Shown here: positions 1 to 64,000 of the stretch, piece after piece
How the letters are laid out: each line of letters begins with the position of its first letter
How positions within the stretch are numbered: the stretch's first letter is position 1
Assembly (NCBI RefSeq): GCF_020880995.1
Contig: NZ_JAJISD010000018.1
Location: 1 to 64,000, forward strand
Direction of reading: 5' to 3'
Source: Reyranella aquatilis
GTDB lineage: Bacteria > Pseudomonadota > Alphaproteobacteria > Reyranellales > Reyranellaceae
Length of the DNA stretch: 64,000 nucleotides
Translations under genes and position numbers: made by a program
Notes under the pieces: model-generated
Told to the model about the DNA's origin: nothing
What the model saw: only the letters and a program-made list of their open reading frames with translations
The model's database searches: none

Positions 1-120
1 AAATCAACGGTGGAGGCACCGAGCTCAGGAACGGGCTTGTAGGCCCCAGGAGACTCCGGGCTCTCCACCGAGACCGCGCCCGCAACTCTACGCCGACGCG
101 GCCGTCTCTTGATACAAGGA

Positions 121-213
121 GCGGCCTCAGGCCGCGTCTCGAAGGATGGGCAACAAGCAAGGTGCGCGTTCCCATCCTTCGAGACGGTCGCTGCGCGACC
201 TCCTCAGGATGAG
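121..213. repeat. Palindromic intergenic element, copy 1
   Basis: A 15-bp perfect inverted repeat (GTCTCGAAGGATGGG at 136-150 and its complement at 171-185) is flanked by small hairpins: GCGGCC-TCA-GGCCGC at 121-135, GGTCGC-TGC-GCGACC at 186-200 and CCTCA-GGA-TGAGG at 201-213. The same core recurs at 39641-39747. It lies downstream of the minus-strand binding-protein gene and may act as a transcript 3' end, but the sharing between two unrelated sites marks it as a dispersed repeat. Nothing else convincing is seen in bases 1-242. Confidence 0.8.
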
Positions 214-242
214 GTGTCTTTTGAAGTCACAAGACGCACCGT

Positions 243-1826
243 CTACATCTCGACCAGCGCGAGGTCCTGGAACCAGCTCTGCGCCTGCGTGTAGGCCTTG
301 ATCCGGGACGACAAAGCGCGCGGCGTGCGATCGTGATAGATCCAGATCATGACGGCGTCATCGACGGCCTTGGCGTGAATCTGGGCAGCGAGCGCGTCCT
401 GCTTGGCCGGATCGAAGGTGTTCTGCAGTTCGGCGACCAGCCGGTCGACGTCGGCGTTCTTGTAGTTGCTCCAGTTCACGCCGACCGGCGCCACCTGGTC
501 CGACGCGAAGAAGCGGTTCACGGCATAAAAAGGATCCGACGTCACGTGCGTGACGTTGGTCGCCGTCACGTCCTTGTTCATGTCAGCCTTGGCGCCGCCC
601 CGCCAGCCCGTCATCAGGGCCTCGAGTTCGACCGGCTTGAAGTCGATGGCGATGAAGCTCTCCTTCATCATCTCCTGGATGGCCTCGTTGACCATCTGGT
701 TGGTGCCACCCGCCTGGATGGAGATGCGGGCCTTCATCGGGTTGGCCTTGCTGTAGCCCGCCTCGGCCATCAGCTTGCGCGCCGCGTCGGGCGAGTACTT
801 GATCTCGAAGGCGGGCTTGCCGAACCACGGGCTGGTCCTGTCGACCTCGCCATAGGCCGGCTGCACCATCCCGTTCAGCAGCTTGACGATCGCGTCGCGA
901 TCGACCGCGAGGTTCGCCGCCTTGCGCACCCGGATGTCGGTCCACGGCGAGCCTTCGAGCAGTGACGGATGATAATTGAAGACGTGCGGCGTGATGTTGC
1001 TGCTGATGCGCGCGCCACTCTGCTTCAGCCGGTCGACCATGTCGGGGCCCGGCGCGTCGATCATGTCGAAGGCGCCGGACAGCAGCGCGGCGCTGCGGCC
1101 GGAATCCTCCGGCGCGCAGATGAGCGCGATGCGATCGACCCGCGGCATGCGCTTGGGGTTCCAGTGATCCTCGTTCTTCACCAGCTCGGCGCGCTCGCGC
1201 GGCACCAGCCGGGCGAGCTTGAACGGGCCGGTGCCGGAAGGCGCCAGGGCGAACTTGCCCCAGTCGCGGCCGACCTTCTCCCATTGGGCGGGGCTCGAGA
1301 CCAGGAACCACAGCAATTGATAGGGAAAGAGAGAATCGACCGACTTGGTCTTGATCTCGATCTCCATCGGGCCGGTCTTCCTGTAGGAGACCATGCTCGG
1401 CAGGCGCGGCCGCACTTGCGCGGCCTGACGCTGGTCGAACTGCGCGGCATCCTTGTTGAAGATCTTTTCGAAGTTCCAGATCACGGCATCGGCGTCGAAC
1501 GCCGATCCGTCATGGAACTTCACTCCGTCGCGCAGCTTGAAGGTCCACAGCGTCTTGTCGGTCTCGCCGACCTTCCACTCGGTCGCCAGGCCCGGGATCA
1601 TCTTGCCGGGGCGGTCCGACACGTCGAGTTCCCACGCGATCAGCGGATCGTAGATCGTGAGCCCGGTATATTGATAGGCATTGGCGCCGCGATCAGGCTG
1701 TCCCGTGGTGAGCGGGATGTCGGTCATCGGGATACCGTAGCGGACCGTCTTTTCCTGCGCCCACGCAGTGCGCGGCAGGGAAAGGGCTGTGGTTCCAGCC
1801 AACAGCGTGCGGCGCGAGAGCTTCAT
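243..1826 (-). CDS. ABC transporter substrate-binding protein, family 5
   Basis: Periplasmic solute-binding protein of the dipeptide/oligopeptide/nickel class, which would hand a ligand to an ABC importer. The 527-residue product begins with a twin-arginine-like signal (SRRTLLAG at residues 4-11, a hydrophobic run, then AWA-QE near residue 24). The mature part shows family-5 landmarks such as WTFKLRDGVKFHDG and the acidic DADAVIWNFEK stretch, and the length is normal. No permease or ATPase gene adjoins it. It starts 74 bp after pcaB on the same strand, so it may be the last gene of the pca transcript. A ligand related to aromatic catabolism is inference only. Confidence 0.88.
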   Translation of the reverse strand: MKLSRRTLLAGTTALSLPRTAWAQEKTVRYGIPMTDIPLTTGQPDRGANAYQYTGLTIYDPLIAWELDVSDRPGKMIPGLATEWKVGETDKTLWTFKLRDGVKFHDGSAFDADAVIWNFEKIFNKDAAQFDQRQAAQVRPRLPSMVSYRKTGPMEIEIKTKSVDSLFPYQLLWFLVSSPAQWEKVGRDWGKFALAPSGTGPFKLARLVPRERAELVKNEDHWNPKRMPRVDRIALICAPEDSGRSAALLSGAFDMIDAPGPDMVDRLKQSGARISSNITPHVFNYHPSLLEGSPWTDIRVRKAANLAVDRDAIVKLLNGMVQPAYGEVDRTSPWFGKPAFEIKYSPDAARKLMAEAGYSKANPMKARISIQAGGTNQMVNEAIQEMMKESFIAIDFKPVELEALMTGWRGGAKADMNKDVTATNVTHVTSDPFYAVNRFFASDQVAPVGVNWSNYKNADVDRLVAELQNTFDPAKQDALAAQIHAKAVDDAVMIWIYHDRTPRALSSRIKAYTQAQSWFQDLALVEM

Positions 1827-1900
1827 GGTCGCCTCCAGACAGGGAAATTGCTGTCTGTGAGATGCGACTCCCGTGCCAGAGTCGGCCTAAACCTGTCCGG

Positions 1901-3202
1901 TCACCTACGTTTGAGATCGGCCAGCAGGCGATCCACGAATTTCGGCGAATAGCCGAGGAGCGCTGCCTCGTCGGCCAGCTCTTCCTCGAGCCGGCCGAGC
2001 GCTTCGACAAAGGAGCCGCCTTTGGCCAGCGCCTTCTCGACCAGCGCGTGGGCCTCGTGCTTGCCGATCTTCGCGGCCAGCAGGAATGTCGCGCGCTCCG
2101 CCAGGACCGCCGCCTCCGCCGCGTCCATGTTGGCCTGGAGCGCGTCGGGCTCGATGACGAGGCCTCCGGCGACTTCGGCCATCGCCTCCACTGCCGATCC
2201 GAGGCATTCCACCAAGGCCGAGAGGGTCGGCCACTCCGCCTGCCAGCCGCCCAGCGCGCGCTCGTGCTCCTGCGGCATCGCCGCCACGATGGTGGCCGCC
2301 AGCATCGGCGCTCGCGCTGCCGCCGACAGGATGAGCGCCGCGCTGACCGGATTGCGCTTGTGCGGCATGGTCGAGGAGCTGCCACGGCCGGGGCCCGACG
2401 GCTCGGCTGCCTCGCCCACTTCGACCTGCATCATCAAAGATATGTCGCGCGACGCCTTGGCGAGCGCGCCGACGACCAGCGCACAATCCTGGGCCAGGGC
2501 CGCGACGCGGACGCGCTGCGCGAACCACGGTCCAGGCGGCAAAGTGAGCTTCAGCTGCCTGGCCAGCCCCTTCATCACGCGCTCGGCCGCCGGGCCCAGC
2601 GCCGTCAGGCTGCCCGAGGCGCCACCGAACTGCACGATCTGCGTTTCCGCAAAGCTCGCCGCGAGACGACGCTTCGCGCGGTCGATGTCGGAGGCCCAGC
2701 CTGCGATCTTCTGGCCGAGCGCCAGCGGCGTCGCCGGCTGCAGCAGCGTCCGGCCCAGCATCGGTGTCGCGCGGTGCTTCTTCGCGAGGCGCGCCAAGGC
2801 CTGCACGATCCCATCGAGCGCCTTCAGCAGCGGCGGCAGCGCCTCGCCAAGCTGAAGCACCATAGCCGTGTCGATCACGTCCTGGCTGGTGGCGCCCCAA
2901 TGGACATAGTCGGCGGCCCTGGCATCGCGCCCGCGCACCTGATCGGTCAACGCCTTCACCACCGGTACGGTGAGCGTCGCCGTGCGGCGCGCCCCGGCCA
3001 CCAATGGGGCGGGATCGTAGAGCGACGGATCGCAGGCCTTGATGATCACCGATGCGGCGCGCTTCGGAATGAGTCCCGCTGCCGCGGTGGCTTCGGCCAG
3101 CGCCGCCTCGAAGCGCAGCATATGGCGCAAGGTCGCGAGGTCGGAGAAGCAGTCGGCGGTCGCGGCCGAAGAGCCCAATGCGGAGACGAGACGAACGGTC
3201 AT
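1901..3202 (-). CDS. pcaB: 3-carboxy-cis,cis-muconate cycloisomerase
   Basis: Cytoplasmic lactonising enzyme of the protocatechuate branch of the beta-ketoadipate pathway, converting 3-carboxy-cis,cis-muconate to 4-carboxymuconolactone. The 433-residue product belongs to the fumarase/aspartase superfamily: it carries the signature SSSTMPHKRNP at residues 276-286 and the conserved segment HWGATSQDVIDTA near 101-113. The start is set at the ATG at 3202 (MTVRLV) because pcaG ends only 4 bp upstream; the open frame extends further but only into pcaG. It follows pcaH and pcaG, the enzyme that makes its substrate. No pcaC, pcaD or pcaQ is seen in the window. Confidence 0.93.
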   Translation of the reverse strand: MTVRLVSALGSSAATADCFSDLATLRHMLRFEAALAEATAAAGLIPKRAASVIIKACDPSLYDPAPLVAGARRTATLTVPVVKALTDQVRGRDARAADYVHWGATSQDVIDTAMVLQLGEALPPLLKALDGIVQALARLAKKHRATPMLGRTLLQPATPLALGQKIAGWASDIDRAKRRLAASFAETQIVQFGGASGSLTALGPAAERVMKGLARQLKLTLPPGPWFAQRVRVAALAQDCALVVGALAKASRDISLMMQVEVGEAAEPSGPGRGSSSTMPHKRNPVSAALILSAAARAPMLAATIVAAMPQEHERALGGWQAEWPTLSALVECLGSAVEAMAEVAGGLVIEPDALQANMDAAEAAVLAERATFLLAAKIGKHEAHALVEKALAKGGSFVEALGRLEEELADEAALLGYSPKFVDRLLADLKRR

Positions 3203-3206
3203 GCGT

Positions 3207-3770
3207 TCAGCAGTCGAAGAAGACGGTTTCGTTCGGACCGCCCAGATAAAGAGGCAGCCGCCAGACGCCCGTTGCATCACGCTTCGCGATCAGCGTGGCA
3301 CGGCGCTCCGGCTCGACCAGATTGAGGGCCGGATCCTCGGCCAGCGCCGGGTCTCCGTCGAAATAGAGGCGCGTCGCGAGACGGTTGAGGACGCCTCGAG
3401 CGAACACCGAGACGTTGACGTGGGCCGCCTGCAGGCCGCCGCCCGGCCAGGGCACGCGGCCGGGCTTCACGGTGCCGAAGCGTGCGCAACCCCGCGTGTC
3501 GGTGGAGGCGCGGCCGTAGCCCTCGAAGCCCGCATCGAGCGGCAGGTTGCGACGATCTTCCGGATGATTGTAGCGGCCGTGACTGTTGGCCTGCCAGATT
3601 TCGAGCAGCCCGTCCGGCACGATGGCGCCGTCGGCATCGTGAAGGGTGAGCGCGATCTCGATCCGCTCGCCCGCGACGCCCGCCGGCGCGAGATCGTGCC
3701 GGTAAGCATTGACGACGGTGCCGAAATAGAACGGCCCGATCGTCTGCGACGGGGTCAGCGCGCGGCTCAT
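3207..3770 (-). CDS. pcaG: Protocatechuate 3,4-dioxygenase alpha subunit
   Basis: Alpha subunit of the intradiol ring-cleavage dioxygenase that opens protocatechuate to 3-carboxy-cis,cis-muconate. The 187-residue product starts MSRALTPSQTIGPFYF, typical of PcaG, and has the intradiol fold signature LLEIWQANSHGRYNHPED at residues 55-72. As in known alpha subunits, the iron ligands of the beta subunit are not kept: the HxH pair is replaced by AAHVNVSVF around 115-123, where only one histidine remains. The start codon overlaps the pcaH stop (ATGA, 3767-3770), which couples translation of the two subunits. Confidence 0.95.
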   Translation of the reverse strand: MSRALTPSQTIGPFYFGTVVNAYRHDLAPAGVAGERIEIALTLHDADGAIVPDGLLEIWQANSHGRYNHPEDRRNLPLDAGFEGYGRASTDTRGCARFGTVKPGRVPWPGGGLQAAHVNVSVFARGVLNRLATRLYFDGDPALAEDPALNLVEPERRATLIAKRDATGVWRLPLYLGGPNETVFFDC

Positions 3771-4471
3771 GTGTTCTCCATCGGCGTGGCATTGCGGCCG
3801 CGCAGCACGATGTCGAAGCGATAGGCCAGCGCCCATTCCGGCTGTGTCGCGTCCATGTCGAACGCCGCCTGCAGCCGCGGCCGCGCCCCTTCCGGCACGG
3901 AGTTGTAGATCGGATCGAAGGCCAGCAGCGGATCCTGGGGAAAATACATCTGCGTGATCAGGCGCGTGGCGAAAGCGGGACCGAACAGCGAGAAGTGGAT
4001 GTGCGCCGGCCGCCAGGCATTGTAGTGGTTCTTCCAGGGATAGGCGCCAGGCTTGATGGTGATAAACCTGTACGTACCGTCGGTGCCGGCGCGTGCGCGA
4101 CCGCCGCCGTAGAAGTTGGGATCGAGCGGCGCATCGTGCTGGTCGCCGGGATGGTGGTAGCGGCCGGCGGCATTGCACTGCCAGATCTCGACCAGCGCCT
4201 CCGGGACGGGTTTGCCGTCCTCGTCCAGCACGCGGCCGTGCACGACGATGCGCTCGCCCAGCGGCTCGCCCATGCGCCGGCGCGTCAGATCGTTCTCGCC
4301 GGCATCGAGCCGTTCCGCGCGCAACAGCGGGCCGGTGATTTCCGACAGCGTATGCGGCAGCACGATCGCCGGCTTCGACGGCGAGCGGCTGACAGTCGAC
4401 TTGTAGTCGGGCGAGCGGTTCGCCGGATGGTGTTGTCCGGCCGCGGGCCGACGGTACGTTTCTTCGTTCAT
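3767..4471 (-). CDS. pcaH: Protocatechuate 3,4-dioxygenase beta subunit
   Basis: Catalytic, iron-binding subunit of protocatechuate 3,4-dioxygenase. The 234-residue protein shows all four expected Fe(III) ligands of the family: Tyr105 in GRYHHPGD, Tyr144 in PGAYPW, and His157 and His159 in RPAHIHFSLFG. The N-terminal region (PLLRAERLDAGENDLT) is also typical of PcaH. It lies 21 bp after the upstream phosphonate monoester hydrolase-type gene and overlaps pcaG by 4 bp, so pcaH-pcaG-pcaB forms one transcription unit, perhaps with the hydrolase. The Shine-Dalgarno is weak (TTGGCGGC). Confidence 0.96.
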   Translation of the reverse strand: MNEETYRRPAAGQHHPANRSPDYKSTVSRSPSKPAIVLPHTLSEITGPLLRAERLDAGENDLTRRRMGEPLGERIVVHGRVLDEDGKPVPEALVEIWQCNAAGRYHHPGDQHDAPLDPNFYGGGRARAGTDGTYRFITIKPGAYPWKNHYNAWRPAHIHFSLFGPAFATRLITQMYFPQDPLLAFDPIYNSVPEGARPRLQAAFDMDATQPEWALAYRFDIVLRGRNATPMENT

Positions 4472-4492
4472 GCCGCCAAGCTTAGCGCCGGC

Positions 4493-6025
4493 TCAGGCCG
4501 CGCGCACCTCCAGCCCCTGCGGCGTGGCGCGATAGCCCGTCAGCGTTCGCTCGGCGAAGCCCAGCCGCCAGTCGAGCATCTTGCGGGCATATTCGCCGAC
4601 CGTGGCGGCATAGGCGGGATCGGCGGCGCAATTGATGAACTGGCCCGGGTCCTTCGCGAGATCGAACAGCAAGGGCGGCAGGGCGGCGAAGTGCACGTAC
4701 TTGAACTTCTCGTCCTGCACGACCGCCAGCGAGCACCTGTCCATCGGCACGCCCAGCGCCGATTCAGGCTTGCTGTAATGCAGGTCGCGGAAGTCGAATT
4801 CGTAGTGGACCTCGGTGCGCCAGTCGGCCGGAACCTCGCCTTCGCAGAAGGGCAGCAGCGAACGCCCGTCGCATTGGCGCGGCACAGGCAGGCCCATCCA
4901 TTCGAGGATGGTCGGCATCGTGTCGACGGTTTCGGTGAATCGGTCGACGATGCTGCCGCGCGTGCTGTCGGCCTGGGCGCGCGGATCGCGGATGATCATC
5001 GGGATGCGGTAGGATTCGTCGAAGTAGCCGATCTTGCCCAGCAGGTAATGATCCCCGCCCTGCTCGCCGTGGTCGCAGGTGAAGACGATCAGCGTGTCGT
5101 CCCACTGGCCGGTCTCCTTCAGATAGTCGAAGACGCGGCCCAGGTGATCGTCGATCTCGCTCATCAGGCCGCAATAGGTCGCGCGCATCTGCGCCACCTC
5201 GGCCTCGCTCATGTCCGAACCGAGATCCTTGCCGTCCTGGAAGAAGCTCGCCTGCTTCACGTTGCGCACATAGTAGTCGAGCAACGCGTTCTGCCTGCCC
5301 TCTTCCGCCGGCGACGCCGCGCGCACCGGCTTCGGCATGTCCTCGGGCCGGTACATGGAATTGTAGGGCTCTGGCGCGATGAACGGCGGATGCGGCCGGT
5401 AGTAGCCGAGATGCAGGAACCAAGGCTTGCCGCCCCGGCCGCGCAGATAGTCGAGCCCACGCTCGGTAAACCAGGCCGTGTCCGAAAGTTCCTTCGGAAT
5501 GACGGCCGGCCGGCCCGTGGCGCCGGCGCCCGGCGCGCCTTTCGGCAGCCAGATATCCTCGCGCGTCTTCGGCATCTCGAAGCCCTGGCTGGCGACCCAG
5601 CCGAAATAGGCATCGCGGTTCTCGAAGGCGCCAACCGAATGGAAGCCCTCCATGATGTCGCCCAGCACGAAGAAGCGCGGGTCGTTGGGCGCGGTGTGGC
5701 GCGGATCGGGCGTCGTGGTCGTGTAGCCCACCAGCGCGGGATCGTAGCCGCCGCGCCTGAGTTCATGCGCCAGGTTGGTGAAGCGCGAGGACAGCGGAAT
5801 CGTGTTCTGCACCGCGCGATGGTTCATCAGGTACTGGCCCGTCAGCAGGCTGGCACGCGCCGGTCCGCAGGGCACGGCCTGGGTGAAATGATTGCGGAAG
5901 GTCACGCCCTCGGCGCACAGCCGGTCGAGATTCGGCAGCTTCAGATAGTCCGCGCCCAGCTTGGGCAGCATCAGCCCGCGCCACTGGTCGACGACGATCA
6001 ACAGGACATTCTTGGGCGCAGGCAT
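4493..6025 (-). CDS. Phosphonate monoester hydrolase/arylsulfatase-type enzyme
   Basis: Alkaline-phosphatase-superfamily hydrolase of the formylglycine type. The 510-residue product has a metal-binding Asp in LLIVVDQWRG (Asp13), the modification motif Cys-Gly-Pro-Ala-Arg at residues 53-57, where Cys53 would become formylglycine, and a second metal site in FTCDHGEQGGDH. The N-terminus MPAPKNVLLIVVDQWRG and the segment around YLMNHRAVQNT closely match rhizobial and Burkholderia phosphonate monoester hydrolases as I recall them; a sulfatase role cannot be excluded. The ATG at 6025 is preferred over a GTG six bases upstream because GGTGAG sits correctly before it. It is divergent from the dehydrogenase at 6097. 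Confidence 0.85.
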   Translation of the reverse strand: MPAPKNVLLIVVDQWRGLMLPKLGADYLKLPNLDRLCAEGVTFRNHFTQAVPCGPARASLLTGQYLMNHRAVQNTIPLSSRFTNLAHELRRGGYDPALVGYTTTTPDPRHTAPNDPRFFVLGDIMEGFHSVGAFENRDAYFGWVASQGFEMPKTREDIWLPKGAPGAGATGRPAVIPKELSDTAWFTERGLDYLRGRGGKPWFLHLGYYRPHPPFIAPEPYNSMYRPEDMPKPVRAASPAEEGRQNALLDYYVRNVKQASFFQDGKDLGSDMSEAEVAQMRATYCGLMSEIDDHLGRVFDYLKETGQWDDTLIVFTCDHGEQGGDHYLLGKIGYFDESYRIPMIIRDPRAQADSTRGSIVDRFTETVDTMPTILEWMGLPVPRQCDGRSLLPFCEGEVPADWRTEVHYEFDFRDLHYSKPESALGVPMDRCSLAVVQDEKFKYVHFAALPPLLFDLAKDPGQFINCAADPAYAATVGEYARKMLDWRLGFAERTLTGYRATPQGLEVRAA

Positions 6026-6096
6026 GTTCACTCACCGAGGTTGGACGGCCGCAGGATTGCGCTAGAGTGCCGCCAAATTGGAGGAGGAGACAACAC

Positions 6097-7128
6097 GTGG
6101 CGCGTTTCAAGATCGTGACGACCGGGCCGGGCAAGACCGACCATTCGCTGGAAATGGAGACGCTCGGGCCGATCGGCGCGGAAATCGTCGAGATTTCGGG
6201 CGACGAGAACGAGCTCATCAGGGCGGTCGCCGACGCCGACGCCATCTACGGCAAGGGCCGCCCGCGCATCACCGCGAAAGTGATCGAGGCGGCGAAGAAG
6301 CTGAAGGTCGTTTCGCTGGGCAGCGTCGGCGTCGATTCGGTCGATGTCGATGCCGCAACCCAGCTCGGCATCCCGGTAACCAACGTCCCCGACACCTTCA
6401 TCGAGGAAGTCGCCGACCATGCCATGACGCTTATCCTCGCGAGTTGGCGGCGCCTGGTGGTGCAGGACCAGATGGTGCGCAAGGGCGAATGGACCAAGGC
6501 GCGGCCGCACCTCTACCAGTTCCCGCGCCTCATGGGCATGACGCTGGGCTTCATCTCCTTCGGCCATGTCGCCCGTGCGGTCGCCAAGCGCGCCGCGCCC
6601 TTCGGCTTCCAGATGCTGGCCTACGATCCCTACATCGAGGAGCTGGTCATGTCCGACTACGGCGTGCAGCCGGTCGGCTACGACGAGCTGCTGCAGCGCT
6701 CCGACATCGTGAGCATGCATGCGCCCGGCACCAAGGATGCGCATCACCTGATGAAGGAGCAGCACTTCCGCCAGATGAAGAAGACGGCCCTGTTCGTGAA
6801 CACTGGCCGCGGCTCGACGGTCGACGAGCCGGCGATGATCAAGGCGCTGCAGGAAGGCTGGATCGCCGGGGCCGGCCTCGACGTGCTGGAGACCGAGCCG
6901 GTCGGCCACAACAATCCGCTGCTCGCGATGGACAACGTGATCCTGACCGCGCACGTCGCCTCGGCCTCGAGCCGCTTCGACCCCGCCCGCAAGCGTCGTG
7001 TCGGCGCCGAGCTGGCGCTGGTCCTGGGCGGCAAGTGGCCGCGTGCCTGCGTCAATCCGATGGTGCTCGAGAAGTCCAAGCTGCAGCGCTGGCAGCCCTT
7101 TTCGATGGAGCGCGGCCCCGGCAACTGA
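6097..7128 (+). CDS. D-isomer-specific 2-hydroxyacid dehydrogenase (altered Rossmann motif)
   Basis: NAD(P)-dependent oxidoreductase of the D-2-hydroxyacid family, 343 residues when started at the GTG at 6097, which follows GGAGGAGGA by 8 bases. The catalytic triad is kept: Arg238 in NTGRGSTVDE, Glu265 in LDVLETEP and His286 in LTAHVAS. The dinucleotide motif is unusual: LGFISFGHVA at 150-159 has Ser and Ala in place of the first and last Gly of GxGxxG. The substrate is unknown. It is divergently transcribed from the phosphonate hydrolase-type gene, with 71 bp between the two starts. Confidence 0.85.
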   Translation: MARFKIVTTGPGKTDHSLEMETLGPIGAEIVEISGDENELIRAVADADAIYGKGRPRITAKVIEAAKKLKVVSLGSVGVDSVDVDAATQLGIPVTNVPDTFIEEVADHAMTLILASWRRLVVQDQMVRKGEWTKARPHLYQFPRLMGMTLGFISFGHVARAVAKRAAPFGFQMLAYDPYIEELVMSDYGVQPVGYDELLQRSDIVSMHAPGTKDAHHLMKEQHFRQMKKTALFVNTGRGSTVDEPAMIKALQEGWIAGAGLDVLETEPVGHNNPLLAMDNVILTAHVASASSRFDPARKRRVGAELALVLGGKWPRACVNPMVLEKSKLQRWQPFSMERGPGN

Positions 7129-7154
7129 CCCGGGCCGAACTCAACCGCGCCGGC

Positions 7155-7346
7155 TCACGACTTCTGTTGCTGCAGCCGGTCGCGGATTGCCCGGTCGCAC
7201 TGCGCGAGACTTTCGAAGGGTCCGAGGATGACGTGATTGCCGTCGTCCATTGCGTACCACCCGGTCTGGGTGAGGTTGTAGTCGCCGAGATCGTCCTTCG
7301 GGACGTGCACGGCGATCAGGTCCTTCGGGGTGCGCATGGATTGCAC
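7155..7346 (-). CDS. Small conserved-looking protein, function unknown
   Basis: A 63-residue soluble protein with no signal or membrane segment. The centre, GWYAMDDGNHVILGPFESLA, followed by a helical end rich in Arg and Gln (CDRAIRDRLQQQ), looks like a folded beta-beta-alpha unit rather than random translation. It starts 22 bp after the stop of the dehydrogenase at 7369-8349 on the same strand and could be the last gene of the amidohydrolase operon. No function can be assigned from sequence alone. Confidence 0.6.
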   Translation of the reverse strand: MQSMRTPKDLIAVHVPKDDLGDYNLTQTGWYAMDDGNHVILGPFESLAQCDRAIRDRLQQQKS

Positions 7347-7368
7347 ATGCGCCCGCCAGCGAGGCTTT

Positions 7369-8349
7369 TCAACCCCGACGGGTCCAGCTCAAAAGATTGA
7401 CCGCGCCGGGCGGCACCTCGCCCTTCATCAGCGCCTCGACCTGGCTGACCGTATCCATTGCCTGGCTTTCGCTGGCGGGCGGCGTCAGGCCGCCGATATG
7501 CGGCGTGGCGATCACGTTGGGCAGGCGTGCCAGCTCGGGCGACGGCATCTGGTCCGGCGCACGGCCGACATCCATCGCCGCGCCGGCGATGCGGCCCTCG
7601 GTCAGGACCTTCGCGAGCGCAGCTTCGTCGACCAGATTGCCCCGCGACATGTTGATGAAGAAGGCGTCCGGCTTCATGCGGGCGAAAGCCTCGGCATCGA
7701 GCAGGTTCTCGGTCTCCTCGTTGGCGATCGCGAGGCAGACCACGTAGTCGGCCTTCGGCAGCATCTCCTCTAGCGGCAATTTCACGAAACGCCGGTCGTC
7801 GACCTGGGCATAGGGATCGGACACCAGCACGGTCATGCCGAGCTGGGCCAGCACCGGTGCCAGTTCGCGCGAGATGCGGCCGTAGCCGATGATACCGACG
7901 GTCGCGCCGCCCAGTTGCCGGCCGACCCTGATCTCGGGCTTCTGGCCGGCGTGATAGGCGGTCGCCGCCCGCGTAATGCCACGCGAGAGATCGACCAGAA
8001 ATCCAAGCGTGAGTTCGACTACGGACGGGACGAAGCCGGCTTCGGCATGCGTCACCAGCACGCCAGCCTTCGAAGCGGCGGCCACGTCGATGTTGCGGAT
8101 GTCGATCGCGCTGCGCATCACCGCGCGTAGACCCGGCAGGCTCTCGAACACGAGCGCCGGTATCGCCGTCGCGCGGTCGGCGACGATTAAGTCTACACCG
8201 CGCGCCATCCCGATCACGCCCTGAGGATCGAGCGGCGCCTCGCCTTCGTGCAGCACGACCTCGACCAGCTCCTGCAGGCGTGCGAGTGCAAGGGCACCGT
8301 AGTACTGGCGCCGCGCGAGAGGGACGTGGGTGAGTAGGAGCTTCTTCAT
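7369..8349 (-). CDS. D-2-hydroxyacid dehydrogenase-like protein lacking the catalytic Glu
   Basis: A 326-residue member of the D-isomer-specific 2-hydroxyacid dehydrogenase family. The NAD motif is VGIIGYGRIS at 151-160, with Ser for the last Gly. Arg236 (MSRGNLVDE) and His284 (TPHIGGLT) are present, but the region that normally reads DVFEPEP is DVGRAPDQMP at 260-269, so the usual catalytic Glu is absent. It may still reduce or oxidise a hydroxyacid through Arg and His, or act on a different substrate. It lies 44 bp after the AtzH-like gene, which suggests a role in the same operon. Confidence 0.82.
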   Translation of the reverse strand: MKKLLLTHVPLARRQYYGALALARLQELVEVVLHEGEAPLDPQGVIGMARGVDLIVADRATAIPALVFESLPGLRAVMRSAIDIRNIDVAAASKAGVLVTHAEAGFVPSVVELTLGFLVDLSRGITRAATAYHAGQKPEIRVGRQLGGATVGIIGYGRISRELAPVLAQLGMTVLVSDPYAQVDDRRFVKLPLEEMLPKADYVVCLAIANEETENLLDAEAFARMKPDAFFINMSRGNLVDEAALAKVLTEGRIAGAAMDVGRAPDQMPSPELARLPNVIATPHIGGLTPPASESQAMDTVSQVEALMKGEVPPGAVNLLSWTRRG

Positions 8350-8393
8350 GCCGCCGAGTGTAGGATGGCGGCGCGGTACCGGTCGCGCGGAAA

Positions 8394-8792
8394 CTAGCTC
8401 TTCATCGGCGTCGCCTCGCCCAGCAGGGAGACGTGGGCGGCGACGATGCGCCAGCCGTCGGGTGTGCGCATCCAGGTGTGGCTCTGCCGGCCGGGCTTGC
8501 TCGCGCCGTGGCGCTGGAACTCGCAGTTGGCCGTCCCGAAGTCGCGGCCGTAGGTGACGACCCAGAGCTTCAGCAGGTCGCGATTCGGCACGAACTGCGG
8601 ATTGCGGCCCGAGCGGAAGGCGGCGATCTGGTCGTAACCGTAGAGCTGCTCGCCGACGCCGTAGCGCAGCGTGTGCGGGCTCTTCCAGAAGAGCTCGTCC
8701 AGTACCGCGACGTCGTTGCTGTTCAGCGCCGCCTCGTAGCGATTGAATGCGGCCGTCACTTCGGCGACGACTTCCGGAATGTTGATTTCCAT
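8394..8792 (-). CDS. AtzH/HpxZ-like protein
   Basis: A 132-residue protein of the SnoaL/NTF2-like AtzH-HpxZ group (DUF3225). The text [20 protein letters not shown] and [19 protein letters not shown], ending in [18 protein letters not shown], matches this family. AtzH-like proteins accompany AtzE-type amidohydrolases in s-triazine degraders, and HpxZ accompanies the homologous oxalurate genes. A good Shine-Dalgarno (GAGGAG, 6 bases before ATG) is present. It starts 9 bp after the AtzE-like stop codon, so it is in the same operon. Its biochemical role in this organism is inferred only from this context. Confidence 0.82.
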
Positions 8793-8801
8793 ACGGACTC
8801 C

Positions 8802-10184
8802 TCAGGCGGGCGGCGCGGCGGCGACGCCGAGCTTCTGCAGATGGGCGGCCACGCGCAGCGCCGCCTGTTCGTTGTAGGGCTTGGCGATAAGCTGCACCCC
8901 GATGGGCAGTCCACCCGGCCGCTGCAGCGGCGCCACGGCGACCGGCAGGCCGATGAAGGAGATCGGCTGGGTGTAGATGCCGAGATTGGCGCGCACCGCC
9001 AGTGAGACGCCGTCCAGGGTCATCATGGTCTGGCCGAGCTTGGGCGCAGTGCAGGGCGTGGCCGGCGCCAGAATCACGTCGACCTCTTCGAACAGTTTCA
9101 GCACCTGGGCGCGGTACTGGCGGCGGAAGCGTTGAGCCTTCACGTACCAGGCGCCGGGCAGCAGGGCGCCGGCCATGAAACGCTCCCGCGTGTCGGGGTC
9201 GAAATCCTGCGGCCGCGTGCGCAGACGCGGCAAATGGAGCTGTGCGCCCTCGATGGCAGTGATGACATAGGCAGCGGCGCGCGCGGCGGCGGCCTGCGGC
9301 AGGACCACGGTCTTCGTCGCGCCCAGCGCCTTGGCGACGGTGGCCACCGCCTCGAACGCCTCGGGCTCGCCACCCTTGGCAAAGTAATCGCCGGCAATTC
9401 CGATGCGAAGCCCGCCGACGCCTTCGACCAGCCTCGGCAGGGTTGGATCCGCCGGACGGTCCGTGCAGACCGGATCATCCGAGTCCCAGCCCTGCATCGC
9501 GTCGAAGGACAAAGCGAGATCCTCGGCCGAGCGGGCGATTGGACCGAGATGGTCGAAGGAATCGACGAACGGGAAGGACCCGGCACGGCTCAGCCGTCCA
9601 TAGGTCGGCTTCAGGCCGAACAGGCCGCACAGCGAGGACGGCACACGGATCGAGCCGTTGGTGTCGGAGCCCAGCGCCAGGGGCACTTCGCCCGCCGCCA
9701 CCGCCGCGCCCGAGCCGCCGGACGAACCACCCGACATGCGCGTCGGATCGTGCGGGTTGCGCGACGGACCGTAATGGGCGTTCTCGCCGGTGAAGTCGTA
9801 GGCGTACTCGCCCATGTTGAGGCCGCCGACCAGGATTGCGCCGGCCGCCTCGAGCTTGCGCACCAGCGCGCCGTCCCGCTCGGCCTTCGGACCATCGACA
9901 TTGATCTTCGAGCCGGCGCGGGTCGGCAGGCCCGCGATGTCGAACAGGTTCTTCACCGCGAAGGGCACACCGAGCAGCGGCCCGCGATGCAGGCCGGCGT
10001 CGATCTCCGCCGCGCGCCTGCGTGCACGGTCGGCGACCACGTCGGTGAAGGCATTGACCGCCGGTTCGGCCGCCTCGATGCGCTTCAGCGTGGCGTCGAT
10101 CACGGCAGCGGCCTTGACCTTGCCGCTCATCACCGCGCCGGCGATTTCCGTCGCGGTCGCACTCTTCGACAGGGGATCGCTCAT
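8802..10184 (-). CDS. AtzE/HpxY-like amidohydrolase (amidase signature)
   Basis: Amidase-signature enzyme of 460 residues in the AtzE family (1-carboxybiuret hydrolase in s-triazine catabolism; HpxY in oxalurate use). The Lys-Ser-Ser triad is visible: Lys78 in GVPFAVKN, Ser154 in GGSSGGS and Ser178 in GSDTNGSIR. Its start overlaps the stop of the AtzG-like gene (ATGA, 10181-10184), which fits the known AtzE-AtzG complex, a GatA-GatC-like pairing. The AtzH-like gene follows directly. An AtzF-like allophanate hydrolase is divergent upstream. Substrate assignment between carboxybiuret, oxalurate or another ureido compound is open. Confidence 0.88.
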   Translation of the reverse strand: MSDPLSKSATATEIAGAVMSGKVKAAAVIDATLKRIEAAEPAVNAFTDVVADRARRRAAEIDAGLHRGPLLGVPFAVKNLFDIAGLPTRAGSKINVDGPKAERDGALVRKLEAAGAILVGGLNMGEYAYDFTGENAHYGPSRNPHDPTRMSGGSSGGSGAAVAAGEVPLALGSDTNGSIRVPSSLCGLFGLKPTYGRLSRAGSFPFVDSFDHLGPIARSAEDLALSFDAMQGWDSDDPVCTDRPADPTLPRLVEGVGGLRIGIAGDYFAKGGEPEAFEAVATVAKALGATKTVVLPQAAAARAAAYVITAIEGAQLHLPRLRTRPQDFDPDTRERFMAGALLPGAWYVKAQRFRRQYRAQVLKLFEEVDVILAPATPCTAPKLGQTMMTLDGVSLAVRANLGIYTQPISFIGLPVAVAPLQRPGGLPIGVQLIAKPYNEQAALRVAAHLQKLGVAAAPPA

Positions 10185-10369
10185 GGCCGGTACACCGGGG
10201 CCGACATGAGGTCGTCCTCCAACTCCAGCTCCAGCAGCGGCCGCGCGATGGCGAGCGAGCGCTCGACGTTCAGGATCACGTTGGGCAGGTATTCCGGCGC
10301 GATCGCGAGGCCCGCGGTCTTCGCGCCCTCCTCGACCATGCGCGCGACGTCACGCTTGTCTTCGGCCAT
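10181..10369 (-). CDS. AtzG/HpxX-like small subunit
   Basis: A 62-residue protein of the AtzG/HpxX type (DUF4089), resembling GatC. It has the expected features: a short helix (DVARMVEEGAKTAGLAI), the motif APEYLPNVILNVERS, and a C-terminal extension with ARPLLELELEDD. In characterised systems this subunit wraps around AtzE and is required for its stability. Here it is encoded immediately upstream with a 4-bp overlap, so one-to-one synthesis by translational coupling is likely. Confidence 0.85.
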   Translation of the reverse strand: MAEDKRDVARMVEEGAKTAGLAIAPEYLPNVILNVERSLAIARPLLELELEDDLMSAPVYRP

Positions 10370-10648
10370 CGGAGCCTTTCTTCCCTTGGAATCGCCGGCA
10401 GCGGAGCCGGCCTTCAGACGACATGGAGATCGCGGCGCATCAGCCGGTAGCTCCTGCCGAGATCATGCTTGAGTTGCCGGAGAAGCTGCAAGATCGCCAA
10501 TCCGGCCCGCTTGTTCCCGGATGCGCGACGCATCATGTCCTGGCCCTCGCCTTGCCGTTTCCCGTTTGATCGCAAAGGCAAGGACCGTGCCAATCGCTGC
10601 GCGCATCTTGCGGCTGCATTCGGCCCGGCGCTTGTCTAAAACCTTTGT
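10370..10648. promoter_or_regulatory. Divergent control region between AtzG-like and AtzF-like genes
   Basis: This 279-bp gap must carry promoters for both the minus-strand AtzG-E-H operon and the plus-strand allophanate hydrolase. Near the right end, TTGTCTAAAACC lies just before the AtzF-like start and no Shine-Dalgarno is visible there. A 40-codon minus-strand reading frame (10414-10536, beginning MMRRASGNKR) lies inside the gap; it is basic and could be a small protein, but I do not claim it. No regulator gene or recognised operator is seen. Confidence 0.45.
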
Positions 10649-12424
10649 ATGACAGCCCCTCTCGACCTCGGTGTTCACGCGCTGCTCGGCGCCTATCGCG
10701 ACGGCACGCTTACGGTGCGGCAGACCATAGAAGAGGTGCTGAAGCGCATTGCCCAGGCCGGTGATGACAAGGTCTGGATCTCGCGCGCTCCCGATGCAGA
10801 CCTGCTGGCCCAGGCAGACGCGCTCGATGCGCGTCGTGGCGAGATCGGGCGGCTTCCCCTTTTCGGCGTGCCCTTCGCGGCCAAGGACAATCTCGACGTC
10901 GCCGGCATGGTGACGACCGCCGCGTGCCCCGGCTTCGCCTATGAGGCGAAGACTTCCGCCGAGGTCGTGCAGCGTCTGGTCGACGCCGGTGCAATCGTGA
11001 TCGGCAAGACCAATCTCGACCAGTTCGCCACCGGCCTCGTCGGCGTGCGCTCCCCCTACGGCGTGCCGCGCAATCCCTTCGACGCGTCGTATGTGCCCGG
11101 TGGCTCCAGCTCCGGTTCGGCGGTCGCGGTATCGTCGGGACTCGTGAGCTTCTCGCTGGGCACCGACACCGCGGGCTCGGGACGCGTGCCGGCCGGCTTC
11201 AACAACATCGTGGGCCTCAAACCGACGCCCGGCCTGCTCAGCAACGAAGGCATGGTCCCGGCCTGCCGCTCGCTCGACTGCACATCGGTGTTCGCTCTGT
11301 CCTGCGCCGACGCCGATGCGGTCCTGGCCGTCGCCGCCGAGCCGCACACGACGCCGGCCATCGGCAAGAGCTTCCGCTTCGGCATCCTCGGCACGAAGGA
11401 CGCCGAGTTCTTCGGCGATGCGGCCTATGCGACGCTCTATGCGCAGTCGATCGAGCGGCTGAAGGCGCTCGGCGGCACGCCGGTCGAGATCGACTACGCG
11501 CCGTTCCGCGATGCCGCGCAGCTTCTCTACAGCGGCCCCTGGGTCGCCGAGCGCACGGCGGCGGTCGGCGCCTTCATGGAGAGCGCCGACGACAAGTCGG
11601 GCGTCTGGCCGACGACGCAGCAGATCGTGCTGGGCGGACGCAAGTACAGCGCCGTCGATGCCTTCGAGGGTCAGTACAGGTTGGCCGAGCTGAAGGCGCG
11701 CGCCTTCGCCGAGATGAAGGGCCTCGATTTCCTGGCGGTGCCAACCGCCGGCACCATCTACAAGCTGAGCGATCTCGAACGCGAGCCGGTGCTCTACAAC
11801 TCGCATCTCGGCCACTATACGAACTTCGTGAACTTCTTCGGCCTGTCGGCGCTTGCCGTGCCGGCCGGCTTCCGGCCCGACGGCATGCCCTTCGGCATCA
11901 CCTTGATCGCGAACGCCAATGCCGAGCGCGCCCTGCTCGCCTTCGGGGCACGCTGGCAACGCGCGGTGCCGCTGCCGCTGGGCAAGACGACGAGCCAACT
12001 GCCGCCGCCCGAGCGCGATCCGGTGGTCGTGGAGGATCGCGTGCCGGTCGCGGTGGTGGGCGCGCATATGAGCGGTCTCCCGCTGAACGGCCAGCTCCTC
12101 GCATTGGGCGGCCGGCTGGAGAAGGCAGCCAGGACCGCGCCGGTCTATCGCTTCTATGCCCTGCCGGGCGGTCCGCCGCATCGGCCGGGGCTGGTGCGGG
12201 TGGCCGAGGGCGGCGGCGAGATCGAACTCGAAGTGTGGAGCCTGCCCGCCGAGAAGATCGGCGCCCTGCTGCGCCAGATCCCCGCGCCGCTCGGGCTGGG
12301 AAGCGTCAGCCTGGCCGACGGCACGTCAGTGCCGGGCTTCCTGTGCGAAGCCCACGCGACCACGGCCGCGAAGGACATCACCTCGCTGGGCGGCTGGCGG
12401 GCCTACGTCAAGACCCTCGGCTGA
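10649..12424 (+). CDS. atzF: Allophanate hydrolase
   Basis: Two-domain allophanate hydrolase, splitting allophanate to ammonia and CO2. Residues 1 to about 440 form an amidase-signature domain with triad Lys79 (GVPFAAKD), Ser153 (GGSSSGS) and Ser177 (GTDTAGSGR). Residues about 455-591 match the C-terminal allophanate hydrolase domain (VAVVGAHMSGLPLNGQL at its start, ending AKDITSLGGWRAYVKTLG). Total length, 591, is typical of AtzF. It is not fused to a urea carboxylase and none is nearby. The divergent AtzG-E-H-like operon suggests that allophanate arises from AtzE-type hydrolysis. The start has no clear ribosome site. Confidence 0.92.
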   Translation: MTAPLDLGVHALLGAYRDGTLTVRQTIEEVLKRIAQAGDDKVWISRAPDADLLAQADALDARRGEIGRLPLFGVPFAAKDNLDVAGMVTTAACPGFAYEAKTSAEVVQRLVDAGAIVIGKTNLDQFATGLVGVRSPYGVPRNPFDASYVPGGSSSGSAVAVSSGLVSFSLGTDTAGSGRVPAGFNNIVGLKPTPGLLSNEGMVPACRSLDCTSVFALSCADADAVLAVAAEPHTTPAIGKSFRFGILGTKDAEFFGDAAYATLYAQSIERLKALGGTPVEIDYAPFRDAAQLLYSGPWVAERTAAVGAFMESADDKSGVWPTTQQIVLGGRKYSAVDAFEGQYRLAELKARAFAEMKGLDFLAVPTAGTIYKLSDLEREPVLYNSHLGHYTNFVNFFGLSALAVPAGFRPDGMPFGITLIANANAERALLAFGARWQRAVPLPLGKTTSQLPPPERDPVVVEDRVPVAVVGAHMSGLPLNGQLLALGGRLEKAARTAPVYRFYALPGGPPHRPGLVRVAEGGGEIELEVWSLPAEKIGALLRQIPAPLGLGSVSLADGTSVPGFLCEAHATTAAKDITSLGGWRAYVKTLG

Positions 12425-12494
12425 TCCACGGCCCTTCAACTGCGGCGTACCGGTCTGCTAGGGTCCGCTCCTTCGAGGAGAGGAAACGAAATCC

Positions 12495-13247
12495 ATGAGT
12501 GGAAAAATCGCCGTCGTCACCGGCGCGGGCAGCGGCATCGGCCGCGCCTCGGCGCTCGCCCTGCTGAACAACGGCTACAAGGTCGCGCTGGCAGGCCGTC
12601 GCAAGGACGCTCTGGACGAGACGGCGTCGATGGCGGGCAACAATGCGCCGAACGCGCTTGCCGTGCCGACCGACGTCACCAAGCGCGACGACATCGTGGC
12701 CCTGTTCGCCAAGGTGAAGGAAACCTGGGGCCGCCTCGACCTCGTGTTCAACAATGCCGGCGGCGGCGCCCCGCCGGTGCCGCTCGAGGAACTGCCCTAC
12801 GAGACGTGGCTCAGTGTCGTGGCCGCGAACCTGACCGGCCCGTTCCTGTGCACGCAGGAAGCCATCAAGATCATGAAGGACCAGAAGCCGCGGGGCGGCC
12901 GGATCATCAACAACGGCTCGATCTCGGCGCATGCGCCGCGGCCCTTCTCGGTCGCCTATACCGCGACCAAGCACGCGATCACCGGCCTCACCAAGTCGAC
13001 TTCGCTCGACGGCCGCGCCTACGACATTGCCTGCGGCCAGATCGACATCGGCAACGCCGTCTCGCCGATGACCGACCGCATGACCAGGGGCGTGCTGCAG
13101 CCCAACGGCACGACCATGGCCGAGCCGCGCATGGACGTGTCGGCGGTGGCAAACGCCATCCTCTACATGGACAGCCTGCCGCTCGACGCCAACGTCCAGT
13201 TCATGACGGTGATGGCGACCAAGATGCCGTTTGTAGGCCGCGGCTAA
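12495..13247 (+). CDS. SDR-family oxidoreductase
   Basis: Classical short-chain dehydrogenase, 250 residues, cytoplasmic, acting on an unknown alcohol or ketone with NAD(P). The cofactor motif TGAGSGIG is at residues 9-16, NNAGG at 86-90, and the catalytic pair Tyr155 and Lys159 (YTATK) follows a serine in NNGSISAH. The Arg pair after the second beta strand (AGRRKD) hints at NADP preference. Spacing of 70 bp after the allophanate hydrolase would allow cotranscription. It ends before a long nested palindrome. Confidence 0.88.
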
Positions 13248-13265
13248 GGCTTGAGATCTTTCAAC

Positions 13266-13323
13266 GGAGCGCGCAACTCCAGTTGCGCTCAAGGGCATGA
13301 GCGCCACTGGAGTGGCGCGCTCC
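13266..13323. repeat. Nested palindrome between convergent genes
   Basis: Two 25-bp arms (13266-13290 and 13299-13323) are inverted copies with 23 of 25 matches around an 8-base loop. Each arm is itself a hairpin: GCGCAACT-CC-AGTTGCGC on the left and GCGCCACT-GG-AGTGGCGC on the right. The compensating A/C difference in both halves of each small stem suggests that the fold, not the sequence, is kept. It sits between the stops of a plus-strand SDR and a minus-strand dehydrogenase and could end transcription both ways, though no T-tract follows. Confidence 0.75.
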
Positions 13324-13342
13324 AATGAGAGAGTGACGAGGG

Positions 13343-14437
13343 CTAGTAGCCCTCGTCCTGCAGGTTGAGCAGCGGGAAGGCGCTGTGCACGCCGGTCAGG
13401 TTGGTGGGCCAGCTCCTCGCGATATAGCTCTTGTCGAGTTGCGAGAGCGAGGTGACGCCGAGCAGGCCCATCACCTCCTTCATCTCTTCCTCGAGCAGTT
13501 CGATCACGCGCTCGATGCCGGCCGCACCGGCCGCGGCGAGGCCATAACAGTAGAGACGGCCGAGGCCAACCCAGTCGGCGCCCATGCAGATCGCCTTCAC
13601 GATGTCGCTGCCGCGGCTGAAGCTGCCGTCGACCGCCACCTTGGCGCGACCCGCGACCGCCTCGACGATCTCGGGCAGAACTTCGGCCGAACCGCGACCA
13701 TGGTCGAGCTGGCGGCCGCCATGGTTGGAGCAGTAGACGCCCCAGACGCCCTGCTGGCAGGCCAGCTCCGCATCCTCGCCGGTGCCGATGCCCTTGAGCA
13801 TGAACTTCACGTCGGGGAACTTCTCGCGGACGGCGATGAAATTCTTCCACGAAAAGGCGGCCTGGTGATCCTGACCGGTGGCCGAGGAGCGCCACGACTT
13901 CACGAAGCGCTTGGCGATGTCGCGTTCGCGGCGGCTATAGACCTGGGTGTCGACGGTGATGCAGAAGGCGTCGTATCCGGCGTCCATCGCCTCCTTCACG
14001 CGATCGGCCACCCAGGTATCGTCGCCACGCACGTAGAGTTGATAGATCTTGGGGGCCGCTCCGCCCTTTACGATATCCTGCAGCTTGAGCGTGGTCACCG
14101 AGCTGATGAGCATCGGCACGTTGGCCGCGCCGGCGCCCTGGGCGACCGTGATCCCGCCGCCCGGCTCGAAGGATTCGAGCGATCCCACGGGGGCCAGCAT
14201 CACCGGCAGGCGGATCTTGCGGCCGAGAATTTCGGAGGACGGATCGATCTTGGACACATCCCGCAGCACGCGCGGCTTGAAGGCGATGGTGTCGAGCGCC
14301 AGCCTGTTGCGGCGCAGCGTGGTTTCGGTTTCGGTTCCGCCGATCAAATAGTCCCAGATGTTGGGATTGAGCCGGATTTTCGCCGCTTTTACGATTTCGT
14401 GTAGCGTCACGAAGTCGTTTTCCAGACCGCTCGCCAT
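13343..14437 (-). CDS. FMN-dependent alpha-hydroxyacid dehydrogenase
   Basis: Member of the lactate/glycolate/mandelate oxidase-dehydrogenase family, a TIM barrel with FMN. The 364-residue product has the active-site signature SNHGGRQLDHGRG with catalytic His239 and substrate-binding Arg242. Other kept segments are LPVMLAPVGS at 77-86 and VAVDGSFSRGSDIVKAICMGA, the phosphate-binding end. The start at 14437 is chosen because GAGGGA lies 4 bases before it; an ATG 54 bases upstream lacks this. The substrate is unknown, and loops are more like those of bacterial 2-hydroxyacid oxidases of broad range than of LldD. Confidence 0.88.
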   Translation of the reverse strand: MASGLENDFVTLHEIVKAAKIRLNPNIWDYLIGGTETETTLRRNRLALDTIAFKPRVLRDVSKIDPSSEILGRKIRLPVMLAPVGSLESFEPGGGITVAQGAGAANVPMLISSVTTLKLQDIVKGGAAPKIYQLYVRGDDTWVADRVKEAMDAGYDAFCITVDTQVYSRRERDIAKRFVKSWRSSATGQDHQAAFSWKNFIAVREKFPDVKFMLKGIGTGEDAELACQQGVWGVYCSNHGGRQLDHGRGSAEVLPEIVEAVAGRAKVAVDGSFSRGSDIVKAICMGADWVGLGRLYCYGLAAAGAAGIERVIELLEEEMKEVMGLLGVTSLSQLDKSYIARSWPTNLTGVHSAFPLLNLQDEGY

Positions 14438-14620
14438 TGTTCCCTCGACTCTCGCAGTGGTGGCGGTTTCTTGCGCGTCCCAAGACGCCACGTCAACGTG
14501 GCGTCACGGGCGGCTGACCTCTACGTTGACGGCTTCAGACGATGTGATCGCCGCCGTACATTCGCTCGGCGGAACCTGCAGGATGGCAGACCCCTCGAGG
14601 GTCTCCGATGAGGACGTGAG

Positions 14621-16525
14621 ATGAAGAGACGGGCTTTGACGACGGCATTGGTTCTCGGGTTGATCGCGGGGCCGGCCCTCGCCGCCGATCCGCTGCCCGC
14701 GATGAAGGAAACGCCCATGTTCGCCGACCAGGTGAAGTCGGGCGCCCTTCCGCCGGTCGAGAAGCGCATTCCACAGCAGCCCTGGGTGGTGAAGGAGTTC
14801 GCGGGCGGCGACGGCCCGGGTCAGCAGGGCGGCCAGATCAACACGCTCATCGCCAGCGCGCGCGATACCCGCCTCATGACCGTGTACAGCTACACCCGCC
14901 TCATCGTGTACGACGACAAGTTCAAGCTGAAGCCCGACATCCTGGAGAGTTACGAGGAGAAGGACGGCCGCGAGTTCACCTTCAGGCTGCGCGCCGGCCA
15001 CAAATGGTCGGACGGCCAGCCCTTCACAACCGAGGACTTCCGCTTCTTCTGGGAAGACGTCGCCAGCAACAAGGATCTCTCGAGCGGCGGCCCGAACGTC
15101 GAGCTCCTGGTCGACGGCCAGCCGCCCAAGGTCGAGATCATCGACCCGCTCACGATCAAATACACCTGGGAGAAGCCCAACCCCTACTTCATCGAGAGCC
15201 AGGCGCGCGCCGCCCCGCTCTTCCTGTTCCGTCCCGCGCACTACCTGAAGAAGTTCCACGCCAAGTACACGCCCGAGGCCGAGATCCTGAAGTCCAGCCG
15301 GGGTGGCCAGCAGAGCTGGGTGGCGATCTTCCGCCGCAACGACGTGATGTACACCAACGACAACATCGACCTGCCGACGCTCAATCCGTGGGTTGGAACG
15401 ACCCCGTCCCCGGCGCAGCGCTTCGTCTATGTGCGCAACCCGTACTACCACCGCATCGACGAGAAGGGACAGCAGCTCCCCTATGTCGACCGCATCATCT
15501 TCACCGTGGCGGCGACCAACCTCGTGCCGGCCAAGGCGGGCCTCGGCGAGGCCGATCTGCAGCCACGCTACCTCAACATGCGCGACTACACTTTCCTGCA
15601 GAAGAGCGCCCAGACCTCGGGTGTCAACGTGCGCCTGTGGGAGGCGGGCTCGGGCTCGCAGCTTGCGCTCTATCCCAACCTGACGGCCAGCGATCCGGAA
15701 TGGCGCAAGCTGATGCGCGACGTACGCTTCCGCCGCGCACTGTCGCTGGGCATCGATCGCGAGGAGCTGAACCAGGTCGTCTATATCGGCCTCTCGACCC
15801 CCTCCAACAACACGATCATGCCGCGCTCCGAGCTCTTCAAGCAGGAGTACGCGGACAAGTGGGCCCAGTACGATCCGAAGCTCGCCAACAAGCTGCTGGA
15901 CGAGGTCGGCCTGACCAGGAAGGACAGCCAGGGCTTCCGCCTGCTGCCCGACGGCCGTCCGGCAACCATCGTAGTCGAGCATGCCAGCGAGGAGACCGAG
16001 GACAACGACGCGCTCGCGCTGATCGCCGACAACTGGAAGAAGATCGGCATCAAGATGCTGACCAAGCCGCAGACGCGCGACAACTTCCGACTACGCACCG
16101 CCTCGGGTGAAGCCATCATGACGGCGTTCGCGGGCGCAGTGACGGCAGCGCCGACGCCCAACACCAGCCCCAAGGAGTTCGCGCCGACCATGCTGGGCGG
16201 GCTGCAATGGTCGCGCTGGGGCATGTTCGTCGAGTCGAAGGGCAAGCAGGGCGAGAAATGCGATCTCGATTCGGCCTGCAAGCTGCTCGACTACGTGAAG
16301 GAATGGGAGAGCGGCACCACGGTCGAGGACCGTCGCAAGGCCTGGCACAAGATCCTCGCCTCGAATGCCGACGAGGTCTTCTCGATCGGCACGGTGAACG
16401 GCATTCGCCAGCCGGTGGTGGTCGGCCCGAAGATCCGCAACGTGCCCAAGGAAGGCTACTACGCCTGGGATCCGGGCGGATACATCGGCCTCTACCAGCC
16501 CGACACGTTCTGGATCGCCCAATAG
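14621..16525 (+). CDS. ABC transporter substrate-binding protein, family 5, large
   Basis: Periplasmic binding protein of 634 residues, longer than the usual 500-550 for this family. It has a Sec signal (KRR, then a hydrophobic core, cleavage at ALA-AD near residue 22). Family-5 hallmarks follow: FTFRLRAGHKWSDGQPFTTED, cut here into FTFRLRAGHKWSDG and the DFRFFWEDV helix, then VRFRRALSLGIDREELN. No permease or ATPase gene lies beside it. It is divergent from the FMN dehydrogenase, 183 bp apart; that gap includes a small AGACCC/GGGTCT hairpin at 14588-14604 just before the GAGGACGTGAG ribosome site. Confidence 0.88.
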   Translation: MKRRALTTALVLGLIAGPALAADPLPAMKETPMFADQVKSGALPPVEKRIPQQPWVVKEFAGGDGPGQQGGQINTLIASARDTRLMTVYSYTRLIVYDDKFKLKPDILESYEEKDGREFTFRLRAGHKWSDGQPFTTEDFRFFWEDVASNKDLSSGGPNVELLVDGQPPKVEIIDPLTIKYTWEKPNPYFIESQARAAPLFLFRPAHYLKKFHAKYTPEAEILKSSRGGQQSWVAIFRRNDVMYTNDNIDLPTLNPWVGTTPSPAQRFVYVRNPYYHRIDEKGQQLPYVDRIIFTVAATNLVPAKAGLGEADLQPRYLNMRDYTFLQKSAQTSGVNVRLWEAGSGSQLALYPNLTASDPEWRKLMRDVRFRRALSLGIDREELNQVVYIGLSTPSNNTIMPRSELFKQEYADKWAQYDPKLANKLLDEVGLTRKDSQGFRLLPDGRPATIVVEHASEETEDNDALALIADNWKKIGIKMLTKPQTRDNFRLRTASGEAIMTAFAGAVTAAPTPNTSPKEFAPTMLGGLQWSRWGMFVESKGKQGEKCDLDSACKLLDYVKEWESGTTVEDRRKAWHKILASNADEVFSIGTVNGIRQPVVVGPKIRNVPKEGYYAWDPGGYIGLYQPDTFWIAQ

Positions 16526-16544
16526 GCAAGCCGGGACAAGGAAA

Positions 16545-16637
16545 GGTCCCTCGCTACGCTCGGGATGACATTGTCGTTGGCTTTGACGCAGCTGCGCCGA
16601 CGACAGAACGGTGTCATCCCGAACCACGTGAGGGACC
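16545..16637. repeat. Palindromic intergenic element (CGGGATGACA family)
   Basis: A long imperfect inverted repeat: GGTCCCTC at 16545-16552 pairs with GAGGGACC at 16630-16637, and CGGGATGACA at 16561-16570 pairs perfectly with TGTCATCCCG at 16612-16621. The interior also pairs (TGTCGT with ACGACA). It lies between convergent genes, 12 bp from the stop codon of the fused carboxylase. It is a different family from the elements at 121 and 39641. Similar GGGATGAC palindromes are common in alphaproteobacterial intergenic DNA as I recall. Confidence 0.75.
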
Positions 16638-16649
16638 CTTCGCTTCCTT

Positions 16650-19600
16650 TCACCACGTATCGATGTTCGGCCGCTTCTTGTGGGTGTGCGCGGGCCGCGA
16701 CTTGGCGCCCAGCAGCGCGGTCGCGATCCAACGCCGTGAGTCAGCGGGATCGATCACCTCGTCGACCTCGAAGTAGGTCGCCGTACTGAGCGCCTTGCCG
16801 CGCGCATAGGCCGCCGCGACCATCTTGTCGAACAGCGCACGGCGCTCGTTGGGATCGGTGACTGCTTCCAGTTCCTTGCGGAAGCCGAGCTTCACCGCGC
16901 CTTCGAGGCCCATGCCGCCGAACTCGCCGGTCGGCCACGAGACCGTGAAGGCCGGCGCGTGGAAGGAGCCGCCGGCCATCGCCTGCGCACCGAGCCCATA
17001 GGCCTTGCGCAGGACGATGGTGCCGAAGGGCACGGTGAGGTTGGCGCCGGTCACGAACAGGCGCGAGCAGTGACGCACCAGGGCCGTCTTCTCGATCTCC
17101 GGCCCGACCATCATGCCCGGCGTGTCGCACAGGAAGAGGATCGGCATGTCGAAGGCGTCGCAGAGCTGCAGGAAGCGCGCGGCCTTGTCCGAGCCGTCGC
17201 TGTCGATGGCACCCGCCAGATGGACCGGGTTGTTGGCCACGATGCCGAAGGGCTTGCCCTCGACCCTGCCGAAGGCCGTCACCATGCCGGGGCCGAAGGC
17301 ACGGCGCACTTCCAGCACAGAGTCCTCGTCGCACAGGGTCGCGATGACGTCGCGCACGTCGTAGACGCGCAGCCGGTTCTCCGGGATCGCACGCCGCAGC
17401 AGGCGCTGATCGGCCGCCCGCCATTCCGGCAGCGCGCCCTGGAAGTACGAGAGGTACTTCTTGGCCACCGCCACCGCCTCGGCCTCGTCCTCCACGGCGA
17501 TATCGACCACGCCGTTGGGAACCTGCACCTCCATCGGCCCGACTTCCTCGGGTGAGAAGACGCCGAGATTGCCGCCCTCGATCATCGCCGGGCCGCCCAT
17601 GCCGATCGTCGAGTTCTTCGTGGCAATGACGACGTCGCAGCAGCCCAGGATCGCGGCATTGCCCGCGAAGCAGCGGCCCGAGTTGATGCCGACCAGCGGC
17701 GCCACGCCGCTCAGCCGGCCGAAGATGTGGAAGGCCATGGTGTTGAGGCCGGCCACCGACTGCACGTCGATGTCACCCGGCCGGCCGCCGCCGCCCTCGG
17801 TGAAGAAGACCAGTGGGATGCGCTGCTGCTCGACGATCTCGAACAGCCGGTCCTTCTTGTGATGGTTGTTCTTGCCCTGCGTGCCGGCCAGCACCGTGTA
17901 ATCGTAGTGCGCGACCGCGACCCGGCTGCGCTCCGGCCCGAACAGCGAGCCGTTCACCCGCCCGATGCCGGTGATCAGGCCGTCGGCTGGCGTCTTCTCG
18001 ATCAGGTCCTCGACGGTGCGGCGCGTGCGCTGGCTGGCGATCGCGAAGGCGCCGTACTCGACGAAGCTGTTGGGATCGACCAGATCGTCCAGATTCTCGC
18101 GCGCGGTGCGCTGGTTGGTCTTGCGCCGCCGCGCCACCGAATCCGGACGGCGCTCGTCGAGCGTCATCGCCCGGCGCTCGAAATACTCGGCGAGGTCGGG
18201 CCGGACATGATCGAGGTCGATCGCTTCCTCGACCGCCGCACCCTTCACTTCGACATCGGCCTCCTCAACAAACAGCAGGGAATGCCCCTCATAAACCGTC
18301 TCGCCGGCCTCGACGGCGACGCGCCGCACATAGCCGCGCGCCGGGCTGCGGATCTCGTGCTGCATCTTCATCGCATCCATGACCAGTAGTGCCTGGCCCG
18401 CCGCCACCGCGTCGCCCTCGGCCACGGAGAGGCTGACGATCGTGCCCTGCATCGGCGCCGGCACCGCGACCGTCCCCTCGGGCGCATCGTTGGCGACGCC
18501 GGCCGACGCGGTCTCGGCTTTCGCTTTGCCGAAGGCCAGCACCGCCAGCGGATCGACGCTGTCGACACGCGCGCCGGCCTGCCGCACGCCTCCGGCCACG
18601 GGCGCCGCGCCCTCGAAGTACAGGCCGGCCTTCAGCTTGCCCGCCGTCTCGATCAGCGATGCGGCCTGCTGGTCGACGAAGCGCGTATGGACCTTGTCGC
18701 CGCGGAAATCGGGGTGGGCGATCAGCGCCCGCAGGAAGGCGATGTTCGACGGCGCGCCTTCCAGACGGAAAGCGGCAAGCGCGCGCTCGGCACGTTGCAG
18801 CACATCGGCGAACTCGGCCGAGGCCGAATGCACGATCACCTTGGCCAGCAGGGAATCGAAATTCGGATTGGTGCGATAACCCGCATAGCCATAGGTGTCG
18901 ACGCGGATGCCCGGCCCCGAGGGCGGTTCGAAGGCCGTGAGCGTGCCGCCGCCCGGCTTTGCCGATCCGTCGGCGGTCATGGTTTCCATGTTCACGCGCA
19001 GCTGGATGGCGTGACCGCGCGGTGCGGCCTTCCGGATGCCGGTCTCATCGAGCGAGGCCCCGCCGGCGAGCCGCAACTGCGTTTTCACGAGATCGACGCC
19101 CCACACTTCCTCGGTGACCGTATGCTCGACCTGGAGCCGCGGATTGGCCTCGATGAAACAGAAGAAGTCCGGCGTCGCGTCGTCGACCAGGAACTCGAAG
19201 GTGCCGAGGCTGCGATAGTTCACGGCGATGGCCATCGTCACCGCCGATTCGACGATCTGCCGACGCATCGCCTCCGCCAGGTGCGGGCTCGGCGCCAGCT
19301 CGACGATCTTCTGGCTGCGGCGCTGGATCGTGCATTCGCGTTCGCCGAGGGCCACGATGCCGCCCTGTCCGTCGCCCACGATCTGCACTTCGATGTGCCG
19401 CGCGCGCGCGATCAGGCGCTCGGCATAGAGCGAGCCGTTGCCGAACGCCGCCTGCGCCTCGGCCGAGGCCCGCGCGAAGGCCTCCTCGATGTCGTCCTCC
19501 CGCGTGACGATCCGCATGCCGCGACCGCCCCCGCCCGCGATTGCCTTGATGACGATGCCGGCCTTGCGATGCTTGGCGAAGAAGGCCTTCACGCCCGCGA

Positions 19601-20015
19601 CGTCGACCGCGCCCTCGGTGCCCGACAGAACCGGCGCCTTGTTCTTCCCGGCATGGGCGCGGGCCCGCGCCTTGTCGCCGAACAGGTCGAGTTGCTCGGG
19701 CGTGGGGCCGACGAAGGCGACTCCCGCCGCGGCGCAGGCCTTGGCGAAGGCAGCGTTCTCCGACAGGAAGCCGTATCCCGGATGCACGGCATCGCAGCCT
19801 GCTTCTTTCGCGGCCGCGATCACGCCCGCAATGTCGAGATAGGCGGCAGCACCCCGGCCCTTGAGCGGCCGCACCTCGTCAACGCGGCGGACATGCAGCG
19901 AGGTCGTGTCGTCTTCAGAATGGACGCCCACCGTGGCAATGCCGAGTTCGGCGGCGGCCTGGGCGATGCGGATGGCGATCTCGCCGCGATTGGCGATCAG
20001 GAGTTTCTTGAGCAT
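16650..20015 (-). CDS. Single-chain acyl-CoA carboxylase (BC-BCCP-CT)
   Basis: Biotin-dependent carboxylase with all parts in one 1121-residue chain. Residues 1 to about 450 are the ATP-grasp biotin carboxylase (LLIANRGEIAIRI at the start; GGGGRGMRIV loop). A carrier domain follows with the biotinylated Lys550 in MDAMKM. From about residue 620 to the end comes the carboxyltransferase, with both halves joined. This order is that of single-chain long-chain or propionyl-CoA carboxylases described in Rhodopseudomonas and mycobacteria. The substrate could be propionyl- or longer acyl-CoA. The start is set at MLKKLLIANRG; the ATG of the divergent gene is only 26 bases away. Confidence 0.9.
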   Translation of the reverse strand: MLKKLLIANRGEIAIRIAQAAAELGIATVGVHSEDDTTSLHVRRVDEVRPLKGRGAAAYLDIAGVIAAAKEAGCDAVHPGYGFLSENAAFAKACAAAGVAFVGPTPEQLDLFGDKARARAHAGKNKAPVLSGTEGAVDVAGVKAFFAKHRKAGIVIKAIAGGGGRGMRIVTREDDIEEAFARASAEAQAAFGNGSLYAERLIARARHIEVQIVGDGQGGIVALGERECTIQRRSQKIVELAPSPHLAEAMRRQIVESAVTMAIAVNYRSLGTFEFLVDDATPDFFCFIEANPRLQVEHTVTEEVWGVDLVKTQLRLAGGASLDETGIRKAAPRGHAIQLRVNMETMTADGSAKPGGGTLTAFEPPSGPGIRVDTYGYAGYRTNPNFDSLLAKVIVHSASAEFADVLQRAERALAAFRLEGAPSNIAFLRALIAHPDFRGDKVHTRFVDQQAASLIETAGKLKAGLYFEGAAPVAGGVRQAGARVDSVDPLAVLAFGKAKAETASAGVANDAPEGTVAVPAPMQGTIVSLSVAEGDAVAAGQALLVMDAMKMQHEIRSPARGYVRRVAVEAGETVYEGHSLLFVEEADVEVKGAAVEEAIDLDHVRPDLAEYFERRAMTLDERRPDSVARRRKTNQRTARENLDDLVDPNSFVEYGAFAIASQRTRRTVEDLIEKTPADGLITGIGRVNGSLFGPERSRVAVAHYDYTVLAGTQGKNNHHKKDRLFEIVEQQRIPLVFFTEGGGGRPGDIDVQSVAGLNTMAFHIFGRLSGVAPLVGINSGRCFAGNAAILGCCDVVIATKNSTIGMGGPAMIEGGNLGVFSPEEVGPMEVQVPNGVVDIAVEDEAEAVAVAKKYLSYFQGALPEWRAADQRLLRRAIPENRLRVYDVRDVIATLCDEDSVLEVRRAFGPGMVTAFGRVEGKPFGIVANNPVHLAGAIDSDGSDKAARFLQLCDAFDMPILFLCDTPGMMVGPEIEKTALVRHCSRLFVTGANLTVPFGTIVLRKAYGLGAQAMAGGSFHAPAFTVSWPTGEFGGMGLEGAVKLGFRKELEAVTDPNERRALFDKMVAAAYARGKALSTATYFEVDEVIDPADSRRWIATALLGAKSRPAHTHKKRPNIDTW

Positions 20016-20040
20016 GTCGGCGTGGGGTAGAACCCCCTCC

Positions 20041-20499
20041 ATGTCTAAAAGGCTGCTCATTGTGGCGCACGCCCCGTCGGAGAACACCCTCTCCCTGCGG
20101 GACGCCGTGGAACGCGGCGCGCGCAGCGAAACGGGGATCGACGTCCGCGTCCTGGCTCCGCTGCAGGCCGGCCCGGACGACGTGCTGGCCGCGCAGGCCG
20201 TGATCCTCGGCACACCTGAGAACCTGGGCTACATGAGCGGCGCGCTGAAGGACTTCTTCGACCGCAGCTACAATGCCTGTCTGGAGAAGACACAAGGCCT
20301 GCCTTGCGCCCTCTACATCCGGGCCGGCAGCGACGGCACCGGCACGCGCCGCGGCATCGACACGATCCTCACCGGCCTGCGCTGGCGGGCGGTGCAGGAA
20401 CCCCTGCTGTGCAAGGGTCCCTGGCAACCCGCCTTCGTGGCGCAATGCGAGGAGTTGGGCGCGGCCATGGCGGCGGGCCTCGCCGCCGGCATCTTCTGA
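20041..20499 (+). CDS. Flavodoxin-like protein
   Basis: A 152-residue protein with a flavodoxin-like fold: a first strand KRLLIVAHAPSENT with the phosphate loop, and the FMN-binding style segment NLGYMSGALKDFFDRSY. It probably binds FMN and carries out or supports NAD(P)H-linked reduction in the cytoplasm, but no partner can be named. Its ATG lies 25 bp from the start of the divergent carboxylase, so promoter and ribosome site of each gene must lie in or beside the other. It ends one base before the stop of the convergent SDR. Confidence 0.78.
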   Translation: MSKRLLIVAHAPSENTLSLRDAVERGARSETGIDVRVLAPLQAGPDDVLAAQAVILGTPENLGYMSGALKDFFDRSYNACLEKTQGLPCALYIRAGSDGTGTRRGIDTILTGLRWRAVQEPLLCKGPWQPAFVAQCEELGAAMAAGLAAGIF

Positions 20500-20500
20500 A

Positions 20501-21304
20501 CTACTGAGCCGTATAGCCGCCGTCGACCACGAGGCCCGAGCCGGTCATGAAGCCGGCGTCGTCGGACGCGAGGAACACGATGCCCTTGGCGATGTCCTCG
20601 GCGACGCCCAGCCGCCCGATCGGATGCATGGTCAGCGAGGTCTTGCGCGTCGCCTCGGTGTCGTTGCTGCCGAGCGCCCGGGCCCTCATCGTGAAGGTCT
20701 GCTGGCCCATGTCGGTGTCGATGACGCCGGGATGGATCGAATTCACGCGGATGCGGTAGCCCTTGCGGCCGAACTCCAGCGCCGTCGACTTGGTGAACAG
20801 CGTGACTCCGCCCTTGGTCAGCGAATAGAGCGGATCGAGCTGCGAGCCGACCAGGCCCGCCACCGATGCGAGATTGACGATCGCCGAACCGTGCGCACTT
20901 TTCGCGCCGCTGGTCTTGAGGTGTGGCAGCGCGATGCGTGTGCCCAGCACGACGCCCGTCAGATTGACGGCAACGAGTTTGTGCCACTCCTCCATCGAGG
21001 CGTCCTCGACGCCCTTGCCGACGAAGATGCCGGCATTGTTCACCAGGATGTCGATGCCGCCGAACTTCCTGACTGTGGCCTCGATGGCCGCGGCCCAGCT
21101 CGCCTCCTGCGTCACGTCGAGGGGCACGAACAGCGCCTGACCGCCCGCCGCCTCGATCTCCTTCACCGTCTGCCGGCCCCGTTCCTCGAGCACGTCGCCG
21201 ATAGCCACTCTGGCGCCGACGCTCGCCATCAGCTTCGCGGCCTCGCCGCCGATGCCGCGCGCGGCGCCGGACAGGAACGCCACCTTGCCATCGAGCCTGT
21301 TCAT
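20501..21304 (-). CDS. SDR-family oxidoreductase
   Basis: Classical short-chain dehydrogenase/reductase of 267 residues. The cofactor motif is SGAARGIG at residues 12-19, preceded by GKVAFL, with Asp37 after strand two (IGDVLEE) pointing to NAD. NNAG is at 89-92, and the catalytic Ser147, Tyr160 and Lys164 (YSLTK) are present. It ends in the common GLVVDGGYTAQ. A strong Shine-Dalgarno (GAGGAGGAAACGA) precedes the ATG at 21304. It is divergent from the tct transporter operon, 95 bp apart, and may act on the compound imported, which is inference. Confidence 0.88.
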   Translation of the reverse strand: MNRLDGKVAFLSGAARGIGGEAAKLMASVGARVAIGDVLEERGRQTVKEIEAAGGQALFVPLDVTQEASWAAAIEATVRKFGGIDILVNNAGIFVGKGVEDASMEEWHKLVAVNLTGVVLGTRIALPHLKTSGAKSAHGSAIVNLASVAGLVGSQLDPLYSLTKGGVTLFTKSTALEFGRKGYRIRVNSIHPGVIDTDMGQQTFTMRARALGSNDTEATRKTSLTMHPIGRLGVAEDIAKGIVFLASDDAGFMTGSGLVVDGGYTAQ

Positions 21305-21399
21305 TCGTTTCCTCCTCGCGGGTCGCGTGTTGCGCCCGTGCTGTTTGCGGCTATGCTGCCTCCCAGAACAAGGAAAGAAAATAGGGAGGGCCGCCAGGC

Positions 21400-21873
21400 A
21401 TGCGCCAGGGACGGCTTGTCGCGACGGGTGCGATGCTGGCCTTTTGCCTGTTTGCACTCTGGCAATCATTGTTGCTGTCGCTGACCGACCGCCTGGGCCC
21501 CGGCCCGGGCTTCTTTCCGTTCTGGCTGGCGCTGATCGGTATCGTCCTGTCGCTCGCCCTGTTCGTGTCGATCTGGCGGGAATCGCCCCCGGCCGCCGAC
21601 GGCCCGGCCGAAGAGGCCCGCATCCTGCCGCACGGCTGGGGCGCAATCCGGTGCTTCGCCATCATCGGCCTGCTGGCGGCGGTCACGGTCGCCATGGAAT
21701 TCGTGGGCTTTCGCATTGCCATGCTGGTTTTCAACGCGGCGCTGGTGATCGCGCTGGGCGAGCGCCGCTGGTGGCTCATCGCCCTCTTCGCGACACTTGG
21801 CAGCTTCGGTGTCTACTACGTCTTCACGACGTGGCTGGACGTCCTCCTGCCGACCGGCCAGTTCGGGATCTAG
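21400..21873 (+). CDS. tctB: Tripartite tricarboxylate transporter, small membrane subunit
   Basis: Small integral membrane subunit of a TctABC-type secondary importer. The 157-residue product has about four hydrophobic helices, beginning with LVATGAMLAFCLFALWQ, and the early motif GPGPGFFPFWLAL typical of TctB. It stands first in the operon, with tctA starting 3 bp after its stop and the receptor next. Ribosome site AGGGAGGG lies 9 bases before ATG. Such transporters carry citrate, other carboxylates or aromatic acids; the substrate here cannot be read from sequence. Confidence 0.88.
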   Translation: MRQGRLVATGAMLAFCLFALWQSLLLSLTDRLGPGPGFFPFWLALIGIVLSLALFVSIWRESPPAADGPAEEARILPHGWGAIRCFAIIGLLAAVTVAMEFVGFRIAMLVFNAALVIALGERRWWLIALFATLGSFGVYYVFTTWLDVLLPTGQFGI

Positions 21874-21876
21874 CGC

Positions 21877-23376
21877 ATGGAAGCCCTCGGTCATCTGCTT
21901 CAGGGATTCGCGGCGGCGCTGACGCCCGGCTATCTCCTCTACGCCTTCACGGGCTGCATGCTGGGCACACTGATCGGCGTGCTACCCGGGCTGGGACCGG
22001 CGGCTGGAACGGCGATCCTGATCCCGCTCACATTCAGCCTCGACGCCACCGGCGCCATCATCATGCTGTGCGCCATCTACTACGGCGCGATGTACGGCGG
22101 CACCATCACCTCGGTTCTGATCAACGTGCCGGGCGAAGCCGCCTCTGTCGTGACCTGCATCGACGGGCATCAGATGGCCAAGCAGGGCCGTGCGGGGTCG
22201 GCGCTGGGCATCGCCGCCATCGGCTCGTTCGTCGGCGGCACGCTGGCTACCGTGGCGCTGGTCGCGGTCGCCATGCCGCTCGCCTCGCTGGCCCTGAAGT
22301 TCGGGCCGGCGGAATTCTTCGCCCTTATGGTGGCCGGCCTCTGTCTCGTGGTCGGCCTCGCGGGCAACAACATGCTCGCGGCCCTGCTCATGACGGTGAT
22401 CGGGCTCCTGTTCGCGATGATCGGCGTCGATCCGGTACGCGGCGCGCCACGCTTCACCTTCGGCGTCGAGGAACTCTACGACGGGATCGGCTTCGTGCCC
22501 GTGGTCATGGGGCTGTTCGGCGTCGCCGAGCTGCTTCTGGCCGCCGAGAAGCGCCAGACCCACATGGTCGAGGCGGAGCTCAAGAGCTGGATGCCGACCC
22601 GCCAGGAGTGCCGGCAGTCCGTGGGTGCGATCAGCCGCGGCACGGTCGTGGGGTTCGTCCTGGGGCTGATTCCCGGCGTCGGCGCCATCGTGCCGACCTT
22701 CATGGCCTACGTCCTAGAGAAGCGTGTTTCGAAGACGCCCGAGCGCTTCGGCAAGGGGGCGATCGAGGGCGTGGCCTCGGCCGAGACGGCCAACAACGCC
22801 TACGCCAATGCCTCGATGGTGCCGCTTCTGGCGCTGGGCATTCCCAGCTCGCCGACCATCGCGGTGCTGATGGGCGCCTTCATCGTGAACGGCATCACCC
22901 CGGGCCCATTCCTGTTCAAGGAACAGCCGGCGCTGGTGTGGACGGTGATCGCCAGCTTCTTCGTCGGCAATGCGCTGCTGCTGATCCTCAATCTTCCGCT
23001 GGTCGGCCTGTGGGCCAAGCTGCTGAAGATTCCGTTCAGCTACATGTGCGCAGGCGTGCTGATCTTCTGCGTGATCGGCGCCTACGGCCTGAAGCAGAGC
23101 CTGTTCGACGTCTGGGTCATGCTGGGCTTCGGCATCCTGGGTTATCTGCTGCGCAAGCTCGACTTTCCAATCGCGCCCGCGATCCTGGCGCTGATCCTGG
23201 GTCCGATGATGGAAAAGTCGCTGCGAACGACGCTCGAGATCTCGGGCGGCAGCTTTGGCATCTTCCTCGATCGCCCGGTCGCCCTCGCCCTGCTCACCAT
23301 TCCGGTGATCGTGATCGCCTTTCTGATCTTCAAGCCGCGCTCGCTGGCGCCCCTCAGGGAGAGCGATATCGAGTAG
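21877..23376 (+). CDS. tctA: Tripartite tricarboxylate transporter, large membrane subunit
   Basis: Large 499-residue permease of the TTT system, with about 11-12 hydrophobic helices. The N-terminal family signature [20 protein letters not shown] is present, with [20 protein letters not shown] after it, a conserved cytoplasmic loop. A second matching half starts near [13 protein letters not shown], in line with the internal repeat of TctA proteins. It lies between tctB and the receptor gene and is tightly coupled to tctB. Transport is expected to be driven by an ion gradient rather than ATP. Confidence 0.92.
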
Positions 23377-23413
23377 CGCGCGTTCCAGTCGTCAAACAAA
23401 GGGAGGAATGAGA

Positions 23414-24382
23414 ATGCTCATGCGTCGCCGCACCCTGCTCGCCGCCACGGCGGCGGCCACCGTCGCCAGCCCGGCGATGGCCCAGAACTATCCGCGCCGC
23501 GCGGTTCAGCTCGTCGTGGCCTTTCCCGCAGGCGGCAGCACAGACGTCGGTGCCCGCATCCTCGCCGCAGCCGCTGAGAAGGACCTCGGCCAGACGATCA
23601 CCGTCGTCAACAAGGCCGGCGCCGGCGGCCAGATCGGCTTCACCGAGGTCGCCCGGGCCCGTCCCGACGGCTACACACTGGGTTTCCTCAACCTGCCGGC
23701 GGTCAACACCATCATCCTCGATCCGGAGCGCAAGGCGGCGTTCAACGTCGACAGCTTCATTCCCATCGTGAACCAGGTGCTCGATCCCGGCCTGATCTGG
23801 GTGAAGGGCGACAGCCCCTACAAGACCCTGGCCGACCTCGTCGATGCGGCGAAGAAGGCGCCCGGCAAGATCAGCGCCTGCACCACCGGCATCCTGAGCG
23901 ACGACCATCTCGCCATCCTGATGGTCCAGGAAGTCGCGAAGTGCGAGTTCCGAATCGTTCACTTCGACGGCGGGGCGCAGCAGATCACCGGCGTGCTCGG
24001 CGGGCATGTCGACTGCGCCTTCGACAATGTCGGCGGCGTCTTCAAGCGCGTGCAGTCGGGCGAGGTGCGCGGCCTCGCCGTGACCGACGTCGAGCGATCC
24101 AAGTTCTTGCCCCAGGTGCCCTGCACCAAGGAACTGGGCATGCCCACGGTGATCTCCTCCTCGACGCGTGGGGTGGGTGCCCCCAAGGGAACGCCGGCCG
24201 ACGTCGTGAAGGTGGTCGAGACGGCCTTCCTGAAGGCGATCCAGTCGCCGGAGATGCTGCAGAAGATGGACGCGGTCGGGCTTGCGTTGAAGCCGATGGT
24301 GGGTGCGGAGTACGCGAAGTACTACGCCGACACGCAGGCGCAGGCGAAGAAGTACACGGAGTGGGCGCTTAAGCAGCGCTAG
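23414..24382 (+). CDS. tctC: Tripartite tricarboxylate transporter receptor (Bug family)
   Basis: Periplasmic receptor of the TTT transporter encoded just upstream. The product, about 322 residues, has a signal with an RRR start and cleavage at AMA-QN. Bug-family motifs follow: VAFPAGGSTDVGARIL near the first ligand loop and GAGGQIGFTEVARARPDGYTL. The start is uncertain among three in-frame ATGs (23408, 23414, 23420); 23414 best fits the GGGAGGA site. The 3' end, with the stop codon, lies inside a 10-bp inverted repeat that may form the operon terminator. Confidence 0.9.
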   Translation: MLMRRRTLLAATAAATVASPAMAQNYPRRAVQLVVAFPAGGSTDVGARILAAAAEKDLGQTITVVNKAGAGGQIGFTEVARARPDGYTLGFLNLPAVNTIILDPERKAAFNVDSFIPIVNQVLDPGLIWVKGDSPYKTLADLVDAAKKAPGKISACTTGILSDDHLAILMVQEVAKCEFRIVHFDGGAQQITGVLGGHVDCAFDNVGGVFKRVQSGEVRGLAVTDVERSKFLPQVPCTKELGMPTVISSSTRGVGAPKGTPADVVKVVETAFLKAIQSPEMLQKMDAVGLALKPMVGAEYAKYYADTQAQAKKYTEWALKQR

Positions 24383-24435
24383 TGCTGCTTAAGTGCAGCG
24401 GGCGGCAGGGCTAGGGCTTTCGCAGAAAGCCCTAG
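24368..24435 (+). terminator. Two hairpins at the end of the tct operon
   Basis: The first hairpin pairs CTTAAGCAGC (24368-24377) with GCTGCTTAAG (24384-24393), with the tctC stop codon in the 6-base loop. The second pairs CTAGGGCTTT (24411-24420) with AAAGCCCTAG (24426-24435) around CGCAG. Both stems are perfect. Neither is followed by a run of T, so factor-independent termination is not proven. They may protect the 3' end or be part of the larger palindrome that follows. Confidence 0.6.
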
Positions 24436-24437
24436 TG

Positions 24438-24552
24438 GGCGGCAGCGCCTTCTGAGGCGCGAGAGCCCACACCGCGCAGAATGGATATGGATCAAGATCC
24501 TTGTCTATTCTGCACCGCGCGAGCTCCCGCGCTTGATTACAAGCGCTGCCGC
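24438..24552. repeat. Long cruciform-like palindrome between convergent genes
   Basis: About 115 bp folds back on itself: GCGGCAGCGC (24439-24448) pairs perfectly with GCGCTGCCGC (24543-24552). GCGCGAGAGC pairs with GCTCCCGCGC with one mismatch. GCAGAAT (24476-24482) pairs with ATTCTGC (24507-24513), and the tip has GGATC-AA-GATCC. No good reading frame fills it. It is longer and more layered than a terminator and probably belongs to a dispersed palindromic repeat family; no second copy is seen in this window. Confidence 0.7.
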
Positions 24553-24577
24553 TCGCCCCGTTCAGCAAGCCGACGCA

Positions 24578-25801
24578 CTATGAGCGCGTCAGCTTGTTGA
24601 ACGGGATATCCTTATCAACACGAATGTCGGCCGGCAGTCCCAGCACGCGCTCGGCCACGATGTTGCGCAGAATCTCGTCGGTGCCGCCGGCGATCCGGAA
24701 ACCCGCGCCGCCGATCCATTGCGCCTGGAAGCCGGCCGCGAAGGGCACGTCTTCCTTCATGATGCCGGCATGGCCCATCAGCTCCATGGCGAAGGCGCCC
24801 ATGTCCTGCATCTTGGGCGCCGCCACGATCTTGATGATCGAGGATTCCGGTCCCGGCGTCTGGCCCTTCGACAGCGCCGTGAGCGTGCGGTAGCGCGTCA
24901 GCTTCAGGCCCTGCTGCTGGACGTACCAGTCGGCGATCTTCGAGCGGACCTGCTGGTTGCGGATCGCCGCGCCGTCTTCCAGCTCGGTCTCGCGCGCCAG
25001 TTCCATCAGCTCGTCGATGTCGAGGCCGCCCGAAGGCAGGCCGACGGCGAGGCGCTCGTTCATCAGGGTGGTAAGCGCGGCCTTCCAGCCCTCGCCGACC
25101 TTGCCGAGCCGCTGGCTGTCGGGGATGCGCACGTTGGTGAAGAACACCTCGTTGAAGTTGGCACCGCCCGACATCTGCTTGATCGGACGGACCTCGACGC
25201 CGGGGCTCTTCATGTCCAGGAAGAACATGGTGAGGCCGGCATGCTTCGGCACGTTCGGATCGGTGCGGGTGATGACGATGCCGAAGTCGCAATAGTGCGC
25301 GCCGGACGTCCAGACCTTCTGGCCGTTGATGATCCAGTCGTCACCGTCGCGTTCGGCCTTGGTGCGGATGCCGGCCACATCGGAGCCGGCCGCCGGCTCG
25401 GAGAAGAGCTGGCACCAGATTTCCTGACCATGCAGCGCCGGCTTCACGTAGCGCTTGAGCTGTTCGGGCGTGGCATAGGCCATCATGGTAGGGATGCACA
25501 TGCCCAGCCCGATGTCGAAGAAACCCAGCGGCACCAGGTAGTTCGACTCTTCCTGCTGGTAGATCACCTGCAGGATCGGCGAGCCGCCACGGCCGCCGAA
25601 TTCCTTCGGCCAGGTGATGCGGGCGTAGCCGGCCTTGGCCTTCTTGTCCTGCCACTCCTTGGCCTTCTGCAGCAGCCCGGGATCGTCGTTGCGCGCCCGG
25701 TTGCTCTGCGTGTCGTCGCTCTTGCGGGTGGCGTTGGCGTCGAGCCAGGCGCGCACTTCCTTGCGGAAGGCGGCTTCTTCGGGAGTATCGTTGAAATCCA
25801 T
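24578..25801 (-). CDS. Acyl-CoA dehydrogenase, first of a pair
   Basis: FAD-dependent acyl-CoA dehydrogenase of 407 residues. Recognisable parts are LFSEPAAGSDVAGIRTKA, WIINGQKVWTSGAHY in the flavin-binding middle domain, and the C-terminal FRIAGGTDEILRNIVAERVL. The position that is Glu in medium-chain enzymes (YEGT) is Gly here (AGGT), so the base must come from another site or from a partner. Ribosome site GAGGAGGGA lies 4 bases before ATG. It begins 10 bp after the stop of a second, shorter dehydrogenase gene. Such pairs often form mixed tetramers in steroid and side-chain degradation. Confidence 0.88.
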   Translation of the reverse strand: MDFNDTPEEAAFRKEVRAWLDANATRKSDDTQSNRARNDDPGLLQKAKEWQDKKAKAGYARITWPKEFGGRGGSPILQVIYQQEESNYLVPLGFFDIGLGMCIPTMMAYATPEQLKRYVKPALHGQEIWCQLFSEPAAGSDVAGIRTKAERDGDDWIINGQKVWTSGAHYCDFGIVITRTDPNVPKHAGLTMFFLDMKSPGVEVRPIKQMSGGANFNEVFFTNVRIPDSQRLGKVGEGWKAALTTLMNERLAVGLPSGGLDIDELMELARETELEDGAAIRNQQVRSKIADWYVQQQGLKLTRYRTLTALSKGQTPGPESSIIKIVAAPKMQDMGAFAMELMGHAGIMKEDVPFAAGFQAQWIGGAGFRIAGGTDEILRNIVAERVLGLPADIRVDKDIPFNKLTRS

Positions 25802-25811
25802 CGTTCCCTCC

Positions 25812-26936
25812 TCAGGCCGCGTTCTTCTGTTCGAGGCGCGTGACCAGCTTGTCCTTCCACGCCATCGGGCCGCCGAGCGACAGCGCGAGCAGACGCGACC
25901 GGCGATAGTGGAATTGCGTGTCGGCCTCCCAGGTGAAGCCGATGCCACCATGCGTCTGGATGTTCTCCTTGGCCGCGAAGTCGTAGGCGTCGGTCGCCGC
26001 GATGCGTGCCGCCGCGGCGGCCAGCGGCAGGTCGGCGCCGCCTTCGGTCAGCATCATCGCGCCGTAATAGGCGTTCGAGCGCGCGAGCTCGAGCTTCACG
26101 TAGCAGTCGGCCAGCTTGTGCTTGATCGCCTGATACGAGCCGATGGCACGGCCGAAGGCGTTGCGCTGCAACGCATAGTCCCGCGCCATCCACATCGCCG
26201 ACTCGGCGCCGCCCACCTGGGCGAAGGCGAAGTAGACCGCCGCCGCATCGTAGAGCCGTTCGAGCAGGCTCCAGCCTTCGCCCTCGGCGCCCAGCAGCTC
26301 CGCCGCTGCATCGTCGAACGCGAGTTCGGCATGCTTGCGCGCCGGATCGATCGTCTCGATGCGCTTCTTCGCGACGGCCTTCTGCGTAAGGTCGACGATG
26401 ACGAGCGACACCGCGCGCTCGCCCGAACCGCCGGTATTGGCGAGCACGATGGCGAAGGTCGCGGCCTCGCCGTCGGTCACCGGCAGCTTCTTGCCGTTGA
26501 GGCGGCCGCCGCCGAACGTGGTGCGGGTGTTGCGCGGCTTCGGGGGCTGCGCGCCCTCGGCGATGGCCACCGTGCCGATCGCCTTGCCCGACGCGAGTTC
26601 GGGCAGCCACTTCTTCTTCTGCGCGTCGGAGCCCGCTAGTTTCAGCGCTTCGGTCGCCAGCACGACCGAAGAGTCGAACGGCACCGGCGCGGCAGCGCGG
26701 CCGATTTCTTCGGCGACGACGCATACCTCCAGCGGCGACAGGCCCATGCCGCCATAGGTCTCGGGGATGCCGAGGGCCGGCACGCCGAGATCGACGAGGC
26801 CTTTCCAGACATCTTCCGCATGGGTTTCGGTGCCGTCGAGCACGCGCCGCACCACTTTGGTGGGGCACTTGTCGGCGAGGAATTTGCGAACCTGCTCCTT
26901 GAGCAGCTTCTGGTCGTCGGAGAAATCGAAGTTCAT
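25812..26936 (-). CDS. Acyl-CoA dehydrogenase, second of a pair
   Basis: A 374-residue acyl-CoA dehydrogenase, transcribed first in the two-gene unit. It begins MNFDFSDDQKLLKEQVRKFL, normal for the family. The middle domain is shorter and less conserved than in its neighbour, while the C-terminal flavin segment ENIQTHGGIGFTWEADTQFH keeps a Glu where YEGT has its catalytic Glu. With the neighbour lacking that Glu, the two probably form a heteromeric enzyme. The ATG at 26936 is chosen on homology; an upstream start at 26954 is possible, as the ribosome site is weak. Confidence 0.86.
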   Translation of the reverse strand: MNFDFSDDQKLLKEQVRKFLADKCPTKVVRRVLDGTETHAEDVWKGLVDLGVPALGIPETYGGMGLSPLEVCVVAEEIGRAAAPVPFDSSVVLATEALKLAGSDAQKKKWLPELASGKAIGTVAIAEGAQPPKPRNTRTTFGGGRLNGKKLPVTDGEAATFAIVLANTGGSGERAVSLVIVDLTQKAVAKKRIETIDPARKHAELAFDDAAAELLGAEGEGWSLLERLYDAAAVYFAFAQVGGAESAMWMARDYALQRNAFGRAIGSYQAIKHKLADCYVKLELARSNAYYGAMMLTEGGADLPLAAAAARIAATDAYDFAAKENIQTHGGIGFTWEADTQFHYRRSRLLALSLGGPMAWKDKLVTRLEQKNAA

Positions 26937-27023
26937 GATGCCCGACCCTAGCAAGCCCGCTCGGCTCGGGGAACGGTTCTAGGTTTCGACAGGCGGGTTG
27001 TGCGCTGTGATATTGTGAGCGAC

Positions 27024-27368
27024 ATGAAAACCGATCAGATCAAAGACTGGCACGCCCACGTCTACTTCGACGCGGCCTCGCGCGACGCGGCGTGGGCGCT
27101 GCGCGAGCGCATTGAGAAGAGCTTTGCCATCGAGATGGGCCGCTTCCACGAGAAGCCGGTCGGCCCGCATCCGCGCTTTAGCTACCAGGTCGCGCTGAAG
27201 AACGAACAGTTCGAGCCGCTGCTGTCGTGGCTGACCCTGAACCGCGGCGATCTAACGGTGTTCATCCATCCCAACACCGGGCACGATCTCGAAGATCATC
27301 GCGATCGCGCGATCTGGATGGGCCAGCAGGTGCCGCTGGTCCTCGACATCTTCACCAGGAAGGATTGA
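27024..27368 (+). CDS. DOPA 4,5-dioxygenase-family protein
   Basis: A 114-residue protein matching the DOPA 4,5-dioxygenase family. It shows the N-terminal DWHAHVYFD, the middle PHPRFSYQV and the C-terminal FIHPNTGHDLEDHRDRAIW, with several histidines able to bind a metal. Characterised fungal members cleave catechol rings of DOPA, but bacterial members are mostly untested. The start at MKTDQ is chosen because it precedes the conserved part closely. It is divergent from the dehydrogenase pair and lies 4 bp before the PncC-like gene. Confidence 0.8.
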   Translation: MKTDQIKDWHAHVYFDAASRDAAWALRERIEKSFAIEMGRFHEKPVGPHPRFSYQVALKNEQFEPLLSWLTLNRGDLTVFIHPNTGHDLEDHRDRAIWMGQQVPLVLDIFTRKD

Positions 27369-27372
27369 CCCG

Positions 27373-27855
27373 ATGGACTCCCTGCTCCCGCTTGCCCAGC
27401 GCGTCGGCGAAAAACTCAAGGCCCGCAAGGAAACCGTCGGCATTTCCGAATCGTCCGCGGGTGGCCTGATCTCCGCGGCGCTGCTCGCCGTTCCGGGGGC
27501 CTCGGCCTATTTCATGGGCGGCGCCGTGGTCTACACGCGCCCCGCCGGCGACGCTTTCCTCGCGGTGCCGCGCGAGAAGCGCGCCGGCGTCCGCTCCTCC
27601 TCCGAGCCCTGGGCGCTGCTGGCGGCCGAGCATGTCCGCGGCCGGCTGAAGACGACCTGGGGCCTCGCCGAGACCGGCGCCTCAGGTCCGACCGGCAATT
27701 CCTACGGCGATCCCGCGGGACACACGTGCGTGGCGATCGTCGGTCCCCACGGCAGCGTCGCGCGCACCCTGCGCACCGGCTCCAACGACCGCGTCGCCAA
27801 CATGCGCGCCTTCGCCGCCGAAGCGCTCAAGCTCCTGGACGAACAGCTTTCCTGA
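27373..27855 (+). CDS. CinA C-terminal domain protein (PncC-like nicotinamide-nucleotide amidase)
   Basis: A 160-residue stand-alone CinA C-terminal domain. Such proteins (PncC) deamidate nicotinamide mononucleotide in NAD recycling. The motif usually read ESCTGGL is ESSAGGLISAALLAVPGAS here, starting at residue 26, followed by YFMGGAVVYT and AETGASGPTGN. The Cys-Thr to Ser-Ala change leaves the catalytic Ser region open to question, so the activity is likely but not assured. It lies 4 bp after the DOPA-dioxygenase-like gene and its stop abuts the stop of the convergent DUF423 gene. Confidence 0.82.
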   Translation: MDSLLPLAQRVGEKLKARKETVGISESSAGGLISAALLAVPGASAYFMGGAVVYTRPAGDAFLAVPREKRAGVRSSSEPWALLAAEHVRGRLKTTWGLAETGASGPTGNSYGDPAGHTCVAIVGPHGSVARTLRTGSNDRVANMRAFAAEALKLLDEQLS

Positions 27856-28254
27856 TCAGCCGATCGGGCGCTTCAGCGCCGCGATCGCGACCAACACCCA
27901 GCCCGCGATGAAGGCGAGACCGCCGATCGGCGCCACGGCGCCGAACCATCGCGGGCCGCCGAACGACAGGGAATAGAGCGCGCCGGGGAACAGGACGCTG
28001 CCCGCGAGGAACAGCCACAGCGCAAGCAGGGCGAGGCGCGCGTTGAGCAGGCCAGCACCCGCCAGGGCGCAGACGCCGAGCATCGCGAGCGCATGAACCA
28101 TCTGATAGTGGCTGCCGGTCTGCAGCCAGTCCTTCGCCTTGAGCCCGGCTTCCGTGCGCAGGTCGAGTCCGTGCGCGGCGAAGGCGCCGACGATGACCGA
28201 GATCGCGCCGCTCGCGGCGGCAACGACGATCCAGATCCTCGCGGCTTCACCCAT
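27856..28254 (-). CDS. DUF423 membrane protein
   Basis: A small inner-membrane protein of 132 residues with four predicted helices. The family signatures are clear: VGAFAAHGL near residue 22, TGSHYQMVHALAMLG in the second helix, LFLAGSVLFPGALY in the third and GGLAFIAGW in the fourth. Function of the family is unknown. It starts 2 bp after the stop of the SDR at 28257 and is probably cotranscribed with it and with the enoyl-CoA hydratase upstream. Confidence 0.88.
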   Translation of the reverse strand: MGEAARIWIVVAAASGAISVIVGAFAAHGLDLRTEAGLKAKDWLQTGSHYQMVHALAMLGVCALAGAGLLNARLALLALWLFLAGSVLFPGALYSLSFGGPRWFGAVAPIGGLAFIAGWVLVAIAALKRPIG

Positions 28255-28256
28255 GG

Positions 28257-29060
28257 CTATTGCAGCGGCCGGGTCGGGCGCCCGCCGGCGGTCATGCCGC
28301 CGTCGATCACCAGTTCCTGGCCGGTGATGTAGTTGCCCGCGTCGGTGCAGAGAAACAGCACGCCATTGGCGATGTCCTGCGCCTCGCCGACGCGTGGCAG
28401 CGGCACCGTGGCCGCAGCGCGTTCGCGCGGATCGATCGGGGCGTTGCGGCGATTGCCCTCGGCGCCGGTCGGGATCTTTTCCCAGATCGGCGTGGCGATG
28501 ATGCCGGGATGCACCGAGTTGCAGCGGATGTTGTCGGCCGCGTGCTCGAGCGCCACCGACTTGGCGAGCAGGCGCACGCCGCCCTTGGTCGCCGAATAGG
28601 CCGCAAGGCCCGGCGCACCGCGCAGGCCCGCCACCGACGACATCAGCACGATCGATCCGCCGCCCGCGCGCTTCATCGCCGGGATCGAATGCTTGATCGA
28701 GAGGAACACGCCGTCGAGGTTGATAGCCTGCTGACGCTGCCAGTCGGCGAGCGTCATGGTCGCGATCGGCGACATGATGCCGATGCCGGCATTGGCCACC
28801 ATGATGTCGAGCCGGCCGTAGCGCTTCTCGGCCTCGGCGACGATGCCGGGCCAGACCGCCTCGTCGCGCACGTCGTGGCGCATGTAGTGCGCCTTGCCGC
28901 CCGCCTTGGTGATGCGGTCGACCACACCCTTGCCCAGCGTGTCGTCGATGTCGGTGATGAGAACCGACGCGCCTTCGCGCGCCAGCGTTTCCGCACAGGC
29001 CTCGCCGATGCCCGAGGCACCCCCGGTGACGATGGCGACCTTACCCGAGACCTGAGCCAT
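28257..29060 (-). CDS. SDR-family oxidoreductase
   Basis: Short-chain dehydrogenase of 267 residues. TGGASGIG is at 12-19, Asp37 after strand two suggests NAD, and ANAG replaces NNAG at 89-92. The catalytic Ser142, Tyr155 and Lys159 (YSATK) are present, and the end ELVIDGGMTAGG is typical of 3-hydroxyacyl-type SDRs. It lies between a crotonase gene and the DUF423 gene on the same strand, so a role in acyl or side-chain oxidation is plausible but unproven. Confidence 0.87.
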   Translation of the reverse strand: MAQVSGKVAIVTGGASGIGEACAETLAREGASVLITDIDDTLGKGVVDRITKAGGKAHYMRHDVRDEAVWPGIVAEAEKRYGRLDIMVANAGIGIMSPIATMTLADWQRQQAINLDGVFLSIKHSIPAMKRAGGGSIVLMSSVAGLRGAPGLAAYSATKGGVRLLAKSVALEHAADNIRCNSVHPGIIATPIWEKIPTGAEGNRRNAPIDPRERAAATVPLPRVGEAQDIANGVLFLCTDAGNYITGQELVIDGGMTAGGRPTRPLQ

Positions 29061-29096
29061 GAAGCGTTCCTTGATGCCAAAAACGTCACTGTGGCC

Positions 29097-29152
29097 TTCC
29101 CCTCCGCCCTTCCGGCAGCTCCCCCGTCAGACGGGGGAGGCAAGGAGGGGAA
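29097..29152. repeat. Nested G/C-rich hairpin between SDR and crotonase genes
   Basis: An outer stem, TTCCCCTCC (29097-29105) with GGAGGGGAA (29144-29152), encloses an inner stem, CTCCCCCGT (29119-29127) with ACGGGGGAG (29131-29139) around CAG. Both are perfect 9-bp pairings. It falls in the 108-bp gap between two same-strand genes and could attenuate or process the transcript. The inner hairpin text is a common dispersed element in related genomes as I recall. Confidence 0.65.
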
Positions 29153-29168
29153 AGCCGAGGACGTGGTG

Positions 29169-29942
29169 CTAGCGGTTCTTCCAGTTGCCGGGGCGCTTCT
29201 CGGCGTAGGACTTGACGCCCTCCTTGAAGTCCTCGGTCTTGCGGGTCCACTCCTGCTCGGTCAGTTCGCGCTCGGTGGCCGCTTCCGCCGCATCGGCGAA
29301 GCCACGGCGCATCGTCTCACGGGTCGACATCAACGCAAGCGGAGCCGACTCGGCGATTTCCTGAGCCAGCTTGAGCGCCTCCTTGCGCACGTCGGCGAGC
29401 GGCGCCAGCGCATCGGCCAGCCCCCACTGCACCGCCTCCTCGCCGCCAATGCGACGACCCGTATAGAACATCAGGTTGGCCTTCTGCTGGCCGATCAGGC
29501 GCGGCAGCGTGAACGTGAGCGAGAAACCAGGATGGAAGCCCAGCCGCGTGAAGTTCGCGGCGAAGCGCGCTTCGGGAGCGGCCACACGGAAATCGGTGGC
29601 CAGCGCGAGACCGAGGCCACCGCCGATCGCCGGTCCCTGGATGGCACCGACGCTGGGCTTCTTCGCCCGGAAGATGCGGGTCGCTTCCTTGTAGAGATGC
29701 TTGCCGGTCTCATTTGCGCCGGTCTGCGGACGGTTGGCGAAATCGGCGCCGGCGCAGAACGACTTGCCCTGCGCGCACAGCACGTAGGCGCGGATCTTGT
29801 CGTCGCGGTCGAACGCCTCGAAGGCATCGGCGATCTGGTTGATCAGCGAGTTGTCGAAGAAATTGTGCGGCGGCCGCTGAATCTCCACGATTCCGACCGC
29901 GCCTTCGGTGCTGATGCCGAGATCCTTGAAGGTGGCGCTCAT
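29169..29942 (-). CDS. Enoyl-CoA hydratase/isomerase family protein
   Basis: Crotonase-fold protein of 257 residues. The CoA-binding and oxyanion-hole segments are visible: SFCAGADFANR and VGAIQGPAIGGGLGLALATDFRVA. The usual first catalytic Glu position falls in FTRLGFHPGFSLTFTLPRLIG, which has no Glu, while the second falls in GLADALAPLAD. This suggests an isomerase or a hydratase with altered acid-base chemistry rather than a standard FadB-like hydratase. It is the first gene of a unit with the SDR and DUF423 genes and is divergent from the 3-hydroxyacyl-CoA dehydrogenase. Confidence 0.86.
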   Translation of the reverse strand: MSATFKDLGISTEGAVGIVEIQRPPHNFFDNSLINQIADAFEAFDRDDKIRAYVLCAQGKSFCAGADFANRPQTGANETGKHLYKEATRIFRAKKPSVGAIQGPAIGGGLGLALATDFRVAAPEARFAANFTRLGFHPGFSLTFTLPRLIGQQKANLMFYTGRRIGGEEAVQWGLADALAPLADVRKEALKLAQEIAESAPLALMSTRETMRRGFADAAEAATERELTEQEWTRKTEDFKEGVKSYAEKRPGNWKNR

Positions 29943-30028
29943 CTGTTTTCTCCCGCGTTGAAAATCCGGTTAACTTGGGCCGGATACTGCCCCGGCAAGG
30001 GGCACGCGTCGATACGGGAGGACAAGGA

Positions 30029-30958
30029 ATGCCGCAAAGCGAACGACACGCCCTGGTGCTGGGCGGAGGCACGATGGGCGTGGGGATCATCGCCATGTTC
30101 CTGGGAGGCGGCTGGAAGGTGGACGTCGTGTCTCGCTCCGCCTCGACCCGGGATGGCCTGCCCGCGGCAACGGCCCGGGCACTCAAGGCGATGGGCAAGT
30201 CCGAAGACGTATCGGGTCTGGCGACCTACGCGACTCTCGAAGAGGCGCCCTGGCCGAAGATCGACATCGCCGTCGAAACCGTGACCGAGGACCTGGCGCT
30301 CAAGCAGAGGATCTTTGCCGACATGGAGCGGCTTTCCCGCCCCGGCGTGCCGCTGACGTCGAACTCCTCGAGCTTCCCGATCAGCGAGATCGGCAAGGGA
30401 CTGAAGACCCAGGACCGGATGATGGGCCTGCACTTCTTCATGCCGGCGCACCTGATCCCCCTGGTTGAGGTCGTGCGCTCCGTCCACACCGACATCGCGT
30501 TGGCCGAGAAGGTCGGCACGATCATGAGGGATCTGGGCAAGCGGCCTGTCCAGGTGAAGAAGGACGTGATCGGCTTCCTGGGCAACCGCATCCAGGGCGC
30601 GCTGATGCGTGAGGCGCTGTGGCTGATCGAGGAAGGCGTGGCCTCGCCCGAGGACATCGACGCCACTGTCCGCCTCTCCTTCGGCTTCCGCTACGCCGCG
30701 GCCGGGCCGATCACCCAGAAGGAGCATTCAGGCTGGGATACGACCTGTGCCGTGGCCAAGATCATCTGGCCCGACCTCTCCAACGCGGATGGCCCGCCCC
30801 CGGTCCTGCAGCGCAACGTCGACCGGGGCCGCATCGGCTTCAAGACCAAGGGCGGCTTCTTCGACTGGGACGATGCCTCGATAGCGAAAGAGCGCGCCCG
30901 ATATGAGCGCGCTCTTTCTAAATGTCTGGAAATCTTCCGCGAGGAAGGAATTCTCTAG
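30029..30958 (+). CDS. 3-hydroxyacyl-CoA dehydrogenase, NAD-binding
   Basis: A 309-residue stand-alone L-3-hydroxyacyl-CoA dehydrogenase. The NAD motif LGGGTMGVGI is at 11-20. LTSNSSSFPISEI and MMGLHFFMPAHLIPLVEVV carry the catalytic His region, and the C-terminal domain has VKKDVIGFLGNRIQGALMREA. The ATG at 30029 follows GGGAGGACAAGGA. It pairs in function with the divergent crotonase gene for beta-oxidation-like steps. The last codons contain a strong hairpin that looks like a terminator, and the stop codon directly abuts that of the convergent helicase gene. Confidence 0.88.
   Translation: MPQSERHALVLGGGTMGVGIIAMFLGGGWKVDVVSRSASTRDGLPAATARALKAMGKSEDVSGLATYATLEEAPWPKIDIAVETVTEDLALKQRIFADMERLSRPGVPLTSNSSSFPISEIGKGLKTQDRMMGLHFFMPAHLIPLVEVVRSVHTDIALAEKVGTIMRDLGKRPVQVKKDVIGFLGNRIQGALMREALWLIEEGVASPEDIDATVRLSFGFRYAAAGPITQKEHSGWDTTCAVAKIIWPDLSNADGPPPVLQRNVDRGRIGFKTKGGFFDWDDASIAKERARYERALSKCLEIFREEGIL
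30887..30917 (+). terminator. Terminator-like hairpin inside the 3' end of a CDS
   Basis: AAAGAGCGCG (30887-30896) pairs perfectly with CGCGCTCTTT (30908-30917) across an 11-base loop. It lies within the last 25 codons of the 3-hydroxyacyl-CoA dehydrogenase gene and ends in TTT, so it has the shape of a bidirectional terminator placed before the stop codon. It could reduce read-through toward the convergent helicase gene. Function is inferred from shape only. Confidence 0.5.
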
Positions 30959-32773
<1,815 letters not shown>

Positions 32774-33070
32774 TGAAAATCCTTACTTGCCGCCCGGCAT
32801 GCCATCCCGGGCACGCGCATCTGTGGCGGCGTTAGGCCCGTTCCCGCGCGCGGCTGGGACGGCTCTTGTCTTGGGGGATTGTCTCGGGATGAGGCGCCGT
32901 CACAAGTAAATGGGGCGCGTCGCGCGATCGCGAGAAATCTTTGTGGGCCCGCGAATCTGCGGGTTGGCGCGTATATGATGCTGCAGCGCAGCGAAGTCAA
33001 GCCGATTACTGGCCTTCAATCGATCTGCTGCTTAAAGTGCCGGCAAAACAAGTACTTACGGGAGTGAAAC
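32774..33070. promoter_or_regulatory. Divergent leader region of helicase and Bug receptor genes
   Basis: This 297-bp gap has no convincing gene. It must carry the helicase promoter on the minus strand and that of the Bug receptor on the plus strand. A hairpin with GCCCGGCATGCCATCCCGGGC near 32791-32811 lies about 20 bases upstream of the helicase start and could shape its leader. Part of the right half (32930-33060) is noticeably less GC-rich than its surroundings. No known operator is recognised. Confidence 0.4.
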
Positions 33071-34048
33071 TTGCGCCGTCGACACCTCATAAGTTGGACT
33101 GCCGCGACGCTAGCGGCTCCGGCGATCGTGACCAGCGCCTTGGCTCAGGGCTTTCCCAACAAGCCCGTCCGCATCGTCATTCCGTTCGCGCCCGGCGGCA
33201 CGTCGGACATCCTGGCGCGCCTGATGCAGCCGCACCTGCAGGCGGCACTCGGCCAGTCGGTCGTCGTCGAGAACCGCACCGGCGCCAACGGCAACATCGC
33301 CGTCGACATGATCGCGAAGTCCGCACCCGACGGCTACACGTTGGTCCTCACCGACCTCGGCAACCTCACCATCTCGCCGTCGGTGATGAAGCTGCCGTTC
33401 GATGTCATCCGGGACTTCAGCGCGGTTACGGTGCTGGCCTACACGCCACACCTGCTCGCCGCGGCACCGGATCGCCCCTACACGACGGCGGCCGAACTGA
33501 TTGCCTTCGCCAAGGCCAATCCCGACAAGCTGAACTACGCGACCGCCGGCCTCGGAAGCGCACCGCACCTGGCCGGCGCCCTGTTCGCGCATTCGCTCGG
33601 TCTGAAGATCACCTTCATCCCCATGAAGGGCGGCGCCGAGGCGATACAGCAGGTCGCCGGCGGCCACGCCGATGCCCTGTTCAACGGCATGATCGCCACG
33701 CTGCCGCACGTGAAGAGCGGCAAGCTGCGCGGGCTGGCCGTCTCGAGCGCCACGCGCAACGAGCTGGTGCCCGATCTTCCGACCGTGATCGAGGCCGCCG
33801 GGATCAAGGACTTCGTCACCGGCAGCTGGCAGGGCTTCCTGGCGGCCAAGGGCACACCGCCGGAGATCCTCGAGCGGCTCTATGTCGAGATCGAAAAGAC
33901 GACAAAGATCCCCGAAGTCGCCGCGCGCCTGAAGGAGCTGGGCGCCGAGCCTGTCCTCTACAAGCCCGCGCAGAGCGATACATGGCGCGGCCGCGAGGTC
34001 GAAAACTGGGCCAAGGTGGTGAAGGATACCGGCATCAAGCTCGAATAG
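33071..34048 (+). CDS. Bug-family (TctC-like) periplasmic binding protein
   Basis: Orphan receptor of the tripartite tricarboxylate transporter family, 325 residues. The start is a TTG placed 5 bases after GGGAG; the first residues RRRHLISW followed by a hydrophobic stretch and SALA-QG are the export signal. Bug motifs VIPFAPGGTSDILARL and GANGNIAVDMIAKSAPDGYTL are clear. No TctA or TctB lies near, so it would need a shared permease. It is followed 15 bp later by a flavin-dependent monooxygenase-like gene and an EamA transporter, probably one operon. Confidence 0.9.
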   Translation: MRRRHLISWTAATLAAPAIVTSALAQGFPNKPVRIVIPFAPGGTSDILARLMQPHLQAALGQSVVVENRTGANGNIAVDMIAKSAPDGYTLVLTDLGNLTISPSVMKLPFDVIRDFSAVTVLAYTPHLLAAAPDRPYTTAAELIAFAKANPDKLNYATAGLGSAPHLAGALFAHSLGLKITFIPMKGGAEAIQQVAGGHADALFNGMIATLPHVKSGKLRGLAVSSATRNELVPDLPTVIEAAGIKDFVTGSWQGFLAAKGTPPEILERLYVEIEKTTKIPEVAARLKELGAEPVLYKPAQSDTWRGREVENWAKVVKDTGIKLE

Positions 34049-34063
34049 CTGCGGGAGACAGCA

Positions 34064-35137
34064 ATGGAATTCGGCATCCTCTTCACGTCCCACGCCAATC
34101 CGAAGGAAGAGCCCTATCCGCACCGCGCGGTGCACGCGCGCACCACGGACGAGATCGTGGAAGCCGAGCGGCTGGGCTACGACACGGCCTGGATCGCCGA
34201 GCATCATTTCTCGACGAGCTACGGCATCATGCCGGACTGCTTCGCCTACATGGCCTATCTCGCCGCCAAGACCAGCCGCATCAAGCTCGCCTCGGGCGTG
34301 ATCACCCTGCCGCTCTACGATCCGATCCGCGTCGTCGAGAACGCCAACTTCGTCGACATCCTGTCGAACGGCCGGGTCATGCTGGGCATCGGCTCGGGTT
34401 ATCGACCCTATGAGTTCACAGGGCTCGGCAAGGATTTCGAGGGCCGCCGGGACATGGTGGAAGAGGCGGTCGGCCTCATGTTCGACGCCTTCCATCGGCA
34501 TCGCTACGACCACAAGGGCAGATATTTCAGCGGCACCGTCGCGGAGCCGTACGAGCTGCTGCCGCAGCCCGTGCAGATGCCTCATCCGCCGCTCTACATG
34601 GCGGGCGGCACCGACCGCTCGATCGGCTACTGCGGCAGGAACGGGTTCGGCCTGATGCTGTCGACCCTCCCGGGCATCGAGACGCTGGCGGCCCAGACTT
34701 CGCTCTACAAGCGAGAACTGGCAAAGGCTTCGGCCGAGCGCGCGAAGAACCCCGCGGCCGGCCAGATCGACATCGCGCGCTGGGTCTACATTGCCGACAC
34801 CGATGCGCAGGCGCGGGCCGAGACCGAGGAGGCGATCGTCCGCCACATCGCGCATTTCGGCGGCACCGGCACGGCAGGCTATCTCGGCTCCGTCTCGGAG
34901 AAGGGCAGCCAGCTCAGCTACGACGAGCTGCTCAACACCACGCTGCTGCACGGATCGGCGGAGACGGTGATCGCACGCCTGCGCGAGATGCAGGCGCGCA
35001 CCGGGATGACCTCGCTGCTGCTGCATTATCCTCCCTACTACGGGCGCGAGAAGACGATGAAGAGCCTGAGGCTCTTCGCCGAACGCGTGATCCCGGCCTT
35101 CCGGCCTCCGGCGCATCGCGTCGCCGCCGCGGAATGA
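34064..35137 (+). CDS. LLM-class flavin-dependent oxidoreductase (luciferase-like)
   Basis: Monooxygenase of the bacterial luciferase superfamily, 357 residues, expected to use reduced flavin from a separate reductase. Family marks are MEFGILFTSH at the start, LGYDTAWIAEHHFSTSYG, and RVMLGIGSGYRPYEFTGLG, the flavin-binding part. PPLYMAGGTDRSIGYCGRNG is also typical. The substrate is unknown. The ribosome site GGGAG is 6 bases before ATG. Its stop overlaps the start of the next gene by 4 bases, so it is coupled with the EamA transporter, and both follow the Bug receptor. Confidence 0.88.
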   Translation: MEFGILFTSHANPKEEPYPHRAVHARTTDEIVEAERLGYDTAWIAEHHFSTSYGIMPDCFAYMAYLAAKTSRIKLASGVITLPLYDPIRVVENANFVDILSNGRVMLGIGSGYRPYEFTGLGKDFEGRRDMVEEAVGLMFDAFHRHRYDHKGRYFSGTVAEPYELLPQPVQMPHPPLYMAGGTDRSIGYCGRNGFGLMLSTLPGIETLAAQTSLYKRELAKASAERAKNPAAGQIDIARWVYIADTDAQARAETEEAIVRHIAHFGGTGTAGYLGSVSEKGSQLSYDELLNTTLLHGSAETVIARLREMQARTGMTSLLLHYPPYYGREKTMKSLRLFAERVIPAFRPPAHRVAAAE

Positions 35138-36018
35138 CGCCGCCCGCGGCCGTTGCGGGCCGCAACAACACATCGCGCGGCGCGATCTTCACCATGCTCG
35201 CCATGCTGGGATTCGCCAGCATGGACACCATCACCAAGTGGATGGTGGCCGACTATCCGATCGGCCAGATGATGTGGGTGCGCTACGGGATCTTCTGCCT
35301 GTTCGCCTGGTTCGTCGTACGCCACCGCGGCCTGCGCGCGGCCTTGCGCTCGAACCGGCCCGGGCTGCAGCTCGGCCGGGCGTTGCTGGCGGTGGTCGAA
35401 AGCGCGGTATTCGTGCTCGCCTTCCGTTACCTGCCGCTGGCCGACACACACGCCGTCGCCGCCACCTCGCCGCTGATCGTGATCGCGCTCGGCGTGCTGT
35501 TCCTCGGCGAGAAGGCCGGGCCGGCGCGCTGGGCCGCCGTCGCCGCGGGTTTCGTCGGCGTGCTGCTGATCGTACGACCGGGATTCCGCGAACTCGACTG
35601 GCCGCTTCTGATCCCCGTGGTCGGTGCGGTCCTGTGGGGAGGCTACCAGATCCTCATTCGCCTCTGCTCGCGCACCGACACGCCCGAAACGACGCTCGTC
35701 TGGTCGGCCTTCGTGGCCTTTGGCGCGACCACCCTCGTCGGGCCGCTGCAATGGCGATGGCCGGACGCCACGGGATGGGCTCTTCTGGTCGCCATCGCCT
35801 TGCTGGGTGCGCTTGCGCACTATGCGCTGATCAAGGCGCTCGACTATGCCGAGGCGGGCGCGGTGCAGCCCTACAGCTACACGCTGCTGGTGTTCGTCAC
35901 GATCCTCGGCATCATCGTGTTCGGCGACATTCCCGACCACTGGACGCTCGCTGGCGCGGCGGTGATCGTGGCGTCAGGCCTCTATACATGGCACCACGAG
36001 CGGCAGGCGGGCCGATAG
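35134..36018 (+). CDS. EamA/DMT-family transporter
   Basis: Inner-membrane carrier of the drug/metabolite superfamily, 294 residues, with ten hydrophobic helices in two related halves. The first half has LGFASMDTITKWMV and PLADTHAVAATSPLIVIALG; the second begins near PLLIPVVGAVLWGGYQIL. Start overlaps the flavin enzyme's stop (ATGA, 35134-35137). Such proteins usually export amino acids or other metabolites, but the direction and the solute are unknown here. Confidence 0.88.
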   Translation: MTPPAAVAGRNNTSRGAIFTMLAMLGFASMDTITKWMVADYPIGQMMWVRYGIFCLFAWFVVRHRGLRAALRSNRPGLQLGRALLAVVESAVFVLAFRYLPLADTHAVAATSPLIVIALGVLFLGEKAGPARWAAVAAGFVGVLLIVRPGFRELDWPLLIPVVGAVLWGGYQILIRLCSRTDTPETTLVWSAFVAFGATTLVGPLQWRWPDATGWALLVAIALLGALAHYALIKALDYAEAGAVQPYSYTLLVFVTILGIIVFGDIPDHWTLAGAAVIVASGLYTWHHERQAGR

Positions 36019-36037
36019 AACGTCATTGGAACCATCA

Positions 36038-36421
36038 CTAGTTCCTCACGCAGGACAGATCGCCTTCCTGGCAGTCGAGCTGGGTCTCGAGATCCTTCAC
36101 GCGCACGAGAGTCAGGCGGGCCTGGCAGGAGGCGACGATCATCCCGTGGATCGAGCCGCCAGTGGTCGGCGCGCCGATGAAGTCGCACTCCTTGTCGCGG
36201 AACCGGATCCACGCCTCCTCCGCGGCCTGCAGCCGCGCACGGCTCTCGGGCCCGAGGCGCGCCCGCAGCTTCGTATAGGCGGCGTTCAACTGCCTGTCGG
36301 CGTCCTGAAGGGTCGTGCCGACCTCCCGGTTGAGTTCCATCTGGCTCTGGGCATGAACGGGCGGCGCCAACGCCTGCAGCGCCACGACGGACGCGAGGAG
36401 CGCAGCGACCCGGCCGATCAT
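36038..36421 (-). CDS. LprI-like (DUF1311) secreted protein
   Basis: A 127-residue exported protein: a signal peptide ends at VHA-QS near residue 25, then comes a domain of the lysozyme-inhibitor LprI type (DUF1311). Typical text is QLNAAYTKLRARLG and AAEEAWIRFRDKECDF, with Cys residues at the domain end (CQARL, CQEGDLSC) able to form disulphides. It may protect against lysozyme or play a general envelope role. Its start overlaps the SDR stop by 4 bases (36418-36421). Confidence 0.82.
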   Translation of the reverse strand: MIGRVAALLASVVALQALAPPVHAQSQMELNREVGTTLQDADRQLNAAYTKLRARLGPESRARLQAAEEAWIRFRDKECDFIGAPTTGGSIHGMIVASCQARLTLVRVKDLETQLDCQEGDLSCVRN

Positions 36422-37206
36422 CGCGGCCAGGCCCGGAGCGACACCAGCCCGCCGTCGATCGGGAGCAGAATTCCGGTCACCCAGCGCGATTCGTCCGAGG
36501 CGAGATAGACGGCGCCGTGCGCGATGTCCCAGGCGGTCCCCTCGACCTGCATCGGCACCATCTTCTTGCGCCGTTCGCGTGCCTCGGCGCCGAGATGCGC
36601 CACCATCGGCGTGTGCACCGAACCCACGATGATGCAGTTTGCGCGGATGTTCTGCGTCGCATAGTCGGCCGCGACGGACATGGTGAAACCATGCAGACCC
36701 GCCTTGGCGGTGGCGTAGGCCACGGCACCCGCGCTGCCCATCAGCCCCACGGCGCCGGCGATCGACGAGACCATGATGATCGAGCCGCCACCGCCCTCCT
36801 TCATGCGCGGCAGGCACGACTTGGTGCAGAGCATCGTCGTCGTGAGATTGGCTTCGAGAACCTTGTTCCAGGTCTCGAGCGTCACCGTCTCGGGCGTTCC
36901 TGGCCCGCCGATGCCGACATTGTTGTGCAGGATGTCGAGCCGGCCATACTTCTTCATGGTGAAGTCGGCCATCGCCTCGGCTTCGTCGATCTTGGCCACG
37001 TCGGCCGCGAAGACCGATGCCTCTCCGCCCTCGTCCTTGATCTGCCTGGCCAGCGCCTCGGCCCGTTCGGCACCGCGATTCACGAGGACGACCTTTGCGC
37101 CCTCCTTCGCGAACAGCAGCGCCGTCGCCATGCCGTTGCCGACGCCCTCGCCGCGCGGCGCCGCGCCCGTCACCACCGCCACCTTGCCCTGCAGCCGTCC
37201 GGCCAT
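36418..37206 (-). CDS. SDR-family oxidoreductase
   Basis: Short-chain dehydrogenase of 262 residues. The glycine-rich loop is longer than usual (TGAAPRGEGVGNG at 13-25), and NNVG at 95-98 replaces NNAG. Ser147 or Ser148, Tyr164 and Lys168 (YATAK) form the catalytic set, and the C-terminus GILLPIDGGLVS is normal. It is translationally coupled to the LprI-like gene, an unexpected partner, so the overlap may simply reflect packing. Confidence 0.86.
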   Translation of the reverse strand: MAGRLQGKVAVVTGAAPRGEGVGNGMATALLFAKEGAKVVLVNRGAERAEALARQIKDEGGEASVFAADVAKIDEAEAMADFTMKKYGRLDILHNNVGIGGPGTPETVTLETWNKVLEANLTTTMLCTKSCLPRMKEGGGGSIIMVSSIAGAVGLMGSAGAVAYATAKAGLHGFTMSVAADYATQNIRANCIIVGSVHTPMVAHLGAEARERRKKMVPMQVEGTAWDIAHGAVYLASDESRWVTGILLPIDGGLVSLRAWPR

Positions 37207-37262
37207 GTCTACTCTCCGCCCAGATGATTTCAGGCGCGGACCTTAGCCGGGAGAAGAACGGA

Positions 37263-37754
37263 ATGACCAGCAGGACAGACATGTTCGAAGGCGGGTGCAC
37301 CTGCCGGCACGTGCGCTATCGCCTCACATCGAAGCCGCTGTTCGTCCATTGCTGCCACTGCCGCTGGTGCCAGCGGGATACAGGTACGGCCTTCGCAATG
37401 AACGCGATGATCGAGGCGGACAGGGTCGAGCGACTGGGCGGCGAGGTCGAGGTGATCGACACGCCGACGCTCAGTGGCAATGGTCAGAGGATCGCGCGTT
37501 GCCCGAGATGCCGCATCGCGCTGTGGAGCAACTATTCCGGCGCCGGACCGACCATCCATTTCGTACGGGTCGGCACGCTCGACGAGCCCGATCGGCTGCC
37601 GCCCGACGTCCATATCTTCACGATGAGCAAGCAACCCTGGGTCGCCCTGCCAACCGGGGTTCCTGCGGTCGCTGAGTATTACGACCGCAACGAACTATGG
37701 CCGAGCGAGAGCCTCGACCGTTTCGCCGCACACAAGGCGAAGAACGCGTCCTGA
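37263..37754 (+). CDS. GFA-family zinc protein (CENP-V/Gfa type)
   Basis: A 163-residue cytoplasmic protein of the glutathione-dependent formaldehyde-activating type. Zinc ligands are visible: CTC at 12-14, CC-x-C at 30-33 and Cys36, then CPRC at 80-83. The family name comes from Gfa; most members have no proven activity. It starts 56 bp from the divergent SDR and its stop lies just before that of the convergent epoxide hydrolase. Confidence 0.88.
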   Translation: MTSRTDMFEGGCTCRHVRYRLTSKPLFVHCCHCRWCQRDTGTAFAMNAMIEADRVERLGGEVEVIDTPTLSGNGQRIARCPRCRIALWSNYSGAGPTIHFVRVGTLDEPDRLPPDVHIFTMSKQPWVALPTGVPAVAEYYDRNELWPSESLDRFAAHKAKNAS

Positions 37755-37755
37755 A

Positions 37756-38778
37756 CTAGGACCAATAGCCCGCCAGTTTCGTCGCCAGCCATTTCGCCAG
37801 GGCGGCGTTGACGGCGACGGGCTGTTCCTGCGCCATCCAGTGGCCGGATTGCACGATCCCTTCGGTGAGGTCAGCGCAGTGGCGGCGCATCGGCTCCGCG
37901 AGCTTCGAGGTCATCGTCTCGCAGGTCGTGTCGTAGGCGCCATGCAGGAAGAGGACCGGCATCGCGAGCCTGCCATCGTTCTTCGCCCGCTTCGAATAGG
38001 CGGCGTTGGCCTTGTGGTTCATGTACCAGGAGTCGGGACCGAAGAAGCCGTTCCGGGTCAGGGCCGCGGCATAGGCCTCCACGTCCGCCTCTGTCAGCAC
38101 ATCGGGATCGCGCGGCAGGTCGGGGCAGGCGCCGCCGCCGAACCAGCCTCCGGCCATGCGAACCATCGATGTCGGCGCCGGCTTGCCGACGCGCGACGGA
38201 TCGCCCTTGCGGAACAACGCCTTCACCACGTTGCGCGGGTTGGCGTCGAAGCTCGCGCAGGCCTTGTCGAAGCTCTCCTCGTAGAAGAACTGGTAGTCCC
38301 ACTGCCCCGCCGGGAACTTCGCTTCCGGATAGATCGAGCGATCGACCAGCGGCACGACCGTCTCGAGCGTGAAGCCAGTCGGGAGATAGGGCACGCAGAG
38401 GCTCGCCACGCCCACCACCTTCTCGGGATGGTGCGCCGCCATGTTCCAGACGACCGGGCTGCCCCAGTCGTGACCGACCCAGACCGCCCTGTCCCTGCCG
38501 AGCGCCGCCAGCAGTTCGACCATGTCGGCCACGATCTCCTCCTGCGCGAAATCCTCGTGACGCGCGTAGGTGCTGGAGCGGCCGTAGCCGCGCATGTCGG
38601 GGGCGATGCAGCGGAAGCCCAGCGCCGCGAAGGCCGGAAGCTGGTGCCGCCACGAGAGCGACAGCTCGGGCCAGCCGTGCACGAAGACGATCAAAGGGGC
38701 GTCTTTCGCTCCGCAGGCGAGATAGCCCGTCGTGTGGCGGGCGGTCTTGACGGTGTGTTCGGTGACCGGGAATGTCAT
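37756..38778 (-). CDS. Alpha/beta hydrolase, epoxide hydrolase type
   Basis: A 340-residue alpha/beta hydrolase. The oxyanion motif HGWPE is at 34-38, the nucleophile Asp104 sits in VGHDWGSP, and the catalytic His is in QSGHWMAQEQP near residue 315. An Asp nucleophile with HGWPE is the mark of epoxide hydrolases rather than esterases. Tyrosines in the lid, such as WYMNHKANAAY, could activate the epoxide. The start at 38778 leaves only 17 bp to the start of the divergent crotonase gene, so its ribosome site is weak and lies close to the other start. Confidence 0.88.
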   Translation of the reverse strand: MTFPVTEHTVKTARHTTGYLACGAKDAPLIVFVHGWPELSLSWRHQLPAFAALGFRCIAPDMRGYGRSSTYARHEDFAQEEIVADMVELLAALGRDRAVWVGHDWGSPVVWNMAAHHPEKVVGVASLCVPYLPTGFTLETVVPLVDRSIYPEAKFPAGQWDYQFFYEESFDKACASFDANPRNVVKALFRKGDPSRVGKPAPTSMVRMAGGWFGGGACPDLPRDPDVLTEADVEAYAAALTRNGFFGPDSWYMNHKANAAYSKRAKNDGRLAMPVLFLHGAYDTTCETMTSKLAEPMRRHCADLTEGIVQSGHWMAQEQPVAVNAALAKWLATKLAGYWS

Positions 38779-38795
38779 GGCAAGGAGAAGGTCAC

Positions 38796-39608
38796 ATGGA
38801 AATCGATACCGGCACAACAGAACTCTTGTGCAGCGTCCGCGACGGCGTCGCGCTGATCACGCTGAACCGCCCCGAGGCGCGCAACGCGATGTCGCCCGAC
38901 CTCACCGAGGCGCTGCGCAACCAGATCAAGGCCCGCGGCGACGACGATGCCGTGGGCGCCCTTCTGATCACCGGCGCCGGCACCGCCTTCTGCAGCGGCG
39001 GCGACGTGAAGGGCATGGGCGGCCGCGGCCCGCGCGGCCAGATGAGCTACGAGGAGCGGCTGGCCGACCTGCGCTGGCGGCAGACGCATCTCACCGGCGC
39101 GCTGGTCGCGGTGCGCAAGCCGACCATTGCGGCGCTGCCCGGCGCCGCGGCCGGCGCGGGCCTCGCGATCGCGCTTGCCTGCGACATCCGCATCGCGGCG
39201 AAATCGGCCTTCTGCACCACCGGCTACGCCAAGATCGGCCTTTCGGGAGACTACGGAATCTCCTGGCTGCTGACGCGCACCATCGGCCCGATGCGGGCGC
39301 GCGAGCTGATGTTCACCTCCGAGAAGGTCGGCGCCGAGCGCTGCGAGCAGATCGGCCTCGTCAACCGCGTGGTCGACGACGCCAAGCTGCAGGAGGAGGC
39401 CTTCGCCTTCGCCAAGTCGCTGGCCGAAGGACCTCGCGTCGCGCTGCGCCACATGAAGGACAATCTCGACGAAGCGCTGCACATCGACTACTCGCTGGCG
39501 CACCATCGCGAGGCCGAGCGCCTGGTCCAGTCGTCGCGCACCGAGGATCACAAGGAAGCGGTGGCGTCCTTCGTCGAGAAGCGCAAGCCGGTGTTCAAGG
39601 GGCGGTAA
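38796..39608 (+). CDS. Enoyl-CoA hydratase/isomerase family protein
   Basis: Crotonase-fold protein of 270 residues with the oxyanion-hole parts TAFCSGGDVKGM and AALPGAAAGAGLAIALACDIRIA. It has GYAKIGLSGDYGISWLL where catalytic residues usually lie; Asp rather than Glu is found there, which is common in isomerases and in catabolic crotonases. The ATG at 38796 has AGGAGAAGG upstream. It is the only plus-strand gene here before a dispersed palindrome and faces a second crotonase gene on the other strand. Confidence 0.87.
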   Translation: MEIDTGTTELLCSVRDGVALITLNRPEARNAMSPDLTEALRNQIKARGDDDAVGALLITGAGTAFCSGGDVKGMGGRGPRGQMSYEERLADLRWRQTHLTGALVAVRKPTIAALPGAAAGAGLAIALACDIRIAAKSAFCTTGYAKIGLSGDYGISWLLTRTIGPMRARELMFTSEKVGAERCEQIGLVNRVVDDAKLQEEAFAFAKSLAEGPRVALRHMKDNLDEALHIDYSLAHHREAERLVQSSRTEDHKEAVASFVEKRKPVFKGR

Positions 39609-39640
39609 GACCGCTCACTCCAGCTTCAAGAAACAACCAC

Positions 39641-39797
39641 CCTGAGGAGCGCTCCGCAGGAGCGCGTCTCGAAGGGTGGGCACGAGCACCTCGCTGTTGC
39701 CCATCCTTCGAGACGCGCGCCGGTGCGCGCTCCTCAGGATGAGGTAAGTGCTTGGATGGCTTCAATTCATTTCCGGCCAGGCTCTCAGGATGAGGTG
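39641..39797. repeat. Palindromic intergenic element, copy 2, plus partial copy
   Basis: Two arms of about 40 bp (39641-39680 and 39700-39738) form an imperfect inverted repeat. Their common core runs CCTGAGGAGCGC to GTCTCGAAGG-TGGG, and each arm has its own small GC hairpin. The core CCATCCTTCGAGAC is identical to that in the element at 121-213. A broken extra end, CTCAGGATGAGGTG, lies at 39783-39796 just before the crotonase stop. The element sits between convergent crotonase genes and covers most of the gap. Confidence 0.85.
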
Positions 39798-39802
39798 GTG
39801 CA

Positions 39803-40606
39803 TCAATCCCGGTAGTTCGCGGCCCGCTTCTGCAGGTTGGACATGATGGCTTCGAGCTGGTTGGGCGAGCCGATCAGCGTCTGCTGCTCGACCGATTCCA
39901 TCATCAGGCCGGAGGCGGCATCGGTCGCGACGGCTGCGTTCAGGAGGCGCTTGTTGGCGCGGATGGCATCGGGGCTCTTGGAGGCGATCTCGCGCGCCGT
40001 TTCCAGCGCCGCCGCCCGCGGGTCGTCGACCACGCGAGTCACGAACCCCATCTCGCGCGCCTCGGTGCCGTTGAAGATGCGGCCCGTGTAGGTGAGTTCG
40101 CGCACAACGTCCTCGCGCGCCAGATGGCGCATCAGCTGCGTGCCGGCGAGGTCGGGCACGAGGCCCCACTTGATCTCCATTACCGAGAAGCGCGCGTCCG
40201 GCGTGGCGTAGCGGATGTCCGGTCCCAGGGCGATCTGGAAGCCGCCGCCGAAGGCCACGCCATGCACGGCGGCGATCACCGGCACCGGCAGCTCGCGCCA
40301 CAGCCAGGCGCATTGCTGCGGCCGGTTGGCAATGCCGTGGGTGCGCGTAGTGAGATCGCGCACGCCCGGCACCGCGTCGCCTTCTGCCTTCATGGCCGCG
40401 AAGCTGCCCATGTCGAGGCCGGCGCAGAAGGCCTTGCCCTCGCCCGAGAGCACGACGCAGCGCAGCCCCGGCATGGCTGCGAGCTTCGCGCCCGCCTCGA
40501 TGATGCCCTCGAACATCGCGGGATCGAGCGCGTTCATCTTGTCGGCGCGGATCAGGCGGACGTCGGCCACGCCGTCCTTCAGATCGATCGAGACGCGGTC
40601 CTTCAT
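39803..40606 (-). CDS. Enoyl-CoA hydratase/isomerase family protein (crotonase)
   Basis: A 267-residue crotonase-fold protein. Typical parts are GKAFCAGLDMGSF and AAVHGVAFGGGFQIALGPDIRYA for the oxyanion hole, and SVMEIKWGLVPDLAGTQLMRHL with a Glu at the first catalytic position. The end HLLNAA-type helix is intact. It is the last gene of a three-gene unit: TauE/SafE, a 66-residue protein and this enzyme, each joined to the next by an ATGA overlap. The link between a membrane anion exporter type and a CoA enzyme is unexplained. Confidence 0.88.
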   Translation of the reverse strand: MKDRVSIDLKDGVADVRLIRADKMNALDPAMFEGIIEAGAKLAAMPGLRCVVLSGEGKAFCAGLDMGSFAAMKAEGDAVPGVRDLTTRTHGIANRPQQCAWLWRELPVPVIAAVHGVAFGGGFQIALGPDIRYATPDARFSVMEIKWGLVPDLAGTQLMRHLAREDVVRELTYTGRIFNGTEAREMGFVTRVVDDPRAAALETAREIASKSPDAIRANKRLLNAAVATDAASGLMMESVEQQTLIGSPNQLEAIMSNLQKRAANYRD

Positions 40607-40803
40607 TTTTCACCCTCCGATTTCATCCATTCGCGCAGACGACGCTTCACTTCCTCGGGGTCCACGCGTCGGGGCGGCTCGAGGCTGCCGTCGGCGCTCT
40701 TGGGCCACATCATCACCGCGATGCCGCGCTGCACATCGGCAAAGCTGCAATCGTCCGGCAGCCGGTCGAGCAGCGCCCGGACCTGATCCTTCACAGTGCT
40801 CAT
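40603..40803 (-). CDS. 66-residue protein, unknown function
   Basis: A small soluble protein with a helical N-terminus (VKDQVRALLDRLPDDCSFADV) that resembles the DRLPDDxSxxDVxxxL pattern seen in many small alphaproteobacterial antitoxin-like proteins. The C-terminal half (RRVDPEEVKRRLREWMKSE) is charged and probably helical. It lies between TauE/SafE and crotonase genes with 4-base overlaps on both sides (40800-40803 and 40603-40606), so it must be translated in step with them. No toxin gene is nearby, so the antitoxin likeness is only a hint. Confidence 0.7.
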   Translation of the reverse strand: MSTVKDQVRALLDRLPDDCSFADVQRGIAVMMWPKSADGSLEPPRRVDPEEVKRRLREWMKSEGEK

Positions 40804-41555
40804 CGCGTCACCATCAGCCAGATGCCCTGCCCTATGTAGACCGCGCCGAGCGCCAGGATCACCCGTCGGGTCCAGTGGTAGAACTGCTTGTCCGACATAC
40901 GGTCGAGGAAGCTGCGCGACAAGGTGGTCCCGATCACCGCGAAGACGGCGGCGTAGCCCATGACCAGCCACTGTTCCAGTTCGCGGCCGGCCGGTCCTTC
41001 GATCACCATGGCGAAGTAGAGCACCTTCGTGAGATGGCCCAGCACCTGCGCAGCGGCCTTGGTGGCCACGTTGACCTGCCGCGTCATGCCCGTCCGGACG
41101 TAGAAGATATCGAGCAGCGGGCCGGTCACGCCCGAGACAAGCTGGATGGCTCCCCCGATCGCGCCCGCGAGAAAGGCCTGGCCGCCGCGCTCGATGTTGG
41201 GGGCGATGCGCTGCGGCACCGCGAGCGCAATGAACGGCGTCGCGCCGACCGCCATCAACACCAGCGCCTTGTCGGGTACGAAATCGAAGAAGGAGAACAC
41301 GACCAGCGAGGCCATGGCGCCGGCGCCGAACTGCAGCACGACGTTCCAGTTGACGTGATGGCGCCACAGCCAGGCGCGCCAGCCGTTGGCCGCGATCTGG
41401 ATGACGCCATGGAACACCATGGCGACCGGCACCGGCAGCAGGAGCAGCAGGAAGCCGATCAGAAGCATCCCGCCCGCCATGCCGAAGATGCCGGAGACGA
41501 ACGAGGTCACGACGGCAACGACCGCGAGCGCCGCCAGGACGGGAAGCGAGAACAT
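40800..41555 (-). CDS. TauE/SafE-family membrane exporter
   Basis: Integral membrane protein of 251 residues with about eight helices and two related halves, as in the TauE/SafE anion exporter family. The first half has SFVSGIFGMAGGMLLIGFLLL near residue 18, shortened here to FVSGIFGMAGGMLLIG, and the second has GGAIQLVSGVTGPLLDIFYV. Members move sulfite, sulfoacetate or other organic anions. The reading frame stays open far upstream, but the ATG at 41555 starts the first helix. It is the first gene of the coupled triplet. Confidence 0.87.
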   Translation of the reverse strand: MFSLPVLAALAVVAVVTSFVSGIFGMAGGMLLIGFLLLLLPVPVAMVFHGVIQIAANGWRAWLWRHHVNWNVVLQFGAGAMASLVVFSFFDFVPDKALVLMAVGATPFIALAVPQRIAPNIERGGQAFLAGAIGGAIQLVSGVTGPLLDIFYVRTGMTRQVNVATKAAAQVLGHLTKVLYFAMVIEGPAGRELEQWLVMGYAAVFAVIGTTLSRSFLDRMSDKQFYHWTRRVILALGAVYIGQGIWLMVTR

Positions 41556-41613
41556 CGGCAGTGGGCGTAGCGCAGCGTGCAGACCGTGTCGAGGATGGGC
41601 TAGGGTGCCGGCC

Positions 41614-43047
41614 ATGACCGACACAGATCTTCTCTTCACCCCGGCCGTGCAGGCCGCCGCCCTCATACGCCGTAAGAAGCTTTCGCCCGTCGAATATCTC
41701 GATGCTGTGCTGAAAGCCGCCGAGCGGGCCAATCCTCGCATCAACTGCTTCCGCGAGGTCATGGTCGACCGGGCGCGACGCGACGCGAAGAAGGCGGAGG
41801 AGGCCGTCACACGCGGTGAACGCCTAGGGCCGCTGCACGGAATCCCGATCAGCGTGAAGGATCTGGTCGATGTCGAAGGCGCGCCGACCCGCCACGGCTC
41901 GGCGATCTTCGAAGGCAACGGCCCGGCCGCCGCTGACGATCTGCTGGTGCAGCGCCTGCGGGCCGCCGGCGCGGTCATCTTCGCCAAGGCGACCACGCCT
42001 GAGTTCGGCGTCAAGGGCCTGACCGACGGCCCGTTCGGCGTGACCCGCAACCCGTGGAACCTCGAACGTACGCCGGGCGGATCCAGCGGCGGCGGCGCGG
42101 CGGCGGTGGCCGCGGGCCTCGGCCCCCTGTCGCTCGGCACCGACGGTGCGGGCTCGGTACGCGGCCCCGCCTCCTGCTCGGGCCTGGTCGGCCTCAAGCC
42201 GACCCTGGGCGCAGTGCCCTACGACACGACGCGCGACGCCTACGGCAACAACATCTATGCCGGCCCCCTGGCGCGCTCCGTCACCGACGCCGCGATCATG
42301 CATTCGGTGCTGGTCGGCCCCAGCGACAAGGATCCGTGGACCCTGTCGGGTCCTTCACAGAAGCCGCTCTCCCCGAAGCTGGCGGGCAGCGACCTGGCCG
42401 GCGTCCGCATCGGCTACATCGAGCGCACGGCCAACCCCCGCGTGGCCGCCGACGTGCGCGACAACACCCGCGCCTCGCTCGCGGCCTGGGAGGCGATGGG
42501 CGTCGAGATCGAGGAGGTCACCGAGAAGATCGACTGGATCGAATACGAAGGCCGGGTGCTCTACCAGGCGAACTTCGCCGTCTTCTGCGCGCAGTATCTG
42601 CCAAAGTGGCAGAACCAGATGGACCCGGTGACGCTCGCCTTCATGGAGCGTGGCGCCAAATTCACACTGGCGGACTTCCGCAATGCGCAGTTCGCCCGCA
42701 CGGCCTTGTTCCGCAAGATCCAGTCGCTGTTCGATCGTTACGACTTCCTGGTGATGCCGACCAACGCCCGCACCGCGCTCGACGTGACGCACGACGCGGC
42801 CAACGACGAGGTCATGATCGACGGCGTGAAGTGCGGCATCACCCGGCAGGGATGGACCTCCTACCAGTATCCCTTCAACCTGACCGGCCACCCCGCCTGC
42901 GCCTACCCGTCCGGCTTCGGCACGGACGGGCTGCCGACTTCGGTACAGGTCGTCGGCAAGTGGGGAGCGGAGACCGACGTGCTGCGCATGGGCGCCCTGC
43001 TCGAAGGCGCACGTCCGTGGGCGCAACATCGCCCGCCAGCGGCCTGA
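41614..43047 (+). CDS. Amidase (amidase-signature family)
   Basis: Amidase-signature hydrolase of 477 residues. The triad is Lys82 (PISVKD), Ser157 (GGSSGGG at 155-161) and Ser181 (GTDGAGSVRGPAS). The motif ends in Gly instead of the usual Ser, a tolerated position. It acts on an unknown amide in the cytoplasm. It is not close to the AtzE or AtzF types: there is no small subunit gene next to it. It is divergent from the TauE/SafE triplet, 58 bp apart, and its stop abuts that of the TRAP permease gene. Confidence 0.9.
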   Translation: MTDTDLLFTPAVQAAALIRRKKLSPVEYLDAVLKAAERANPRINCFREVMVDRARRDAKKAEEAVTRGERLGPLHGIPISVKDLVDVEGAPTRHGSAIFEGNGPAAADDLLVQRLRAAGAVIFAKATTPEFGVKGLTDGPFGVTRNPWNLERTPGGSSGGGAAAVAAGLGPLSLGTDGAGSVRGPASCSGLVGLKPTLGAVPYDTTRDAYGNNIYAGPLARSVTDAAIMHSVLVGPSDKDPWTLSGPSQKPLSPKLAGSDLAGVRIGYIERTANPRVAADVRDNTRASLAAWEAMGVEIEEVTEKIDWIEYEGRVLYQANFAVFCAQYLPKWQNQMDPVTLAFMERGAKFTLADFRNAQFARTALFRKIQSLFDRYDFLVMPTNARTALDVTHDAANDEVMIDGVKCGITRQGWTSYQYPFNLTGHPACAYPSGFGTDGLPTSVQVVGKWGAETDVLRMGALLEGARPWAQHRPPAA

Positions 43048-44352
43048 TCAGTCGAAGGCGAGCCGCGGCAACCACAGCGCCATGTCCTGCCAGTAGATCA
43101 GCAGGACGGTCATCAGCAGCATGGTGATGAAGAAGGGCACGGTGCCGCGGAACACCTCGGCGATCGAGCCCTCGCCGCGCACCGCTTGGATGACGTAGAG
43201 CGTCATGCCAACGGGCGGGCTGATCAGGCTGATCTCGCACATCAGCACGAGAAACACGCCGAACCAGACCGGATCGATGCCGGCCGCCTTGATCAGGGGG
43301 AACACTAGCGGCAGCGTACCGACCATCATCGGCAGCGTCTCGAAGAAGGTGCCGAGGATGACGTAGAAGGCGAACAGTACCCAGATCAGGGTGATGGCAT
43401 CGAGCTTCATCCCCGCCACATAGGTCGTCAGGGCTCCGGTTGCGCCGAGCAGGCCCAGCACGAAATTCATGGCGAAAGCACCGGCCAGGATCAGCATCGA
43501 GAGCGCGGTCAGGTTCACCGTCGAGAGGAAGGCGTCGTGCAGCATCCTGATCGTCAGCCGGCGGTAGAATGCGGCGATCGGCAGGGCCGCTACCACGGCC
43601 AGGGCTGCCGCCTCCGTCGGTGTCGCCCAGCCGAGATAGATCGAACCCATGATGACGATGAAGATCAGCGACGGTGCGACGAGGCCGCTCAGCCGCGCGA
43701 GGCGGACCGGGAGTGGGTCGACGACCGGCTCACGCGGCGCGATCGCGGGATTGCGGATCGCCAGCACGACGATGCACAGCATGAACATCAGAGTGAGGAT
43801 CGCGCCGGGCACCACGCCGGCGGCATAGAGCCGGGCGACCGAGGTATTGGTCAGCACGCCGTAGATGATGAAGCCGATGCCGGGCGGGATCAGGTTGCCG
43901 AGCGACCCGCCGGCGGCGATCGATCCCAGTACCATCGGCGTGCTGTACTTGCGCGTCTTGAACGACGGCAGCGCCACGGTGGCGATAGTCGCTGCGGTCG
44001 CAACCGAGGAGCCCGACACGGCCGAGAACAGCGCCGAGGAGGCGACATTGGTGTGCAGCAGGCCGCCCGGCAGCGGATTGAGCCAGTCCGACAGGGAGCG
44101 GTACATTTGGTCGGTGGAACCGCAGCGCACCAGGATCTCGCCCAGCAGGATGAACAGCGGCAGCGCCAGCAGCAGCGAATCGTTCATCGATTCGAAGTAG
44201 ACGACGCCCAGCGCATTGATGGCCGGCATGCCGAAATAGAGCCCGGCGCCGATCGCCCCCACGGCGAACATCACCGTGGCGATGTGCAGCCCGAGCGCCA
44301 TCAGGCCCAGCATCAGGATGAAGCCCAGGGCAACGCCGCCCGCGTCCATCAT
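43048..44352 (-). CDS. dctM: TRAP transporter large permease
   Basis: Large membrane subunit of a TRAP transporter, 434 residues with about 12 helices. DctM signatures are present: ALPLFILLGEILVRCG, SGSSVATAATIATVALP and GGSLGNLIPPGIGFIIYG, which holds the ion and substrate gate. The order is dctP, dctQ, dctM on the minus strand. Its start overlaps dctQ by four bases. TRAP systems use a sodium gradient to import carboxylates or similar acids; the substrate here is unknown. Confidence 0.93.
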   Translation of the reverse strand: MMDAGGVALGFILMLGLMALGLHIATVMFAVGAIGAGLYFGMPAINALGVVYFESMNDSLLLALPLFILLGEILVRCGSTDQMYRSLSDWLNPLPGGLLHTNVASSALFSAVSGSSVATAATIATVALPSFKTRKYSTPMVLGSIAAGGSLGNLIPPGIGFIIYGVLTNTSVARLYAAGVVPGAILTLMFMLCIVVLAIRNPAIAPREPVVDPLPVRLARLSGLVAPSLIFIVIMGSIYLGWATPTEAAALAVVAALPIAAFYRRLTIRMLHDAFLSTVNLTALSMLILAGAFAMNFVLGLLGATGALTTYVAGMKLDAITLIWVLFAFYVILGTFFETLPMMVGTLPLVFPLIKAAGIDPVWFGVFLVLMCEISLISPPVGMTLYVIQAVRGEGSIAEVFRGTVPFFITMLLMTVLLIYWQDMALWLPRLAFD

Positions 44353-44951
44353 GGCCGGACCTCCGGTCCTTCTTCGGAAAGACGTGTCTCGAGCTGACTC
44401 ACCTCCGTGCGCACCTCCTCCTCGAGCGAGGCGGGCCCGTAGAGCTGGTCGAGCAGGCCGCGGTCACGGAACAGCAGACCGACAGCGTGCGCCGCGGCGA
44501 TGCCCGTCGTCAGCGCGAACAGCGCCAGCCCCGCGAACCAGAAGGCCTGCGGAATCCAGAGCGGCGTCTGCAGCGGCGTGTTGGCCGGCTTGCCGCTCTC
44601 GAAGTTCGCGGCGAGTTCGCTCCAGCCGCGCCACGCGCAGAACAGCGCCATGCTGGCGAGCGTCAGCATGGCCAGCAGGTTGAGGAGCGTCCGCGCCAGC
44701 GGCGGCACGTAGGGAAAGAGCAGCGTGATGCGCATGTGCGAGCGCGTCACGAAGGCCCAGCAAAAGCCGCCGGCGCTGGTGATAGCCAGCACATAGCCGC
44801 TGATCTCGTCGACGCCGCGCAGCGAGAAGCCAAACCAGCGGCGGGCGACGATCTCGAACACCGTGAGGAACGAGATCGCCATCAGGATCCAGCCGCAGAT
44901 GATCGCGGCCGATCGTGCGAGCGGCGTGACCGCCGCGACGGGATTGAACAC
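44349..44951 (-). CDS. dctQ: TRAP transporter small permease
   Basis: Small membrane subunit of a TRAP transporter, 200 residues with four helices. The middle has RRWFGFSLRGVDEISGYVLA, cut here as RWFGFSLRGVDEISGY, a DctQ hallmark. The C-terminal tail after residue 165 is long and charged (SLEEEVRTEVSQLETRLSEE), which is more than most DctQ proteins have. The gene starts 12 bp after dctP and overlaps dctM by 4 bases. Confidence 0.9.
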   Translation of the reverse strand: MFNPVAAVTPLARSAAIICGWILMAISFLTVFEIVARRWFGFSLRGVDEISGYVLAITSAGGFCWAFVTRSHMRITLLFPYVPPLARTLLNLLAMLTLASMALFCAWRGWSELAANFESGKPANTPLQTPLWIPQAFWFAGLALFALTTGIAAAHAVGLLFRDRGLLDQLYGPASLEEEVRTEVSQLETRLSEEGPEVRP

Positions 44952-44963
44952 GCGGAGTACGGT

Positions 44964-46019
44964 CTACGGCGCCGCGACCAGGCCGGTCATCTTGCCGACC
45001 GTATCCGTCCACGTCTTGGCGCATTCCGCGCCGCAGCGCTTGGCCCAGCGCTTCAGCGCCACGTCGTTGAGCGCCGCCTCACGCGCCTTCACGTCGGCAT
45101 CGCTGGGCTTGATGCGCACGACCTTGCCAGGCTTGCCCTCGCTGCAGGTACCGCCCTCGCCGCTGACGCAGATCAGACCCATCTCGACCTCGTCGCCGAT
45201 GGTCTTCCAAGCGCCGTCCTCGAAGGCCTTCATCTCCTTGGTGAAGAACTCCTTGGTGGGCGCGCTCATCTTGTTCCACGAGGCTTCGCTTACCGCGGTG
45301 TAGATGATGGTGAAGCCGACCGGCATCTCGAGCACGCTGGTGACGACCTCGTGCCAGCCCGCCTTGTAGGCCGGCATCGTGCCGGTAATGCCGCAATCGA
45401 CGGTGCCACGCTGCAACGCCGGCACGACCTCGCCGAACGGGATGGTGACGGCGGTGGCGCCGAGCCCTTCCACCAGGTCGCCCTGACTGACGCCCTGCAC
45501 GCGGATCTTCTTGCCCTTGAGGTCGGCGACGCTCTTGATCTGCGGGGCGCACCAGATCATCTGCGTCGGGAAGGTGTACCAGTTCAGGATCTTGGCGCCG
45601 TATTTCGGGCCCATAATCTTGTCGATTTGCGGTCCCCAGACCTCGGTGATCTTGCGCGCCGTCGCCATGTCCTTGGCGACACCCGCGATATCCACTCCCT
45701 CGAGCATGGCGTCCTCGGCGACGTAAATCGGCAGCGCGTGCGCGAAGTCGAACAGGCCGAGCTTCAGCAGCCGCATCACCTCGGTGCCCTTGAGATTGAG
45801 CTCCGTGGTCGACTGCGCCGTGGCGGTGATCTGTCCCTTCGAATCCTTGACGACCTGCTCGGACCAGAAGGGCTTCTCGACCTTGATCCAGTTGCTGAGA
45901 TTGCCGAAGCTGCCAACGACCTTGAAGCTCTGCTTGGGCAGATCCTGCGCCTGCACGCCTGTACCGGCGACCATCATCAGTGCTGCGGCCAGGGCAGCCG
46001 CAATTCCCGTCTTCACCAT
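44964..46019 (-). CDS. dctP: TRAP transporter substrate-binding protein
   Basis: Periplasmic receptor of the TRAP system, 351 residues. A Sec signal with cleavage after VQA (near residue 24) precedes the mature start QDLPKQSFKVVG. DctP-type segments are LKGKKIRVQGVSQGDLVEGLG and VPALQRGTVDCGITGTMPAY, the second with the arginine-bearing ligand loop. Two Cys in the C-terminal part (CVSGEGGTCSEG) may form a disulphide. A strong ribosome site lies 6 bases before ATG. It is divergent from a Bug receptor gene, 105 bp apart. Confidence 0.9.
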   Translation of the reverse strand: MVKTGIAAALAAALMMVAGTGVQAQDLPKQSFKVVGSFGNLSNWIKVEKPFWSEQVVKDSKGQITATAQSTTELNLKGTEVMRLLKLGLFDFAHALPIYVAEDAMLEGVDIAGVAKDMATARKITEVWGPQIDKIMGPKYGAKILNWYTFPTQMIWCAPQIKSVADLKGKKIRVQGVSQGDLVEGLGATAVTIPFGEVVPALQRGTVDCGITGTMPAYKAGWHEVVTSVLEMPVGFTIIYTAVSEASWNKMSAPTKEFFTKEMKAFEDGAWKTIGDEVEMGLICVSGEGGTCSEGKPGKVVRIKPSDADVKAREAALNDVALKRWAKRCGAECAKTWTDTVGKMTGLVAAP

Positions 46020-46124
46020 CGGTTATCCCTCCCCCTTGGAATTTGCACGCATCGTATTCACCGAGCCTTTGCGCCGCAATGGCCGTTCTTCTAGGCTCGC
46101 GGCAAATCAAACGGGAGGAACCTC

Positions 46125-47096
46125 ATGCGTCCGATAGCGATTGCCGGCGCCCTTTTGGGCATTGCCCTAGGGGCGGGAACAGGCCAGGCGCAGGCCCCGG
46201 CCTTCGACAAGCCCATCAAGATCATGGCGCCCTATGCGCCGGGCGGGAACATCGACGTCACCGCCCGCATCATTGCCGACAAGCTGCGAGAGGTGACGGG
46301 CACCACCGTCATCGTCGAGAACAAGGCCGGTGCCAGCGGCATGATCGGCAGCGACATCGTCGCCCGCTCGGCGCCCGACGGGACCAGCCTGCTGGTCTCG
46401 GCCAACTCGCTGGTCGCGGTGCCCGCCATCTACGGCAACGCGCCCTACGACTGGCGCACCGCCTTCACGCCTATCACGCACATCCAGCGCGTACCGGCCG
46501 TCCTCGTCGTGCCGCCCAGCTCGCCGATCAAGACGCTGGCCGACTTCATCGCCCTGGGCAAGGACGGCAAGTTCGCCGTCGCCGATTCCGGCGTCGGCAC
46601 CACCAACCATCTCGCCATCGAACTGATCGGCGAGGCCACCGGCACCAAGTACACCCTGGTCCACTACAAGGGATCGGGCGCGGCCATGATCGACGTCATG
46701 GCGGGCCAGGTGCCGGCCCAGGTCGACCAGCTTAACGCCGCCATCGGCAACATAAAGTCGGGCAAGCTGCGCGCCATCGCCATCACCTCAGACAAGCGCG
46801 TGCCGCAGCTTCCCGACGTTCCGACCTTCAAGGAAAGCGGTGTTAAGGGCCTCGAGAACTTCACCTTCGCGACCTTCACCGGCCTGTTCGGCCCGGCCAA
46901 GATGCCGCCGGAGATCGTGGCGAAACTCAACGAGGCGATGGTCAAGGTGCTCAAGGATCCCGCCGTCGTCGCGCGCTTCGCCGAACTCACCGCCGAGGCC
47001 TATCCGACCACGCCGCAGGAAACCGCGGCGATGTTCGACGCCGAGGACAAGATGGTCGTCCCCCTCATCAAGAAGCTGCAGATCAAACCGGAGTAA
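46125..47096 (+). CDS. Bug-family (TctC-like) periplasmic binding protein
   Basis: Orphan receptor of 323 residues. The signal ends near GQAQA-PAF (residue 25). The motifs APYAPGGNIDVTARIIADKL and GASGMIGSDIVARSAPDGT mark the Bug family. Ligands of such proteins include di- and tricarboxylates and aromatic acids. No TctA or TctB gene is near; the only membrane gene following is a DUF486 protein 8 bp later. The ribosome site GGGAGGAAC is well placed. Confidence 0.9.
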   Translation: MRPIAIAGALLGIALGAGTGQAQAPAFDKPIKIMAPYAPGGNIDVTARIIADKLREVTGTTVIVENKAGASGMIGSDIVARSAPDGTSLLVSANSLVAVPAIYGNAPYDWRTAFTPITHIQRVPAVLVVPPSSPIKTLADFIALGKDGKFAVADSGVGTTNHLAIELIGEATGTKYTLVHYKGSGAAMIDVMAGQVPAQVDQLNAAIGNIKSGKLRAIAITSDKRVPQLPDVPTFKESGVKGLENFTFATFTGLFGPAKMPPEIVAKLNEAMVKVLKDPAVVARFAELTAEAYPTTPQETAAMFDAEDKMVVPLIKKLQIKPE

Positions 47097-47104
47097 CCCG
47101 TTCG

Positions 47105-47467
47105 ATGTCCTTCATGCCCGCCGCCGTCACGCCGATCGTACTGTTGCTGATCTCGAACGTCTTCATGACATTCGCCTGGTACGGGCACCTGAAGTTCACC
47201 GACAAGCCGTTGTGGCTGGTGGTGGTGGCGAGCTGGGGCATCGCCTTCGTCGAATACTGCTTCGCCGTCCCGGCCAACCGGTACGGCCATGCGATCTACT
47301 CAGCCGCGGAACTCAAGACCATGCAGGAGGTGATCACGCTCACCGTCTTCGCCGCCTTCTCGGTGCTTTACCTCGGCGAACGCATCACCTCGAACCATCT
47401 GGTCGGCTTCGCCCTGATCTGCGGCGGCGCCTTCTTCATCTTCAAGGGTCCGCTGCCTTCCTGGTGA
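47105..47467 (+). CDS. DUF486 (DMT-like) small membrane protein
   Basis: A 120-residue inner-membrane protein with four helices, of the DUF486 family within the drug/metabolite carrier superfamily. Family text includes NVFMTFAWYGHLK, SWGIAFVEYCFAVPANR and LYLGERITSNHLVGFALI. It starts 8 bp after the Bug receptor gene, so they may be cotranscribed, but a functional link is not shown. Small DMT proteins usually act as dimers. Confidence 0.85.
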   Translation: MSFMPAAVTPIVLLLISNVFMTFAWYGHLKFTDKPLWLVVVASWGIAFVEYCFAVPANRYGHAIYSAAELKTMQEVITLTVFAAFSVLYLGERITSNHLVGFALICGGAFFIFKGPLPSW

Positions 47468-47532
47468 AATCAGGGTCCTGCGGCGGGATGGAACGGCGCG
47501 TCGCTGCGTAGCCTCTTCAGGGAGAACGACGA

Positions 47533-49320
47533 CTGAACCAGATCCGACCCGGACGACGACTGGAATTCGGGCTGCTCGCAGCAGTCCTCGTCCTCGCGTC
47601 CGGGCTGCGCCTCTGGGATCTTTCCGCCAACGGCTTCGGCAACGAATACTACGCCGCCGGCGTGCGCAGCATGCTGCAGGGGCCCGGTCTATTCTTCTAC
47701 AATGCATTCGATCCGGCCGGGCTGGTCTCGCTCGACAAACCACCGCTCGCCTTCTGGATCCAGACGGCCTTCGCGGCCGTGCTGGGCTACAGCGGCTGGT
47801 CGATCCACCTGCCGCAGGCGTTGGCCGGCACGACCTCGGTGGCCCTGCTTTACTTCCTGCTGCGCAAGCCGTTCGGCCGGACAGTGGCGTCGATCGCGGC
47901 TTTCCTGCTGGCCTTGTCGCCCATCGCCGTCGCGGTCGACCGCTCCAACAACACCGATGCCTGGCTGGTCCTGTTCCTGCTGATCGCGGCCTGGCTCGCG
48001 CTCAGGGGACGTGGCCTGTCACTGGTGTTCGCGATGGTGGCCCTGGGCTTCGCCTTCAACGTCAAGATGCTGGCCGCCCTTGTCTGCGGGCCGGCACTGC
48101 TGGCGGGCTGGTGGCTTTCCAGCCCGCTCGACTGGCCTCGCCGCCTCGGGTGGATGTTCATTGCCGGACTGGCGCTGGCGATCGTCGCCCTGTCATGGGC
48201 GGTCGTGTTCGACCTGACTCCGGAACGGCTGCGACCGCAGGCCGGCAGCAGCAGGAGCGGCTCGATGCTCGAGCTGATCGTCGGACACAACGGAATCGAG
48301 CGCTTCGTACGCGATCGACAGCCCGCGCGGACAGCGCCCCCGGCGCAGACACCGCAGCAGACCTCCGGCCCGATGGCCTACGACGCCGTGCCCGTCGGGC
48401 CGTTGCGTCTCGCCACGCCGATGCTGGCGGCACAGTTCGCCTGGGCGCTGCCCTTCGCGCTGCTCGGCGCCGTTCTGGCCTGGCGGCGGCGTCGCGCCCC
48501 TGTCGCGCTGTGGGCCGGATGGGCCCTGACCTACGGCATCGTCTACAGCGCCGCCGGCGGTATCTTCCACATCTACTATCTCGCGACGCTCGCCCCGCCC
48601 CTGGCCGCGCTGGCAGCCATCGGCGGCGTCGAACTCTGGCGGCGCGGCGCGGCTGCCCTCGCCCTCGGCGTAGCCGCGACGGCTCTCTGGCAAGCCTACC
48701 TCACGGGGACGACGCTCGGCTGGACCGCGACCTGGATCGGTTTCCCCGCGGTCGCGCTGCTCGCGGCGGCGGCGGCGGCGTGGCGCGACCGTCGGCTGAC
48801 GGCGCTGATCGGGGTGGTCGCGCTCATCGTCCTGCCGACGGCCTGGGCGCTCAGCCCGGTCTTCTCGCCCGGCAATCTCACGCTGCCCTCGGCCAGTCTG
48901 CCGCGCTGGCTGGGCTTGGACGACGGGCGCGGTCCCATCCTGTCCCGCACGCACCGCTCGCAGGCCCATGATCCCAAGCTGCGATCATTCCTCGAAGCCC
49001 AGCGCGGCACCGCGAAGTTCCTGGCCGCCACATCCAATGCGCTGCTGGCCTCTCCGCTCATCATCCACAGCGGCCAGCCCGTGCTGCCCTTCGGCGGCTA
49101 TCTGGGCAACGACCCGATCATGAGCCTCGATGCCTTCGCCGAGCGGGTGAAGCGCGGTGAGGTACGATACGTTCTGCTGTGGCCGGGACGCCGGCCGGCT
49201 GACTTCGATGCCTGGGTGCGAGGGCGCGGAACGGCCGTCGATCCGGCACTGTGGCGCTCCCTGCAAGCCGAGCCGCGTCGCGCGATCGCACTCTACGATC
49301 TCGCGCCCGGCAGTCGCTGA
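47533..49320 (+). CDS. GT39/ArnT-type membrane glycosyltransferase, apparent CTG start
   Basis: Polytopic glycosyltransferase of the PMT/ArnT type, 595 residues if it starts at CTG 47533. It would move a sugar from a polyprenyl phosphate to an acceptor on the outer face of the inner membrane. The first helix LLAAVLVLASGLRLW and the outer loop GFGNEYYAAGVRSML, where the catalytic acid sits, both lie upstream of the first normal start (GTG 47662). Between the in-frame TAG at 47509 and that GTG there is no ATG, GTG or TTG, while AGGGAG ends 8 bases before the CTG. Later parts include LVSLDKPPLAFWIQ and many helices. Confidence 0.8.
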   Translation: MNQIRPGRRLEFGLLAAVLVLASGLRLWDLSANGFGNEYYAAGVRSMLQGPGLFFYNAFDPAGLVSLDKPPLAFWIQTAFAAVLGYSGWSIHLPQALAGTTSVALLYFLLRKPFGRTVASIAAFLLALSPIAVAVDRSNNTDAWLVLFLLIAAWLALRGRGLSLVFAMVALGFAFNVKMLAALVCGPALLAGWWLSSPLDWPRRLGWMFIAGLALAIVALSWAVVFDLTPERLRPQAGSSRSGSMLELIVGHNGIERFVRDRQPARTAPPAQTPQQTSGPMAYDAVPVGPLRLATPMLAAQFAWALPFALLGAVLAWRRRRAPVALWAGWALTYGIVYSAAGGIFHIYYLATLAPPLAALAAIGGVELWRRGAAALALGVAATALWQAYLTGTTLGWTATWIGFPAVALLAAAAAAWRDRRLTALIGVVALIVLPTAWALSPVFSPGNLTLPSASLPRWLGLDDGRGPILSRTHRSQAHDPKLRSFLEAQRGTAKFLAATSNALLASPLIIHSGQPVLPFGGYLGNDPIMSLDAFAERVKRGEVRYVLLWPGRRPADFDAWVRGRGTAVDPALWRSLQAEPRRAIALYDLAPGSR

Positions 49321-49321
49321 T

Positions 49322-50644
49322 CTACTCGGCCGGCTGGCCGGCTCTCTGCAGGATTGCCTGCTTGGCCCGCTCGCCGGCGCGGCGGTTGCGGCGCTTGATC
49401 CACCACATCAGGAACCCGGTGACGGCAAAGACCGGAATAATCACGCCGGATACGAACACCAGGAACTTGTACACGCCCCCCAGACCGATGCCGTAGTGCA
49501 GCGCGCGCTGCCACGCGATGATCTTCTCGCCGGTCGACATGGCCTGCGGATCGAACACGTCGACCACGGTCCGGCGGTAGGGATCGATGATCACCGTGAT
49601 CACCGGCGCACCCTCCTCGTGGCCGGGCCGGATGAGACCGACACGCATCGCCTGGTCGGGACGGACCGACAGGAAGGCGTTGAGGAAGCGAGTGCCGGGA
49701 ACGCGCGACCGCGCGAGTTCGATGGCTTCGTCGACTTCCATCGGAGTGGCCCCGCGCATCGGCTCGACGCGTGCCTGGAACATCGCCGCGCGCATGTCGC
49801 GACCCGGCCAGACCGTGTTCACCGCTGCCGAAATCTGCTGCGGGAAGGCGAGATAGACGCCGGTGAAGTTCACCAACATGAAGATCACGAGGCTCCAGAT
49901 GCCAACCGCGCCATGCAGCTCGCGGTTCAGGCGCAGGCCCTTGGCCTTGCGGCGCACCATGAAGGCCGCTTTCCACTGGCCGGCCCTGGGCCACCAGAGA
50001 TAGAGGCCGGAGCAACCCAGCACGAGCATCGCCACGCCGAGCCAGCCGACGATCTCGCGGCCGACGCCGCCCGGGATGAAGATATGGCCGTGCAGGTCGT
50101 GGAAGAAGCGCACCCAGCCGGTCATCGCCTGCTGCGTCTGGAGGACTTGCAGCGACACGGGATCGATCAGGATCTGGAGGCTGCCGGCGAACGGGCTCTG
50201 CGTCGGCACTCGGCCTTGGGCCGGTGAACCGGAGGGGCCCGGCTGCGGCGCGGCCCCGGGTGCTGCCACCTGGCCACCTTGACTGCCTTGGCCGCCACCG
50301 CGGAACTGGGGCCGCTCGCCCGCCATGCCGGGCCGTGACAGTCGTACGGCTGCCGGCTCGCCGACCTCGATGGGCCACCGCACCGCAATCGGGACACGGC
50401 CGGGCTCGGCGTTCGCAGCCTTCGCGGCCTCGATGAGTTTACCGGCCGACTGCCATGCGCCGGCCGTCTTCACTTCCGGTTCGCCCTGCCCCAGCAGGTG
50501 CTCGATGTCGTGGGCGTAGACCAGCACTGCACCCGTGATCCCCATCATCACCAGCGGCAGAAGGAGGATGAGACCGACCCAGAGATGGAGCTGCTGCAGC
50601 CAGTAGCGGAAGGTGCGCCGCTGCGGTTTCGGACCCTCGGACAT
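49322..50644 (-). CDS. PepSY-associated membrane protein
   Basis: A 440-residue inner-membrane protein of the PepSY-TM family. It has four main helices: one near residues 17-43 (LHLWVGLILLLPLVMMGITG), two in the middle and one near the C-terminus. A Gly/Pro/Gln-rich spacer lies at about 105-145, and a conserved FFHDLHGHIFIPGG region contains histidines that could hold heme or metal. Members are linked to siderophore uptake and ferric reduction. It starts 2 bp after the feoB stop, so it is probably part of the iron operon. Its stop lies next to that of the convergent glycosyltransferase. Confidence 0.85.
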   Translation of the reverse strand: MSEGPKPQRRTFRYWLQQLHLWVGLILLLPLVMMGITGAVLVYAHDIEHLLGQGEPEVKTAGAWQSAGKLIEAAKAANAEPGRVPIAVRWPIEVGEPAAVRLSRPGMAGERPQFRGGGQGSQGGQVAAPGAAPQPGPSGSPAQGRVPTQSPFAGSLQILIDPVSLQVLQTQQAMTGWVRFFHDLHGHIFIPGGVGREIVGWLGVAMLVLGCSGLYLWWPRAGQWKAAFMVRRKAKGLRLNRELHGAVGIWSLVIFMLVNFTGVYLAFPQQISAAVNTVWPGRDMRAAMFQARVEPMRGATPMEVDEAIELARSRVPGTRFLNAFLSVRPDQAMRVGLIRPGHEEGAPVITVIIDPYRRTVVDVFDPQAMSTGEKIIAWQRALHYGIGLGGVYKFLVFVSGVIIPVFAVTGFLMWWIKRRNRRAGERAKQAILQRAGQPAE

Positions 50645-50646
50645 CG

Positions 50647-52527
50647 CTACCCTCCCCCGAACGCCACGGCGATCCGGTACGTGAGGAAGGCCGCCACGTA
50701 CGCCAGCGCCAACATGTAGAAGAACGTGACCCAGAGCCAACGCCAGCCGCCGGTCTCGCGGCGGATGACGGCGAGGGTCGACGCGCACTGCGGCGCGAAC
50801 ACGTACCAGGCAAGGAAGGCCAGCGCCGTGGCGAGGCTCCATTGGGAACTCAGGGCCTGGGCGATCTTGTCGGTCGCTTCCTCGCCGCCGCTGATCGCGT
50901 AGATCGTCCCCAGCGACCCGACCGCGACTTCGCGGGCCGCCATGCCGGGGATCAGCGCGACGTTGATCTGCCAGTTGAAGCCCAGCGGCTCGGTCAGCGG
51001 CTGGATGGCGGTGCCGATCCGGGCGGCGAGGCTGTAGTTGATCGCCGGCTCTGTCGCGCCCTCGGGCGGCTGCGGGAACGAGGCCAGCGCCCAGATCAGG
51101 ATCATCATCGACAGGATCGTGGTGCCGGCGCGCTTCAGGAAGATCGTGGCGCGCGTCCACAGGCCGATGGCCAGGCTCTTCGGCTGCGGCAGCTTGTAGT
51201 CGGGCAGTTCGAGCATGAACGGCTCGCCGGGCTGGCCGCGCCAGATCAGCCGCTTGACCACGAACGACACGGCGAGTGCGCTCGCGATGCCCACCGTATA
51301 GAGGCCGAACATCACCAGCCCCTGCAGGCCGACGAAGCCCCAGACCTCGCGGTCGGGAATGAAAGCGCCGATGATCAGCGTATAGACCGGGATACGCGCC
51401 GAGCAGGTCATCAGCGGCGCCACCAGGATGGTGGTGAGCCGGTCGCGCCGGTCGTCGATCACGCGCGTCGACATGATGCCCGGGATGGCGCAGGCGAAGG
51501 ACGAAAGCAGTGGGATGAAGGCGCGGCCGTGCAGCCCCGCGCCGCCCATGATGCGATCCATCAGGAACGCCGCGCGCGCCATGTAGCCCAGATCCTCCAG
51601 CAGGAGGATGAAGAAGAACAGGATGACGATCTGCGGCAGGAACACGATCACGCTGCCGACGCCGCCGATCAGCCCGTCCTTGAGAAAGCTCTTCAGGAGA
51701 TCGGGGAGCGGCAGCCGCTCGACGAGACCGCCGAGGAAATGGAAGCAGGCCTCGATCGCATCCATGCCTGGCTGCGCCCAGGCGAAGACCGCCTGGAACA
51801 TCACGAACAGGATGGCGAGCAGGATGACCAAGCCGGCGACCGGGTGCAGCAGCACGGCATCGGCCCGCGCGGTGAGGCTGTCGCGGCCGCCCTGGCCCTT
51901 CACGACGGCGGCGAGGATGCGATCGGCCTCGCGCTGGGCGCTGCGCAGCGCGGCTGCGTCGGGCGCGGTCCAGACAGTCCGGGTGGCGCCTTCCGCGGCG
52001 ACGAGGCGACGATCGACCTCAGCCAGCAGCGCATCCGTGCCGCCGCGGCGCACGGCGACGGATGTCACCACCGGCAGGCCCAGCTGCTCGGCCAGCTTGT
52101 CGGTGTCGATCTCGATGCCGCGTCGGCGCGCGATGTCCATCATGTTGAGCGACAGCATGACCGGCCGCCCGACCTGCTTGAGTTCGAGGACGAGCCGAAG
52201 CGCCAGGCGCAGGTTCGAGGCGTCGGCGACGCACACGATGAGGTCGGGGATCACGTCGTTCTGGGTCCGCCCCAGGACGACGTCGCGCGTCACCTCCTCG
52301 TCGGGCGAACGCGCACGCAGCGAATAGGTGCCCGGCAGGTCGACGATGCGTACGGCGCGGCCGGCCGGCGTGGTCAACGGGCCCACCTTCTTCTCGACCG
52401 TGACGCCGGGATAGTTGGCGACCTTCTGCCGGCTGCCTGTCAGGGAATTGAACAGCGCGGTCTTGCCGCAATTGGGATTGCCGACCAGCGCGACGACGGG
52501 CACGGCGGTCGGGGACGAAGCGGTCAC
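50647..52527 (-). CDS. feoB: Ferrous iron transporter FeoB
   Basis: Ferrous iron permease of 626 residues. The N-terminal G domain has GNPNCGKT at 16-23, DLPGTYSL as the switch II region and LNMMDIARR for base recognition. The membrane part has two Gate regions, including IPLLSSFACAIPGIMSTRVI and, in the second half, MAAREVAVGSLGTIY. Its length is shorter than E. coli FeoB (773). The start is GTG at 52527, 1 bp after the feoA stop; the open frame upstream lies over feoA and is not used. Confidence 0.95.
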   Translation of the reverse strand: MTASSPTAVPVVALVGNPNCGKTALFNSLTGSRQKVANYPGVTVEKKVGPLTTPAGRAVRIVDLPGTYSLRARSPDEEVTRDVVLGRTQNDVIPDLIVCVADASNLRLALRLVLELKQVGRPVMLSLNMMDIARRRGIEIDTDKLAEQLGLPVVTSVAVRRGGTDALLAEVDRRLVAAEGATRTVWTAPDAAALRSAQREADRILAAVVKGQGGRDSLTARADAVLLHPVAGLVILLAILFVMFQAVFAWAQPGMDAIEACFHFLGGLVERLPLPDLLKSFLKDGLIGGVGSVIVFLPQIVILFFFILLLEDLGYMARAAFLMDRIMGGAGLHGRAFIPLLSSFACAIPGIMSTRVIDDRRDRLTTILVAPLMTCSARIPVYTLIIGAFIPDREVWGFVGLQGLVMFGLYTVGIASALAVSFVVKRLIWRGQPGEPFMLELPDYKLPQPKSLAIGLWTRATIFLKRAGTTILSMMILIWALASFPQPPEGATEPAINYSLAARIGTAIQPLTEPLGFNWQINVALIPGMAAREVAVGSLGTIYAISGGEEATDKIAQALSSQWSLATALAFLAWYVFAPQCASTLAVIRRETGGWRWLWVTFFYMLALAYVAAFLTYRIAVAFGGG

Positions 52528-52528
52528 G

Positions 52529-52801
52529 TCAGGATCCCGCCTCGACGAGGACGGCCATCGCCTCGCGGCGGCGGAGCCCGATCGTCGTATGCGCGACGCG
52601 CACGGCGATGGGATCCCTGCCGAACAGGCCCTCGTGCAGGACCTCGACATCGGCCCCTTCGACGAAGCCGAGCTCGATCAGGCGACGTTCCAGTTCGGGT
52701 GCCGGCATGCCCGCGGCGACGCGTCCCGCGACGATGGCCTGTATGCGGCCGCGGAAGCCCACGCGGGCCTTGCCAAGTGCTATGGTTGATTGGCTGCTCA
52801 T
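52529..52801 (-). CDS. feoA: FeoA-like protein
   Basis: A 90-residue cytoplasmic SH3-like protein that supports FeoB. It has the family features RVAAGMPAPELERRLIELGFVEGADV, cut here as LERRLIELGFVEGADV, then FGRDPIAVRVAHTTIGLRRREA. The gene stands first in the operon feoA-feoB-PepSY. It is divergent from a hydrolase gene with 56 bp between. That gap holds an imperfect dyad (AATTCG at 52809-52814 and CGAAATT at 52824-52830) that could be an operator but matches no Fur or Irr site I can name. Confidence 0.92.
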   Translation of the reverse strand: MSSQSTIALGKARVGFRGRIQAIVAGRVAAGMPAPELERRLIELGFVEGADVEVLHEGLFGRDPIAVRVAHTTIGLRRREAMAVLVEAGS

Positions 52802-52857
52802 TGAGAGTAATTCGTAGTAGCATCGAAATTGTTGGCTTGCCAGCGGGAGGTAAGGGC

Positions 52858-53574
52858 ATGGCGAATATCGTTCTGGCGCATGGCGCATGGTCGGCCGCCT
52901 GGGCTTGGAAGAAAATGCGACCTTTGTTGCGCGATGCCGGCCATCAATTCTTTGCCCCGACCTACACCGGCCTCGGCGCCCGCGCCCACCTCGCCAACCC
53001 CAACATCGACCTCTCGACCCACATCGAGGATGTCGTAGCCGAGATCGAGTTCGAGGACCTGAACGACGTGGTCCTTCTGGGCCATTCCTATGGCGGTATG
53101 GTCGCGACGGGTGTCGCCGACCGCGTCGGCAGCCGTCTCGCACGCATCGTGTACATCGACGCCTTCGCCCCGCGCGACGGCCAGAGCCTGTTCGACCTCG
53201 TCGGACCGAAGGCCGAGGGCAACATGCGCAAGGGCGCCGAGAAGGATGGCGAGGGCTGGAAACTGCCGATCAACCCGATGCCGCCGGACACGGCGCCGGA
53301 GGATGTGGCCTGGGCCAGCCCGCGCCGCCGGCCGCAGCCGATCAAGACCTTCGAGCAGCGCATCAAGCTCGAGTCCAGGGAGCCGCTGCCGCCGCGCGAC
53401 TACATCTATGCGACGCGCAACGGTCCGGGCGACGTGTTCCGCCAGTTCGCCGATCGCGCCCGCAGCGAAGCCGGCTGGACCTGCTACGAGCTCGACAGCA
53501 GCCACAACCCGCACATCACCTGCCCCAAGGAGTTCATGGCTCTCCTGACCAGGATCATGGCGGGCGGGAAGTGA
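52858..53574 (+). CDS. Alpha/beta hydrolase
   Basis: A 238-residue alpha/beta hydrolase. HGAWSAAWAW follows the first strand, the nucleophile Ser77 lies in GHSYGG, the acid is probably in VYIDAFAPRDG or the later strand, and the catalytic His sits in SSHNPHITCP near the end. This resembles plant salicylate-esterase-like and other small esterases. The ribosome site is GGGAGG, 8 bases before ATG. Its TGA overlaps the GTG start of the CoA-transferase gene (53571-53574), so the two are coupled; it may process a CoA-transferase product or precursor. Confidence 0.87.
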   Translation: MANIVLAHGAWSAAWAWKKMRPLLRDAGHQFFAPTYTGLGARAHLANPNIDLSTHIEDVVAEIEFEDLNDVVLLGHSYGGMVATGVADRVGSRLARIVYIDAFAPRDGQSLFDLVGPKAEGNMRKGAEKDGEGWKLPINPMPPDTAPEDVAWASPRRRPQPIKTFEQRIKLESREPLPPRDYIYATRNGPGDVFRQFADRARSEAGWTCYELDSSHNPHITCPKEFMALLTRIMAGGK

Positions 53575-54947
53575 ACGACGACCTGGTCTACTCGATCCTG
53601 GGCCAACTCGGCCGTGCCAAGCGCGCGGACGACCGGCTCACGATCACCGGCGACGGCGATCCGGTCTTCCAGACGCCATGGCGCGTCGGCACGGCCGGTG
53701 CCGCGGCGCTGGGCGCCGTCGGCCTCGCCGTCTCAGACCTGTGGCGGCTCAGGACCGGCAAACCGCAGTCGGTCGCCGTCGACCTCGCCGCCGCGACCGC
53801 CTCGCTGCGCTCCAACACCTACGTCCTGCGCAACGGCGAGAGGCCGGTCTCGTGGGATCCGCTGTCCGGCCACTATCCGACGCGCGACGGGCGGCATATG
53901 TTCATCCACACCAACCATCCGCACCATCGCGCCGGCGCACTGCGCATCGCCGGCGCCGAGGGCGACACGCGCGAGGCGCTGGCCGCCGCGGTCGCCAAGT
54001 GGGACGGACTGGCGATCGAGGAGGCGATTGCCGCGGGCGGCTGCGTCGGCGGCCTGACGCGCAGCCGCGAGGAGTGGAACGCCCATCCGCATGGCGTCGC
54101 TGTCGCGAAGCTGCCGCTGATCGACATCGTGAAGATCGGCGACGCGCCGGCCGAGCAATTGCCGACGGGCGACCGCCCTCTTTCGGGCATTCGCGCCTTC
54201 GACCTCACGCGCGTGCTGGCCGGTCCCACAAGCGGCCGCGTGCTGGCGGAGAACGGCGCCGACGTGCTGCACGTCGCGGCGCCGCACCTGCCCTATCAGG
54301 CCGAGCTGCTGATGGACACCGGCCACGGCAAGCGCTGCGCCTGGATCGACCTGCGCGAACCCGCCGGCGTCGAGACGATGAAGGCGCTGCTGAAGGACGC
54401 CGACATTTTCACGCAAGGCTATCGACCCGGCACGCTGGCCGCGCGCGGCTTCTCGCCCGAGCAGGTGGCGGCGCTGCGGCCCGGCATCGTCTGCGTCAGC
54501 CTCTGCGCCTACGGCCACGAAGGCCCGTGGTCACAGCGCCGTGGCTTCGATTCGATCGTGCAGAACGTCACCGGCCTGGCCGCCACGCAGGGCTCGCTCG
54601 ACAAGCCGCGCAACCTGCCGGTCCAGGCGCTCGATTACATCGCGGGCTATCTCGGCGCGCTGGGCGCGCTGGTGGCGCTGGCCCGTCGGGTCGAGCAGGG
54701 CGGCTCGTGGCAGGTTCGCGTCTCGCTGGTGCAGGTCGCGCACTGGCTGGCGAACCTCGGCACGGTCGACGCCTCGAAGGGCGCGGCCGAACTTTCCGAC
54801 ACGGTGCTGCTCCCTCTCCTCACAGAGAGCGTCGGCCCGCTGGGCCGCCTTCGCCACCTGAGGCCGGTGGTTCAGCTCGGCGAGACTCCGCCTTACTACG
54901 CCCGGCCCGCCGAACCGCTCGGCACCTCGCCCGCCCGGTGGGCTTAA
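53571..54947 (+). CDS. CaiB/BaiF-type CoA-transferase with permuted segments
   Basis: Family III CoA-transferase of 458 residues. The part that normally comes last in CaiB proteins (RDGRHMFIHTNHPHHRAG, then EEWNAHPHG) is found at about residues 100-180. The part that normally starts the protein (PLSGIRAFDLTRVLAGPTSG, here LSGIRAFDLTRVLAGPTSG) begins near residue 203. The catalytic Asp is probably Asp355 in ALDYIAGYLGALG. So the order appears circularly permuted. I recall similar proteins in other alphaproteobacteria. GTG start, coupled with the hydrolase by GTGA. The CoA acceptor is unknown. Confidence 0.82.
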   Translation: MNDDLVYSILGQLGRAKRADDRLTITGDGDPVFQTPWRVGTAGAAALGAVGLAVSDLWRLRTGKPQSVAVDLAAATASLRSNTYVLRNGERPVSWDPLSGHYPTRDGRHMFIHTNHPHHRAGALRIAGAEGDTREALAAAVAKWDGLAIEEAIAAGGCVGGLTRSREEWNAHPHGVAVAKLPLIDIVKIGDAPAEQLPTGDRPLSGIRAFDLTRVLAGPTSGRVLAENGADVLHVAAPHLPYQAELLMDTGHGKRCAWIDLREPAGVETMKALLKDADIFTQGYRPGTLAARGFSPEQVAALRPGIVCVSLCAYGHEGPWSQRRGFDSIVQNVTGLAATQGSLDKPRNLPVQALDYIAGYLGALGALVALARRVEQGGSWQVRVSLVQVAHWLANLGTVDASKGAAELSDTVLLPLLTESVGPLGRLRHLRPVVQLGETPPYYARPAEPLGTSPARWA

Positions 54948-54959
54948 GCCGGCGCCGGC

Positions 54960-55799
54960 ATGACAGACATGGGGGTCGCCGGTACCGACTGGTCGAGCGC
55001 CGAGCTCGACCTGATCGTTGCCGACTACTTCGCCATGCTAAAGGAGGAACAGGCTGGCCAAACCATCCGAAAGACGGAGCATCGCCGCGCCCTGAAGGCG
55101 CAAATCCCCAGGAGCGATGGATCGATCGAGTTCAAGCACCAGAATATCTCGGCCGTCTTGACGCAACTCGGGCTCCCCCGGATCCGCGGGTATGTTCCGG
55201 CCTGGAATTTCCAGGGCGCTATCGCACTCGCCATCGGGCGATACTTGGAAGACCAACCCGATCCTGTGCCGATGGCGACCAGACCGTTGGCGGGATTCGG
55301 CGACATGCCAGCCCTCTTCGTAGGACCGCCGCCATCAAGCCCCCCGATCAACGCGAAGGCCAAGCGAGCTTTTGAACGCGTGGCGCGAAAGTTCGATCCC
55401 GCTCTCCGTGATCAGATGAATCGGGCTCTCGGAGAAGCCGGCGAGCAGTTGATTTATGAACGAGAACAAGAACTGCTCATCTCGGCCGATCGACGCGACC
55501 TGGCGAGGAAGGTGCGGTGGGTCTCGAAAGAGGACGGCGACGGCGCGGGATACGACATCCGATCCTACGACCCATCCGGTTCAGAACGATGGATCGAAGT
55601 CAAAACAACTCGCGGCGGCAGCACCACCCCGTTCTACCTGACCCGCAATGAAAACGAAGTTGCAAGAGAGCGACCAGACGCATTCAGATTGTATCGCCTG
55701 CATGACTTTTCGCGGCAGCCGGGACTCTTCACTTTGAAGCCGCCGCTCGAGGCAGTATTGCAACTCGAAGCTCTGACGTTTCAAGCGTCGCTGAAGTAG
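54960..55799 (+). CDS. DUF3883/PD-(D/E)XK-like protein, lower GC
   Basis: A 279-residue protein with two parts. Residues about 11-97 (WSSAELDLIVADYFAML, FKHQNISAVLTQLGLP) match a domain seen at the N-terminus of HNH and DUF3883 proteins. Residues about 150-275 are nuclease-like: Glu160, Asp199 in GYDIRSYD and Glu213-x-Lys215 in WIEVKTT fit a PD-(D/E)XK core, followed by FYLTRNENEV. GC content is visibly lower than its neighbours and the ribosome site is poor, which suggests transfer. A role in DNA defence is possible; no methylase or helicase is beside it. Confidence 0.75.
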   Translation: MTDMGVAGTDWSSAELDLIVADYFAMLKEEQAGQTIRKTEHRRALKAQIPRSDGSIEFKHQNISAVLTQLGLPRIRGYVPAWNFQGAIALAIGRYLEDQPDPVPMATRPLAGFGDMPALFVGPPPSSPPINAKAKRAFERVARKFDPALRDQMNRALGEAGEQLIYEREQELLISADRRDLARKVRWVSKEDGDGAGYDIRSYDPSGSERWIEVKTTRGGSTTPFYLTRNENEVARERPDAFRLYRLHDFSRQPGLFTLKPPLEAVLQLEALTFQASLK

Positions 55800-55810
55800 C
55801 GGAGGAGAGC

Positions 55811-56425
55811 ATGTCCGACATCCTGAGAACGGAGGCCGAACTCGAGGCGATCTACGGGCGACCGCTCGAAACCTCGACCGTGAAGGAGGTGAACTGGATC
55901 ACGCCTCACTATCGCGCGTACATCGAGGCCTCGCCCTATGCCGCGCTTGCGACGTGCGGGCCCGAAGGGCTCGACTGCTCGCCGCGCGGCGACAAGCCCG
56001 GCTTCGTGCGAATCCACGACGAGAAAACGCTGATGCTGCCGGACCGGCGCGGCAACAACCGCATCGATTCGTTGCGCAACATCGTGCGCGATCCGCGGGT
56101 GGCGCTGCTGTTCATGATCCCGGGGGTCGGCAACACGCTGCGCGTCAACGGCCGCGCGCATCTCAGCGTCGCACCGGACCTGCTGGAGTCGTTCGCCGTC
56201 GAAGAGAAGGCGCCGCGCTCGGTCACCGTCATCGAGGTCGATGCGGTCTATTTCCAGTGCGCGCGGGCGCTGGTCCGCTCCGAACTCTGGAATCCCGCGC
56301 GGCACGTCGATCCGAAATCCCTGCCGAGCGCCGGCCAGATCCTGGCCGCCCTGAGCGGCGAGCGGGTGGGTGGCGAAACCTACGATCGCGAATGGCCGGG
56401 CCGGGCAGCGGCCACGATGTGGTGA
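55811..56425 (+). CDS. PPOX-class FMN flavoprotein (MSMEG_1061-like)
   Basis: A 204-residue split-barrel flavin protein of the pyridoxamine 5'-phosphate oxidase class. Marks are PYAALATCGPEGLDCSPRGD, cut here as AALATCGPEGLDCSPRGD, then LPDRRGNNRIDSLRNIV and LLFMIPGVGNTLRVNGRA, typical of the MSMEG_1061 subgroup. It probably binds FMN or F420-like cofactor and oxidises or reduces an unknown substrate. The ribosome site GGAGGAGAGC is good. Its TGA overlaps the start of the GNAT gene. Confidence 0.87.
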   Translation: MSDILRTEAELEAIYGRPLETSTVKEVNWITPHYRAYIEASPYAALATCGPEGLDCSPRGDKPGFVRIHDEKTLMLPDRRGNNRIDSLRNIVRDPRVALLFMIPGVGNTLRVNGRAHLSVAPDLLESFAVEEKAPRSVTVIEVDAVYFQCARALVRSELWNPARHVDPKSLPSAGQILAALSGERVGGETYDREWPGRAAATMW

Positions 56426-56922
56426 TCCGGGAGCGCGAACCGGCGGACGACCCCGCGATCCGCGAGCTGAACGACCTGGCCTTCGGCGGGACCTTCGAAG
56501 GCGGGCTGGTCGAGGAATTGCGCGAGGCGTTCATCGACGCCGTCGAACTGGTCGCGATCGAAGATGGCAGGCTGGTCGGTCACATCCTGTTCAGCGCGCT
56601 GACGGTGATGGTGGACGACGACGCCGTGCCGACCCTGTCGCTGGCGCCGATGAGCGTCCATCCGGCGCGCCAGCGCTCGGGCATCGGCAGCGCGCTCGTG
56701 GAGACCGGGCTGGAGCTGGCGCGCCGTCGCGAATGGCAGGCCGTCGTGGTGCTCGGCCATCCCGAATTCTATCCGCGCTTCGGCTTCTCGGCGGACTTGG
56801 CCAGCAGCCTCGATGCGCCGTTCGAAGGCGACTCGTTCATGGCACTGGAGCTGGTGCCAGGCGCCCTCGACGGCGACGACGGCCTGGTCGTCTATCCGGC
56901 AGCGTTTGGCTTGGTCGCCTAG
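56422..56922 (+). CDS. GNAT-family N-acetyltransferase
   Basis: Acetyltransferase of about 166 residues. The domain begins IREREPADDPAIRELN, and the acetyl-CoA binding motif A is LSLAPMSVHPARQRSGIGSA, with RQRSGIGSAL as the pyrophosphate loop. FYPRFGFSA is the common C-terminal signature of the YhbS-like group. Start is either GTG 56422, which overlaps the upstream stop as GTGA, or ATG 56392, which would add ten residues; both lack a clear ribosome site. Its stop overlaps the otsA stop in the sequence CTAG. Confidence 0.85.
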   Translation: MIREREPADDPAIRELNDLAFGGTFEGGLVEELREAFIDAVELVAIEDGRLVGHILFSALTVMVDDDAVPTLSLAPMSVHPARQRSGIGSALVETGLELARRREWQAVVVLGHPEFYPRFGFSADLASSLDAPFEGDSFMALELVPGALDGDDGLVVYPAAFGLVA

Positions 56923-58301
56923 GCAGCGCGCGCGACGGCCGGGGCTTCCAGCGCGTCGATGAAGCGTCGGCAATAGGCTTCCGCCGTCGTCCGCAGGACC
57001 TTTTCCTTCAGCACGGCGTGCCGCTCCTGCCGTTCCGAAAGCGGCATCGTGAGAGCCACGTGCATGGCATCGGCGATGGCGTCGGGATCGAACGGATTGA
57101 CGATCAGAGCCTCGGTGAGGTCCTGCGCCGCGCCGGCGAACTGCGACAGCACCAGCACACCCGGATCCTCGTCGGATTGCGCGGCCACGAACTCCTTGGC
57201 GACGAGGTTCATGCCGTCCCGCAGGGGCGTCACGACGCCGATCCGACCGAGGCGATAGAGTCCAGCCAGGGTCGATCGCGGCGCGCCGCGCGTCGAATAG
57301 CGCAGCGGCGTCCAGTCGAACTCCGAGAAGCGGCCATTGATGCGGCCGGCAAGCCGGTCGAGTTCGGTGCGCAGCTTGCGATACTCATCGACCTCCTCGC
57401 GCGAGCGCGGACAGATCTGCAGGAAGTGGATCCTGCGCTTGTGCTCGGGGTGCTTCTCGATCAGCCGGCCGAAGGCCTCGAAGCGGTGCGGCAGGCCCTT
57501 CGAGTAGTCCAGCCGATCGACCCCGATGGCGAGTGCGCGACTCGACAGGCTTTCGGCAACCCGCAGCACTTCCTTGTCGCCCTCGGCACGTGCGGCATCC
57601 TGCGCGAAGGCTTGGGCGTCGATGCCGATCGGATCGGCAAAGGCGCGCACCCGGCGGCCGGCGAGCCGGATCCATTCGCCCTCCACCGTGGCGCCCAGCA
57701 TCCGCTGCGCGCAGTCGCGGAAGTCGCGCGCATGTTCCTCGGTCTGGAAGCCCACGAGGTCGTAGGCGCAGAGATCGGCCACCAGTTCGCGCGCCACCGG
57801 CATGGCCTCGATCATCGAAGGCGGAACGAAGGGAACGTGCAGGAAGAAGCCCAGCCGGCCGCCGAAACCCTGCTTGCGCAGCAGACGGGCGAAGGGAATG
57901 AGGTGGTAGTCGTGCGCCCAGACCGTGTCGTCACCCTGCAGCATAGGCGCCAGCGACGCGGCGAACGACTGGTTTACCGACAGATAGCCTTCGTAATCCT
58001 CGCGCCGGAAATGCATGAGCCCGAGACGGAAGTGCAGCAGCGGCCACAGCGCGCCATTGGCGAAGCCTACATAGAAGCCCCGATAAGCATCCGGCGTCAG
58101 GTCCACGGTCGCATAAGTCACGCCGCGCGCCTCGACGATGGCAGGCTGTGGCGAGGGATTGGCCGTCAGCCGTCCGCTCCAGCCGAACCACATCGCGCCG
58201 GGCGTCAGTAGGTCCTTCAAGGCGACCGCGAGGCCGCCGGCCGCCGTGCCGCGCGCCTTGGGGACCGGAACCCGGTTGGAGACGACTACGAGGCGTGCCA
58301 C
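56919..58301 (-). CDS. otsA: Trehalose-6-phosphate synthase
   Basis: Glycosyltransferase family 20 enzyme joining UDP-glucose and glucose-6-phosphate to trehalose-6-phosphate; 460 residues, normal for OtsA. Marks are [10 protein letters not shown] at the start, GGLAVAL in the first loop, [33 protein letters not shown] and [16 protein letters not shown]. The start is GTG 58301 with GGGAGGAGGG upstream, and it overlaps the GH15 gene by 16 bases. Together with otsB and GH15 in one unit, it makes the osmotic and desiccation protectant trehalose. Confidence 0.95.
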
Positions 58302-60085
58302 AGACCCTCCTCCCAGCTCCGGGAGAGCCGCATGGCCGACAGGATCAGGCCGACCTGGCTGTAGGTCTGCGGGAAGTTGCCCCACAGTTCGCCGGTGCGC
58401 GGATCGAGGTCCTCGGACAGAAGGCCGACATGGTTGCGGCGTGCCAGCACGTTGTTGAACAGCTCGAGCGCTTCCTCGCGGCGGCCGACGCTGGCCAGCG
58501 CGTCGATGTACCAGAAGGTGCAGAGCAGGAACGCGTTGGCCGGGGCGCCGAAATCGTCGGCCTCGACGTAGCGCATCAGGAAGCCGTTCTTCATGAGGCG
58601 CTTCGAGACCATGTCGAGCGTGGCGTGGAAGCGCGGATCGTCGGAACGCAGCAGTCCGATCTCGGGGAAGACGAGGCTCGACGCGTCGGCCATGTCGCGG
58701 TCGAGCACACCCGACAGCCAGCCCTCAGAGGTCGTGCCGCGCTGCAGGATCTCCTGGCGCAGTACGCCCGCCTTGGCCAGCCACTCGCGCGATTCGGCGT
58801 CGAAGCCCACGCGCCGCGCGATCAGGCCGAGCCGGTGTTGCGCGGCCCAGCACATCGCCGCCGAGAAGGTATGGACCTCCTCGCGCTCGCGATACTCCCA
58901 CAGACCGGCATCGGGGGTCAGCGCCGCGCGGTGGGCCTCGTGCCCCACGACGCAGAGCTGGCGATACAGTTCAACATCGCCTTGGCGCGGCAGGCGCTCG
59001 TCCCAGAACATCTGGGCCGCCGTCAGGACCATCGAGCCATAGACGTCGTTCTGCCGCTGGCCGACCGCAGCGTTGCCGATGCGCACCGGCCCGTAGCCGC
59101 GATAACCCGGCAGCGTGTCGATCAGACGCTCGACCGTGTCGGTGCCCGGCGCGATCGGGAACAGCGGCGCAATGTTGTGAACCTCGCCGCGGCTGCTGCC
59201 GGCCTCGACCACATCGACGATGAAGCGCACGTAGCTCTCCATCGTGCGGGTCGCCGAAAGCCGGTTCAGGGCAGTGACGGTGAAGAAGGCGTCGCGCAGC
59301 CAGGTGAAGCGATAGTCCCAGTTGCGCACCGTGGCGGCCGCCTCGGGAACCGACGTTGTCAGCGCCGCCAGCACGGCCCCCGTGTCCTCGTAGCTGCACA
59401 GCTTCAGCGTAATCGCCGCCCGGATCACCGCGACCTGCCAGTCGAACGGGATATTGAGATCGCGAACCCAGCCTTGCCAATACAGCTCGGTCTCGCTGAG
59501 AAAGGATCGCGAGAGCTGATCGACGTTGTCGATGATGCTCTCGTCGGCGCCAACGATCAGCGTCAACGGCCGGTCGAGCGAGAACTCGGTTTCGTGAATC
59601 ACGTAGTTCAGCGACGCATCGGTGGTCAGCCGCAGCACGGAGGCGTCGCCGTAATAGCGGATGTGATTGCTTCCGACGGTGACCTGGGACTTGTGCGTGC
59701 CGTAGCCGAACGTGGGCCGCAGGCGCAGCGTGATGCGCGGCCGTCCGGCGACGGGCTCGAGACGCCGCACCAGCATGGGCGGGCGGAACATGCGGCCGAA
59801 ACGCCGGAAACGCGGCGCAAAATCCCAGATGCGCGCCGTTCCGCCGGCGCCCTCGATCGTCGTTTCCAGAATGGCGGTGTTCGGCACGTAGCGCTGGCGG
59901 CTCACCTTCATGCCGTCGACGACGACGTCCATGAAGCCGGCCTGCGGATCGTTGCCGCCCAGCAGCGCATTGAACACCGGGTCACCGTCGAGCCTTCCCA
60001 GGCCGTGCCAGACATGGCGGCCGTTGCGATCGATCAGACTGGCAATGGAGCAGTTGCCGACGACACCCAGATCGAGACTGCTCAT
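58286..60085 (-). CDS. Glycoside hydrolase family 15 protein
   Basis: A 599-residue cytoplasmic glucoamylase/trehalase-like protein. It starts MSSLDLGVVGNCSIASLIDR, has a beta-rich N-terminal domain, and then the (alpha/alpha)6 barrel with RNWDYRFTWLRDAFF, GLWEYREREEVHTFSAAM, where the acid Glu lies, and ANAFLLCTFWYIDALASVG. Family GH15 bacterial proteins next to ots genes may degrade trehalose or small glucans and so balance the pool. Its start overlaps the otsB stop by 4 bases (60082-60085), and its end overlaps otsA. Confidence 0.92.
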   Translation of the reverse strand: MSSLDLGVVGNCSIASLIDRNGRHVWHGLGRLDGDPVFNALLGGNDPQAGFMDVVVDGMKVSRQRYVPNTAILETTIEGAGGTARIWDFAPRFRRFGRMFRPPMLVRRLEPVAGRPRITLRLRPTFGYGTHKSQVTVGSNHIRYYGDASVLRLTTDASLNYVIHETEFSLDRPLTLIVGADESIIDNVDQLSRSFLSETELYWQGWVRDLNIPFDWQVAVIRAAITLKLCSYEDTGAVLAALTTSVPEAAATVRNWDYRFTWLRDAFFTVTALNRLSATRTMESYVRFIVDVVEAGSSRGEVHNIAPLFPIAPGTDTVERLIDTLPGYRGYGPVRIGNAAVGQRQNDVYGSMVLTAAQMFWDERLPRQGDVELYRQLCVVGHEAHRAALTPDAGLWEYREREEVHTFSAAMCWAAQHRLGLIARRVGFDAESREWLAKAGVLRQEILQRGTTSEGWLSGVLDRDMADASSLVFPEIGLLRSDDPRFHATLDMVSKRLMKNGFLMRYVEADDFGAPANAFLLCTFWYIDALASVGRREEALELFNNVLARRNHVGLLSEDLDPRTGELWGNFPQTYSQVGLILSAMRLSRSWEEGLWHAS

Positions 60086-60843
60086 GCCGAGGCTCCGGCG
60101 GCGGACCGCTCCGTGCCGACCGCCGATCCGGCCAGGCGTTCGGCATTGCGCGCCAGCCACGCGCGAACCTGCGCAGGATCGCCGTCGAAGACTTCCTGCA
60201 CGCGCAGGCCCTCGCCGCCGTGGCGACGCGCCGCGCTCATGCCGGCTTCGTCTGTGAAGTCGTCGCCCACGAAGATCGGCCGCCGTCCCTTGAACGCGCC
60301 GTCCTTCATGAACCGTTCGACCGCATGTCCCTTGGAGGTGGATCGCGGGCCGATCTCGACGGCCTCCCGTGCGGGGATCAAGCGAAACCACGGGTGGTCG
60401 TCGGGCACGAGCGCGCGCACGACCCGCCAGACATCGTCATGACGGTCCGGCGCAAGGCGATAATGGATCGCGCAGCCGTGAGGTTTGGGTTCGATGAGCA
60501 CGCCGGGCCATCGCTCCGTCGCGGCCACCAGGGAATCCCGCCACGCTTCCGTGACAGCGAGACCAGCCGGCATCTCCTCGACGGTACCGTCGCTGAACCG
60601 CAACGTGACGCCGTGTTCGCCGGCCGCGGCCGAGGTGAAGGGCTTGAGCAGCTGGTCGATGGTCTTCAGCGAACGTCCGCTCACGATCGCGAGGGCGCCG
60701 CCCAGAAGGGTGTGAAGGTGAGCCAGCAGTTGGGGAAGCGCCGGCGGCACGACGACAAGTTCGGGCGTCGCGGCAATCTCGAGAAGCGTGCCGTCGAGAT
60801 CGAGGAAAAGAGCCGAGCCGTAGTCGAAATCCGTCGCTGCCAT
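60082..60843 (-). CDS. otsB: Trehalose-6-phosphate phosphatase
   Basis: HAD-superfamily phosphatase of 253 residues that removes phosphate from trehalose-6-phosphate. The catalytic pair Asp15 and Asp17 are in FLDLDGTL, motif II lies in AIVSGRS, the Lys in SKGHAVERF and the metal site in FVGDDFTDEAG. It is the first gene of the otsB-GH15-otsA operon. An EcfG-type promoter lies about 115-140 bases upstream of the start, so production under general stress is expected. Confidence 0.94.
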   Translation of the reverse strand: MAATDFDYGSALFLDLDGTLLEIAATPELVVVPPALPQLLAHLHTLLGGALAIVSGRSLKTIDQLLKPFTSAAAGEHGVTLRFSDGTVEEMPAGLAVTEAWRDSLVAATERWPGVLIEPKPHGCAIHYRLAPDRHDDVWRVVRALVPDDHPWFRLIPAREAVEIGPRSTSKGHAVERFMKDGAFKGRRPIFVGDDFTDEAGMSAARRHGGEGLRVQEVFDGDPAQVRAWLARNAERLAGSAVGTERSAAGASA

Positions 60844-60958
60844 AGCGTCCCCTCCGCGCCTTGATGCCCTGGGGCGCGAAGAGGCTCTCGACCACTACAC
60901 GCCGCGGTTCGGGGGCTGCCCGCCCGAGCGGGCGGCCACGCCGAGCGCGTAGGCGATC

Positions 60959-60983
60959 AACGGCGCGCGGCCGCTTCGGTTCC
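60959..60983 (-). promoter_or_regulatory. EcfG-type general stress promoter for the trehalose operon
   Basis: On the minus strand, GGAAC (60979-60983) is followed after exactly 16 bases by CGTT (60959-60962). GGAAC-N16/17-CGTT is the consensus for the alphaproteobacterial general stress sigma factor EcfG. The -10 box lies about 116 bases before otsB. Trehalose genes are well-known members of this regulon. I saw only this exact match in the gap; transcription has not been tested. Confidence 0.65.
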
Positions 60984-60984
60984 T

Positions 60985-61015
60985 CGGAAAGACCGCACGC
61001 GCGTATGTCTTTCCG
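60985..61015. promoter_or_regulatory. 9-bp inverted repeat, possible operator
   Basis: CGGAAAGAC (60985-60993) and GTCTTTCCG (61007-61015) form a perfect dyad with a 13-base spacer. It lies right beside the EcfG-like -35 box of the trehalose operon and about 115 bases upstream of the CsbD gene. It could bind a dimeric regulator or form a hairpin in a csbD leader. The rest of the 287-bp gap holds a GCCCGC-CCGA-GCGGGC hairpin near 60918-60933 and no gene that I can support. Confidence 0.45.
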
Positions 61016-61130
61016 CACTGCCTGCCCTATGCATGAAGCAAGATGGCTTGGGGCGGAGAGAACTCGCGATGCAACGCTCTCGCGACGGCGGCGTTGATCG
61101 ACCACGAATTACAGCGAAGAGGAGAAAGAC

Positions 61131-61319
61131 ATGAGCAGCACCACCGACAAGGCCAAGGGTCTCGCCAACGAGGCCATCGGCAACGTGAAGCAGGGCATCG
61201 GCAAGGTCGTGGACAGCGACAAGCTGAAGGTCGAAGGCGCGATCCAGGAGCGCAAGGGCGAAGCCCAGCAGGCCGTCGGCAAGGCCAAGGACGCGGTGAA
61301 GAAGGCGATCGACGGCTAA
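61131..61319 (+). CDS. CsbD-family stress protein
   Basis: A 62-residue, highly charged, helical protein of the CsbD family. Family text is [20 protein letters not shown] and [20 protein letters not shown]. CsbD-like proteins rise under general stress in many bacteria and their molecular role is unknown. AGGAG lies 6 bases before ATG, and a strong terminator follows the stop codon by 35 bases, so it is a single-gene unit. Its position back to back with the stress-promoted trehalose operon supports a stress role. Confidence 0.9.
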
Positions 61320-61354
61320 CGCCGGATCCGCTTCATCGGATCGAGCGGAGAACA

Positions 61355-61388
61355 GGGCGCCCGTCGCGAGACGGGCGTCCTTTTTCTT
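61355..61388 (+). terminator. Intrinsic terminator of the csbD-like gene
   Basis: GGGCGCCCGTC (61355-61365) pairs with GACGGGCGTCC (61370-61380) around GCGA, with one G-T pair, and is followed by TTTTTCTTT. This is the clearest factor-independent terminator in the window. Confidence 0.85.
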
Positions 61389-61438
61389 TGTCCGCGATTG
61401 GCATACGCTCCCCGTCGGATCCACCGACGGCGGTTCAG

Positions 61439-62587
61439 ATGCTTCCCTCCCAACGCGACCTGTTCGACATTCCGCGCGACGTCTGCTTCCTGAACGCCGC
61501 GGCATGGAGTCCGCTGCCGCTCGCGGTGCAGGAAGCCGGCCGTGTCGGCGTCGGCCGCAAGGGCCAGCCATGGAAGCTCGATGCCGACTTCATGTCGAAC
61601 CAGTACGAGCGCGCGCGCAAGGCGGCCGCAGCGCTGATCGGCGCCGATCCCGCGGACATCGCGCTGATCCCGTCGGTCGGCTACGGCGTCTCGACCGCCG
61701 GCAAGGTGATGACCCTGCCGCGCGGCAGCCGCGTGCTGGTCCTGCAGGACGACCACACCTCGCCGGTCCTCGAATGGATGAGCCGCGCCGAGCAGGGCGG
61801 CTACACGGTCGAACAGGTGAAGCAGCCGGCCGACGGCGACTGGACAGCAGCAGTGCTGGACGCCATCGCCCGCACCGACGCCGCACCGCTTTCCCTCGTC
61901 TCGATCTCGTCCGTTCACTGGTCCGACGGCGGCGCGCTCGACCTGTCGCGCATCGCCTCTGCGGTTCGCCGCGAAGGCGCGGCCTTCCTCGTCGATGCCA
62001 CGCACGATGCCGGCGTCCGCCGCATCGACGTGAAGACGCTCGATCCCGACTTCCTGATCTTCCCGACCTACAAATGGGTGCTGGGCCCTTACGGCCGCGC
62101 CTTCCTGTATGTCGCAAAGCGCCACCAGAACGGAGTGCCGCTCGAACAGACGGCACCGGCCCGAAAGGGCGTGGCCGCCGAGCAGAAAATCTATTTCCGC
62201 GACCTCTCCTATGCCGGCGGCGCACGCCGCTACGACATGGGCGAGCGCGACCATTTCATCACACTGGAGATGGCCGCCGTCGGCATGGAAATGATGGCCG
62301 GCTGGGGCAACGACGCGATCGTCGGAAGACTCGGGATGCTGACCGACCGGCTGGCCGACGGCCTCGCCAACTCCGGCGTCCGCGTGCTCGACCGCAAGCT
62401 GCGCGCGCCGCACCTTCTCTGCCTGCAGTTTCCCAAGGGCATGTCCGACGACCTGCCGAAGAAGCTGGCGGCGGAACACGTCTATGCCGCACCGCGCCTG
62501 GGGCGCCTGCGCATCAGCCCGCACGTCTACAACGACGAGCAGGATGTCGACCGCTTCGTCGAGGTTTTCAGGAAAGTGGCGCTGTAG
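61439..62587 (+). CDS. Class V aminotransferase-fold PLP enzyme
   Basis: Pyridoxal-phosphate enzyme of 382 residues in the class V (cysteine desulfurase/isopenicillin epimerase-like) group. Lys212 in FPTYKWVLGP should bind PLP and Asp186 in FLVDATHDAG should hold the ring nitrogen. The N-terminal CFLNAAAWSPLP resembles epimerase- and kynureninase-like members more than IscS, as no catalytic Cys loop is visible. Substrate is unknown. The ATG at 61439 has no good ribosome site, but the frame conserves family sequence from residue 10 on. Confidence 0.86.
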   Translation: MLPSQRDLFDIPRDVCFLNAAAWSPLPLAVQEAGRVGVGRKGQPWKLDADFMSNQYERARKAAAALIGADPADIALIPSVGYGVSTAGKVMTLPRGSRVLVLQDDHTSPVLEWMSRAEQGGYTVEQVKQPADGDWTAAVLDAIARTDAAPLSLVSISSVHWSDGGALDLSRIASAVRREGAAFLVDATHDAGVRRIDVKTLDPDFLIFPTYKWVLGPYGRAFLYVAKRHQNGVPLEQTAPARKGVAAEQKIYFRDLSYAGGARRYDMGERDHFITLEMAAVGMEMMAGWGNDAIVGRLGMLTDRLADGLANSGVRVLDRKLRAPHLLCLQFPKGMSDDLPKKLAAEHVYAAPRLGRLRISPHVYNDEQDVDRFVEVFRKVAL

Positions 62588-62612
62588 CATCGCGCCGGAA
62601 GAGGGGTTTGGT

Positions 62613-63590
62613 TTGCGTAACACTCGTCGCCAGTTTCTGGGCCGGTTTCTGGCCGCTTCACTCGCGTCGCCGTTGGTCGCCCGGGCCGCCTCGGCGCAGG
62701 GCAGGTACCCCGAGCGGCCGATCAAGATCATCGTGCCCTTCCCGCCCGGCGGAGGCGTCGACCTGACGGCGCGGCTGATGATGGAGCCTCTGTCGAAGGA
62801 ACTCGGGCAATCGATCGTCATCGAGAACAAGGGCGGTGCGGGCGGCCTGATCGGCGTCGAGGCGATGTCGCACGCGCCGCCGGACGGCTACACGCTGTCG
62901 CTCACCGGCGCCGGCACGCTGACGGCCGGTCCTCATCTGCGCGCCAAGATGCCCTATGACCCGACCGCGCTGACGCAGATCACGCGGCTGGTCCGCATGC
63001 CCTTCATCGTGGCGGTGCGCAACGACCTGCCGGCGAAGACGCTGCCGGAGTTCATGGAACTCGCGAAGAAGCAGGAACTGCGCTGGGCGTCCGGCGGCAT
63101 CGGCACCAGCCAGCATCTCGCGGGCGAGCTCTTCACCCAGATGTCCGGCCTCAAGATGATCCACGTGCCCTATCGCGGCACCGGCCCGGCGCTCAACGAT
63201 CTCGCCGCCGGCATCGTCGATGCCTATTTCGGCGATCCGGCGACGCTCGGCCTGATCCGCGGCGGCAAGGCGCGCGCCATGGCCGTCACCTCGCCGGAGC
63301 GCTGGCCCGTCCTGCCCGACACGCCGGCGGTCGCCGAGGTGGTGAAGGGCTACGAGGCGGAGAACTGGTACGGGCTCGCGGCGCCTCCCGGCACGCCGCA
63401 GCCGATCGTCGAGCGGCTCAACACGGCCATCGCCAAGGTCTTCGCCGAACCCGACGTGAAGAAGAAATACGAGGAGAACGGCCTCACCCCCGCCCTTCTC
63501 TCACCGGCCGACTACGTGGCCTTCCTGAAGCGCGATTCCGTCACCTGGGGTGACGTGGTGCGCAAGGGCAACATCAAGCTCGACGAGTAG
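62613..63590 (+). CDS. Bug-family (TctC-like) periplasmic binding protein
   Basis: Periplasmic receptor of 325 residues. The start is a TTG after GAGGGG; a twin-arginine-like signal (RRQFLGRFLAAS at residues 5-16) leads to ARAASA-QG. Bug motifs are IIVPFPPGGGVDLTARL and GAGGLIGVEAMSHAPPDGYTL. No TctA or TctB is seen, but the window ends soon after. A hydantoinase A-like gene starts 2 bp after its stop, so both are in one operon and the ligand may be a hydantoin, oxoproline or related cyclic amide, which is inference. Confidence 0.9.
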   Translation: MRNTRRQFLGRFLAASLASPLVARAASAQGRYPERPIKIIVPFPPGGGVDLTARLMMEPLSKELGQSIVIENKGGAGGLIGVEAMSHAPPDGYTLSLTGAGTLTAGPHLRAKMPYDPTALTQITRLVRMPFIVAVRNDLPAKTLPEFMELAKKQELRWASGGIGTSQHLAGELFTQMSGLKMIHVPYRGTGPALNDLAAGIVDAYFGDPATLGLIRGGKARAMAVTSPERWPVLPDTPAVAEVVKGYEAENWYGLAAPPGTPQPIVERLNTAIAKVFAEPDVKKKYEENGLTPALLSPADYVAFLKRDSVTWGDVVRKGNIKLDE

Positions 63591-63592
63591 AA

Positions 63593-64000
63593 ATGTCCTC
63601 CCGTCTGGCCGTCGACATCGGCGGCACGTTCACCGATGTCGTGCTCGAAACCGGCGCGACCTCGCACAGCATCAAGGTGCTGACCACGCCCGACGCGCCC
63701 GAACGCGCCGTGCTCGAGGGTGTCCGCTCCATCCTCGCCGAGGCGAAATGCCGGCCGCAGGACGTGACGCTCGTCGTGCACGGCACGACGCTCGCCACTA
63801 ACGCATTGATCGAGCGCAAGGGGGCGCGCACGGCGCTGATCACGACGGAAGGCTTTCGCGATTCCGTCGAGATGGCCTGGGAGCATCGCTTCGAGCAGTA
63901 CGACATCTACATGGAGCGGCCGCAACCGCTGGTGCCGCGCGACCTGCGGTTCGGCGTGCCCGAGCGGGTCGCCTCCGACGGCGCCGTCCTACTGGCGCTC
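63593..64000 (+). CDS. Hydantoinase A/5-oxoprolinase family protein, cut by the window end
   Basis: The first 136 codons of a gene that runs off the right edge. MSSRLAVDIGGTFTDVVLE, with the phosphate-binding DIGGTFTD, and LVVHGTTLATNALIERKG mark the N-terminal domain of hydantoinase A/oxoprolinase (HyuA). Such proteins are usually about 650-700 residues and pair with HyuB in ATP-dependent opening of hydantoins or 5-oxoproline, or in ketone carboxylation. It starts 2 bp after the Bug gene with no strong ribosome site, so coupling is likely. Confidence 0.88.
   Translation, partial: MSSRLAVDIGGTFTDVVLETGATSHSIKVLTTPDAPERAVLEGVRSILAEAKCRPQDVTLVVHGTTLATNALIERKGARTALITTEGFRDSVEMAWEHRFEQYDIYMERPQPLVPRDLRFGVPERVASDGAVLLAL

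Follow-up and report, generated by a model that had tools for sequence, protein, structure and literature searches.

A 64,000-nucleotide stretch of Reyranella aquatilis DNA (contig NZ_JAJISD010000018.1, positions 1 to 64,000; hereafter the window) carries homologues of AtzG, AtzE, AtzH and AtzF, a gene set known from s-triazine catabolism, and raises the question of which ureido compound feeds it. The original prediction left this native substrate open. We addressed it through family assignments, a survey of the rest of the genome, promoter-site counts and gene neighbourhoods in related genomes.

The AtzGEH unit and its divergent AtzF

The locus comprises the following features:

7155–7346, minus strand: P63, a 63-residue protein with a GTG start, conserved in the genus
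7369–8349, minus strand: HADH1, a D-2-hydroxyacid dehydrogenase homologue without catalytic Glu, 326 aa (PF02826, E = 7.1e-48)
8394–8792, minus strand: AtzH/HpxZ-like protein, 132 aa (PF11533, E = 3.1e-55; NCBIfam HpxZ, 183.7 bits, cut-off 135)
8802–10184, minus strand: AtzE family amidohydrolase, 460 aa (TIGR02715, 685.8 bits, cut-off 425.75)
10181–10369, minus strand: AtzG-like subunit, 62 aa (PF13318, E = 2.5e-11, 44.2 bits, cut-off 24)
10577–10592, minus strand: sigma-54-type promoter site TGGCACGGTCCTTGCC, facing atzG, agreeing with the consensus at 15/16 positions
10649–12424, plus strand: two-domain allophanate hydrolase AtzF, 591 aa (TIGR02713, 745.6 bits, cut-off 511.05)

The reading frames of atzG and atzE share 4 bases, and a 9-base gap separates atzE from atzH; the three genes form one tight unit that is followed by HADH1 and then P63, with AtzF divergent. 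The predicted arrangement, a coupled AtzG-AtzE-AtzH unit back to back with a two-domain allophanate hydrolase, is present with every gene in place; the gene identities and the proposed tie to ureide nitrogen catabolism are both supported. The top PDB match of AtzE is 6c62 (E = 8.7e-147), labelled biuret hydrolase. Lys78, Ser154 and Ser178, taken by analogy with GatA to be the full Lys-Ser-Ser triad foreseen for AtzE, lie within motifs invariant across 102 grouped alignment rows. An AtzG partner, above the PF13318 cut-off, is encoded next to AtzE. AtzH matches the PDB entry for AtzH (6bjt, E = 1.4e-45) and retains eight of nine pocket residues, including Tyr22 and Arg46, with Gln108 replaced by His. 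AtzF combines amidase and AH_C domains (AH_C, 165.9 bits), reaches the equivalog score and matches PDB entry 4gyr (E = 4e-169). It is single-copy, with one match in this genome at E ≤ 1e-120 and one in each positive genome. AtzE together with AtzG is likely a 1-carboxybiuret hydrolase, and AtzH likely decarboxylates its product.

HADH1 and P63 had been read as a hint of an uncharacterised pathway. Both genes are in the operon, and HADH1 indeed lacks the Arg-Glu-His catalytic set of D-2-hydroxyacid dehydrogenases: R236 and H284, the Arg and His typical of the family, occur in 48/48 rows, while the Glu position holds Pro (43), Ala (3) or Leu (2) and never Glu. In a second genus, too, HADH1 comes immediately after AtzH. 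The two genes are nevertheless weak evidence for a new pathway, as both also occur in genomes without AtzE. For HADH1 these include G017 and G036. P63, which has no family match in NCBIfam or Pfam profile searches, is found in 49/76 genomes of the order, nine of them without an AtzE match (six of the nine at least 90% complete). It is thus conserved in the genus without being tied to AtzE, and we rejected it as a pathway member.

Candidate sources of carboxybiuret and allophanate

The reported absence of a cyanuric acid hydrolase is correct for the window and fails for the genome. An AtzD on contig C1 reaches the cyanuric acid hydrolase equivalog (NF052395, 522 bits, cut-off 360), with the cyanuric acid amidohydrolase 6bum as top PDB match (E = 9.2e-131, versus 3.1e-84 for barbiturase). 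Contig C22 encodes a biuret hydrolase, BiuH (420.4 bits, cut-off 370), and a homologue of the triuret hydrolase TrtA, together with a BMP-like transporter. The top match of the TrtA homologue is 6xix (E = 3.7e-90), named "cysteine hydrolase" in the PDB, which we presume to be TrtA. The genome therefore holds two carboxybiuret-making candidates, AtzD and the TrtA homologue, both unlinked to AtzGEH. Urea carboxylase was ruled out as an allophanate source, since none of the 76 genomes has a match above cut-off and the matches listed span only the first third of the model.

Gene order across genomes, the comparison by which the module was to be judged, recurs: many congeners repeat HADH1-AtzH-AtzE-AtzG with a divergent AtzF, some of them with additional genes inserted. 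In other genomes AtzGEH adjoins TrtA, BiuH, AtzD, 8-oxoguanine deaminase, or a peptide-type transporter with AtzF; in one (G170), the BMP transporter, BiuH, AtzD, AtzF, AtzE, AtzH and TrtA all lie inside 20 kb. Among the 56 genomes at least 90% complete, AtzF is present in 41 of the 45 with AtzE, both AtzF and TrtA accompany BiuH in 25/25, and BiuH is found in 0/12 that lack AtzF. Across the order, AtzD occurs in 7 and TrtA in 5 of the 17 AtzE-negative genomes. When the count is restricted to genomes at least 90% complete, AtzE and AtzD show no significant association (p = 0.17; shared ancestry is ignored in all tests). As a counterpoint to a carboxybiuret substrate, 10/59 AtzE genomes of the order lack AtzD and TrtA alike. 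Caulobacter vibrioides, included as a control genome, likewise has AtzE, AtzF and AtzH above cut-off while giving no match to AtzD.

A promoter-type site shared by three loci

The site facing atzG is identical in 7/7 aligned near relatives, and a related pattern matches once in the window against 0.02 expected. A conserved −24/−12-type element thus precedes the atzG operon, as a sigma-54-dependent operon would have at the sequence level. The same type of site lies upstream of the AtzD operon in 10/10 loci that extend to the operon head and upstream of the BMP-BiuH-TrtA operon in 4/5 loci; eight short loci (L079–L082, L200–L203) end before these operon heads and are siteless there. At module loci with the peptide-type transporter, the site is found in 34/40 with at most two mismatches and in 28/40 with at most one, compared with 87/1379 and 34/1379 control regions, which were drawn without restriction to non-coding DNA; this count omits loci whose upstream sequence is shorter than 300 bases, as well as three duplicates (L154, L155, L160). 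At loci in TrtA, BiuH or AtzD context, a scan confined to the region upstream of atzG, as distinct from the operon head, found the site directly before atzG in 1/21.

A pattern derived from the three sites (atzG, AtzD and TrtA/BiuH operons) gave 13 matches genome-wide, three of them upstream of genes for PII-Amt, RpoN and RutA; the reversed pattern gave 7, and roughly half of the genome-wide matches may therefore have arisen by chance. GntR control was considered and set aside: a palindrome, ATTGCATGCAAT, precedes the C22 operon and none was found in the atzG–atzF gap or before the AtzD operon. Taken together, the shared site suggests that the AtzGEH, AtzD and TrtA/BiuH loci may form one nitrogen-limitation regulon.

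A probable shared lower pathway and its alternatives

We consider it probable that AtzGEH and AtzF are the common lower half of a nitrogen-scavenging pathway whose three loci are co-induced under nitrogen limitation; the most likely role of the module is a lower pathway that carboxybiuret and allophanate have in common. Cyanuric acid would be converted to carboxybiuret through AtzD and triuret through the TrtA homologue. AtzEG would deaminate 1-carboxybiuret, AtzH would decarboxylate the resulting 1,3-dicarboxyurea to allophanate, and AtzF would degrade allophanate to ammonia and CO2, including the allophanate that BiuH is predicted to make from biuret. Metabolites would flow between the three loci. 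When nitrogen is limiting, sigma-54 RNA polymerase would switch on their operons together, with NtrC as the probable common activator. The native substrate is less open than proposed, given that AtzD, BiuH and the TrtA homologue, unlinked as they are, carry the same type of promoter site.

AtzE itself was examined by residue and by tree. Position 96 is Arg in 23/23 AtzEs from AtzD/TrtA/BiuH loci; the window AtzE has Val (V96), a further counterpoint to carboxybiuret, and Val, Ala or Ile occupy this position in 42/46 rows of the order. At the 13 positions that separate HpxW-linked AtzEs, the window AtzE is HpxW-like at one and not at the other 12. The first AtzE tree had 118 rows, with 34 Reyranella rows (L120–L153) omitted beforehand, and included L118 (badly extracted) and L263 (very long), which were then dropped. 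The second had 86, after further removal of L101, L103 and L108, whose sequences duplicate those of named rows, and thinning of the Reyranella rows. HpxW-linked AtzEs form a separate clade (support 100/100) that excludes the window AtzE, and its five rows all come from one family-level group, so taxonomy and function are confounded there. This clade shares an eight-row side of the tree (100/97) with Pseudomonas ADP AtzE and two triuret-locus AtzEs, apart from the alphaproteobacterial rows. Carboxybiuret and oxalurate uses are therefore not cleanly separated, and since the tree splits mainly by taxonomy, the clade of the window AtzE says little about its substrate.

The main substrate could instead be another ureide, ancestrally imported by an SBP_bac_5 ABC transporter, with a shifted AtzEG specificity and with AtzD and TrtA loci serving separately. 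In many relatives such a peptide-type transporter lies between atzF and atzG, which also runs counter to the carboxybiuret reading; several genomes of the order, and also Bradyrhizobium, Azorhizobium, Ferrovibrio and Roseomonas, encode its binding proteins (48–97% identical to a Bradyrhizobium marker) next to AtzF and AtzGEH. Among six genomes with AtzE and AtzF and without AtzD or TrtA, the transporter is retained in four (G003, G049, G060, G071) and absent from G035, while in G043 the contig ends. The loss of Arg at AtzE position 96 would be compatible with a changed substrate. However, no orthologue of the binding protein was found in this genome (top match 29% identity), and yet the operon, promoter site and AtzF are retained; with allophanate as the substrate of AtzF, the product would be linked to the chemistry of carboxybiuret or biuret, and the scarcity of HpxW-like residues in AtzE speaks against this reading too. 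We regard it as unlikely, though the strongest of the alternatives.

Use as in Klebsiella HpxXYZ, where AtzE would deaminate oxalurate and AtzH decarboxylate the product to oxamate, is in our view rather improbable. The NCBIfam name of AtzH is HpxZ, a name that ADP AtzH also receives, a gamma-glutamyltransferase gene lies on contig C27, and the HpxW clade stands next to ADP AtzE. The AtzH pocket, tried as a discriminator, proved uninformative: its residues are identical in carboxybiuret and oxalurate groups, as this reading would allow. Against it, the rows of the order listed (L101–L118, L120–L153) contain no HpxW match (two Ferrovibrio loci have one, at 46–47%), the adjoining AtzF would be left without a role, and AtzE is not HpxW-like at the 12 positions noted above. 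The oxalurate reading thus recedes, with AtzE outside the HpxW clade, but that clade groups with ADP AtzE. It is very improbable that AtzF alone matters, as a sink for BiuH, with AtzGEH a remnant kept by linkage. The constant company of AtzF in BiuH genomes at least 90% complete would fit, as would G017, a genome without an AtzE match in which about 1.8 kb separates AtzF and BiuH; AtzE, AtzG and AtzH are nevertheless intact and conserved, and the sigma-54-type site is directed at atzG rather than atzF.

Origin of AtzGEH and relation to known systems

The hypothesis that herbicides drove the evolution of AtzEG from GatCA is repeated in the accessible part of PMC12625717, and that of PMC6219798 suggests that AtzGEH may be older than the cyanuric acid operon and gives no substrate for other clusters. 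A literature search conducted mostly outside subscription journals found no publication placing AtzGEH in triuret loci. We tentatively propose, short of regarding it as probable, that AtzGEH is no recent herbicide enzyme and instead forms the carboxybiuret branch of a natural, long-standing pathway that salvages urate oxidation products (triuret, cyanuric acid, biuret) and is organised in Reyranella as a three-locus sigma-54 regulon, and that atzDGEHF was drawn from such a triuret-type locus. Triuret and cyanuric acid, as natural urate oxidation products, would give a testable answer to what AtzEG did before s-triazine herbicides, based on the neighbours TrtA, BiuH, AtzD, 8-oxoguanine deaminase and BMP-like transporter and on the shared nitrogen-limitation-type promoter. 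If true, a bacterium can encode such mineralisation in scattered genes, undetectable from any one locus.

Like atzDGEHF of pADP-1 from Pseudomonas sp. ADP, the genome has AtzG, AtzE (54.1% identity), AtzH and AtzF homologues as a functional set, and an AtzD. Unlike in pADP-1, atzD lies on a separate contig, atzF is divergent, HADH1 and P63 follow atzH, and a sigma-54-type site faces atzG; pADP-1 has none directly before atzG, the region scanned there. According to the accessible part of PMC6219798, beta-proteobacteria have AtzF and AtzGEH clusters with ABC transporters and without AtzD, with atzF on the same strand. The window resembles these in having AtzF near AtzGEH without AtzD, with transporters in its relatives, and differs in its divergent atzF and absent transporter. 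The trtA-biuH-atzF triuret/biuret locus of Herbaspirillum and Rhizobium leguminosarum, as described in the accessible part of PMC7948467, is matched on C22 by TrtA and BiuH homologues with a BMP-like transporter; here, by contrast, AtzF is unlinked and AtzGEH is a predicted second route from carboxybiuret to allophanate. The Klebsiella hpxWXYZ oxalurate cluster shares the AtzG-AtzE-AtzH order, whereas the Reyranella module has AtzF, an AtzE outside the HpxW clade and, among the rows of the order listed, no adjoining HpxW match.

Gene content of the AtzGEH–AtzF locus

The window (C10:1–64,000 of a 6.0 Mb genome) carries an AtzG–AtzE–AtzH (AtzGEH) unit with a divergent AtzF, and these gene identities, put forward in the original prediction, are borne out by curated cut-offs and solved relatives:

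7155–7346, minus strand: P63, 63-aa gene
7369–8349, minus strand: HADH1, D-2-hydroxyacid-dehydrogenase homologue; family Arg and His kept, catalytic Glu absent
8394–8792, minus strand: atzH; passes curated cut-off; best solved relative 6bjt (AtzH)
8802–10184, minus strand: atzE; passes curated cut-off; best solved relative 6c62
10181–10369, minus strand: atzG; passes curated cut-off
10577–10592, minus strand: sigma-54-type site TGGCACGGTCCTTGCC, between atzF and atzG; 15/16 consensus positions
10649–12424, plus strand: atzF, divergent from atzG; passes curated cut-off; best solved relative 4gyr (allophanate hydrolase)

The window AtzE shares up to 97% identity with AtzEs on contigs named Reyranella (best 80 of a longer list). 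A PehA-type phosphoric/sulfuric ester hydrolase gene (4493–6031, minus strand; 901.2 bits, cut-off 900) adjoins the locus here and in many congeners.

The dehydrogenase was also predicted to lack its catalytic Glu, as it does in 48/48 rows, with the family Arg and His present. In Reyranella HADH1 comes after AtzH, as it does with a 9-base gap in a second genus (L101); two genomes without AtzE (G017, G036) also have it. P63 is restricted to the genus (0/11 order genomes outside it), and 9 P63-bearing genomes have no AtzE match. Neither protein helps to name the substrate. Several congeners (L049, L051, L052, L056 and others) carry two tandem P63 copies, the second ~50–57% identical to the window P63. 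In some congeners genes are inserted between HADH1 and atzH (L057, L069, L072), including an L-arabinonate-dehydratase-type gene (L057, 1095 bits) and, by eye, relatives of RraA and an amidohydrolase; sugar-acid use may be the context of HADH1. At least two AtzH-family matches occur in 51/76 order genomes. In the window's own genome the second AtzH-family gene has two pocket Args changed and is a near neighbour of a gene for a PRK08310-type amidase (435.9 bits, cut-off 391; C8:57907–60050, L100:7907–10050).

Candidate feeding genes and sigma-54-type sites

We favour AtzGEH and AtzF as a shared lower pathway for carboxybiuret and allophanate, fed from two further contigs. On C1, an AtzD-family gene (977858–978898) exceeds the cyanuric acid amidohydrolase equivalog cut-off (522 against 360 bits); among solved structures it best matches a cyanuric acid amidohydrolase, not the barbiturase, and it adjoins ABC transporter genes resembling PotD/PhnT types (below cut-off). 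C22 encodes BiuH (420.4 bits, cut-off 370), a homologue of triuret hydrolase TrtA ~2 kb away, a BMP-like transporter (below cut-off) and a divergent GntR-type gene. The palindrome ATTGCATGCAAT between the GntR-type gene and the BMP operon (L204:15537–15548) is likely a GntR operator. Because urea carboxylase exceeds its cut-off in 0/76 order genomes and the genome has a single AtzF match at E <= 1e-120, the window AtzF is, as judged from sequence, the only recognised allophanate sink of the genome.

TGGCACGGTCCTTGCC agrees with the sigma-54 consensus TGGCACGNNNNTTGCW at 15/16 positions and is identical in 7/7 near relatives aligned. A sigma-54-type site precedes the first gene of the AtzD operon by ~70–85 bases in 10/10 loci reaching the operon head, and the BMP–BiuH–TrtA operon has one in 4/5 loci. 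The pattern TGGCAYRNNNNTTGCY, drawn from these three sites, matches once in the window (0.02 expected) and 13 times genome-wide versus 7 for the reversed control. We read the remaining ten matches and scanned neighbouring genes for eight: a PII-family gene (below equivalog cut-off) and an ammonium transporter (over cut-off) lie downstream of one, RpoN and RutA (each over cut-off) downstream of two others, and an SsuA-type binding protein (below cut-off) follows another; one lies near an apparent nitrate-transport protein (by eye; no NCBIfam match), and three of the eight have neighbours without a family match. In the favoured reading the three loci would form a nitrogen-limitation regulon converging on AtzGEH and AtzF. 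On C27, a sigma-54-type site directed at the next transporter gene has a gamma-glutamyltransferase gene (278576–280171, L276; 365.9 bits, cut-off 357.85), possibly HpxW-like, on its upstream side.

Upstream regions with a sigma-54-type site, by locus context, allowing 2 mismatches (in brackets, allowing 1)
Module with peptide-type transporter: 34 (28) of 40
Order loci without transporter: 18 (10) of 29
TrtA/BiuH/AtzD context (only the stretch before atzG scanned): 1 (1) of 21
HpxW loci: 0/5
Other loci: 5 (2) of 16
Control regions: 87 (34) of 1379

Distribution and neighbourhoods

Among the 76 order genomes (65 in the window's genus, its own included), AtzE occurs in 59, AtzD in 50, AtzF in 57 (55 over cut-off), TrtA-type proteins in 50 (sorted by us from below-cut-off BiuH matches) and BiuH over cut-off in 31, the co-occurrence tally using 32 with one at 361 bits. 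Among the 56 genomes with completeness of 90% or more, at all contamination levels, AtzF is present in 41/45 AtzE genomes, and AtzF with TrtA in 25/25 BiuH genomes; the AtzE–AtzD association is not significant there (p = 0.17), and all co-occurrence tests ignore shared ancestry. Neither AtzD nor TrtA was found in 10/59 AtzE genomes, and AtzD occurs in 7/17 AtzE-negative genomes. Two near-complete genomes, G023 (L047) and G012 (L048), keep atzG and atzE, but neither AtzF nor an intact operon AtzH shows at the thresholds applied; a short AtzH-like stretch is visible in L140. In G017, which has no AtzE match, AtzF lies ~1.8 kb from BiuH (C260:32986–37112), so the two can be linked.

We compared order loci, 80 named loci (best 80 of a longer list), 5 plasmid-collection records and 20 of 35 other AtzE-positive genomes from an even sample of 398 phylum genomes. 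These 20 gave, in overlapping classes that count some loci more than once, TrtA or BiuH in 6, HpxW in 4, AtzD in 2, a peptide-type substrate-binding protein in 5 and AtzF in 8. TrtA (at least 50% identity) occurs in 13/46 loci L154–L199, and 8-oxoguanine-deaminase homologues (same threshold) in seven of all loci compared (L166, L173, L181, L185, L195, L199, L252), L195 being the source of both markers. In G170 (L260), a BMP transporter, BiuH, AtzD, AtzF, AtzE, AtzH and TrtA all lie within 20 kb. A peptide-type transporter adjoins AtzGEH and AtzF in Bradyrhizobium, Azorhizobium, Ferrovibrio and several order genomes; in the lineage of the window the locus lacks it, and the best-scoring match to its binding protein in the own genome is 29% identical.

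AtzE phylogeny and substrate

In the 86-row AtzE tree, whose main split is drawn from a midpoint root and follows taxonomy, HpxW-linked AtzEs from oxalurate-type loci form a single clade of 5 (100/100), and AtzE of Pseudomonas sp. ADP pairs with that of a TrtA/BiuH/BMP locus (L256; 100/99). The HpxW clade, the ADP AtzE and two triuret-locus AtzEs lie together on an 8-row side (100/97); the window AtzE is placed with alphaproteobacterial AtzEs whose loci carry TrtA, the transporter or AtzF. The clade to which an AtzE belongs is not enough by itself to fix its substrate. At the 13 alignment positions separating HpxW-linked AtzEs from those of AtzD/TrtA/BiuH loci, the window AtzE is of the latter type at 11, HpxW-type at one (E334) and neither at one (V96). 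The last is Arg in 23/23 AtzEs of the AtzD/TrtA/BiuH set; the 46 order rows have Val (30), Ala (8), Ile (4) or others (4). The strongest pointer to a changed substrate is V96 in place of Arg, and it counts against the carboxybiuret reading.

Comparison with known systems

Caulobacter vibrioides, our named control genome, has AtzE, AtzF and AtzH over cut-off and no AtzD match, and offers a tractable laboratory bacterium carrying the module. PMC7948467 gives carboxybiuret as the TrtA product, and states that triuret and cyanuric acid can arise from urate oxidation. PMC6219798 names 1,3-dicarboxyurea as the AtzEG product, reports that AtzH speeds up the AtzF-dependent step, and already describes AtzF beside AtzGEH without AtzD in beta-proteobacteria. 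As far as the literature searched shows, the arrangement over three loci, the sigma-54-type sites common to them and the presence of AtzGEH in TrtA/BiuH/8-oxoguanine-deaminase loci are new.
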